In this document: one piece after another, positions 1 through 41,720 of the stretch
Position numbering within the stretch: the stretch's first letter is position 1
How the letters are laid out: every line of letters begins with the position of its first letter
Source: Pseudomonadota bacterium
GTDB lineage: Bacteria; Pseudomonadota; Gammaproteobacteria; Burkholderiales; JABEVD01
Assembly: GCA_021802655.1 (NCBI GenBank)
Contig: JAJZRP010000007.1
Coordinates: 21,464 to 63,183 of the forward strand
Length of the DNA stretch: 41,720 nucleotides
Reading direction: 5' to 3'
Made by a program: the position numbers and the translations under genes
The notes under the pieces: model-generated
The model's database searches: none
What the model was told of the DNA's origin: nothing
The model's input: the letters and a program-made list of their open reading frames with translations, nothing else

Positions 1-1
1 A

Positions 2-400
2 AAATACAACGAAGGATCGCTCCTTGGGGCAAGAATCCGGCTCGAGGATTTCTGGAATCCCAGGGCAGATGAGGTTTTCGAAAAGCAAAGGCAGGGCGAG
101 CGTGCGCTTTACGCCTATCTCGATGGGGCGATCCGCAGGAACCGGCTGGAAGGCGATGCGAACCTCCTGAACTCGTTCTTCGACAATCTGCGCACCTGCA
201 CCTGTGCGAACCTTTGCGACCTGGCAACAGTCGAACGCTTTTTCGGGAAGGAGGCTTTCGACCTCAACAGCCTGCTCTTTCCCTATGCTGCCGAGCAACG
301 CAAAAGGCTCAACGACGCCTCGATCGGTGCATCCCTCGAACTGCTCGCCAAAAACCGCAAGCCCGGCTTCGCCCAAGCCTACTGCGCCGCCGGCCCGTGA
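2..400 (+). CDS. C-terminal part of an unrecognised protein, cut by the window edge
   Basis: A reading frame open from base 2 ends at TGA 398-400 and gives about 132 residues. The peptide is hydrophilic and mixed alpha-helical in character, with no membrane segment. It contains a small cysteine cluster (CTCANLC) near residues 62-68 of the visible part and ends in AQAYCAAGP. I do not recognise a family. The codon use resembles the rest of the window and the frame is uninterrupted, which supports a real gene, but its start lies outside. The next coding trace, a GGDEF fragment, is in another frame immediately downstream, so the two are not one intact protein. A link by frameshift or deletion is possible but unproven. 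Confidence 0.5.
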   Translation, partial: KYNEGSLLGARIRLEDFWNPRADEVFEKQRQGERALYAYLDGAIRRNRLEGDANLLNSFFDNLRTCTCANLCDLATVERFFGKEAFDLNSLLFPYAAEQRKRLNDASIGASLELLAKNRKPGFAQAYCAAGP

Positions 401-744
401 TCGGAACAGACCCGAATGGATTTCAGGAGCAGATAACATCACAACAAGGAGAAAGGGGACAATTACGTGCAGAAGACATGCTGTCGCGCCTCGGGGGCGA
501 CGAGTTCGGCGCTGCCGTAAGCTCCGGCAAGTCCGCAAAAATACTGGCCAGGCGCATCGCCGAAGCGGTCTGTGCCCCCATCGCGCTTTCGAGCGGCGAT
601 AATACCCTTTGCGTCGGCATCTCGGTCGGCATCGCCTCCTGCACGAATGCCGTCGATTCACCCATCAGCCTGCTGGCCCAGGCAGATCAGGCGCTCTATC
701 GACGCAAGCGGGAACTCGACCGCCTTCTGTCCGTTTCGAGATGA
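401..744 (+). pseudogene. Truncated GGDEF (diguanylate cyclase) domain remnant
   Basis: The frame ending at TGA 742-744 encodes the second half of a GGDEF domain. It has the catalytic RLGGDEF motif at about 484-504, a possible RxxD inhibitory site (RAED) five residues before it, and the usual tail with SVGIAS and AQADQALYRRK. The first half of the domain, where a family member has the DxLTGLPNR and DLDxFKxxND segments, is missing. The sequence before EDMLSRLGGDEF does not align with a GGDEF fold. The first in-frame ATG, at 478, lies only six bases before the motif. Without the nucleotide-binding N-terminal half the product should not make c-di-GMP, so I call it a decayed gene. A short expressed domain cannot be excluded. 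Confidence 0.6.
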
Positions 745-757
745 ATTGCATCGAATA

Positions 758-786
758 TTGATTCCAGCCTTCGCTTCCGGTAATAT
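758..786 (+). promoter_or_regulatory. Predicted sigma70 promoter of the exporter-MarR operon
   Basis: A -35 box TTGATT (758-763) and a -10 box TAATAT (781-786) are separated by exactly 17 bp. Transcription would start near 793, inside the first of two tandem palindromes that follow. This leaves a leader of about 25 nt and no clear Shine-Dalgarno before the ATG at 819. Prediction is from consensus only. Confidence 0.55.
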
Positions 787-787
787 C

Positions 788-817
788 ATTGATAAGTCAA
801 TAATTGATTAGTCAATG
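788..817 (+). promoter_or_regulatory. Tandem MarR-type operator sites
   Basis: Two 15-bp units stand head to tail: ATTGATAAGTCAATA (788-802) and ATTGATTAGTCAATG (803-817), identical at 13 positions. Each contains a 12-bp palindrome of the form TTGA-N4-TCAA (789-800 and 804-815). They cover the predicted transcription start and run up to the start codon of the exporter. The operon encodes its own MarR protein, a family whose dimers bind such short palindromes, so autoregulation by occlusion of RNA polymerase is the natural inference. Confidence 0.6.
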
Positions 818-818
818 G

Positions 819-2354
819 ATGGAAGACTCGTTCCGCCTGAAATTCTTCGCCATGCTGGGGCTGTGTTTCGTCCTGATCATGGTGGCGCTCGACCAGACCG
901 TCATCGGCACAGCAATGCCCACGGTCGTGGCGGAGCTCAACGGCTTCGACCTCTATGCCTGGGTCGGAACCGCCTACCTGTTGACCTCTGTGATCACCGT
1001 GCCGATTTTCGGCAAACTCGGGGACGAATACGGCAGGAAGCCCTTTGTCGTCAATGCCATCATCCTCTTCACCCTGGCTTCCATGCTCTGCGGCATGGCG
1101 CAAAACATGCTCGAACTCGTCCTGGCCCGCGCCCTGCAGGGCGTAGGGGGAGGAATGCTTGTCATCACTTCCTTCGCCAGCGTCCCCGACCTCTTTCCCG
1201 AGCCGCGCGAACGCCTGCGCTGGCAGGTGCTGTTCAGTTCGGCATTCGGCCTTGCCAATGCGGTCGGCCCCTCCATCGGCGGATATCTGACGCAATACTG
1301 GGGATGGCGCTGGGTATTCTTCGTCAATCTCCCCGTGGGACTCCTGAGTCTTTTCTTCGTCTGGCGGTATCTGCCCAGAATCAGGCATAGCGATGCGCCG
1401 CCTTCCCCGCTCGACTGGCAGGGATCGATCCTTCTCGCTTTCGCTCTCGGCTCGCTCCAGCTCCTCATCGAATGGCTCCCGCAAGGAAAGCCTCCCTTCG
1501 AGCTCGTTGCTTTGGCCATACTGGGAATTGTTTCGCTCATCGCGCTGATTTACTGGGAGCTGAAGTGCGAGAATCCGGTTCTGTCGCTTGCCATGCTCAC
1601 CCACAGGAGCCTCGTGCCGCTCTTCGCCCTTTCCCTGATGATGGGTTTTTCCTTGTTCGCGGTCATGTATTATGCACCGCTGCTTTTCCAGGGCGGGTTC
1701 GGCCTTCCCGCAAACGAGGCGGGGCTTCTGATCACCCCTCTCGCGGTTTCGATCACGGTCGGCAGCATCGTCAACGGGCGCATCGTCACGAGAATGGCAA
1801 ACCCCAACAGGATGCTCCATTTCGGCCTTTTCCTGTTCTGTCTATCGGCCTTTTCCCTGACCCGCCTTAATGCTGCCACGGCGCATTCCCTGGTTGCCGC
1901 ATCCATGATGACGGGCGGGCTGGGCCTTGGCCTCCTGATGCCAAATCTCACCCTGTTCGTGCAGGCCACTGCCCCGAGGGCGCAACTCGGGGTGGCTACC
2001 GCCATGCTGCAGTCGACCCGCATGATAGGCGGCATGATCGGCACGGCGCTGATCGGTGTCCTGGTTTCGCACCGGTATGCCGGAGGAATCGGGCAGATGT
2101 TGCAATCCGAAAAAGCAGCTCAATGGGGTATGAAGCTGAAAGACCCGCAGATCCTGGTCAACAAAACGCTCGCATCGGAATTCATGCTCGGACACACGGA
2201 TGCCGCACTGCTTCTGTCCAGAGCGAGAGCCATCCTGGTCGATTCAGTCCACGCAAGCCTGTGGATCGTCGTCGCACTCCTCTCATTCGCCTTCTGGGTG
2301 GCACACCTCGTCCCTCCCATGAGCCTTCAGCACAAGAGGCAGGCCAGTGAATAG
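819..2354 (+). CDS. DHA2-family (EmrB/QacA-type) multidrug efflux MFS transporter
   Basis: The 511-residue protein is a 14-helix proton-coupled drug exporter of the major facilitator superfamily. Helix 1 contains the DHA2 motif LDQTVIGTAMP (the family's LDxTVVNVALP). The cytoplasmic loop after helix 2 reads GKLGDEYGRK, and helix 5 has the antiporter motif C-like GPSIGGYLTQYWGWRW. I start it at ATG 819; a TTG at 804 would place codons inside the operator and has no ribosome site. The gene overlaps the MarR gene by 8 bp, and the two form one operon. No EmrA-like periplasmic adaptor is adjacent, so it may act alone in the inner membrane or with a partner elsewhere. The substrate cannot be read from the sequence. 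Confidence 0.9.
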   Translation: MEDSFRLKFFAMLGLCFVLIMVALDQTVIGTAMPTVVAELNGFDLYAWVGTAYLLTSVITVPIFGKLGDEYGRKPFVVNAIILFTLASMLCGMAQNMLELVLARALQGVGGGMLVITSFASVPDLFPEPRERLRWQVLFSSAFGLANAVGPSIGGYLTQYWGWRWVFFVNLPVGLLSLFFVWRYLPRIRHSDAPPSPLDWQGSILLAFALGSLQLLIEWLPQGKPPFELVALAILGIVSLIALIYWELKCENPVLSLAMLTHRSLVPLFALSLMMGFSLFAVMYYAPLLFQGGFGLPANEAGLLITPLAVSITVGSIVNGRIVTRMANPNRMLHFGLFLFCLSAFSLTRLNAATAHSLVAASMMTGGLGLGLLMPNLTLFVQATAPRAQLGVATAMLQSTRMIGGMIGTALIGVLVSHRYAGGIGQMLQSEKAAQWGMKLKDPQILVNKTLASEFMLGHTDAALLLSRARAILVDSVHASLWIVVALLSFAFWVAHLVPPMSLQHKRQASE

Positions 2355-2799
2355 CCAAGAGAAAAACCTGCTGCAGCAGATCGGACGCACCGGGCGCGCC
2401 ATGCATGCCGCATTCGAATCCGAAGTGGGGATGGCCCTGCCGCGCTGGCGCATCTTGCAGGCCCTGTATGAAAGAGGGGGGGCCGCACAGAAGGATCTCG
2501 CCAGATGGCTGTCCATGGATCCCGCTTCCCTGACCCGGCAGATGAAACAGATGGAATCCGAAGGCATCGTGACAAGGCGAATTTCTCCCGATGACAACAG
2601 GGTGACTCTGGTGGAGCTCGCGCAAAAAGGGAAGAAAATGTTCGAAGCCGCTCAGCCGCTGAGAGTCGCTTTCTCCTTGAGGGCGCTGGAAGGGTTGTCC
2701 AGGGACCACCTCGATGCCGCAATGGCAGTCCTCGAAGCGCTCGAGGAGCGCTTCAGAGCTGCGGGTTCAGCTTCTCGGGACCGCCCATCAAGCGGTTGA
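2347..2799 (+). CDS. MarR-family transcriptional regulator
   Basis: A 150-residue winged-helix protein of normal MarR length. The recognition helix region is [20 protein letters not shown] (about residues 49-68). It is followed by the wing with the family's conserved D-x-[20 protein letters not shown]. The GTG start at 2347 overlaps the end of the exporter gene, so the two are probably co-translated; an AGG sits just upstream. A second possible start is ATG 2401, but that would remove the N-terminal dimerisation helix. It most likely represses its own operon through the tandem palindromes at 788-817 and releases them on binding a small phenolic or lipophilic ligand, as MarR proteins commonly do. 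Its 3' end overlaps the end of leuA on the other strand by 47 bp. Confidence 0.88.
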
Positions 2800-4288
2800 G
2801 CGCCCCGATGTAGGCCTTGGCGGAAGCCACCACGATGTCGGTGTCGGCCCCCTGACCGTTGACGATCCGCCCCTCTTTCTGCAGTCTGACCGTGACTTCC
2901 CCCTGCGCATCCGTTCCGCTGGTGATGTTGTTGACCGAATAGAGCTGCAATTCGGCGCCGCTTTGAGCGATGCGCTCTATGGCCTTGAATGCGGCATCCA
3001 CCGGCCCTCCTCCTTCAGCCTCGCCTTGCCGCTCCACGCCGCCTTCCACAAGTTTTACCGTGGCAAGCGGAATCTCGCCGCTCTCCGAGCAGACCCTCAG
3101 GAAAAGCAGCCTGTAATGCTCCGGTGCGGCAACCACCGCCTCGTCGGATGCGATCGCCTGGATGTCCTCGTCGAATATCTCGTGCTTCTTGTCGGCAAGA
3201 TCCTTGAATCTGGCAAAGGCTGCGTTGAGCGCCTCCTCCGACCCCAGCTCGATGCCGAGCTCGGTGAGACGGGTTCTGAAAGCGTTCCGCCCGGAATGCT
3301 TGCCGAGAACCAGCTTGTTCGCGCTCCAGCCCACGTCCTCGGCGCGCATGATCTCGTAGGTCTCGCGGCTCTTCAATACGCCGTCCTGATGTATTCCGGA
3401 TTCGTGGGCGAAGGCGTTGACCCCCACGATCGCCTTGTTGGGCTGGACTGCGAATCCCGTGATGCCCGAGACGAGACGGCTCGCCTGGACGATCTGGGTC
3501 GCATCTATCCCGGTTTCGCAGGGAAAATAATCCTGGCGGGTTCTCACCGCCATCACGATCTCTTCCAGAGCGGCATTTCCGGCCCGCTCGCCCAGCCCGT
3601 TGATGGTGCACTCGACCTGGCGCGCCCCGTTCATCACCGCGGAAAGGGAATTCGCCACAGCAAGCCCGAGGTCGTTGTGGCAATGAACCGAAAAGACCGC
3701 CCGGTCTGAATTCGGAATTTTTTCCCTGAGATTGCGGATCAGCGCGCCATACTGTTCAGGCATGCTGTATCCCACGGTGTCGGGAATGTTGAGGGTCCTG
3801 GCGCCGGCATCTATCACGGCTTCCAGTATCCTGCACAGGAAGTCGAGATCGGACCTTCCCGCATCCTCGGGGGAGAATTCGATATTGTCGGTGTATTCGG
3901 CTGCCCATTTCACTGCTTTCACTGCCTGAGCCAGGACCTGATCCGGGGCCATGCGCAGCTTCTTTTCCATGTGGATGGGGGAAGTCGCGATGAAGGTGTG
4001 GATTCGCCCGGATTTCGCATGCTGCAACGCCTCCCCGGCGCGCCGGATATCGTTCTCGATGGCGCGCGCAAGCCCGCATACCGTGCTGTCCCTGACGGCT
4101 TGCGCCACAGCGCTCACCGCATCGAAATCCCCGGGGCTAGCAGCGGGAAAACCCGCCTCGATCACGTCCACCTTCATGCGTTCGAGCTGGCGGGCGATTC
4201 TCACCTTTTCCTCTTTCGTCATCGATGCGCCCGGACTCTGTTCTCCGTCGCGCAAGGTGGTATCGAAAATGATCAGTTTATCCTTCAT
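2753..4288 (-). CDS. leuA: 2-isopropylmalate synthase
   Basis: Condenses acetyl-CoA with 2-oxoisovalerate in the first committed step of leucine synthesis, in the cytoplasm. The 511-residue product has the HMGL-type TIM barrel: [16 protein letters not shown] at the N-terminus with the metal-binding Asp, VHCHNDLG with the metal-binding histidines, and [16 protein letters not shown]-terminal LeuA regulatory domain (about residues 370-511) usually carries leucine feedback inhibition. I chose ATG 4288 rather than the upstream ATG 4306 because the codons between them form an AGGAAGGGG ribosome site six bases before it. It overlaps the end of pssA by 11 bp and is the last gene of the ilvBHC-psd-pssA-leuA cluster, which joins branched-chain amino acid synthesis with phospholipid synthesis. 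Confidence 0.96.
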
Positions 4289-5051
4289 GTTTTTCCCCTT
4301 CCTCATGTCTCGCCTTCCATCGACGCCAGAACCAGAGCAGGTAGCCGGAGAAGGAATAACTCAGGAATATTGCGAAAAGGACTTTTGCGGGCGCGCTCGT
4401 GAGCAGCACGAACACCAGCAGGAAAAAGAACAATGCGATGAAAGGCACGCTTTTCCGGAAATTGAGATCCTTGAAGCTGTAGAAGGGAATATTGCTGATC
4501 ATGGTGAGCCCGGCGAACATCGTCACCAGCCAGGAGATCATCCTGACATCCCCCCCCTGCACCTCGAAGTCGAGCATCAGCCAGACCAGCCCCGCAATGA
4601 GGGCTGCGGCTGCGGGACTGGGCAGCCCCTGGAAATAGCGTTTGTCGACGACATCCATCTGGGTGTTGAAGCGCGCGAGCCGCAGGGCCGCGCTCGCGCA
4701 ATAAATGAATGCGGCGACCCAGCCGAGCTTTCCCAGTCCCTTGAGCGCCCATTCGTAGACGACCAGGGCCGGGGCAACGCCGAAAGAAACCATGTCGGAA
4801 AGGCTGTCGTATTCCGCACCGAATGCGCTCTGGGTATGCGTGAGGCGCGCGATGCGCCCGTCCAGGCCGTCGAGTATCATGGCCACGAAAATGGCGATGG
4901 CGGCGCGCTCGAAGCGCCCGTTCATCGCCTGTACTATGGCATAGAATCCGGCAAAAAGAGCAGCCGTGGTGAACAGGTTGGGCAACAGATAGATCCCGCG
5001 CCTTCTCGGTTTGGCGGGAAGCAATTCGGATTCTCCGTAGGTTTCCTTCAT
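4278..5051 (-). CDS. pssA: CDP-diacylglycerol--serine O-phosphatidyltransferase
   Basis: Makes phosphatidylserine from CDP-diacylglycerol and serine in the inner membrane, feeding the decarboxylase encoded just upstream. The protein is 257 residues with about eight hydrophobic segments. It carries the CDP-alcohol phosphatidyltransferase signature as [20 protein letters not shown], followed by [10 protein letters not shown] (pattern DGx2ARx8Gx3Dx3D). It is the multi-pass PssA type, not the soluble phospholipase-D type of E. coli. The start at 5051 is set by the ATGA overlap with the psd stop and by the LLPNLFT membrane entry that follows. The frame stays open upstream, but that part is only a shadow of psd. 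Confidence 0.94.
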
Positions 5052-5692
5052 TTCAACTCGGCGAGAATCGATTCCGTGGCATGGACCTTGTCGCCTATGC
5101 CGACTTTTATCCGCGCATCCGGCGGAAGATAGACGTCCACCCTGGAGCCGAAGCGGATGAAGCCGTAGCGCTCGCCGCGCTGGAGCCTCGCGCCTTCCTT
5201 CACGTAGCAGAGAATGCGCCTTGCGATGAGTCCTGCGACCTGGACGCAGGTGATGTCGATTCCGTCTGCCGTCCTGATCCACAAGGCATTCCTCTCGTTC
5301 TCCAGAGAAGCCTTGTCCAGATCCGCGTTGACGAATTTCCCCGGAAAATACCAGATGCCGCGCACTTCGCCATCGACCGGGCTTCTGTTCGAATGCACGT
5401 TGAAAACGTTCATGAACACGCTGACCTTCACCGCCTCGCGATTGAGATAGGGATCGTTCACCTTCTCGACCGCGACGATCCTGCCGTCTGCAGGGGACAA
5501 TACCGCATGGGGTTCGTCAGGTACATCCCTTGCGGGATCCCTGAAGAACTGCAGCACGAAAAGGCTCAAAATCCAGAAGGGAGCAGCGAAAGTCCACCCC
5601 ACTCCCCAGGTCACGAGCGCGGAAGAACCTGCCATCACCGCCAGATAAGGCCAACCTTCCCTGGCGATGATGGGATGGGGATAGCGTTTCAT
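5048..5692 (-). CDS. psd: Phosphatidylserine decarboxylase proenzyme (short form)
   Basis: Decarboxylates phosphatidylserine to phosphatidylethanolamine. At 214 residues it is the short PSD class that lies next to pssA, rather than the roughly 300-residue E. coli type. The proenzyme is expected to cut itself between Gly182 and Ser183 in [11 protein letters not shown], turning the serine into the pyruvoyl cofactor. Other family marks are SPADGRIV (about residues 66-73) and [13 protein letters not shown] (93-105). Two hydrophobic stretches near the N-terminus suit membrane attachment. It begins 4 bp after the ilvC stop and overlaps pssA by 4 bp, so it is clearly within the operon. Confidence 0.95.
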
Positions 5693-5696
5693 TCAA

Positions 5697-6728
<1,032 letters not shown>

Positions 6729-6732
6729 TTAA

Positions 6733-7224
6733 TTAAATTCTGAGCATCCTGGCGCCGCGGCCGATTCCGGACGCGCCGGTGCGCACGGTTTCCAGTATCC
6801 AGTTCCTGTCTATCGCGGCCAGAAAGGCATCCAGCTTGGCGACGGTTCCGGTGAGCTCAATGGTATAGCTCTGATCGGAGACGTCGATGATGCGCCCCCT
6901 GAAAATATCCGCCATTCTTTTCGCTTCCTCGCGCTCGGCTTCCCCTGCTTTCACCTTGACCAGCATCATTTCGCGCTCGATATGTTCGCCGTCGTTGAGG
7001 TCAATGACCTTGATGACTTCGATCAGCTTGTTGAGCTGCTTGATGATCTGCTCGATCACGTCGTCGGAGCCGCTGGTGACGATGGTCATTCTGGAAAGGG
7101 AAGGATCTTCAGTCGGAGCAACGCTGAGCGACTCGATATTGTAGCCCCTTGCCGAGAAAAGGCCGGATACGCGCGAAAGCGCGCCAGCTTCGTTTTCCAT
7201 CAGTAATGAAATGATATGCCGCAT
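6733..7224 (-). CDS. ilvH: Acetolactate synthase regulatory (small) subunit
   Basis: The 163-residue regulatory partner of IlvB. An N-terminal ACT domain (MRHIISLLMENEAGALSRVS, about residues 1-75) binds valine for feedback inhibition. The C-terminal domain (about 80-160) stimulates the catalytic subunit. It begins 11 bp after ilvB, consistent with stoichiometric coexpression. Length and motifs are standard and nothing is missing. Confidence 0.96.
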   Translation of the reverse strand: MRHIISLLMENEAGALSRVSGLFSARGYNIESLSVAPTEDPSLSRMTIVTSGSDDVIEQIIKQLNKLIEVIKVIDLNDGEHIEREMMLVKVKAGEAEREEAKRMADIFRGRIIDVSDQSYTIELTGTVAKLDAFLAAIDRNWILETVRTGASGIGRGARMLRI

Positions 7225-7235
7225 GTCCGAACCCC

Positions 7236-8933
7236 TTATACCAGAATCATCTCGCTGAGTCCCTTGCCGCCCGGGACCATGGGGAAGACATTCTCAGCCT
7301 GATCGGTGACAAAATCCATGAAGACGAGGCGATCTTCCAGTGCGAAGGCCTCTTTCAGGGCGCCTTCGACGTCCGAGGGAGACTCGATCCTCATGCCGAC
7401 ATGGCCATAGCTTTCGGCGAGCTTCACGAAATCGGGCAGCGCATCCATGTAGGACTCGGAATAGCGGTTGCCGTGGAAGAATTCCTGCCATTGCCTCACC
7501 ATGCCGAGATAGCGGTTGTTGAGGGCAATGATCTTGATCGGCAGATGATACTGCTTGCAGGTGGAAAGCTCCTGGATGCACATCTGGATGCTCCCTTCTC
7601 CCGTCACGCAGGCGACCTTGGCACCCGGATTCGCCACCTGGACTCCCATGGCTGCCGGAAGACCGAAACCCATGGTGCCCAGCCCGCCGGAATTGATCCA
7701 GCGCCTCGGCTTGTCGAATTTGTAGAACTGTGCTGCCCACATCTGATGCTGCCCCACGTCGGAAGTGACGAAAGCGTCCCCTCCCGTCACTTCATAAAGC
7801 TTTTCCACCACCATTTGCGGCTTGATGAGCTTGCTTTGCCTGTCGTATTTCAGGCAGTCGCGGCTGCGCCATTCCTCGATTTGTTTCCACCAGGATTCGA
7901 GCGCGGCGGCGTCGACGCGCTCCCTGCTGGAATTCAGTGCCTTCAGCATTTCCTGCAGCACGTCCTGAACGTTGCCCACGATGGGGACGTCCACCCTGAC
8001 GCGCTTGGAAATCGAGGAGGGGTCGATGTCGATATGGATGATTTTCCTCGCCGGATTGAAGAAATGCTCGGGGTTGCCGATCACCCGGTCGTCGAATCTC
8101 GCGCCGATGGCGATCAGGACGTCGCACTCCTGCATCGCCATGTTGGCCTCATAAGTGCCGTGCATACCGAGCATGCCGAGAAACTGCCTGTCGGTGGCAG
8201 GATAGCCGCCGAGGCCCATCAGGGTATTAGTGCAGGGGAAATTCATCATCCTGACGAATTCGGCAAGCTCCCCGGAAGCATTGCTGAGCGTGATCCCGCC
8301 GCCCGTGTAGACCATGGGCCGCTTCGCTTCCAGGATCAACTGCAGCGCACGCCTGATCTGGCCTGGATGCCCCTTGGTCACCGGGTTGTAGGAACGCAGG
8401 CTGACAGACTCCGGATAGACGAATTCGGTCTTGTGCTGGGTGATATCCTTCGGAATGTCGACGAGAACCGGCCCGGGGCGCCCGGTGGAGGCGAGATAGA
8501 ACGCCTTTTTCATGGTGGACGCGATGTCCTTCACATCCTTCACCAGGAAGTTGTGCTTGACGCAGGGGCGGGTGATGCCGACGGTGTCGACTTCCTGGAA
8601 GGCGTCGAGCCCGATGGCGGGCGTCGGCACCTGCCCGCTGATGATCACCATCGGAATGGAATCCATGTAGGCTGTCGCAATGCCCGTCACCGCATTGGTC
8701 GCACCGGGACCGGAAGTCACGAGCGCAACCCCCACTTTTTTCGTCGAACGCGAATAGCCGTCGGCCGCATGGACTGCGCCCTGCTCATGCCGCGTCAATA
8801 TATGCTTGACCTTGTCCTGCTTGAAAAATTCATCGTAGATGAACAGCACCGCCCCGCCAGGGTATCCGAAAACATGCTCGACTCCCTCCTCCTGCAGGCA
8901 GCGCAGCACGATTTCCGCGCCTGTCAATTCCAT
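7236..8933 (-). CDS. ilvB: Acetolactate synthase catalytic (large) subunit
   Basis: A thiamine-diphosphate and FAD enzyme that joins two pyruvates, or pyruvate and 2-oxobutyrate, as the first common step to valine, leucine and isoleucine. The 565-residue product has the catalytic glutamate region LTRHEQGAVHAADGYSR, FGYPGGAVL near the N-terminus, and the ThDP motif running from GEGSIQMCIQEL to LNNRYLGMV. The start is ATG 8933 (MELTGAEIV), with AAGG seven bases upstream; the open frame before it is leader DNA. A promoter fitting this start lies at 8974-9002. No leader peptide rich in branched-chain codons is visible in the short leader, so classical attenuation seems unlikely. Confidence 0.97.
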   Translation of the reverse strand: MELTGAEIVLRCLQEEGVEHVFGYPGGAVLFIYDEFFKQDKVKHILTRHEQGAVHAADGYSRSTKKVGVALVTSGPGATNAVTGIATAYMDSIPMVIISGQVPTPAIGLDAFQEVDTVGITRPCVKHNFLVKDVKDIASTMKKAFYLASTGRPGPVLVDIPKDITQHKTEFVYPESVSLRSYNPVTKGHPGQIRRALQLILEAKRPMVYTGGGITLSNASGELAEFVRMMNFPCTNTLMGLGGYPATDRQFLGMLGMHGTYEANMAMQECDVLIAIGARFDDRVIGNPEHFFNPARKIIHIDIDPSSISKRVRVDVPIVGNVQDVLQEMLKALNSSRERVDAAALESWWKQIEEWRSRDCLKYDRQSKLIKPQMVVEKLYEVTGGDAFVTSDVGQHQMWAAQFYKFDKPRRWINSGGLGTMGFGLPAAMGVQVANPGAKVACVTGEGSIQMCIQELSTCKQYHLPIKIIALNNRYLGMVRQWQEFFHGNRYSESYMDALPDFVKLAESYGHVGMRIESPSDVEGALKEAFALEDRLVFMDFVTDQAENVFPMVPGGKGLSEMILV

Positions 8934-8973
8934 AAGATTACCTTGAGCCAAAATTTTGAATGCAGAACAGTGA

Positions 8974-9002
8974 ACAGTAACGTTTGACAGGCTTTTGGTC
9001 AA
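8974..9002 (-). promoter_or_regulatory. Predicted sigma70 promoter of the ilvBHC-psd-pssA-leuA operon
   Basis: On the minus strand TTGACC (complement of 8997-9002) and TACTGT (complement of 8974-8979) are spaced 17 bp. Transcription would begin near 8967, leaving a leader of about 35 nt before the ilvB ATG. Consensus-based prediction. Confidence 0.5.
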
Positions 9003-9029
9003 GTCCGAAAAATCGCGCAGCGGCCAGAA

Positions 9030-9057
9030 TTGCGCCGTTACGCTCAAAAAATATACT
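9030..9057 (+). promoter_or_regulatory. Possible promoter of the ECF sigma factor operon
   Basis: TTGCGC (9030-9035) and TATACT (9052-9057) are separated by 16 bp, divergent from the ilv promoter. The predicted start near 9064 leaves almost no leader before the TTG start at 9073 but fits a CTG start at 9118. The -35 box is a weak match. Autoregulation by the ECF factor itself through another motif is possible and cannot be judged here. Confidence 0.3.
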
Positions 9058-9072
9058 GATTACAATGAAAAA

Positions 9073-9678
9073 TTGCTAGAATGGATTTCATGTCGAAACG
9101 CTACAAGAGCTGAAAAACTGGCTACCTATCAGGAACTCTCCCTGTTTTTGGCGGACGTCGAGCGGCGTGCATTCAAGCAAGCCCTATTTGCTATTCGGGA
9201 CGAACACGGTGCACTCGACATCGTGCAGGACGCGATGCTGAAGCTCGCCGAAAAATATTCGGGCAAGCCGGCCGAAGAATTTCCGATGCTGTTCCAGCGC
9301 ATCCTGCAAAACACCATCCACGATTATTTCCGCAGACAGAAGGTCAGATCGGCATGGACCACGCTCCTGTCTTCCCTGAACCCTGCAGGAGACGAAGATG
9401 CCGACCCGCTGGAAATCATCGATGCACAGGATTTCAGGCAATCCGAAAACCCGCCGGAACGGCTCGAAAGGACGCAGGTCGTGGCCCATGTGGAAAAAGC
9501 GCTGGAATCTTTGCCTCTCCGTCAACGCCAAGCCTTCCTGCTGCGTTATTGGGAGGAAATGGATGTCGCCGAAACGGCGGCGGCGATGGGCTGCTCGGAA
9601 GGAAGCGTAAAAACGCATTGTTCGAGGGCAACGCATGCCATTGCCGAATTTCTGAAATCCCGGGGAATTGAATTATGA
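9073..9678 (+). CDS. ECF-type RNA polymerase sigma factor
   Basis: About 201 residues. Region 2 is RRAFKQALFAIRDEHGALDI-VQDAMLKLAEKY, and region 4 is a helix-turn-helix reading DVAETAAAMGCSEGSVKTHC. The pair identifies a group 4 sigma factor that would direct core polymerase to a small regulon. Between them lies the FQRILQNTIHDYFRRQKVRS segment typical of the betaproteobacterial group encoded next to DUF3619. The start is uncertain because no ATG is in frame. Choices are TTG 8995, TTG 9073 and CTG 9118, the last best matching where relatives seem to begin (ATYQELSLFLADVERR). Its stop overlaps the DUF3619 start by ATGA, so it heads a three-gene operon. Confidence 0.85.
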   Translation: MLEWISCRNATRAEKLATYQELSLFLADVERRAFKQALFAIRDEHGALDIVQDAMLKLAEKYSGKPAEEFPMLFQRILQNTIHDYFRRQKVRSAWTTLLSSLNPAGDEDADPLEIIDAQDFRQSENPPERLERTQVVAHVEKALESLPLRQRQAFLLRYWEEMDVAETAAAMGCSEGSVKTHCSRATHAIAEFLKSRGIEL

Positions 9679-10031
9679 ACACGGACAAAATCAGGGAATA
9701 CCTGGATTCCAGCCTCGATACGATCGACGGCAAGATGCTGGAAGACCTGGAAAGCGCAAGGCAAAACGCGCTTTCCCGTTACGAGGCTTACGAACTCGCG
9801 CTGGAAGGGGGTGGCGCCCTTCATCTCCCGCACCCAAAAATCGGGGTATGGCTGCCCATGGCGGCATTCGTCCTCGGCGTATGCGCGATCCTGTACTGGG
9901 GAACAGCCAAGGAAACGCCGCCGCCGGATTCCACCGATATCGATGCAGCCTTGCTTGCGGACGACTTGCCGGTTCCGGCCTATACCGACCAGAAATTCTT
10001 CGATTCATGGCTAAACCGCTCCCAGCAATAA
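9675..10031 (+). CDS. DUF3619 single-pass membrane protein
   Basis: 118 residues: a cytoplasmic helical N-terminal part (about 1-55), one membrane helix (about 56-77, VWLPMAAFVLGVCAILYWG) and a short acidic proline-containing tail (DSTDIDAALLADDLPVPAY). This matches the DUF3619 family encoded directly after ECF sigma genes in betaproteobacteria. The coupling by a 4-bp overlap and the one-helix topology suggest an anti-sigma or sigma-tethering role, but that is inference; no zinc-binding ZAS motif is present. It overlaps the next gene by 25 bp. Confidence 0.8.
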   Translation: MNTDKIREYLDSSLDTIDGKMLEDLESARQNALSRYEAYELALEGGGALHLPHPKIGVWLPMAAFVLGVCAILYWGTAKETPPPDSTDIDAALLADDLPVPAYTDQKFFDSWLNRSQQ

Positions 10032-10447
10032 TTCTCGCGCTGTGCTTTTCCCTTCCGTCTTTCGCCATGGCGCAGAAGGCGCTGCAATGGAACCAGCTCT
10101 CCCCCCAGCAACGGGCAGTGCTCGCGCCACTTGCACCGCAATGGAACCGGCTCCCGGAATTCCAGAAGAAAAAGCTGCTTGGCGTGGCAAAGCGTTTCCC
10201 GCAACTCTCTCCCATCCAGCAAAAGCGCGTCCAGTCAAGGCTCGAGGAATGGAGCAGGCTTACACCCGAAGAGCGCATGCTCGCCAGAAGAAACTTCCAG
10301 AATCTGAAAAAGCTGCCCCCCGAAGAGCGCCGCGCAGTGCGGGAAAAGTGGCTGCGCTACAGGCAATTCGAAGGAACGAAACAGCGCAGTGCGCCGCTCC
10401 CGGCTAGCGCCGCTCAACCCACTGCAGCATCGCCACAGCAAAAATAA
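10007..10447 (+). CDS. DUF3106 exported protein
   Basis: 146 residues beginning with a signal peptide (MAKPLPAIILALCFSLPSFA, probable cut after AMA). The mature part is basic and built of repeats around W-x-x-L and L-x-P-x-(Q/E)-(Q/E)-R, for example LQWNQLSPQQRAVLAPLAPQ, RLEEWSRLTPEERMLARR and KLPPEERRAVREKW. This pattern is the DUF3106 family, which commonly follows the ECF sigma and DUF3619 genes. The repeats recall periplasmic stress proteins, but no activity is known to me. The frame overlaps DUF3619 by 25 bp, and the 3' end overlaps the lptG end on the other strand by 44 bp. Confidence 0.8.
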   Translation: MAKPLPAIILALCFSLPSFAMAQKALQWNQLSPQQRAVLAPLAPQWNRLPEFQKKKLLGVAKRFPQLSPIQQKRVQSRLEEWSRLTPEERMLARRNFQNLKKLPPEERRAVREKWLRYRQFEGTKQRSAPLPASAAQPTAASPQQK

Positions 10448-11477
10448 GGAAGATTATCGTCGGGGATGCCGCGCTCAGGAAAGGCGGCCAGTCGTTGATC
10501 AGTCCAAGGCGCGCGGACAACTGGTTCAGCAGGTAAAACACGAGACCGATCATGATTCCCGCCACGATCTTTGCGCCCACCCCCCCTTCGCGCCGCCTGT
10601 GGTAGGCGAACGGCAGGGAAATCAGCATCATGACCAGCACCGCGAACGGATAGACGAGCTTGGTCCAGAAGGCGATCTGGTATCTCGTCGCCTGCTGCTT
10701 GTTCTCCACCAGATGATTGATGTAGCGGTGCAACGTCAGAATGGACATGTGCTCGGGGAAAATCAGCAACACGCTCAAAAGATCCGGCGTGAGGATGGAC
10801 TTCCATTTGTAGTCCGGAATATCCGAAACTGAAACCGAGTCGGCATCGAAGCGGGTTTGCACGACATTTTCCAGCTTCCAGACATGCTCGCCCTGATAGC
10901 TTCCATTTTTTGCAAAACTGATCGATTTCAGCGCGTGCCTATCGTCGAATTCGAAAACCCTCACTCCAATCAGGGTAGTGTCTGGCAGAACTTCCCTCAC
11001 GTTGATGAAGCTCCCCTCGTCCTTGACCCACAGGCCCGAACGGAATTCCTGGGCGACGACGCTTTTCGTCGCCTTGAGCCGTAGCCGCTGTGCAGCGGCA
11101 TCGCTCAAAGGCGCCAGAAATTCGCCAAAAACAAAAGTCAATGCGACGAAAACAAGCCCTGTCTTGAGCAGGAATACCGCCAGATCTCTCCCGGACATGC
11201 CGGACACGCGCATTACCGTGATCTCCGAACTCGCACCGAGCTGAGCAAGGGCGAACAGGGTGCCTATCAGTGAAGCAATGGGGAAGAGTTCATAGACATG
11301 TCCCGGAATATTGAGCAATACGTAGACAACCGCATAGAGCAGATGGTAATTGCCGATTCCGACATCGTTCAGTTCATGGATGAGGTCGAGAAAAGTGAAC
11401 AATACAAGCAGGGCCGAGAACACCAGCAAGGTGCTTGCAAAAATCTGCCTGGCCAGATAGCGCTGGAGGATTTTCAT
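10404..11477 (-). CDS. lptG: LPS export ABC transporter permease LptG
   Basis: 357 residues with the YjgP/YjgQ layout: three helices in the first 110 residues, a periplasmic beta-jellyroll (about 130-265) and three helices at the end. With LptF and the LptB ATPase it forms the LptB2FG exporter that draws LPS from the inner membrane and pushes it onto the LptC-LptA bridge. The coupling segment ITVMRVSGMSGRDLAVFLL (about 84-103) is the part that contacts LptB. It overlaps lptF by 4 bp (ATGA). Confidence 0.94.
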   Translation of the reverse strand: MKILQRYLARQIFASTLLVFSALLVLFTFLDLIHELNDVGIGNYHLLYAVVYVLLNIPGHVYELFPIASLIGTLFALAQLGASSEITVMRVSGMSGRDLAVFLLKTGLVFVALTFVFGEFLAPLSDAAAQRLRLKATKSVVAQEFRSGLWVKDEGSFINVREVLPDTTLIGVRVFEFDDRHALKSISFAKNGSYQGEHVWKLENVVQTRFDADSVSVSDIPDYKWKSILTPDLLSVLLIFPEHMSILTLHRYINHLVENKQQATRYQIAFWTKLVYPFAVLVMMLISLPFAYHRRREGGVGAKIVAGIMIGLVFYLLNQLSARLGLINDWPPFLSAASPTIIFLIFAVAMLQWVERR

Positions 11478-12586
11478 GTTCTCCTCCTGAAAAACGGGAA
11501 ACCGGAAATCCGCCAGTAGAAAAGGATTGTCAAAATGGCGATCATTCCGACATGCACCCCGGAAAGGCCGATCAGCGGTCCGATCTTCCGGCGCATCACC
11601 CAGACCGTTGACATGCTGAATATATTATTGTAAATCATATAGATAAGTATCGCCATGACGATATTGAGCGATCTCCCCGCACGGGGATTCACGAAGCTGA
11701 GCGGGATGGCAAGGAGCGCGAGGAGCAGGGCACTCAATGGCATGCCGGTCCGCCAGCCGAGTTCGGCCACATTCACAGGCGTTTCGTTGCGAAGCAGTTC
11801 GGTGGTGGGAAGCGCCTTGGCCTCGGGAATGCCTGACTTCACTTCGGAAGCCTCCGTACGCATTTCATAGCGTTCAAAATGCATGATCCTGTAGTCCGGG
11901 AACCCTTCCCTCCCTTCGTAGCGGGTACCGTTGAGCAGAACCAGAAACTTGTCGCCGTTATCCTTTATTTCCTGATAACCCGAATTGGCAACTATCGTCC
12001 CCACCTTGTCGTTCTGGGTGGTCTGCACAAAAATGTTGCTCACCCGGTTATTCAGCCCCTGCTCAAAGAAATAGACGCGGTCGGCCTGGCTCGATTCGCG
12101 GAAAACGCCGGGCGCAAGATTGGTCATTTCCTCGCGGCTCTCGAGTTCCTTTCTGAATCTGTCGCTCTGGGATATCGCCCAGGGTGTCAGGCTGAAGCTC
12201 AGAACGGCTATGGTCAGGATGAAAGGCGCAGCGAAAAAAACCACCGGTCTGATCCATCTCAGAAGACTCACCCCGCTCACGAACCAGACGGTCATTTCGC
12301 TGTCCTGATAGCTTCTCGTCAGAGTAAGCAACACCGAAATGAACAAGGTAATGGAAAGCAGGACGGGAAGATAGTTGAGCGCGGAAAACCCGAGCAGGAC
12401 AGCCACCCCTTTCGCAGCCAGCGTTCCGCTCGCGGCTTCCGCAAGCAGGCGACTCAACTGGGTCACGACGACAATCCCCAGCAGCACCGAAAAAACGGCG
12501 AGCGCAACGCCGGAGAGTTCGCGTTGCACGCTCTCGTCGAACAGCCGCTTTGACTTTTTGCCGGCAGTCCGTGGATAATTCGTCAT
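11474..12586 (-). CDS. lptF: LPS export ABC transporter permease LptF
   Basis: 370 residues in the LptF/LptG fold: N-terminal helices starting at [20 protein letters not shown], the coupling segment [17 protein letters not shown], a periplasmic domain with FREE-type elements ([18 protein letters not shown]), and three C-terminal helices. Partner of LptG and LptB in LPS extraction. Two starts are possible, ATG 12586 and ATG 12601; neither has a strong ribosome site, and relatives start nearer to the FDESVQREL segment. It is divergent from pepA with only about 35 bp between start codons, the common arrangement in beta- and gammaproteobacteria. Confidence 0.93.
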
Positions 12587-12621
12587 CGGCTCTGAACGCA
12601 TCGCCTTCGCAGGAGAAAAAC

Positions 12622-14103
12622 TTGGAATTTAGCATAAAAAGCGCCCTTCCGGAAAAACTGAAGACTGGCTGCATCGCAATCGGCATATTTGAAACCCGGA
12701 AATTGAGCGATGCCGCAAAATCGCTCGACGACGCATCGGGCGGCCATATTTCCGGCATCCTCAAGCGCGGCGACATGGAAGGGCGCAGCGGTTCCAGCCT
12801 CATCCTGCACCATGTTCCTGGCATTGCGGCAGAGCGGGTGCTGTTGGTAGGCCTCGGCAAGGAAGCGGAATTCGCCGAAAAAGCCTATATCGATGCCATC
12901 CATGCCGCACTGGAAGCCATCCGCAATACCGGCGCGAAAGATGCCGCCTTCTACTTCACCGCCATCCCGGTCAAGGACAGAAACGCGGAATGGAACATCC
13001 ATCATGCCGTGCTCGAGGTCATGGATGGCCTCTATCATTTCGACAAAATGAAGAGCAAACCCGGGAACAAGCGGGATACGCTCAAGAAACTTTCCCTTTT
13101 TGCGCTGGACACCGGAGCCGAACTTGCACTGAAGCAGGGAATCGCGGTGGCGGAAGGCGTGAATTTCGCCAAGGATCTCGGAAATCTCCCGGGCAATGTC
13201 TGCACCCCCAGCTATCTCGCCGGCCAGGCGCTCGAAATCGCAAAGGAATTCAAGCTCGAATCACGCATCCTCGAACAGAAGGACATGAAGGCCCTCGGCA
13301 TGGGCTCCCTCCTTTCGGTCACACGCGGCAGCCATGAGCCTCCCAAACTGATCGTGCTCGAATACCGTGGCGCTGCAAAAAACAAAAAACCTGTCGCTCT
13401 GGTCGGAAAGGGCATCACTTTCGATTCGGGCGGGATCTCGCTCAAACCGGGCGCAGACATGGACGAGATGAAATACGACATGTGCGGCGCTGCGAGCGTT
13501 CTCGGCGCGATCAGGGCAGCCGCGCAAATGAAGCTCCGACTCAATATCGTCGCGATCGTGCCGAGCTGCGAAAATATGCCCGGCGGGAGCGCGACGAAAC
13601 CCGGCGACATCGTCACCAGCATGTCCGGGCAAACCATTGAAGTGCTCAACACGGACGCAGAGGGGCGCCTCATTTTGTGCGATGCGCTCACCTATGCCGA
13701 AAAGTTCGACCCCGAAACCGTGGTCGATGTCGCAACCTTGACCGGCGCCTGCGTGATCGCGCTCGGGCATGTCGCATCCGGCCTCTACAGCAACGACGAG
13801 GCCCTGGCTTCCGAGCTACTCGAAGCCGGAAAACAAGCGCGCGACCGCGCCTGGCAGATGCCGCTCTGGGAAGATTACCAGGAACAGCTGAAAAGCAATT
13901 TTGCCGACATGGCCAATATCGGCGGCCGCCCGGCGGGAAGCGTCACCGCAGCCTGCTTTCTCGCAAGGTTCACGAAACAATTCCGCTGGGCGCACCTGGA
14001 TGTCGCAGGCACGGCGCATCGCTCGGGCAAACACAAGGGGTCGACCGGCCGCCCCGTTCCGCTGCTTACCCGATTCCTGATAGAACGCTCCAGCGGCGCA
14101 TGA
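12622..14103 (+). CDS. pepA: Leucyl aminopeptidase (cytosol aminopeptidase, M17)
   Basis: A 493-residue two-metal exopeptidase releasing N-terminal residues, acting as a hexamer in the cytoplasm; relatives such as E. coli PepA also bind DNA. The metal and catalytic elements are [14 protein letters not shown] (from about residue 262), YDMCGAASV, and the M17 signature NTDAEGRL (about 343-350). The start is TTG 12622, with AGGAG six bases upstream; the resulting MEFSIKS N-terminus matches relatives, whereas the upstream open frame does not. Its stop overlaps the holC ATG (ATGA). Confidence 0.95.
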
Positions 14104-14519
14104 CGCGGATCGATTTCTACACGCATGCCGAAAACAGGCTGCAAACCGCATGCAGGCTGAGTGCCAAGGCCGTCAAGCAGGGTTTGCGCGTCATGATCCT
14201 CACCCCCGACATCGAGACCAGCAGGCAGCTCGACGAAATGCTCTGGCGCTATCCCCCCACGGGATTCATTCCCCATTGCCATGCGAGCGACCCCGTCGCT
14301 GAAGTGACCCCCGTCATCATCGCCGAAGCAGGCGAAGCGCTTCCCCACGACGAAGTCCTGCTCAACCTGAAAAACGACTCTCCACCATTTTTCAGCCGCT
14401 TTCAGCGCCTCGTCGAAATTGTGGACAAGGATGGAGAAAAGGATGCGAGGGAAAGGTACCGTTTCTACCGCGACAGGGGATACGAAATCCACCACCACAA
14501 GCTCGGAGAAGGCGGATGA
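14100..14519 (+). CDS. holC: DNA polymerase III chi subunit
   Basis: 139 residues, the usual length of HolC. Family marks are the N-terminal [20 protein letters not shown], the [12 protein letters not shown] segment, and [22 protein letters not shown] near residues 90-111. Chi links the clamp loader to single-stranded-DNA-binding protein. It is coupled to both neighbours by 4-bp overlaps (pepA ATGA, valS ATGA), the conserved pepA-holC-valS order. Confidence 0.93.
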
Positions 14520-17515
14520 GTCCGGAGGACGAAGCATTCAGAAAAATGGATGCGCTTTTCAGGAAGCACAAAGGGGAGCCATCGAATCAGGAAACCATTC
14601 CGACATTGACCGAGATCGTCGGCCAACCCGGAGGGGACCGGATGAGCGACCTGACAGGCAATATACTGCAAACATTGGACAAGAAACTCGACGCCTTCAG
14701 GCAGGAGATGAAAGAATTCATCCAGGCGGCCGTAAAAGAGGCCGTGCAGCAAAACAATCCGACAGAAAAGATCATGGAACTTGCAAAAAGCTTCGAACCC
14801 GAAACGATAGAAAGTCGCTGGTATCCCCTGTGGGAGTCCTCCGGCTATTTCAAGCCCAGGCATACTCACGCGGCGCCCCCCTATTCGATCATGCTCCCCC
14901 CGCCCAATGTGACGGGAACCCTGCACATGGGCCATGCCTTCCAGGATACCCTGATGGACTGCCTGATCCGCCACAGCAGGATGAAAGGCAGTCCGACCTT
15001 GTGGCAGCCGGGAACCGACCATGCGGGCATTGCCACTCAGATCGTGGTCGAGCGCCAGCTCGAAGCGAAGGGACTGGACAGGCGCGCCATGGGGCGGGAA
15101 CAATTCCTCGAACATGTCTGGCAGTGGAAGGACGAATCGGGCTCCACCATCACGCGCCAGATGAGGCGCCTCGGCGCTTCCGCCGACTGGTCCAGGGAGC
15201 GCTTCACCATGGACGAAGGGCCCTCCAAGGCGGTGACCGAGGTTTTCGTCAGGCTTTACGAGGAAGGCCTGATCTACCGCGGCAAACGCCTCGTCAACTG
15301 GGATCCGGTGCTGCAAACCGCGGTGTCGGACCTGGAAGTGGTCTCCGAAGAAACCGAAGGGCATCTCTGGTACATCCGCTATCCGGTTGAGAACAGCGAC
15401 GAATATCTGGAGGTCGCCACCACGAGGCCGGAAACCATGCTCGGGGATGCCGCTGTTGCGGTCCACCCGGAGGACTGGCGCTACAGTCATCTCGTCGGCC
15501 GCCATGTCAGGCTCCCCCTTTGCGAGCGCTCCATCCCCATCATTGCCGACGATTACGTCGATCCGGAATTCGGCTCGGGCTGCGTCAAGATCACGCCTGC
15601 CCACGACTTCAACGATTACCAGGTCGGCCTGCGCCACAATCTGGTTCCGATCGGCATCTTCACGCCGGATGCGAAAATCAGCGACATGGCTCCCCTCGAA
15701 TACCAGGGACTGGACCGGTTCGACGCCAGGCGCCGGATCCTCAAAGACCTGGAGGAAGCCGGACTCCTGCTGCAGACCAAACCGCACAAGCTGATGGTCC
15801 CGAAAAGCGACAGGACGCATACCGTGATCGAGCCGATGCTCACCGATCAGTGGTTCGTCTCCATGGAAAAACTGGCGAAACCCGCCATTTCGGCAGTGAA
15901 AACGGGAGAAATCAGGTTCGTTCCGGAAAACTGGTCGAATACCTATTTCCAGTGGCTCGAAAACATTCAGGACTGGTGCATTTCGCGCCAGCTCTGGTGG
16001 GGACACAGGATTCCCGCCTGGTACGACGAAGACGGCAACGTTTATGTCGGCAGGACCCTCGAAGAAGCTCAAGGCAATGCAGGTGACGGGCGTAAACTGA
16101 TACAGGACGAAGACGTGCTGGACACCTGGTTCAGTTCGGCGCTGTGGCCCTTCTCCACCCTGGGATGGCCTCTTGAAACCTCGGAACTCGAAACCTTCCT
16201 GCCGACTTCCGTCCTCGTCACCGGCTTCGACATCATTTTCTTCTGGGTGGCGCGCATGGTCATGATGACCCTGCATTTCACCGGGAAAGCACCCTTCAGG
16301 GAAGTTTACGTGCACGGCCTGATACGGGATTCGGAAGGGCAGAAGATGAGCAAGTCCAAGGGCAACGTGATCGACCCCATCGACCTCATCGACGGCATCT
16401 CGCTCGAAGATCTGGTGCAAAAGCGCACCAGCAACCTGATGAATCCGAAACAGAGGGAGGCCATCGAAAAGGCGACGAGAAAGCACTTCGGTAACGGCAT
16501 CCCGGCATTCGGAACGGATGCATTGCGCTTCACTTTCGCGAGCCTCGCCTCGCACGGGCGCGACATCAAGTTCGATCTCAACCGCTGCGAAGGCTACCGC
16601 AATTTCTGCAACAAGCTGTGGAACGCAACGCGTTTCGTGCTGATGAATACCGAAGGCAGGGACACCGGCCTCGACGGCGACAGGCCTCTGAAATTTTCCG
16701 ATGCCGACAGGTGGATCATCTCGCGCCTGCAGCAAGCCGAGAACGAGATGGAAGAAGCTTTTTCCAGCTACCGCTTCGACATGGCATCCCGCGCCCTCTA
16801 CGAATTCGTCTGGGACGAATACTGCGACTGGTACCTCGAGCTTGCCAAGGTGCAGCTCAATGGCGGCGACGAGGCCGAGCAGCGTGCAACCCGCAAAACC
16901 CTGGTGCGCGTGCTGGAGGCGACATTGCGCCTAGCCCACCCGATCATTCCCTTCATCACCGAAGAACTCTGGCAGAAAGTCGCCCCGCTTGCCGGAAAAT
17001 CCGGAGAGACCATCATGCTCCAGCCCTATCCGGTTGCGGACGAGGCGCGCGTGGACCTGCATGCCACTGCGAACATTGCATTGCTCAAGGAAATGGTCGA
17101 GGCATGCAGGAAATTGAGGGGCGAAATGAATCTTTCTCCGGGCGAGAAGGTGCCGCTCGCTGTCGCGGGAGAAACCAAAACCATCGAATCCTTCTCACCC
17201 TATCTCAAGGCTCTGGCCAGGCTCTCGGATGTGAGCGCCGCAAGCGAACTGCCCAAAATCGATGCGCCTGTCGCGATAGCCGGAGAATTCAGGCTGATGC
17301 TCGAAATCGAGATCGATGTCGGAGCCGAATTGGCACGGCTGGACAAGGAAATCGGCAAGATCGGGAACGAGATCGACAAATGCGAAGCCAAGCTTTCCAA
17401 TCCCGGATTCGTCGAACGCGCCCCGGCCGCCGTCGTCGAGCAGGAGCGGGCCCGACTTGCCGGCTTCGCCTCGACATTGGCGCAGTTGAAAGCGCAGCGT
17501 GGAAAGCTCGGATGA
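14516..17515 (+). CDS. valS: Valyl-tRNA synthetase with an in-frame N-terminal extension
   Basis: A class I synthetase charging tRNA-Val. The frame is 999 codons. The canonical enzyme begins at residue 87 ([23 protein letters not shown] 14774) and is 913 residues long. It has the HMGH motif at about 137-140, the editing domain ([10 protein letters not shown]), KMSKS at 610-614 and the C-terminal coiled-coil arm. The first 86 residues ([15 protein letters not shown], then [13 protein letters not shown] and an amphipathic helix) look like a small separate protein usually found between holC and valS in relatives, but here no stop codon divides them. ATG 14516 overlaps the holC stop, so translation from there would make a fusion. 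ATG 14774 has no clear ribosome site of its own. Confidence 0.95.
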
Positions 17516-18848
17516 GCTTTTCCATGAAGGCTGCCGCCTCATGGCATCGGGCGAGCCGGATGCGGCGATCGCCTGTTTCAGGAACGCGATAGAACAGCAG
17601 CCCGACTGCTTCGAGGCTTATACCAATCTCGGCATCCTGCTGCAACAACGCGGAAGCCTCGCCCAGGCTGAAGCGGCGTTCAGGCTTTCGCTCGCCATCC
17701 GCCCCAGCCCCGAGACGCTCTCCAATCTCGCCGATCTGTTCGCCAGATCGGGGCGCTTCGATGAATCCGAAATCCTCTACAGGCAGTCCCTTGCCCTCGA
17801 TCCCAAACCCGCAACCTATTCGAACTACGGTGCCCTGCTCGCCTGCCTGAAGCGGGACAAGGAAGCGGAAACCTGCTTCAGAACTTCCCTGGAACTGGCC
17901 CCGGACAATCCGAACACCCGCTTCAATTTCGCCTATCTGCTCCTCGCGCAGGGACGCTTCTCAGAAGGATGGGAAAATCTGGAAGCGCGCCACCCGGGTA
18001 AAATCAACGTCCCCGAGCTTCCCTTTCCAAGATGGGAAGGCGAAGCCCTCGAGGGGAAGTCGCTGCTCGTCTGGCCGGAGTTCGGATTCGGCGATGAGAT
18101 CCAGTTCTGCCGCTATCTTCCCCTGCTCAAAGAAGCAGGTGCTTCCAGAATCGCTCTGGCTTGCAGGGAAGAACTCGAAACGCTTTTCGAAACCCTGGAA
18201 GGGGCGGACGAGGTATGGCCGGTGAAGAAAGGCTTGCCGGACGAACCTTTCGATTTTTGGACCATGCCGCTTTCCATTCCGCATCACCTCCGGACCGGGA
18301 TTGAATCCATCCCTGCAGAAATCCCCTACCTTTTTGCTGCTCCCGAAAGAATCGAAAAATGGCAAGGAAGCATGCCAGACGAAGGCAAGATGCATGTTGG
18401 ACTCGTCTGGAAGGGAAACCCACTGCACGAAAACGACGCCAGGCGCTCTCTTTCCTCACTTTCCATGCTCTCCCCCTTGTGGGATGTCGAAAATGTCGCT
18501 TTCGTCAGCCTGCAGAAGGGTGACGGGGAAAATGAAGCGAAGCATTTTTTTCTTCCCCTTACTCATCTAGGCTCCGAAATAAAGGATTTCGCAGACAGCG
18601 CAGCCATCCTTTCCATGCTCGATCTCGTGATTTCGGTCGACACGTCCATCGCCCATCTCGCCGGGGCAATCGGCAAGCCCTGCTGGGTGATGCTCCCGCA
18701 ATTCAAGACAGACTGGCGCTGGCTGAAGGATCGAGACGATTCCCCCTGGTACCCGACGATGCGTCTTTTCAGGCAGGGAAAGGATGGCGACTGGGAAAGC
18801 GTGATCCTGAAAATCCGGGACGCATTGCAAGCTATTCCTGCGCGATAG
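17499..18848 (+). CDS. TPR protein with a C-terminal glycosyltransferase-like domain
   Basis: 449 residues. Positions 1 to about 165 hold four to five tetratricopeptide repeats (for example [20 protein letters not shown] and [20 protein letters not shown]). From about 180 to the end it resembles the GT9/GT41-like fold seen in many bacterial TPR proteins, with [29 protein letters not shown] and the sugar-nucleotide-type segment [20 protein letters not shown]. No signal peptide is seen. The acceptor could be a protein or a surface polysaccharide; activity is not shown. The GTG start at 17499 overlaps the valS end by 17 bp. ATG 17541 is an alternative that would cut into the first repeat. Confidence 0.8.
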
Positions 18849-19725
18849 CGGGATCCGGGGATTCGTGGCGGCGCATGCCCAGATAGGCGATCAGGGAAAG
18901 AGCAAGGCCGATCAGCAGCATGCCGAGCGCTTCCAGATGCGAGGGCACTTCCCCGAGCTGCAGCCATGCCGCAAGCACCCCTATCACCGGAGCGAGCAGG
19001 GAAACCATGCTCGCCGTTCCGGCAGAGAGATTCCTGAGGGCATAAAGCCAGAGCAGCCAAGCCAGGGCATTCGCCGCAACGACATTGTAAAGCACTGCCC
19101 CTGCAAGGTAATAGGTCCATACCACAGGCTTTTCCGGAAAAACCAGGGCAATGAAGACAAGCGGAAGGGAGCCGATCAGCATCTGCCATGCGGTGAAGGA
19201 AAAGAGATCCATTTCCGGCGCAGCTTTGTGCAGCTTTTTGGCCATGATCACGGAAAGCGCCCAGCACAGCCCTCCCGATACCGCCAGAAGATCGCTCAGA
19301 ACGCTCCCCTTCATATGCCAGGGCTCGAGGATGCAAACCAGTCCTGCACAGGATGCTGCGACGACGATCCACTGCAGCCCCCCGATTTTCTCCCCCAGGA
19401 GGGGCCAGGCGAGCAGCATCACCCAGAAAGGCATGGTGTAGCTCAATACCGCGACCTTCCCCGCCCCTCCCGTGACCAGTGCCAGAACGACGAGCCCGGT
19501 GAAGCCGCACGTCTGAAGCAGCCCGATCAGGGCAGTCTGTGGAATGCAAGTGGGGCGCAGCGGCCTTTTCAACAGGGGCAGGAGAAGAAGCATCAGGATC
19601 GCTGCGAAAAAGGTGCGCATCGCGGCGAACTGGAAGGGGCCGACATGTTGAAGGGCGGACTTCATCACCACCCAGTTGTAGCCCCAAATGACCGCGAGAA
19701 GAACGAGCGCTGCGAGCGGCTTCAT
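18832..19725 (-). CDS. EamA/DMT-superfamily transporter
   Basis: 297 residues with ten predicted membrane helices in two EamA halves; the first starts LAALVLLAVIWGYNWVVMKS and the second SDLLAVSGGLCWALSVIMAK. Such permeases export amino acids or other metabolites, but the substrate cannot be told. The start at 19725 overlaps the VOC gene stop by 4 bp; the end overlaps the TPR gene on the other strand by 17 bp. It is the last gene of the FmdB-DUF502-aspS-VOC-EamA run. Confidence 0.88.
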   Translation of the reverse strand: MKPLAALVLLAVIWGYNWVVMKSALQHVGPFQFAAMRTFFAAILMLLLLPLLKRPLRPTCIPQTALIGLLQTCGFTGLVVLALVTGGAGKVAVLSYTMPFWVMLLAWPLLGEKIGGLQWIVVAASCAGLVCILEPWHMKGSVLSDLLAVSGGLCWALSVIMAKKLHKAAPEMDLFSFTAWQMLIGSLPLVFIALVFPEKPVVWTYYLAGAVLYNVVAANALAWLLWLYALRNLSAGTASMVSLLAPVIGVLAAWLQLGEVPSHLEALGMLLIGLALSLIAYLGMRRHESPDPAIAQE

Positions 19726-20084
19726 GATTCGACGAATTCCAGGGCGTTGCCATCGGGATCACGGCAGAACAGCGCGCGCCTCCCGGAGCGGCTCAAGCTG
19801 AACGGGACTTCGGCATCAAGAAGCCTGGCGGAGAGCGCCTCAAGATTCGGGACGGACAAGGCAACATGCCTGTCCCGCCCGGCATGTTCCGGATCAACTC
19901 TCCCGGAATCGGGATCGGGCAACTGCAACAGATGAATCTGTTGCCCGGGCTCGAGCTGATACCAGATCCCCGGGAAACCGAGATCCGGTCTGTTTGGGTC
20001 GGTATCCAGGCCGAGAATGCCTCCGTAGAAACTTCGGGAAGCTTCCAGATTCGACACCAGGAAGGAGGCATGGAGAATCCGCAT
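19722..20084 (-). CDS. VOC-superfamily (glyoxalase/bleomycin-resistance fold) protein
   Basis: A 120-residue single-module VOC protein of two beta-alpha-beta-beta-beta units. Probable metal ligands sit at the family positions: His5 (ILHASFLV), His51 (QIHLLQL), His73 (RHVALSV) and Glu116 (NALEFVE). Members include glyoxalase I, dioxygenases and antibiotic-binding proteins, and this one cannot be assigned further. Its ATG shares a base with the aspS stop (TGATG), so it is translationally coupled to aspS. Confidence 0.85.
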   Translation of the reverse strand: MRILHASFLVSNLEASRSFYGGILGLDTDPNRPDLGFPGIWYQLEPGQQIHLLQLPDPDSGRVDPEHAGRDRHVALSVPNLEALSARLLDAEVPFSLSRSGRRALFCRDPDGNALEFVES

Positions 20085-21847
20085 CAGCCCTTGGCGGTTT
20101 GGGATTCACGCAGACGGATATGGAGTTCCCGCAGCTGCTTCTCGTCGACCGTGGAAGGCGCCTGGGTCAACAGGCACTGGGCGCGCTGGGTCTTGGGGAA
20201 GGCAATCACGTCCCTGATCGATTCCGCCCCTGCCATCATCGTCACCACCCGGTCCAGCCCGAAAGCGATCCCGCCATGGGGAGGAGCGCCGTACTGAAGC
20301 GCGTCCAGCAGGAAGCCGAATTTTTCCAGAGCCTCCTCATTTCCGATGTTGAGCGCCCTGAAAACCTTGGACTGGACTTCTTCACGATGTATCCTCACCG
20401 ACCCCCCGCCGATCTCCCATCCGTTCAGGACCATGTCGTAGGCCTTGGAAAGCGCGGAACCGGGATCCTGCTCCAGCAGATCCTCGTGGCCGTCCTTGGG
20501 CGAAGTGAAGGGATGATGGAGCGCAACCCAGCGCTTTTCTTCCTCGTCGTACTCGAACATGGGAAAATCCACCACCCAAAGCGGCTTCCATCCCGGATCC
20601 AGCAGATTCCGCTCGTGGCCGATCTTGACCCTCAGTGCGCCGAGCGCGTCGTTGACGATCCCGGCCTTGTCTGCGCCGAAGAAGATCAGGTCACCGGCTA
20701 CCGCGCAGGTTTTTTCGAGTATCGCCTGAATCACGTCCTCGGGCAGGAATTTCAGGATGGGGGAATGCAATCCGTCCTCGTTTACCTTGATGTAGGCGAG
20801 CCCCTTTGCGCCGTAAATACCGACGAATGCCGTGTAGTCGTCGATCTCCTTCCTGGAAATCGCAGCCCCTCCGGGTATTCTCAATGCTGCGACCCGTCCG
20901 CCCTTCATGTCGGCGGCCGAGCGGAACACCTTGAATTCGACCGTTTTCATCAGATCGGTGAGTTCGGTGAGCTCCAGTTTCACCCTGAGATCGGGCTTGT
21001 CGGAACCGTATTTCGCCATGGCGACTTCATGGGTCATCCTGGGGAATTTCGCAAGTTTGACGCCCAGCGTATCCTTGAACAGCTTCCGGATCATCTTCTC
21101 CATCAGGTCCATGATCTCCCCTTCCGAGAGGAAGGAAGTTTCGATGTCGACCTGGGTGAATTCCGGCTGCCTGTCGGCGCGCAAATCCTCGTCCCTGAAA
21201 CATTTGGTGATCTGGTAATAGCGATCGAATCCCGCCACCATCAGCATCTGCTTGAAGAGCTGCGGAGACTGGGGAAGCGCGAAAAAATGCCCTGAATGGA
21301 CCCGGCTCGGCACGAGGTAGTCGCGCGCGCCTTCCGGGGTCGATTTGGTGAGCATCGGGGTTTCGATATCGATGAAACCCTTCTTGTCCAGGTAGCGTCT
21401 CATCGCCATCGCGACCTTGTAGCGCAGCCTGAGATTGGCCTGCATCTGCGGACGGCGCAGGTCCAGCACGCGATGCGTGAGGCGCACCGTTTCGCTGAGA
21501 TTCTCGTCCTCGATGAGAAAAGGCGGGGGAAGCGAAGGATTGAGGATCTCGAGTTCGGTCACGTCGATCTCGATTTCCCCGCTCCTGAGGTTGGGATTCA
21601 CCGTCCCTTCCGGCCTTCTCCTCACGCGCCCGGTAATCTTCAGGACATATTCGCTCCTCACTTTTTCGGCAAGGGTGAAGGTCAACGGGCGCTCCGGGGC
21701 GAAAACCGCCTGAACCAGCCCTTCCCTGTCCCTCAGGTCGATGAAGATCACCCCGCCGTGGTCGCGTCTGCGATGCACCCAGCCGCAGAGGGTGACAGTG
21801 CTGTCCAAATGTTTGGTATCGATATTGCCGCAATAGTCTGTACGCAT
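20084..21847 (-). CDS. aspS: Aspartyl-tRNA synthetase, probably non-discriminating (Asp/Asn)
   Basis: A 587-residue bacterial-type class II synthetase: OB-fold anticodon domain (about 1-110), catalytic core with motif 2 ([20 protein letters not shown]), a GAD insertion (about 290-420) and motif 3 ([12 protein letters not shown]). The anticodon domain has His30 in [10 protein letters not shown] and Gly in RPEGTVN. The equivalent positions in the Pseudomonas aeruginosa enzyme (His31 and a Gly near 82) are known to allow charging of tRNA-Asn as well. If so, the cell should use GatCAB to make Asn-tRNA-Asn. It sits after DUF502 and before the VOC gene. Confidence 0.95.
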
Positions 21848-21865
21848 GGTTATCTTCTTGAAGTT

Positions 21866-22462
21866 TCAGTTCTTGCCGCCGGGGGGAACCACCCCGATGG
21901 AAATGATGTACTTGAGCGCATCGTCAACGCTCATGTCGAGCTCGATGACATCCTTCCTCGGCATCATGAGAAAAAAACCCGAGGTGGGATTCGGGGTCGT
22001 GGGAACATAGACGCTGACGTAATCGCCACCGAGATGGTTGGCGACATCCCCGCCGGGCTGCCCGGTGAGAAATGCGACCGTCCAAGACCCTTCCCTGGGA
22101 TACTGGACCAGCAGCGCTTTTCTGAAGGCTTCGCCATTGCTGGAAAAAAGCGTGTCGGAAACCTGCTTTACGCTGTAGTAGATGGACTTCACAACGGGAA
22201 TCCTGGAGAGCAGCCCTTCCCAGAACATCAGCAGCCTCTGACCGATGATGTTGGTCGTGAAAAGTCCGGTGAGAAAAACCACCAGGAGGGTCAGGATGAC
22301 GCCGAATCCGGGAATGTAAAACCCGAATATCGCCTCGGGCCTCAGGTGCGCGGGAAGCAGCAAAAGGGTCTGATCCATGGTGCCGATCAAGAGACGCAGC
22401 ACCCAGAAGGTGATGCCGAGCGGCACCCAGATCAGAAGCCCGGTGATGAAGTAGCGCTTCAT
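21866..22462 (-). CDS. DUF502 membrane protein
   Basis: 198 residues. Two hydrophobic segments lie in the first 75 residues (KRYFITGLLIWVPLGITFWV and GFGVILTLLVVFLTGLFTTN). The family-conserved segments follow: LLSRIPVVKSIYYSVKQVSD and VSVYVPTTPNPTSGFFLMMP. DUF502 proteins are inner-membrane proteins of unknown function, very often encoded next to aspS and an FmdB zinc ribbon, as here. Its ATG shares a base with the FmdB stop. Confidence 0.9.
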   Translation of the reverse strand: MKRYFITGLLIWVPLGITFWVLRLLIGTMDQTLLLLPAHLRPEAIFGFYIPGFGVILTLLVVFLTGLFTTNIIGQRLLMFWEGLLSRIPVVKSIYYSVKQVSDTLFSSNGEAFRKALLVQYPREGSWTVAFLTGQPGGDVANHLGGDYVSVYVPTTPNPTSGFFLMMPRKDVIELDMSVDDALKYIISIGVVPPGGKN

Positions 22463-22701
22463 CAGACCGCTTCTTCCGTGGATTTAGCCTCGGGCTTGGC
22501 TTCCGTCGCCGGCTTGGAAGCTCCCTTGAAATCGGTTGCATACCACCCGCTGCCCTTGAGCTGGAATCCCGGGGCGGAAAGCTGCTTGGAAAAGGTTTCC
22601 CTGCCGCATTCCGGGCAAACCGTGAGGGGGGCATCGTTCACTTTCTGGATGCAGTCCTTGGTGAATCCGCAGGAAGCGCACTTGTATTCGTAGATCGGCA
22701 T
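22462..22701 (-). CDS. FmdB-family zinc-ribbon protein
   Basis: 79 residues. Residues 1-41 form the zinc ribbon with two CxxC pairs, YKCASCGF and TVCPECGR, starting with the hallmark MPIYEYKC. The rest holds GSGWYATDFK and a flexible Ala/Glu/Lys-rich tail. FmdB proteins are named for a putative regulator but have no settled function. It is the first gene of the FmdB-DUF502-aspS unit. Confidence 0.9.
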   Translation of the reverse strand: MPIYEYKCASCGFTKDCIQKVNDAPLTVCPECGRETFSKQLSAPGFQLKGSGWYATDFKGASKPATEAKPEAKSTEEAV

Positions 22702-22755
22702 GTCAAACTCCGCAAGCGAAAATCGAAACCGGCATTATACCCGAGGAACAGCCGA

Positions 22756-24291
22756 TCAGGCGCCGCGCTTCGCGAAATCGGCAAGTCTGACTCCGACAAG
22801 CCTGAGCGTCGCGAAATAGGAGGAAGCACCCAGGACAACAAGCAAAAGGAGGTGCAGGGCGCGATGCAGCATGGAGTCTCTCAGCCAGGATTCGACACTG
22901 CCGGACGCATACCAGATCAGGGCGCCCATCACGGCGAGCGCAAGCAGGATCCTGGCAAAAAACAGCGCCCATCCCGGCTGGGGAAAATAGACCCCGGATT
23001 TTTTCAGTCCCCTGAACAGCATGGCGGCGTTGAAGCAGGAGCCGAGGCCGATCGCAAGCGCCAACCCGGCATGCTTCAAAATTCCGATGAAGGCAAGATT
23101 CATCAGTTGGGTGAGGAAAAGCGTGACGATCGCTATCCTGACCGGCGTTTTGATATCCTGGCGCGCATAGAAGCCCGGGGCGAGCACCTTGACCAGGATC
23201 AGCCCGAGAAGGCCGACGCTGTAAGCGAGAACGGCGTTGCGCGTCATGTAAAGGTCGTGCACGTTAAACGCGCCGTGATAGAAGAGCGTCGCAACCAGCG
23301 GCGCAGCAAGCAAGGCAAGCGCAAGCGCAGCGGGCAGCGTGAGAAGAAAGGTGAGCCTCAAGCCCCAGTCGAGCAGCTTCGCATATTCGTCGTGACTCTT
23401 CTCGGCATGGTGCCTGGCCAGGCTGGGAAGAAGGATGCTGCCCAGTGCGACCCCGAGCATTCCAGCCGGAAATTCCATCAGCCTGTCCGCATAATAGAGC
23501 CAGGAAACGCTCCCCGTGACCAGGAGGGAAGCAAAAATGGTGTTGATCAACTGGCTCACCTGACTGATCGAAACGCCGAAAACGGCTGATCCCATCAATT
23601 TCAGGATGCGCCACACCCCGGGGTCCCCGAGATCCAGTTTGAATCTCGGCAGCATATGCAGTTGAAGCAGGAACGGCACCTGAAACAGCAATTGCAGCAC
23701 GCCGCCCAGAAATACCGCCCAGGCGAGCGCGAGCACCGGCGGATGCATATGCGGTGCAAGGAAAAGCGCGCAGGCGATGAAGGAAATATTGAGCAGGACA
23801 GGCGTGAAAGCGGGAACGGAAAACCGGCTGTAGGTGTTGAGAATGCCGCCCGCGAGGGATACCAGGGAAATAAAGAAGATATAGGGGAAAGTGATCCTCA
23901 GGAGCGTCACCGTGAGGTCGAACTTGGCGGCATCCTGCGAAAATCCCGGTGCGCTGGCATAGATGACGATGGGGGCCGCCGCCACCCCGATCAGGGTGAC
24001 CACGAAAAGGACGAGCGCCATGAGGCCTGAAACATGGTCCACGAGCACCCTCGTATCCTCTTCCCCGCGCCTGGTCTTGTATTCAGCCAGTACGGGAACG
24101 AAACCCTGGGAAAATGCCCCTTCCGCGAACAGGCGCCTCAACAGGTTGGGGATCTTGAATGCGACGAAGAACGCATCGGTATAAAGGCCGGCGCCGAAAA
24201 CCCCGGCGATAATCACTTCCCGCACGAACCCCATGATGCGCGAGAGCAGCGTCATGCTGCTCGTGGCTGCGAGCGCTTTCAACAAGTTCAT
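22756..24291 (-). CDS. murJ: Lipid II flippase MurJ
   Basis: 511 residues with about 14 membrane helices, of the MOP-superfamily MviN type. The N-terminus reads [20 protein letters not shown] and is followed by [20 protein letters not shown] and [13 protein letters not shown], the most conserved MurJ segment with the arginines needed for lipid II transport. It moves the peptidoglycan precursor across the inner membrane. It is divergent from rpsT across about 100 bp, as in many proteobacteria. Confidence 0.95.
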
Positions 24292-24331
24292 GTTCTACCC
24301 GGTGGATGCGATTTGCGCATTATATTTTGTC

Positions 24332-24360
24332 TTGCCAAAGGAAGCGAATAAACGTATCAT
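24332..24360 (+). promoter_or_regulatory. Predicted sigma70 promoter of rpsT
   Basis: TTGCCA (24332-24337) and TATCAT (24355-24360) are spaced 17 bp. Transcription would start near 24367, about 26 nt before the rpsT ATG and upstream of its GAGGAG ribosome site. Confidence 0.45.
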
Positions 24361-24392
24361 TTTCGATTTTACCCAGATTTCGAGGAGTTTAC

Positions 24393-24656
24393 ATGGCCAA
24401 CAGCGCACAAGCCAGGAAGCGTGCCAGACAATCCGACAAGCAGCGCGAGCACAACGCGAGCCTGCGTTCCGAGCTTCGCACCGCCATCAAGAAAGTGAAG
24501 AAGGCGATCGCAGCCGGCGACAAGACTGCTGCGCAAAGCGTATTCCAGGCATCCGTCGGCACCGTGGATTCCATAGCCGACAAGAGAATCATCCACAAGA
24601 ACAAGGCAGCGCGCCACAAGAGCCGCCTGTCCGCAGCCATCAAGGCAATGGCGTAA
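24393..24656 (+). CDS. rpsT: 30S ribosomal protein S20
   Basis: An 87-residue basic protein starting [20 protein letters not shown], the standard S20 N-terminus, with a three-helix bundle and a C-terminal [19 protein letters not shown]. It binds 16S rRNA early in small-subunit assembly. GAGGAG lies six bases before the ATG at 24393; the open frame further upstream is leader. Single-gene unit between murJ (divergent) and argD. Confidence 0.97.
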
Positions 24657-24662
24657 TCCCCC

Positions 24663-24681
24663 GGCCGGGCAACGCCCGGCC
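24663..24681 (+). terminator. Hairpin after rpsT
   Basis: A perfect 8-bp GC stem, GGCCGGGC-AAC-GCCCGGCC, lies 7 bp after the rpsT stop. No T-run follows, so it may stabilise the 3' end or act as a weak or factor-assisted terminator rather than a classic intrinsic one. Confidence 0.45.
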
Positions 24682-24760
24682 AGCCCGCCAGGAACCCCCG
24701 TCAAGGCAGGACCGCATGCGGAAGCAATTCTCCCTGCGCATCCTGAAAATCAAATTGTTC

Positions 24761-24789
24761 TTGCAACGAATGGCCAATTCGGATAAATA
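24761..24789 (+). promoter_or_regulatory. Predicted sigma70 promoter of the arg operon
   Basis: TTGCAA (24761-24766) and TAAATA (24784-24789) are spaced 17 bp, with an expected start near 24796, about 45 nt before the argD ATG. The leader contains the hairpin at 24803-24819. I did not find a convincing ArgR box. Confidence 0.45.
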
Positions 24790-24802
24790 TAGCGTTTCGT
24801 TT

Positions 24803-24829
24803 CGGCGGCTTTGCCGCCGATTTCTATTT
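24803..24829 (+). terminator. Hairpin with T-rich tail in the argD leader
   Basis: A perfect 7-bp stem CGGCGGC-TTT-GCCGCCG (24803-24819) is followed by ATTTCTATTT (24820-24829). It has the form of an intrinsic terminator but sits after the predicted arg promoter and only about 11 bp before the argD start. It could end rpsT read-through, attenuate arg transcription, or both. Confidence 0.5.
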
Positions 24830-24840
24830 CGGATGGACAA

Positions 24841-26016
24841 ATGTCTCACGTGATGAACACCTACAAGCGGCTTCCCGTCAGCTTCGAGCATGGTGAAGGG
24901 GTATGGCTCTGGGACAAGGCCGGGCACCGCTATCTCGACGCAGTCTCCGGCGTTGCCGTCAACGGCCTGGGACACGCCCACCCCGAACTCGTCAAAGCGA
25001 TTTCGGAGCAGGCCGGACGTCTCATTCACACCTCGAACCTTTACGAAATCGAAAAGCAGGAAGCACTCGCCGACAGGTTGTGCGCGCTTTCCGGCATGGA
25101 CAAGGCATTCTTCTGCAATTCCGGGGCAGAGGCCAACGAGGCCGCGATCAAGCTGGCAAGGCTCTGCGGCCACGGCAGGGGAATCGAAGTTCCGACCATC
25201 GTCGTGATGGAAAAATCCTTCCACGGACGAACCATGGCCACCCTTTCAGCGACCGGAAACAGGAAAGTCCAGGCCGGATTCGAACCGCTCCTTTCAGGCT
25301 TCGCCAGGGTTCCCTACGACGACATCCCCGCCGTCGAACAGGTGGCAGCCCACAACAAGAGCATCGTCGCGGTACTCGTCGAACCCTATCAGGGCGAAGG
25401 CGGCGTTCAGGTTCCCGAGGCGAATTACCTGATGGAACTCAGGCGCATCTGCGACCGGCACGGCTGGCTTTTGATGCTCGACGAAGTTCAGTGCGGAACG
25501 GGCAGGAGCGGAAAATGGTTCGCCTTTCAGCACGGGGATGCCGTGCCTGACGTCATGACGCTCGCCAAGGGACTCGGCTCGGGCGTTCCAATAGGCGCAT
25601 GCCTTGCCAGGGGAGCGGCTGCGGAAGTATTCAGGGCGGGCAACCACGGATCGACCTTCGGCGGCAATCCCCTCGCCTGCTCCGCAGCGCTGACGACTTT
25701 GGCTATAATCGAGAAGGAAGGATTGCTGGAGCACGCCGGCAAGCTCGGGGAAAGCGTCAAGGCGGGATTCGCCGAGAAGCTTTCAGGCATCCATGGGGTC
25801 ACCCAGATACGCGGACAGGGCCTGATGATAGGCATCGAACTCGACAGGCCCTGCCTTGAGCTGCCATTGATGGCGCTGGAAAAAGGCCTTCTCATAAACG
25901 TCACGGCGGACAGGGTGGTACGTCTCCTTCCAGCGCTCGTCATGAATGAGGCAGAAGCACAACAAATGGTGGACGAAGTATCCGCCCTGATCATCGATTT
26001 TCTGAGGGGGAATTGA
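24841..26016 (+). CDS. argD: Acetylornithine aminotransferase
   Basis: A 391-residue class III PLP-dependent aminotransferase that makes N-acetylornithine from the semialdehyde and glutamate. The PLP lysine is Lys243 in LAKGLGSGVPIG. Other marks are FFCNSGAEANEAAIKLAR, the FHGRTMATLSATG loop and LLMLDEVQCGTGRSGKWFAF with the cofactor Asp. The start MSHVMNTYKRLPV at ATG 24841 agrees with relatives. Followed by argF after 26 bp and then argG, so three late arginine genes are in one direction. Related enzymes can also serve as succinyldiaminopimelate aminotransferase. Confidence 0.94.
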   Translation: MSHVMNTYKRLPVSFEHGEGVWLWDKAGHRYLDAVSGVAVNGLGHAHPELVKAISEQAGRLIHTSNLYEIEKQEALADRLCALSGMDKAFFCNSGAEANEAAIKLARLCGHGRGIEVPTIVVMEKSFHGRTMATLSATGNRKVQAGFEPLLSGFARVPYDDIPAVEQVAAHNKSIVAVLVEPYQGEGGVQVPEANYLMELRRICDRHGWLLMLDEVQCGTGRSGKWFAFQHGDAVPDVMTLAKGLGSGVPIGACLARGAAAEVFRAGNHGSTFGGNPLACSAALTTLAIIEKEGLLEHAGKLGESVKAGFAEKLSGIHGVTQIRGQGLMIGIELDRPCLELPLMALEKGLLINVTADRVVRLLPALVMNEAEAQQMVDEVSALIIDFLRGN

Positions 26017-26042
26017 CGGCGAGCCTGTCAAACCATAATGTT

Positions 26043-26963
26043 ATGAAGCCTAAGCATTTTCTGCAATTCAAGGACTTAGAGCTTTCCGAGTTTGAATATC
26101 TGTTCCAGCGCTCGAAGCTGCTGAAGGCAAGGCATGTGAAGCGCGACCTTTACCAGCCGCTGCGCTCCAGGACGCTGGCCATGATTTTCGAAAAGAATTC
26201 GACCCGCACCCGGGTTTCTTTCGAGGCCGGAATGAACCAGCTCGGCGGGTCCGCCCTGTTCCTGAATTCGAGGGACACGCAGCTCGGGCGCGGCGAGCCG
26301 ATCGAGGATGTCGCGCAGGTGATATCGAGGATGGTCGATATCGTCATGATCCGCACCTTCGAGCAGGAGATCATCGAGCGTTTCGCGGCCCACTCCAAGG
26401 TTCCCGTCATCAACGGGCTGACCGACGAATACCATCCCTGCCAGATCCTCGCCGACATCTTCACCTACATCGAGCACAGGGGATCGATCAGGGGAAAAAC
26501 CGTGGCCTGGATCGGGGACAGCAACAACGTGTGCAATACCTGGATGCAAGCGGCAAAAATCCTCGATTTCAATCTGCATGTCTCCACGCCGCCAGGCTAC
26601 GAAGTCGAACCGGAACGCGGCGAGAGTTTCGAGTCCATGCACCTCGAATGCTTCGAGGATCCCCATGAAGCGGCAAGGGGAGCGGACCTCGTCACCACCG
26701 ACGTCTGGACCAGCATGGGTTACGAAGACGAGGCCGAAGAGCGCATCCAGGATTTCGCCGATTTCAGGGTGGATCGGGAAATGATGGCGCTCGCCAAGCC
26801 GGATGCGCTTTTCATGCATTGCCTGCCCGTTCACCGCGGACAGGAAGTCGAAGCCGAAGTGATCGACGGCCCCCAGAGCGTGGTATGGGACGAAGCCGAA
26901 AACAGGCTGCATACACAGAAAGCGCTCATCGAATACCTGCTTCTCGGAAAAATCAACAAATAA
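26043..26963 (+). CDS. argF: Ornithine carbamoyltransferase
   Basis: A 306-residue enzyme joining ornithine and carbamoyl phosphate to citrulline; it acts as a trimer. Motifs seen are the carbamoyl-phosphate loop EKNSTRTRVSFE, TDEYHPCQILAD, and the ornithine-binding and catalytic FMHCLPVHRGQEV. I start at ATG 26043 (MKPKHFLQFKDL), which matches relatives; a TTG 30 bp upstream is open but unlike the family. The ribosome site is weak, which suggests coupling to argD. Confidence 0.95.
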   Translation: MKPKHFLQFKDLELSEFEYLFQRSKLLKARHVKRDLYQPLRSRTLAMIFEKNSTRTRVSFEAGMNQLGGSALFLNSRDTQLGRGEPIEDVAQVISRMVDIVMIRTFEQEIIERFAAHSKVPVINGLTDEYHPCQILADIFTYIEHRGSIRGKTVAWIGDSNNVCNTWMQAAKILDFNLHVSTPPGYEVEPERGESFESMHLECFEDPHEAARGADLVTTDVWTSMGYEDEAEERIQDFADFRVDREMMALAKPDALFMHCLPVHRGQEVEAEVIDGPQSVVWDEAENRLHTQKALIEYLLLGKINK

Positions 26964-26985
26964 ACCTCTCCTGGAATGAACCCAT

Positions 26986-28203
26986 ATGCCTGAAATCAAC
27001 AAAGTCGTCCTGGCCTACTCGGGGGGACTCGATACCTCGGTGATCCTGAAATGGCTTCAGGATACCTATCATTGCGAAATCGTCACCTTCACCGCCGACA
27101 TCGGGCAGGGCGAAGAACTGGAGCCTGCGAGAGCCAAGGCGGCTTCCCTCGGGGTCAAGGAAATTTTCATCGACGATCTGAGGGAAGAATTCGTGCGCGA
27201 CTTCGTCTTCCCGATGTTCAGGGCGAATGCGATCTACGAGGGCGAATACCTGCTGGGAACCAGCATCGCAAGGCCACTCATTGCCAAGCGCCAAATCGAA
27301 ATCGCCAATTTGACCGGAGCGGATGCGGTGAGCCACGGCGCAACCGGCAAGGGCAACGACCAGGTGCGTTTCGAACTCGGCTACTATGCGCTCAAACCGA
27401 ATATCCACGTTATCGCTCCCTGGCGCGAATGGGACCTGACTTCACGCGAAAAGCTGCTCGCCTACGCCGAGCGCCATGCCATCCCGATCGAAAAAAAGAA
27501 AGGTGGCGGCAGCCCCTACAGCATGGATGCCAATCTGCTCCACATCTCCTACGAGGGAGGCATCCTCGAGGACCCCTCTGCAGAACCCGAGGAATCCATG
27601 TGGCGCTGGACAGTCTCGCCGGAAGCTGCGCCTGATTCGCCTGAATATCTCGATCTCGAATTCAGCCGCGGCGACATCATTTCGATCAACGGAATCGAAA
27701 TGTCTCCCGCTTCCGTGCTGTTCGAGCTCAACAGGCTGGGCGGCAAGCACGGCATAGGCAGGCTCGACCTCGTGGAAAACCGCTATGTAGGCATGAAATC
27801 CCGCGGATGCTACGAAACTCCAGGCGGAACCATCATGCTGAAAGCGCACCGCGCCATCGAATCCCTGACGCTCGACCGGGAAGTCGCCCATCTCAAGGAC
27901 GAGTTCATGCCGCGCTATGCCAGCCTGATCTACAACGGCTACTGGTGGAGCCCGGAAAGAGCCATGCTGCAAAAGATGATCGACGCTTCCCAGGAAAGCG
28001 TGAACGGCTGGGTGCGAATCAAGCTCTACAAAGGCAATGCCATCGTTTGCGGACGCGAATCGAAGACCGACTCGCTTTTCGATGCGACCATCGCCACCTT
28101 CGAGGAGGACATGGGCGCATACGACCAGAAGGATGCTGCAGGTTTCATCAAACTCAACGCCCTGCGGCTCAGGATAGCCGCCAGACTGAGGAACAGGAAA
28201 TGA
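26986..28203 (+). CDS. argG: Argininosuccinate synthase
   Basis: A 405-residue enzyme that joins citrulline and aspartate with ATP. The ATP-pyrophosphatase P-loop is [15 protein letters not shown] at residues 9-23. Further signatures are [18 protein letters not shown] and [20 protein letters not shown]. It lies 22 bp after argF and overlaps ppnP by 4 bp (ATGA). argH is not in the window. Confidence 0.97.
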
Positions 28204-28508
28204 CCCAATTCGACAATGTCAGCGTAGTCAAGAAATCGAACATCTTCTTCGAAGGGAAATGCATCAGCCACACCCTGCTCTTTCCGGACGGAACGAAAAA
28301 AACGGTGGGCGTGATTTTTCCGTCCTCGCTCACCTTCAAAACCGCATCTCCCGAAATCATGGAAATCCATTCCGGTTCCTGTCGCATCAGGATAGGCGAT
28401 GGGCCATGGCAGAATTGCAGCGCCGGTGAATCCTTCAGCATCCCGGGGAACAGCTCATTCGACATCGAAACCAACGAGCCGCTCGATTACGTCTGCCACT
28501 TCTGCTAG
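28200..28508 (+). CDS. ppnP: Pyrimidine/purine nucleoside phosphorylase, YaiE/DUF1255 family
   Basis: A 102-residue single cupin barrel; the E. coli homologue PpnP splits several nucleosides with phosphate. Family segments are the N-terminal [20 protein letters not shown], the [13 protein letters not shown] stretch and [20 protein letters not shown] near the end. The ATG at 28200 overlaps the argG stop, so it is expressed with the arg genes, an arrangement with no obvious metabolic reason. Confidence 0.88.
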
Positions 28509-28515
28509 GAAAACC

Positions 28516-29004
28516 ATGCCTTCATTCGATATCGTCTCGGAAGTCGACAAAACCGAAGTCAAGAACGCAGTCGAACAGACCAACAAGGAAGTCGGCACGC
28601 GCTTCGATTTCAAGGGGTCGGACGCCCGCGTCGAACAGGCCGAACTGGTTCTGACCCTCCATGCCGACAACGAATTCCAGCTCTCCCAGGTTCAGGACAT
28701 CCTGAACGGCAAGCTCGCCAAGCGCGGCGTCGACATACGATGCCTCGACATCTCGGAAAAGATCGAGAAGGTGTCAGGCAACAAGGTGAAGCGTGCATGC
28801 ACCGTAAAAGTCGGCGTGGAGACCGAGCTTGCCAAGAAAATCGTGAGGCTGCTCAAAGACAGCAAGATGAAAGTCCAGGCGAGCATCCAGGGTGAGGCCG
28901 TTCGCGTCTCCGGCGCAAAGCGCGACGATCTTCAGGCTGCGATAGCCCTGGTGAAAAAATCCATCGCCGATTTCCCGCTGCAATACCAGAATTTCAGGGA
29001 TTGA
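28516..29004 (+). CDS. YajQ family (DUF520) nucleotide-binding protein
   Basis: 162 residues, starting [20 protein letters not shown], with [29 protein letters not shown] and a C-terminal [16 protein letters not shown]. It has two ferredoxin-like halves. Homologues bind nucleotides, and the Xanthomonas protein is reported as a c-di-GMP effector, which would connect it loosely to the diguanylate cyclase at 38499-39887. AGGA stands six bases before ATG 28516, 7 bp after ppnP. Last gene of the arg run. Confidence 0.93.
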
Positions 29005-29074
29005 AATTAACGTGCCGGTACCGCTCGCCCAGGATTGCGAAAAGTTCCGAACAGGCTTGATGAGCAGACGTCAG

Positions 29075-29195
29075 GGTGATTTACTCCGTCCTCCAGGGAA
29101 GGGGCTTCAGGATAGGCCTGGAATTCACCCGCATCGAAGAAAAAAGCGCCGCCTCCTGTCAAAAACCCTGGCGCATCTGCAGCCCTCAGCAACGA
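29075..29195 (-). mobile_element. Possible 3' remnant of an IS200/IS605-type (TnpB) element
   Basis: The minus strand between the amidotransferase gene and yajQ reads GAAGCCCCTTCCCTGGAGGA-CGGAGTAAATCAC (29076-29108), close to the right-end hairpin of many tnpB-bearing elements (GAAGCCCCGTCC...GGACGGGG...TCAC). One frame reads AGEFQAYPEAPSLEDG, like the short C-terminal tail of TnpB. No catalytic part of TnpB, no TnpA and no left end are present. The rest of 29005-29197 shows nothing I recognise. Confidence 0.35.
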
Positions 29196-29197
29196 AG

Positions 29198-29896
29198 TCA
29201 TTTGACCAGATTCCCCACCCAGGCACCGTAAATCCTCCTTGCAACGCGGTTGAGCTGCAAAACCCTGGCATCCAGATCCTGCTGCATCGCAGCAACGCTC
29301 TGCACGCTGTCCCCGAGATGGGCAGCGATTTCGTCGGCGCCATTTTCGCACCATTGGCTCACCATTTCCCGGTTCATCTCGACATGGCATTGCAGGGCCA
29401 GGTGCGGCCCGTAAGAAAATGCCTGGTTATCGCACCATCCGCTGGCAAGAATTCTGTTTGCTCCCTGCGGAATTTCGAAGGTCTCCCCATGCCAATGAAA
29501 CGCGTCGAATTCTTGCATGCCGCCGAACCATTTCTCGGCATCGCCCAAAACCTCGACCCTGCCCCAGCCGATTTCCCTGGCCCTATTCCTTCCCACTTTG
29601 GCACCCAGGGCTTTCGCCATCAGTTGTCCACCCAGGCAATGCCCGAGAACAGGAACCTCCTTAGAAACCGCATCCCTGATCAGGTCGAGCGCAGGCGCTA
29701 TCCAGGGAAGATCGTCGTTGACGCTCATCGGGCCGCCCATGAAAACGAGCCCGGAAAACGAATCGGACGAAACCGGAACGGATTCCGCCTCGTCAACCCT
29801 GAAGAGCTGCCATGGAATGCCGGATTCGTTCAAAAAGTCCGAAAAAAACCCCGCACCCTCTGTTCTCGCATGACGAAAAATAGCAACCGGCTTCAT
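29198..29896 (-). CDS. Class I glutamine amidotransferase domain protein
   Basis: A 232-residue free-standing class I GATase. The triad is Cys87 in [10 protein letters not shown], His171 and Glu173 in [25 protein letters not shown] precedes it and [14 protein letters not shown] follows the usual position. Such proteins resemble the glutaminase half of GMP synthase, and some hydrolyse gamma-glutamyl compounds such as glutathione conjugates. No synthase partner is adjacent, so the substrate is unknown. It stands alone on this strand between the IS remnant and the divergent aroC. Confidence 0.88.
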
Positions 29897-29985
29897 GTCC
29901 CTCCCATGGCAAATATGGGATGAATCTTATCCGAGCATGGCCCCTCCCGCAATATGCTAGAATTTCATTTTTCTATGGAAAACCC

Positions 29986-31089
29986 ATGTCAGGAAACAGC
30001 CTAGGCACCCTTTTCTGCGTCACATCGTTCGGCGAAAGCCACGGTCCTGCGATCGGCTGCGTGGTGGATGGCTGCCCGCCCGGAATGGCGCTTTGCGAAA
30101 AAGATATCCAGAAGGATCTGGACCGGCGCAAACCCGGAACTTCCAGGCATGTAACGCAAAGGCGCGAGTCCGACAGGGTGGAAATTCTCTCCGGGGTTTT
30201 CGAAGGAAAAACGACCGGAACGCCCATTGCGCTCCTCATCCGCAACGAAGACCAAAGGAGCCGGGATTACGGCAACCTTGCGGAAACCTTCCGGCCCGGC
30301 CATGCCGACTACACCTATTGGCAGAAATACGGCATCAGGGACCACCGGGGCGGGGGACGCTCTTCCGCCAGGGAAACTGCAGCAAGGGTGGCTGCAGGGG
30401 CGATCGCCAAAAAATGGCTGAACCTGCGCCACGGCGTCGTAATCAGGGGTTATCTCTCCCGGCTCGGGCCGATCGAAATTCCTTTTGAAAACTGGGAAGC
30501 CGTCGATGCAAATCCATTCTTCTCCCCGAATTCCGGCATAGTGCAGGAGCTTGAGGACTACATGGATGCGCTGCGCAAATCCGGGGATTCGGTCGGAGCT
30601 GAAATCACTGTGATCGCGGAGAACATGCAGGTGGGATGGGGAGAACCGGTCTACGACAGGCTGGATGCCGAAATCGCCTATGCCCTGATGAGCATCAACG
30701 CCGTCAAGGGCGTGGAAATCGGGGACGGCTTCGACTGCGTTGCCCAGAAAGGTACCGAGCACGGCGACGAGATGACGTCGAAAGGTTTTCTCAGCAACCA
30801 TGCGGGCGGCATCCTGGGCGGCATCTCCACGGGACAGGATATCGTCGCGCGCATCGCGGTCAAACCCACTTCCAGCATCCGACTGCCCAGACGCAGCATA
30901 GACAAGGCGGCTAAGGACATCCAGGTCGAGACGCACGGGCGCCACGATCCCTGCGTCGGGATACGCGCCACCCCGATCGCGGAAGCAATGCTTGCGCTCG
31001 TGCTGATCGACCATGCATTGAGGCACAGGGCGCAGAATATGGAGGTTTCCTGCCCCACGCCGAAAATTCCGGGCAAGGCCCGGGACTGA
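29986..31089 (+). CDS. aroC: Chorismate synthase
   Basis: A 367-residue FMN-dependent enzyme turning EPSP into chorismate, the end of the shikimate pathway. Signatures are [20 protein letters not shown] (about 11-30), the [19 protein letters not shown] segment and [20 protein letters not shown], with the C-terminal [18 protein letters not shown] start at ATG 29986 ([10 protein letters not shown]), with GGA six bases upstream. The MFS gene follows after 3 bp, so it is probably cotranscribed. Confidence 0.96.
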
Positions 31090-31092
31090 GCT

Positions 31093-32241
31093 TTGCCGGA
31101 AAAGATTCCCTACTGGCGCCTTTCCGGGTTCTATTTCTCCTATTTCGCCTTCCTCGGCGCTTTCACCCCCTACTGGAGCCTGTACCTCAAGTCGCTCGAT
31201 TTCAGCGCATTCCAGATCGGCATCCTGATGTCGATATTGCATGTGATGCGGCTGTTCGCGCCCCATTTCTGGGGATGGCGGGCCGACAGGACCGGAAAGC
31301 GGATAGGCATCGTCAGGACGACCGCCCTGTTTGGCCTGCTCGCCTATCTCGGCGTATTTTTCGGCAAGGATTTCCTTTGGCTCTTTGCCGTCATGATGCT
31401 GATGAATTTCTTCTGGAGCTCGAACCTGCCGCTCGTTGAAGCGACGACGCTGGGCCATCTCGACGGAAAAGTCGGGAAATACGGCACGATCCGCTCCTGG
31501 GGATCTGCGGGCTTCATATTTTCGGTGATCACGCTCGGCTATCTCCTCGACCGCATGCCCGTCGCTGCACTGCTCTGGGCCATACTCGGCTTCATGATCG
31601 GCATTCTTTTCTTCTCCCGAAAAATTCCCGAAGCGAAAAACACCCCGCACGAAACCGACTCAGTTTCCGTCTGGAACATATTGGGCAAAAGCGAAGTCAT
31701 CGCGCTTTTCGCTTCCTGCCTTCTGATGACGGCAGCGCACGGCCCCTATTACACTTTCTATTCGATCTATCTCGTTGCGCACGGCTACCCGAAAAGCAGC
31801 GTGGGCTGGCTTTGGGGATTGGGCGTCATCTGCGAAATCGGCGTATTCTTCCTGATGCCGAAAATCATGGCGAGATTCTCCCTGAAAGCGATCCTCGCCT
31901 TCAGCCTTGGATGCGCCGCACTGCGGTTTTCCCTGATCGGATGGGCAGTGGACGTTCCAATTCTGGTCATCCTCGCCCAAACCCTGCATGCAGCGACTTT
32001 CGGCGCGCACCATGCCGCAGCAATGGCCGCCACCCATCATTTCTTCAGGGGAAGATACCAGGCCAGAGGGCAGTCCTTCTATACCAGTCTGGTTTATGGC
32101 GCCGGAGGTATTCTGGGCGCACTGGGAGGAGGTTATGCCTGGGGTGCCTTCGGACCCCAGATCACTTTCAGCCTCGGCTCAATTGCAGCTCTTGCCGGAC
32201 TCCTCTGGCTGCTCCTGAAATTCAGGCTTTCACCCGGCTGA
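31093..32241 (+). CDS. MFS transporter, HcaT/LacY-like (MFS_1-like) family
   Basis: 382 residues and 12 predicted helices. The N-terminal part (YWRLSGFYFSYFAFLGAFTP-YWSLYLKSLDFSAFQIG) and the WGWRADRTGKR loop match the MFS group that contains the E. coli 3-phenylpropionate permease HcaT. In betaproteobacteria a gene of this type often follows aroC, but no substrate has been settled to my knowledge. The start is TTG 31093, three bases after the aroC stop; no ATG alternative keeps helix 1. Its end overlaps spoT on the other strand by 20 bp. Confidence 0.85.
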   Translation: MPEKIPYWRLSGFYFSYFAFLGAFTPYWSLYLKSLDFSAFQIGILMSILHVMRLFAPHFWGWRADRTGKRIGIVRTTALFGLLAYLGVFFGKDFLWLFAVMMLMNFFWSSNLPLVEATTLGHLDGKVGKYGTIRSWGSAGFIFSVITLGYLLDRMPVAALLWAILGFMIGILFFSRKIPEAKNTPHETDSVSVWNILGKSEVIALFASCLLMTAAHGPYYTFYSIYLVAHGYPKSSVGWLWGLGVICEIGVFFLMPKIMARFSLKAILAFSLGCAALRFSLIGWAVDVPILVILAQTLHAATFGAHHAAAMAATHHFFRGRYQARGQSFYTSLVYGAGGILGALGGGYAWGAFGPQITFSLGSIAALAGLLWLLLKFRLSPG

Positions 32242-34324
32242 TCTTGACCACATCCGGAATCCTGCGCAGGGCGCGCATCACCTGGGCAAGGTGCATCCTG
32301 TTGCTGACCTGGAGGGTAAAGTTGATGGTGGTGTAGCTTCCCTCCCCTTCCATGCTGATATTCTCGATATTGGAGCCCGCCTCGGCAATTTCAGCAGCGA
32401 CCCTGGCAAGCACCCCGCGCTGGTTCCTGACTTCGAGCCTGATGCTGACATCGAATTGCCGGGTGATCTCGCTGTCCCATTCGACATCCAGGCATTTCGC
32501 CGGATCGACCCTGCTTTTGCGGACCACGGGACAATCATGGGTATGGATGATGAGCCCCTGCCCTTTCTTGATGAAGCCGAGTATCGGATCCCCGGGAATC
32601 GGGCTGCAGCATTTGGCGAATTCGACAGCCATGCCTTCGGAACCGCGTATGACGAGCGGGGCGGGTTTCCCCTCAGGAGAGGCGACCTCCCCGTTGACAA
32701 GCCGTTTCGCCACGACGATGCCGAGCCGCCGCCCCAACCCGATGTCGGTCAGGATGTCCTGGCGCGACTTGGCTCCGGTCGACTTCAGCAATCTGTCCCA
32801 TTTCGCATCGTCCACCGACTCGGACGGAATCTTGAGCGCAACCATCGCCTGATTGAGCAGCCGCTCTCCCAGCATGGCGGACTGCTCATGCTGCATCGTT
32901 TTCAGGTAATGCCGGATATGCGTCCTGGCTTTGCCAGTGATCACGTATTCCAGCCATGCCGGGTTGGGCTTGGCGTAGGGCGCGGTGAGTATTTCCACCG
33001 TATCCCCGTTCCTGAGCGGCGTTCTCAAGGGTTTCAATTCCCCGTTGATCCTGACGGAAAGGCAGCGGCTCCCGATGTCGGTATGCACGCTGTAGGCGAA
33101 ATCGACCGGAGTCGCCCCCTTGGGCAGCACCAGAATCTTGCCCTTGGGCGTGAATACATAGATCTCGTCGGGGAAAAGATCGACCTTGAGATGCTCCAGG
33201 AACTCCACGGAATCCGTGCTCTCCCCGAGGGATTCGAGCAGGCTCTGCAGCCATTGATGGGTTTTGCGCTGCATCTCGCTCAGATTGGCTTCCGAACTCT
33301 TGTACAGCCAGTGGGATGCGACGCCGGCTTCGGCGATCTTGTGCATCTCCGTGGTTCTGATCTGGATCTCGATCGGGGTGCCGTAGGGGCCGAAAAGCGA
33401 GGTATGCAGCGATTGATATCCGTTCGATTTGGGAAGGGCGATGTAATCCTTGAATTTTCCCGGAATAGGCTTGTAGAGGCCGTGAAGCACGCCCAGTGCG
33501 TAGTAGCAGGTCGGAATGTCCTTCACCACCACCCTGAAGCCATAAATATCCTGAACTTCCGAGAAACTCAGTTTTTTCTCAAGCATCTTCCGGTAAATAC
33601 TGTAAAGATGCTTCTCCCGTCCGGTGGTCTGGGCCTCGATTCCGGCTTCCTTGAGGCGCTGTACGATGTTGTCCAGGATCTTGCCGACCACTTCGCGCCG
33701 GTTTCCCCGCGCCGCCTTGATCGCCTTGCTGAATACCCTGTACCGGTAGGGATAGAGATGCTTGAAGGAGAGGTCTTCGAGTTCCTGGTAGATGCTGTTG
33801 AGCCCCATGCGGTTGGCGATCTGGGCATAGATTTCCAGGGTTTCCCGCGCGATGCGCTTTCTTTTCGCAGGATACATCGCATCCAGGGTGCGCATGTTGT
33901 GCAGCCTGTCTGCGAGCTTGATCAGGATCACGCGTACATCGCTCGCCATCGCGAGCAGCATTTTCCTGAAATTCTCCGCCTGGGCGTCTTCCTGGGTCTG
34001 GAATTCGATCCTGTCGAGCTTGCTGACGCCGTCCACGAGATCCGCCACCGGCTGGCCGAACAGATTCGCAAGCTGCTCCTTGGTGACGGCGGTATCTTCC
34101 ATCACGTCGTGCAGCAGGGCTGCAGTCAGGGTTTGCCCGTCAAGACGCCACTCGGCCAGAATCCTGGCGACGGCGAGCGGGTGGGAGATGTAAGGGTCTC
34201 CCGATATTCTGAACTGTCCCTGGTGCGCTGCTTCGCTGAAACGATAGGCGGATTCGACTTGCAGCGCATCCTCCGGCTTAAGGTAGCCGGATATTTCCCT
34301 GGTGGGCAGGGGTTCTTCAGGCAA
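32222..34324 (-). CDS. spoT: Bifunctional (p)ppGpp synthetase/hydrolase (SpoT/Rel)
   Basis: A 700-residue long RSH protein. The hydrolase HD domain is intact (His48 in YISHPLAVARIL, His72-Asp73 in ALLHDVMEDT, and KLADRLHNMRT). The synthetase domain has YGFRVVVKDIPTCYYALG and KDYIALPKSNGYQSLHTSL. TGS (about 385-450, VFTPKGKILVLPKGATPVDF), a zinc-finger-like helical region and a C-terminal ACT domain (about 625-700) follow. An intact HD domain and an RSH-type synthetase loop predict both activities. It follows rpoZ by 5 bp in the conserved gmk-rpoZ-spoT order. Confidence 0.95.
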   Translation of the reverse strand: MPEEPLPTREISGYLKPEDALQVESAYRFSEAAHQGQFRISGDPYISHPLAVARILAEWRLDGQTLTAALLHDVMEDTAVTKEQLANLFGQPVADLVDGVSKLDRIEFQTQEDAQAENFRKMLLAMASDVRVILIKLADRLHNMRTLDAMYPAKRKRIARETLEIYAQIANRMGLNSIYQELEDLSFKHLYPYRYRVFSKAIKAARGNRREVVGKILDNIVQRLKEAGIEAQTTGREKHLYSIYRKMLEKKLSFSEVQDIYGFRVVVKDIPTCYYALGVLHGLYKPIPGKFKDYIALPKSNGYQSLHTSLFGPYGTPIEIQIRTTEMHKIAEAGVASHWLYKSSEANLSEMQRKTHQWLQSLLESLGESTDSVEFLEHLKVDLFPDEIYVFTPKGKILVLPKGATPVDFAYSVHTDIGSRCLSVRINGELKPLRTPLRNGDTVEILTAPYAKPNPAWLEYVITGKARTHIRHYLKTMQHEQSAMLGERLLNQAMVALKIPSESVDDAKWDRLLKSTGAKSRQDILTDIGLGRRLGIVVAKRLVNGEVASPEGKPAPLVIRGSEGMAVEFAKCCSPIPGDPILGFIKKGQGLIIHTHDCPVVRKSRVDPAKCLDVEWDSEITRQFDVSIRLEVRNQRGVLARVAAEIAEAGSNIENISMEGEGSYTTINFTLQVSNRMHLAQVMRALRRIPDVVKISRVKA

Positions 34325-34329
34325 GGCGC

Positions 34330-34536
34330 CTACGCCAGACCCTTGTTGAGCACTTCCAAACCCACCTTGCCTGCGGCGACTTCCCGCAGGGCGATCACGG
34401 TGGGTTTGTCGCGGTTGGGCTCCACCATCGGGTTCGAGCCGTTGGCAATCTGCCTCGCCCGGATCGTCGCGGCGAGGGTGAGCTCGAAGCGGTTGGGAAT
34501 GTTTTCGAGACAGTCGTCTATGGTGATGCGTGCCAT
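34330..34536 (-). CDS. rpoZ: RNA polymerase omega subunit
   Basis: 68 residues: [20 protein letters not shown], then the conserved RARQIANG and [18 protein letters not shown]. Omega helps assemble the beta-prime subunit and forms one ppGpp site in proteobacterial polymerase, which suits its position next to spoT. It lies 10 bp after gmk. Confidence 0.96.
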
Positions 34537-34546
34537 TTGGTTTCCT

Positions 34547-35155
34547 TCAGATAAGCGCTTGTATCAATTGATGGTGTCTGGCGAGCTGGCTTGCAAGCTT
34601 CAGCCGTTCCGCCCTGATGATGCTGGCAAGATCCAGCTTCGCCTCTTCCATGTCGTCGTTAATGATAACATAGTCGAATTCTTTCACATGCCCCATCTCT
34701 TCGCGGGCAGCCGCTATGCGCCTCTCTATCACTTCGATGCTGTCCTGACCGCGTCCGGTCAGGCGCGCCTTCAGGGCATCGACCGAAGGCGGGAGGATGA
34801 AGATGCCAACAGTTCCGGAAACGAGCTTTCTCACCTGGGCAGCGCCCTGCCAGTCGATTTCGAGCAGGATGTCGCACCCCTTCTGTCTTTCGGTCTCGAT
34901 CCATTTGCGCGAAGTGCCGTAGTAATTGCCGTGCACATGGGCGCTTTCGAGAAATTCCCCGTGCTTTTGCATTTCCTCGAAAACTTCCCCGGAAACGAAG
35001 CAATAGTCGCGCCCGTCCACTTCTCCCGGCCGCGGCATGCGCGTGGTGAAGGAGACGGAAAGGTGTACATTGGGGTCGGCCTCGAGCAGCGCCCTCACCA
35101 AACTGGTTTTTCCCGCCCCCGAGGGCGCGCTGATGATGAAAAGATTTCCGGTCAT
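34547..35155 (-). CDS. gmk: Guanylate kinase
   Basis: A 202-residue enzyme phosphorylating GMP to GDP. The P-loop is [11 protein letters not shown] (about 9-19); the GMP-binding part is [21 protein letters not shown] start at ATG 35155 ([15 protein letters not shown]); the frame stays open for 45 codons upstream, but those codons are not gmk-like. In most relatives yicC stands immediately before gmk. Here kup does, and yicC is 4.7 kb away. Confidence 0.96.
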
Positions 35156-35213
35156 GTCGATATCAGTTCTCAATGTTCGATTGTACCCAGTCTGCGCCCG
35201 AACCGAAAGCGGG

Positions 35214-37085
35214 CTACAGGACCACCTGGGCGCCGATCTCGACCACCCGGTTGGGAGGAAGCCGGAAGAAGGGAACGGCGCTGCCCGCATTGCGGAACAT
35301 GGCGACGAAAAGCTTCTCGCGCCAAAGCGCCATTTTGTGCCCCGCCTTCGGGATCAGCATTTCCCTGGAAAGAAAATAGGATGTATCCATCGGCTCGAGC
35401 GCCAGGATCTTCTGGGCAAAAAGCGCTTTGGGCAGGTTGGGCTCGTCCTTGAAGCCGAACCGGACGATCATGCGGTGGAATCCGTTTTGCAAATCCCGGT
35501 ATTCAATGCGCTCATCCACCGGAACATGGGGAATTTCCTGCACCAGCACGTTGAGGATTACCACCCTTTCGTGCAGTACCTTGTTGTGCTTCAGGTTGTG
35601 CAGGAGCGCATGCGGCACGCCTTCGGGATTGGCCGTCAGGAAAACCGCCGTTCCCGATACCCTGACGACAGAATCACGGGAAAGCGATGCGACGAAAGGT
35701 TCAAGCGCTATCGATTCGCGCTTCATGCGCTCCGCAAGCAGAACTCTCCCCTGCTTCCAGGTCGTCATCAGGGTGAAGATGACAGATGCGAGAACGAGCG
35801 GGAACCAGCCTCCCTCCTCGATCTTGATCAGATTGGCGCCAAAAAAGGCGAGATCGATTGTCATCAGGGGCAAAATCAGCAGCGCCCCCCTGATCAGCCC
35901 CCATCCCCAAAGTCTGCGGACGACAATGAAGGCAAGGAGGCTGGTCACGGTCATGGTGCCGGTCACGGCGATGCCGTAGGCCGATGCGAGGCTGGACGAA
36001 GTCCTGAATCCGAGGACAAGGGCTGCCACTGCGAGAAGCAGGGTCCAGTTGATCCCCGGAACGTAGATTTGACCGATCTCTTCCTCGGAAGTGTGCTGGG
36101 TCTCCATTCTGGGCGCATAACCCAGCCTGATGGCCTGACTGGTCATCGAAAACGCGCCTGAAATGACCGCCTGTGAGGCAATCACCGTCGCTGCCGTGGA
36201 AAGGAGGACGAGAGGAAAAAGCGCCCAGTGCGGAGCGAGGAGATAGAAGGGGTTGGCTATCGCCTTCGGATCGTGGATCAGGAGCGCGCCCTGGCCGAAA
36301 TAATTGAGCAGCAGAGCAGGCAGCACGAAGCCGAACCAGGCGAGCTGTATGGGCTTTCTGCCGAAATGCCCCATGTCGGCATAGAGCGCTTCCGCCCCTG
36401 TCAGCGCCAGCACCACTCCACCCAGGGAAAGAAAGCCTATCCCGGGATTTTTCTCCAGGAAAAACATGCCGTGCACGGGATTGAATGCGCCCAGCACATG
36501 CGGCTCGGACAGGATGCTGCGGATGCCGAACAGCGCCAGCACCAGGAACCAGAGGCACATGATTGGGCCGAAAAGAGTCCCCACGCTCGCAGTGCCCTTG
36601 CGCTGGAAGAAAAATAGCGCAAACAATATCGCGAGCGTCATGGGGATCACATAGCTCTTGAAGAGCGGACTCGCCACCTGCAATCCCTCGACTGCGGAAA
36701 GGACGGAGATGGCCGGCGTGATGACGCCATCCCCGTAAAACAGCGCCGCGCCGAACAGCCCCAGCATCAGGATTGTCGCGCGCCGCCTGCCATTTTTCCC
36801 CAGCTTGCCGAGAACCAGCGAGAGCAATGCCATGATGCCCCCCTCTCCCTTGTTGTCGGCGTGCATGATGAATACCACGTATTTGAAGGAAACCACGATC
36901 ATCAGCGACCAGAAAATCAGGGAAAGGATGCCGAGGATGTTTTCCTGATTCAATGGGACGGGATGCATCCCGGCAGTGAATATCGTGTTCAGGGTGTAGA
37001 GCGGACTGGTTCCGATGTCGCCGTAAACTATTCCCAGGGCGGCAAGAGAAAGGGTGATGAGGCCGGACTTGCCGTTTTTTTCCAT
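35214..37085 (-). CDS. kup: Low-affinity potassium transporter Kup
   Basis: A 623-residue KUP/HAK/KT K+:H+ symporter. About 12 membrane helices occupy residues 1-430; the hallmark is LGIVYGDIGTSPLYTLNTIF at about residues 15-34, followed by YGDGVITPAISVLSAVEGL and TGAEALYADMGHFG. The hydrophilic C-terminal part (about 450-623) is cytoplasmic. Start ATG 37085; the frame upstream of it is not conserved. It follows atpC by 73 bp, a gap that contains a nested inverted repeat, and precedes gmk by 58 bp. Part of the four-gene insertion between yicC and gmk. Confidence 0.95.
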   Translation of the reverse strand: MEKNGKSGLITLSLAALGIVYGDIGTSPLYTLNTIFTAGMHPVPLNQENILGILSLIFWSLMIVVSFKYVVFIMHADNKGEGGIMALLSLVLGKLGKNGRRRATILMLGLFGAALFYGDGVITPAISVLSAVEGLQVASPLFKSYVIPMTLAILFALFFFQRKGTASVGTLFGPIMCLWFLVLALFGIRSILSEPHVLGAFNPVHGMFFLEKNPGIGFLSLGGVVLALTGAEALYADMGHFGRKPIQLAWFGFVLPALLLNYFGQGALLIHDPKAIANPFYLLAPHWALFPLVLLSTAATVIASQAVISGAFSMTSQAIRLGYAPRMETQHTSEEEIGQIYVPGINWTLLLAVAALVLGFRTSSSLASAYGIAVTGTMTVTSLLAFIVVRRLWGWGLIRGALLILPLMTIDLAFFGANLIKIEEGGWFPLVLASVIFTLMTTWKQGRVLLAERMKRESIALEPFVASLSRDSVVRVSGTAVFLTANPEGVPHALLHNLKHNKVLHERVVILNVLVQEIPHVPVDERIEYRDLQNGFHRMIVRFGFKDEPNLPKALFAQKILALEPMDTSYFLSREMLIPKAGHKMALWREKLFVAMFRNAGSAVPFFRLPPNRVVEIGAQVVL

Positions 37086-37112
37086 GCTTTGAGGACCTGC
37101 TCCAAGAAATGT

Positions 37113-37142
37113 CGGCCAAGGATAGCCGATCCGGCAAGGCCG
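37113..37142 (-). other. Nested inverted repeat between atpC and kup
   Basis: Outer arms CGGCC/GGCCG (37113-37117 and 37138-37142) enclose an inner hairpin GCCG-n3-CGGC (37125-37135). The minus-strand RNA could fold here, between atpC and kup. No T-run follows, so it is not a standard terminator; it could be a processing or stability element or a regulator site. Confidence 0.35.
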
Positions 37143-37158
37143 ATCAACCGCAAACACC

Positions 37159-37590
37159 CTAAATCCCTTTCCTGCGGTGTTTCAACTGCATAATCCCGTT
37201 CAGGTCCCGAAATGCCGCAGCCAGATCCGCTTCGATTTTCGCATATTCCAGAGCCGTGACGCGATTTTTCATGGTTTCATCGACCTTCTTTTTTTCATCC
37301 CTGAGCCTGTCTTCGCTCATTTCCTCCTCGACGATGGCAAGATCGGAAAGAATGGTCACCCGTCTCGGCTGCACTTCCAGCATGCCGCTGGAGATATAGA
37401 CAACTTCCTCGTCGCTCCGCTCGGGAAGCCTCAGGCGCACAATTCCCGAGCGGAGCCGCGCGATCATCGGGGCATGCCCCGGGTAGATGCCGACTTCCCC
37501 CAGTTCTGCAGGGGCGACCACGAATTCGGCAAGGCCCGAAAAGATTGATCTTTCTATGCTGACGATGTCCACCTGAACGGTCATTGCCAT
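37159..37590 (-). CDS. atpC: F1 ATP synthase epsilon subunit, orphan copy
   Basis: A 143-residue full-length epsilon. The N-terminal beta-sandwich (about 1-88) starts MAMTVQVDIVSIERSIFSGL and contains VGIYPGHAPMIARLRSGIVR (the LPGH segment). The C-terminal helical pair (about 90-143) is the part that in other epsilons blocks ATP hydrolysis. It reads as betaproteobacterial but with several changes at usually conserved sites, for example VVAPAELGEVGIYPGH. It starts 15 bp after atpG. In a normal operon atpD (about 1.4 kb) lies between these two. No atpD trace fits in the gap. Function as an F1 part depends on alpha and beta encoded elsewhere. Confidence 0.93.
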   Translation of the reverse strand: MAMTVQVDIVSIERSIFSGLAEFVVAPAELGEVGIYPGHAPMIARLRSGIVRLRLPERSDEEVVYISSGMLEVQPRRVTILSDLAIVEEEMSEDRLRDEKKKVDETMKNRVTALEYAKIEADLAAAFRDLNGIMQLKHRRKGI

Positions 37591-37605
37591 ATACTGGTTT
37601 TCCTT

Positions 37606-38469
37606 TCAGACGGCCGACGCACCGGCAATGATTTCCGTGATTTCCTCGGTGATCGCAGTTTGCCTCGCCTTGTGGTAAATCTGTTTCAGTTCATCCATGA
37701 CATGACCTGCGTTGTCGGATGCCGCCTTCATCGCGACCATGCGCGCGCCCTGCTCGGATGCCATATTTTCGGCAACGGCAAGGTAAATCTGCGACTCGAT
37801 ATAGCGCCTCAGCATCTCGTCCACGATGATTTTCGGATCGGGCTCGTAAATGTAGTCCCAATAGCCCGAGGGGCTGCCAAGGCTTTCTCCCTTGAGCGGC
37901 AGCAACTGCTCCATTACGGGCTGATGCAGGATGGTGTTGACAAAGCGCGTATAGCAGATGAAAACCGCATCCAGCTTGCCTTCCCGGTAGGCATGGAGAA
38001 GTTTTCTCGAAGGTCCTGCAAGCTGTTCCATGCGCGGCGTATCCCCGAGTCCGACCGCGCTGGAGATGATGTCGGCATTCATGCGTTTCATGAAGCTGAG
38101 ACCGATGGCCCCCAGGGCGCAGACTTCCAGATCGATTTTCTTCTCGGTCCAGTTTTTCACCTGCCCGAGCACGAAACGCAAAGCATTGCTATTCAGTGCG
38201 CCGCACATGCCCTTGTCGGATGTGACGAGCAGCAGACCTACGCGACGGGCATTTTCCCGAACCGCCAGATAGGGGGACTTGTATTCCGGATGGGCATGGC
38301 TCATGTGCGCCGAAACATTGCGGATTATTTCGCCGTAGGGACGGGCGGCAATCATGCAGTCGCGCACCTTGCGAATTTTGGATTGCGCCACCATTTCCAT
38401 GGCATGAGTGAGCTTCTGCAGATTCCGCACGGTGCCGATCTTGCCACGAATTTCCTGTAAGCTCGCCAT
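37606..38469 (-). CDS. atpG: F1 ATP synthase gamma subunit, orphan copy
   Basis: A 287-residue, normal-length gamma. Both coiled-coil ends are kept: N-terminal MASLQEIRGKIGTVRNLQKL-THAMEMVAQSKIRK, and C-terminal ENMASEQGARMVAMKAASDN followed by the KARQTAITEEITEIIAGA segment that contacts beta. The Rossmann-like middle has LLVTSDKGMCGALNSNALRF and LDAVFICYTRFVNTILHQPV. Differences from the common proteobacterial sequence (KLTHAMEMVAQSK for KITxAMEMVAASK, GMCGALN for GLCGGLN) suggest a diverged paralogue, but the absence of any disruption argues for function. Upstream is a diguanylate cyclase instead of atpA. Confidence 0.94.
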   Translation of the reverse strand: MASLQEIRGKIGTVRNLQKLTHAMEMVAQSKIRKVRDCMIAARPYGEIIRNVSAHMSHAHPEYKSPYLAVRENARRVGLLLVTSDKGMCGALNSNALRFVLGQVKNWTEKKIDLEVCALGAIGLSFMKRMNADIISSAVGLGDTPRMEQLAGPSRKLLHAYREGKLDAVFICYTRFVNTILHQPVMEQLLPLKGESLGSPSGYWDYIYEPDPKIIVDEMLRRYIESQIYLAVAENMASEQGARMVAMKAASDNAGHVMDELKQIYHKARQTAITEEITEIIAGASAV

Positions 38470-38498
38470 GCTTCGCTTGCTCCCGAAAGGGAAATCGG

Positions 38499-39887
38499 TT
38501 ATTTTCCGACCTCGAAACTCGCCTCGCAGCGATTTCGCCCGTTGTTTTTCGCCCGGTACAGGGCCTCGTCAGCGAGCGAAATCAGGTGGTCGTAGTCCGG
38601 ATGCCCGTCGAATGCCGCCACTCCGATGCTGACCGTGACCGAAGCGGTTTTCTCCCCGTCGACTTTGAATGGAGTCGAGGCAAAGCGGTGGCGTATCGTT
38701 TCGGCCACGTTGAATGCTGCAGTAGCCCCCACCTCGACCAGAACGATGAGAATCTCCTCTCCGCCGTAGCGGAAAACGAAATCGCCGGAACGCACCAGGC
38801 CCAGTATCAGGTCGGCCGACTGCTGGAGCACCATGTCCCCTCCCTCGTGGCCGTGACTGTCGTTGATCTCCTTGAAGAAATCGATATCGACGAGCAGCAC
38901 TGCAAACGCCGTCTTGCGCTGGTTCGCAATGGCGATCTCCCGGCTCAGCACGGAAGGCAGGAAACGCCTGTTGAGAAGCCGAGTGAGAACGTCCCTGGCG
39001 TTTTCGATTTCGAGGTATCGGTCGAAAAGGGTGGTGAGCAGATATTTGATTTCCAGGAGCTTGCTTTCGATCTCGCTCACGATCGATGCGATTTCCGCCC
39101 CTTCGCTGCTTTCCAGGCGCGCCATCAGATCCTCGTCTATCCTGTTCATAGTCGACTGGATGCGATGGATTTCAGGCGCCCCCTCGAACACGACGTTGGC
39201 TTTGTGGTGCAGCCAGAGTCCAAAAGCTGATGTGCCTATCGGCAGCATGGCCGAGCGTTTCCCGCCGTAAAGCGCGAAAAGCATCTGGTGCCCCCATTCC
39301 AGGAGCGCGGCGCGCTGCCTTTCGCGCTCCACGGAAATGTTCTGGCTCAGGGAGAACAGGCGATAGGCTTCGTCGGTGCGCACACTGCGCGCCGTCCCCG
39401 TCACATAGGCCGAACTGATGATCTCCATTGCAAGATCGATCAGGTTCCCGGTGTATCCGATTCCCTTCGCGAGATCGTCCGGAGCAAATCCTGCCGCAAA
39501 CAGGCGCCCTGCAATTTCCCGCTTCAGAAGCCTCGCCCCGCGCATGACGACATGGATAGGCACATGGATGCGCGCATGGACAAAACCGATTTGCTTCTGC
39601 ATGCCAACCGCCTCCGAAAGGTCTGTTGCGCTGTCGATATGGAAAAGGGTGGACAGCCAGTTCTGGAGGGAGAAACGCAGGCGCTTGTTGATCAGATCAT
39701 GCCCCAGGAAGGGCGCAGCTTCGGGATTGCCGAGCATGGTCGTGTAGAAAAGCTCGGCGAACTGCTCCTTGTGGGAATCGACCAATTTCCCGATGGCAAG
39801 GCGCAAATCTTCGCTGATTTCGCCGCGAATTTCACTCCATTCCTCGACTGCAGCCTGAAAAGACTGTCCCGCTTCTTCGCTTACCAT
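38499..39887 (-). CDS. Globin-coupled diguanylate cyclase (DosC-like)
   Basis: 462 residues in the order of E. coli DosC. An N-terminal globin-sensor domain (about 25-165) has the proximal His104 in IGFVHARIHVPIHVV and Tyr48 in LFYTTML where DosC has its oxygen-contacting tyrosine. A helical linker (about 170-300) follows. The C-terminal GGDEF domain (about 305-455) has DVLTRLLNRRFLPSVL, VDIDFFKEINDSHGHEGGD, the active site RYGGEEI and an RxxD product-inhibition site (RSGD) five residues before it. It is predicted to bind haem and make c-di-GMP according to O2 or another gas ligand. It starts 10 bp after yicC and lies 29 bp before atpG. Confidence 0.88.
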   Translation of the reverse strand: MVSEEAGQSFQAAVEEWSEIRGEISEDLRLAIGKLVDSHKEQFAELFYTTMLGNPEAAPFLGHDLINKRLRFSLQNWLSTLFHIDSATDLSEAVGMQKQIGFVHARIHVPIHVVMRGARLLKREIAGRLFAAGFAPDDLAKGIGYTGNLIDLAMEIISSAYVTGTARSVRTDEAYRLFSLSQNISVERERQRAALLEWGHQMLFALYGGKRSAMLPIGTSAFGLWLHHKANVVFEGAPEIHRIQSTMNRIDEDLMARLESSEGAEIASIVSEIESKLLEIKYLLTTLFDRYLEIENARDVLTRLLNRRFLPSVLSREIAIANQRKTAFAVLLVDIDFFKEINDSHGHEGGDMVLQQSADLILGLVRSGDFVFRYGGEEILIVLVEVGATAAFNVAETIRHRFASTPFKVDGEKTASVTVSIGVAAFDGHPDYDHLISLADEALYRAKNNGRNRCEASFEVGK

Positions 39888-39897
39888 GACCTTTTCC

Positions 39898-40764
39898 TTA
39901 CTCGATATTCTGGATCTGCTCGCGCATCTGTTCGATCAGCACCTTGATTTCCATGGCAATCCTGGACACCTCGATGTCGACAGATTTCGACCCCAGGGTA
40001 TTCGCCTCGCGGTTGAGCTCCTGCATCAAAAAATCCAGCCGTTTTCCGACCACCCCGCCCTTTTCGAGAATCCGCTCCATCTCGTCGAGATGCGCAGCAA
40101 GGCGCGAAAGCTCCTCGTCGACGTCGATCTTGCCTGCGAAGAGCGTCAATTCCTGCCTGATGCGCTCATCGTCAAGATCGATCATTGCCGCTTTCAGGCG
40201 CGAAACCAGCTTCTCCTGAAAGGAGGCGATCAGTTCCGGTATCCTCGGGGAGGCCAGCGCGAGCTTCTTCCTGATTTCCGCCATGCGCAAGAGCAGAATA
40301 GCCTTCAGTTTTTCCCCTTCGCGCCTTCGCGTTGCGGAAAAATCGGCCATGGCGGCATCCAGCAATTCGCCCACTTCTGTTTGAGCGTTTTCCCGTGATA
40401 AGTTTTCCTTCCCGAAAATGCCTGGCCATTTCAGGATTTCCGCAACGGAAAGGCTGACAGCCTCGGGAATCTTTTCCCTGATCTCCCTGTTCAACCCGGC
40501 GAGCCTTGCAAGCACCGCTTCATCGATACTCCTGCGGGTCTCGCTTTCTTCCGAGGCATTGACGCTCAGCCTGCAATCGACCTTTCCCCTGCTCAATTCC
40601 GAGGCCAGCTTCTCGCGAATCACGGGCTCTAAAAACTTCAACTCGTCGGGGAGACGGAACTGGATGTCGAGATAGCGATGGTTGAGGGAACGTATTTCGA
40701 GAAGGATCGAACCGATCTCCGTTTCCCTGGAGACGGAAGCAAATCCGGTCATGCTGGCAATCAT
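39898..40764 (-). CDS. yicC: YicC/YloC family endoribonuclease
   Basis: 288 residues, the usual size. N-terminal MIASMTGFASVSRETEIGSI; conserved RSLNHRYLDIQFRLPDELKF; and the C-terminal DUF1732 part with KRLDFLMQELNREANTLGSK and IAMEIKVLIEQMREQIQNIE. YicC-type proteins have been shown to cleave RNA in E. coli. In many bacteria yicC directly precedes gmk; here four genes intervene. It appears to be the first gene of the long minus-strand run, with a TATACT -10-like box about 27 bp upstream of the start. Confidence 0.93.
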   Translation of the reverse strand: MIASMTGFASVSRETEIGSILLEIRSLNHRYLDIQFRLPDELKFLEPVIREKLASELSRGKVDCRLSVNASEESETRRSIDEAVLARLAGLNREIREKIPEAVSLSVAEILKWPGIFGKENLSRENAQTEVGELLDAAMADFSATRRREGEKLKAILLLRMAEIRKKLALASPRIPELIASFQEKLVSRLKAAMIDLDDERIRQELTLFAGKIDVDEELSRLAAHLDEMERILEKGGVVGKRLDFLMQELNREANTLGSKSVDIEVSRIAMEIKVLIEQMREQIQNIE

Positions 40765-40790
40765 GGGTAAAAAATCTTTCGTAAATTGCT

Positions 40791-40796
40791 AGTATA
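40791..40796 (-). promoter_or_regulatory. Possible -10 box upstream of yicC
   Basis: On the minus strand TATACT (complement of 40791-40796) would start transcription near 40784, about 20 nt before the yicC ATG. I see no good -35 match at 16-18 bp, so this is weak. If real, it could drive yicC through spoT. Confidence 0.3.
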
Positions 40797-40885
40797 AATG
40801 AAAACCGTGACAGGAGTATGGCTGTTCCCTGCGAAACCGCACTCACCGGGCTTCAAGAAATCGTGCCTGATCCGTCAAATTTTTA

Positions 40886-40891
40886 TATACT
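40886..40891 (+). promoter_or_regulatory. Possible -10 box upstream of the Rossmann protein gene
   Basis: TATACT (40886-40891) would start transcription near 40898, about 38 nt before ATG 40936. The -35 region (TGCCTG, 40864-40869) is a poor match. The 171-bp space 40765-40935 otherwise shows nothing I recognise. Confidence 0.3.
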
Positions 40892-40935
40892 GTTCGCGGC
40901 AAGTCGCCAATCATAATAATTAGCTTGGGGGGATC

Positions 40936-41310
40936 ATGCAAAAACAGAACATCGCCATCATCGGCCTGGGAAGAATAGGATCGGCCTTTCTGGGCGCCAT
41001 GCTGCAGAAGAAGCTGAGCATCAATCTGGCCTGCGTCGCAGAGCGCACGGATACACCGGCCAAATTGCAGGCCGCCTCGGCAGGAATCAGGATCGCCACG
41101 CTGGACGAAGTTGTCGCCATGGGCAATGCGATCGACATCATCTTCGACCTGACCGGCATTCCCGACGTGCGCAGGGAACTGCGCGAGAAGCTCCTCGCCT
41201 CGAACAACAGCCACACGATCATTGCATCGGAGACCGTCGCCCGCCTGATCTGGTCGCTGATCTCGGACGCCGATCTGCCGGAAATCGCTGGACGCAAGAC
41301 CGGCTATTGA
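40936..41310 (+). CDS. Short Rossmann-fold NAD(P)-binding protein
   Basis: 124 residues forming only a nucleotide-binding half: IAIIGLGRIGSAFLGAML at residues 6-23 has the GxGxxG turn, and the following strand ends in CVAER, the place of a cofactor-ribose acidic residue. TLDEVVAMGNAIDIIFDLTG and NNSHTIIASETVARLIWSLI resemble the N-terminal part of homoserine dehydrogenase or dihydrodipicolinate reductase folds, but no catalytic domain follows. A GGGGGGA ribosome site lies three bases before ATG 40936. It may be a redox or metabolite sensor, or a subunit; function unknown. Convergent with the metZ-like gene. Confidence 0.75.
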   Translation: MQKQNIAIIGLGRIGSAFLGAMLQKKLSINLACVAERTDTPAKLQAASAGIRIATLDEVVAMGNAIDIIFDLTGIPDVRRELREKLLASNNSHTIIASETVARLIWSLISDADLPEIAGRKTGY

Positions 41311-41317
41311 TGTGAGA

Positions 41318-41378
41318 GCCTGTTAACAGGCCCATACCAAACAGACTGGTTCGGGGGGTAACCGGGGCTCTTGCCCCG
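41318..41378. other. Palindrome and GC hairpin between convergent genes
   Basis: A perfect 14-bp palindrome GCCTGTTAACAGGC (41318-41331) is followed by a hairpin CCGGGGC-TCTT-GCCCCGG (41361-41378). They lie between the convergent Rossmann and metZ-like genes, where a two-way transcription stop is expected, but neither is followed by a T-run on either strand. Confidence 0.4.
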
Positions 41379-41384
41379 GGCGAG

Positions 41385-41720
41385 TCAGCCGAGGCCTGCT
41401 GAAAGATCCCTGATGATGTCTTCGACGGATTCCAGCCCCACTGCGAGACGCAGCAGCCCTTCGCCTATTCCGGCAGCTTCCCTCGCCTCCGGGGAAATCC
41501 GCCCGTGGGTGGTGGTCGCGGGATGGGTGATGGTGGTCTTGGTGTCGCCGAGGTTCGCGGTGATGGAGATCATCCGGGTCGAATCGACGATCTTCCATGC
41601 GGCATCCCTCCCCCCCTCGACCTCGAAGGAAACGATGGCGCCTCCCGTTTTCTGCTGCATCAAAGCGAGATTGTGCTGCGGATGGGAAGGAAGACCGGGA
41701 TAATAGACCCGCCTGATTTT
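41385..41720 (-). CDS. metZ: O-succinylhomoserine sulfhydrylase (MetZ-type), C-terminal part
   Basis: The frame is open to the window edge and gives the last 111 residues of a Cys/Met-metabolism PLP enzyme. Seen are VYYPGLPSHPQHNLALMQQ, GGAIVSFEVEGG and the C-terminal segment SITANLGDTKTTITHPATTT followed by a GLLRLAVGLESVEDIIRDL end. The spacing and sequence match MetZ (direct sulfhydrylation to homocysteine) better than MetB or MetC, but close paralogues share this region and the PLP lysine is outside the window. Confidence 0.82.
   Translation of the reverse strand, partial: KIRRVYYPGLPSHPQHNLALMQQKTGGAIVSFEVEGGRDAAWKIVDSTRMISITANLGDTKTTITHPATTTHGRISPEAREAAGIGEGLLRLAVGLESVEDIIRDLSAGLG

Follow-up and report, generated by a model that had tools for sequence, protein, structure and literature searches.

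A DosC-like globin-coupled diguanylate cyclase gene in a variable chromosomal slot, beside an orphan pair of F1 gamma and epsilon genes

The DNA analyzed, referred to here as the window, is a stretch of 41,720 nucleotides from a bacterium of the order Burkholderiales whose draft genome (2.01 Mb, 86 contigs) is 88% complete. An open reading frame on the minus strand, which starts with ATG and had been delimited exactly in a preliminary description of the sequence, encodes a protein of the globin-coupled diguanylate cyclase type, designated DGC. The gene order in this region is yicC-DGC-gamma2-epsilon2-kup-gmk-rpoZ-relA, as follows.

39898..40764, minus strand: yicC, YicC/YloC family endoribonuclease, 10 nt upstream of DGC
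38499..39887, minus strand: DGC, globin-coupled diguanylate cyclase-type protein, 462 aa, by domain and residue matches
37606..38469, minus strand: gamma2, paralogous F1 gamma subunit, 287 aa, 29 nt downstream of DGC
37159..37590, minus strand: epsilon2, paralogous F1 epsilon subunit, 143 aa, 15 nt after gamma2
35214..37085, minus strand: kup potassium transporter, start inferred from the Kup model, which matches from residue 25 of the open reading frame 35214-37157
34547..35155, minus strand: gmk guanylate kinase, start inferred from the family model, which matches from residue 48 of a longer open reading frame
34330..34536, minus strand: rpoZ-like open reading frame, 68 aa, recognized by eye from the translation
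32222..34324, minus strand: RelA/SpoT-type (p)ppGpp enzyme, 700 aa

Since yicC, DGC, gamma2 and epsilon2 lie on the same strand and are separated by gaps of only 10, 29 and 15 nt, the four genes may possibly be co-transcribed. A promoter and terminator scan of positions 32000 to 41000 gave counts equal to those of shuffled sequences and placed no such site between DGC and gamma2, and no known RNA family scored above its gathering threshold between 30000 and 41720.

Three Pfam domains were found in DGC, each above the curated cut-off and in the order characteristic of DosC: Protoglobin (residues 31-163, E 3e-12), the DosC-type middle domain DosC_2nd (residues 186-289, E 1e-16) and GGDEF (residues 297-453, E 1e-44). 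This order at such scores does not arise by chance. The best match among solved chains was the GGDEF domain of DosC itself, followed by other GGDEF proteins and by globin domains of globin-coupled sensors. A single-sequence AlphaFold model of DGC alone had a mean pLDDT of 36 and gave no usable structure.

The protein was aligned with the product of E. coli K-12 dosC (DosC, also called EcGReg), to which it is 33% identical, and with two plasmid-borne relatives (about 42%). Most of the 25 positions compared were residues that Wan et al. 2017 (PMC5549716) describe as critical in DosC. DGC was identical to DosC at 21 of the 25, including F47, Y48, L70, H104, H228, K229, R366, D369 and the A-site residues apart from two given below. 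The DosC-like character that had been ascribed to His104 and Tyr48 was borne out, in that the proximal H104 corresponds to DosC H98 and the distal Y48 to DosC Y43; both haem-pocket residues, as well as W77, were invariant in the six globin-coupled cyclases aligned. The inhibitory RxxD site was likewise present, R366xxD369 being the equivalent of R365xxD368 in DosC and located five residues before the signature. The segment that had been read as a long helical linker resembling that of DosC contains the DosC-type middle domain with the His-Lys pair, H228-K229, in which the Tistrella relative has Arg in place of Lys.

Four of the positions compared differed from DosC. Ser73 replaces DosC A68, where BpeGReg also has a serine (PMC5549716); Leu74 replaces the distal Met69, as in the Tistrella and Kozakia relatives; Glu377 replaces Asp376, an allowed Asp/Glu exchange; and Ile379 replaces Phe378, so that residues 375-379 read GGEEI where DosC has GGDEF at 374-378. 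The reading of the signature as GGEEI rather than GGEEF was thus confirmed. The features described as conserved in BpeGReg of Bordetella pertussis and PccGCS of Pectobacterium carotovorum are a distal Tyr and Ser, a Trp at the haem edge, the proximal His, the His-Lys pair of a pi-helix, RxxD and GGEEF (PMC7033309). By this description, and that of PMC5549716, DGC has every one of them except the final Phe of GGEEF. Globin-coupled cyclases of Tistrella, Kozakia and the genomes G760, G562 and G670 were 38-43% identical to DGC over most of its length, but had GGEEF in all five cases, and the flanks examined lacked yicC, gmk and atp genes; no such gene was found within the at least 1.5 kb examined on each side of nine loci of this type in other bacteria. 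The E. coli gene also has a different setting, dosC being next to dosP, while DGC lies between yicC and gamma2.

DGC is therefore best described as a close variant of an already known kind of protein, a haem-globin diguanylate cyclase that resembles DosC, has an I-site and, as far as its sequence tells, would work as DosC does. The gene very probably specifies an enzyme that senses O2 and produces c-di-GMP. A globin that responds to NO, CO or redox state instead, with the same cyclase output, is a rather improbable alternative. The choice of ligand cannot be read from sequence, and the distal Met69 of DosC has become Leu74, but the distal Tyr and Ser, which are described as hydrogen bonding or steadying O2 in BpeGReg and PccGCS (PMC7033309), are both in place.

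The GGEEI signature departs from the strict GG(D/E)EF pattern in its fifth letter. Orthologs of DGC were found in three of the nine sampled species of the genus, counting the query, in a search with E up to 1e-40 and at most 27 candidates scored per genome, three of the nine genomes being less than 89% complete. The other two orthologs were 79% identical to the query, and all three had Ile at this position. At the loci examined with phmmer, the 50 distinct GGDEF domains comprised 24 with GGDEF, 23 with GGEEF and 3 with GGEEI, the last group consisting of DGC and its two orthologs. That set contained 25 further domains from the window genome, 18 with GGDEF and 7 with GGEEF. A search of 150 genomes of the order for the DNA word encoding YGGEEI gave 15 occurrences, six of which were inside GGDEF domains as judged by phmmer, and three of these six belonged to the DGC ortholog group. 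The word for YGGEEF occurred 460 times, a count of raw word matches whose domains were not each confirmed, and the reversed control words occurred 3 and 0 times. These counts uphold the view that Ile in place of Phe is uncommon, roughly one in a hundred, yet it is not unique. A literature search for the word GGEEI returned no paper.

The substitution raises the question of whether the cyclase is weak or dead, in which case the protein would be an O2-dependent receptor for c-di-GMP or GTP by way of its I-site. The rarity of GGEEI, both in the 150 genomes and among the 50 distinct domains, where it is restricted to the DGC orthologs, lends this reading some weight, as does the finding that the F378A mutation left DosC inactive in each of two in vivo assays (PMC5549716). 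Several observations nevertheless make it unlikely, 1) the exchange of Phe for Ile retains a bulky hydrophobic side chain, 2) the other A-site positions compared are kept, 3) the other three YGGEEI proteins with a GGDEF domain carry the same change with the remaining signature letters intact, and 4) GGDEF is the most constrained part of DGC. Among the three orthologs (NG86, dS 0.7-1.7), dN/dS was lowest in the GGDEF domain (0.08-0.10), intermediate in the middle domain (0.17-0.18) and highest in the globin (0.20-0.24). Because the GGDEF domain is more constrained than the sensor, an active enzyme appears likelier than a dead one; the pattern argues for activity and is no proof of it. A Phe to Ile change that has been kept naturally under strong purifying selection makes the weight of the fifth signature residue testable.

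With 32 matches to PF00990 (GGDEF), the window genome has a dense c-di-GMP network for its size of only 2.0 Mb; its single Protoglobin match is DGC. Protoglobin matches were found in six of the ten genomes searched, with five in G001, four in G004 and three in G002. The two genomes with the most matches, G001 and G004 (loci L165, L166, L171, L172 and L174), are members of the genus in which no DGC ortholog was found.

The preliminary description had placed DGC where atpA would stand, directly before F1 subunit genes, and had suggested that its output was tied to respiration. The position itself is correct insofar as DGC ends 29 nt before a gene of the atpG type, but what follows is an orphan paralogous pair that preserves only the formal order of two genes. 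Neither atpA (alpha) nor atpD (beta) is present beside gamma2 and epsilon2. A full operon, atpI-B-E-F-H-A-G-D-C followed by glmU, is located on another contig of the same genome, C36, where the genes other than gamma and epsilon were named by eye from their translations. The window genome has two gamma and two epsilon genes, and its atpA is in that operon.

The arrangement around DGC was compared across the genus. In G005 the order is yicC-gamma2-epsilon2-kup-gmk-relA with no DGC, and G006, in two contig pieces, is the same. In G007 the order is yicC-DGC-gmk-relA, with gamma2 on another contig, while G002 has DGC, a thiopurine methyltransferase gene (TPMT), gmk and relA, with yicC and gamma2 on other contigs. 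The remaining species have yicC, a methyltransferase gene and gmk (G008), yicC and gmk (G003), or a methyltransferase gene and gmk (G001 and G004); yicC was located on a different contig in G001, whereas the search for it in G004 found none. Sulfuriferula multivorans and G022 have yicC and gmk. Thus gmk-relA is next to DGC or one gene away in two of the three carriers, and behind gamma2-epsilon2-kup in the third. A thiopurine S-methyltransferase gene directly precedes gmk in four of the nine species (L118 4747-5409, L146 3819-4472, L149 2891-3541 and L150 5578-6228; the family search was made on the L118 copy alone), which indicates that the interval between yicC and gmk is a variable site.

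These comparisons bear on the idea that DGC is a dedicated partner of the F1 genes, through which O2 would set c-di-GMP output in step with respiration or with ATP synthase. The shared strand, the 29 nt gap free of promoter- or terminator-like sites and the stretches coding for GGDEF domains that flank gamma2-epsilon2 in G002 could be taken in its favor. However, 1) the full atp operon is elsewhere in the genome, 2) DGC adjoins gamma2 only in the window species, one of nine species and one of three carriers, 3) gamma2-epsilon2 occupies this slot in the two nearest species, which have no DGC there, 4) two other species have DGC without an adjoining gamma2, and 5) the G002 stretches match DGC at 37-42.5% in the GGDEF part only, the true ortholog in G002 being on another contig. 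A dedicated partnership is accordingly very improbable; the evidence says that DGC is not linked to gamma2 and that its proximity to the F1 genes is not a conserved feature. The suggested respiratory tie lost its support because the neighbors are orphan paralogs, the linkage is found in one of three carriers and the two nearest species lack DGC. The presence of an F1 gene nearby should not be read as a link to respiration before the rest of the genome has been searched for the operon. The G002 locus itself (L039, 7731-11967), in which GGDEF-coding stretches that are not DGC orthologs flank gamma2-epsilon2 on both sides, is a separate observation.

In the species tree, the window species grouped with G005 and G006 (support 100 and 99), and the deeper nodes were weak (39-82). 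Most simply, gamma2-epsilon2-kup would have entered a slot that already held DGC in the ancestor of these three species, and DGC would then have been lost in G005 and G006. This simplest course, a matter of parsimony over a tree with weak nodes, would also account for the lack of a conserved vicinity, since the F1 genes would have come later into that slot. The insertion of DGC between yicC and gamma2 was considered and rejected: loss is simpler because in G007 DGC fills the interval from yicC to gmk with no gamma2 there, and in G002 a single gene separates it from gmk. Given the weak deeper nodes, DGC may instead have been gained in the window species.

Taken as a whole, the probable explanation is that DGC is a globin-coupled O2-sensor cyclase in a variable slot with yicC on one side and gmk-rpoZ-relA on the other, whose F1 vicinity is not conserved. 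The protein would act as a dimer or larger assembly, in which a haem held by His104 would bind O2, with Tyr48 and Ser73 steadying the ligand. Activation by O2 would be transmitted through the middle domain, with His228-Lys229, and the helical linker, and would alter the contact between two GGDEF domains, allowing two GTP to be converted to c-di-GMP, with product inhibition at R366xxD369. A single conserved cluster of yicC, gmk, rpoZ and spoT has been described in Acidithiobacillia, with the remark that (p)ppGpp control of Gmk could affect c-di-GMP by way of GTP (PMC6416229). A cyclase gene within yicC-gmk-rpoZ-relA would be a neat fit for guanine nucleotide signaling, which is only a thought given its occurrence in three of nine species.

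The surprise at this locus is the conserved orphan pair, which deserves a second look more than DGC does. The gamma2 protein matched PF00231, NF004144 and TIGR01146 over its full length and epsilon2 matched PF02823, TIGR01216 and NF001847, all above the curated cut-offs. Alpha and beta genes were absent from the flanks of gamma2 examined in all nine sampled species of the genus, so the pair is not part of a normal F1 operon. An alternate (N-type) F1F0 ATPase was rejected, the scores for TIGR03323 (87.7 of 282.35 bits) and TIGR03166 (24.3 of 100.1 bits) being far below the cut-offs. The identity to the canonical copies of the same genome was 60% for gamma2 and 50% for epsilon2.

When 60 genomes were searched, gamma2 was found at 74-94% identity in all eight other species of the genus. 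Seven of these also have the canonical gamma, and in the eighth, G005, the contig stops within the operon. A scan of the named genome collection with gamma2 gave 38 loci, eight in metagenome-assembled genomes of the genus (74-94%), one in S. multivorans at 67% and the rest at 61% or less; three of the latter were mapped and all three lie in normal atp operons. Similarly, only 10 of 399 genomes of the order had epsilon2 at 62% identity or more, those of the nine genus species, including the window species, and G287, taken as S. multivorans, with the next best match at 53%. In the gamma tree, whose bootstrap had not fully converged, the gamma2 sequences of the genus and of S. multivorans formed one group (100/96), and the genus's canonical gamma sequences stood separately (100/100). 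As the tree sets the two groups apart, gamma2 is an old paralog and no recent copy.

Comparison with the eight other species gave dN/dS values of 0.07-0.13 for gamma2 and 0.07-0.22 for epsilon2, which are rough because dS exceeded 1 in most pairs. The mean identity within the genus was 79.9% for gamma2 versus 89.0% for the canonical gamma, and 71.4% for epsilon2 versus 87.1% for the canonical epsilon, a faster change that could reflect either relaxed constraint or altered function. The pair occupies at least three different neighborhoods within the genus, as compared by eye (relatives L038-L045 and L120). In S. multivorans (L120, 8105-13787), epsilon2 starts 44 nt after the ttrA-like gene of a ttrBCA-like run and gamma2 is on the other side of ttrS/ttrR-like genes, so that the pair is split. 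The best models there were tetrathionate reductase A, B and C and TtrS, with FixJ ranking above TtrR for the response regulator. The tetrathionate label is nevertheless loose, because every ttr match was below its curated cut-off and the iron-sulfur protein passed the DsrO cut-off instead.

At both its N and C termini, gamma2 retains the stretches that are highly conserved in gamma, which makes its assembly with alpha3-beta3 plausible. One possibility, less than evenly likely in our estimation, is that the genus keeps a second, wandering central-stalk module: under some condition gamma2-epsilon2 would take the place of gamma-epsilon in the shared alpha3-beta3/F0 body, forming a second ATP synthase isoform with other coupling or inhibition. 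Low O2 or another electron acceptor would be a guess at the condition. Within 300 nt upstream of gamma2, the best fits to an FNR-type box had 3-4 mismatches and did not exceed shuffled sequences at any of the 10 loci.

The working analog is the second gamma gene that Arabidopsis has besides its main one (ATPC1/ATPC2). To our knowledge, the redox-regulated stretch of the chloroplast gamma is absent from bacterial gamma. The dicot chloroplast isoform is described as giving ATP synthase a different regulation (PMC5522872), but it is a chloroplast protein and a gamma alone, with no epsilon partner. If one genome has two sets of central-stalk genes and one of everything else, rotor exchange becomes testable in bacteria, as with the chloroplast gamma isoforms. 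A literature search for an orphan or second bacterial gamma-epsilon pair found none in the titles and abstract openings among the matches listed, and one for Sulfuriferula multivorans and ATP synthase returned no paper. A survey of transcription units (PMC5709465) has many split atp units, with no gamma-epsilon unit among the matches listed.

Two further genomes, G041 and G085, were considered as cases of an orphan pair since each has two epsilon genes, but were rejected when the copy examined proved to be in a full operon. This F-type operon (L119 and L121) has the unusual order A-D-G-C, and G041 also has a normal operon with the order A-G-D on another contig.
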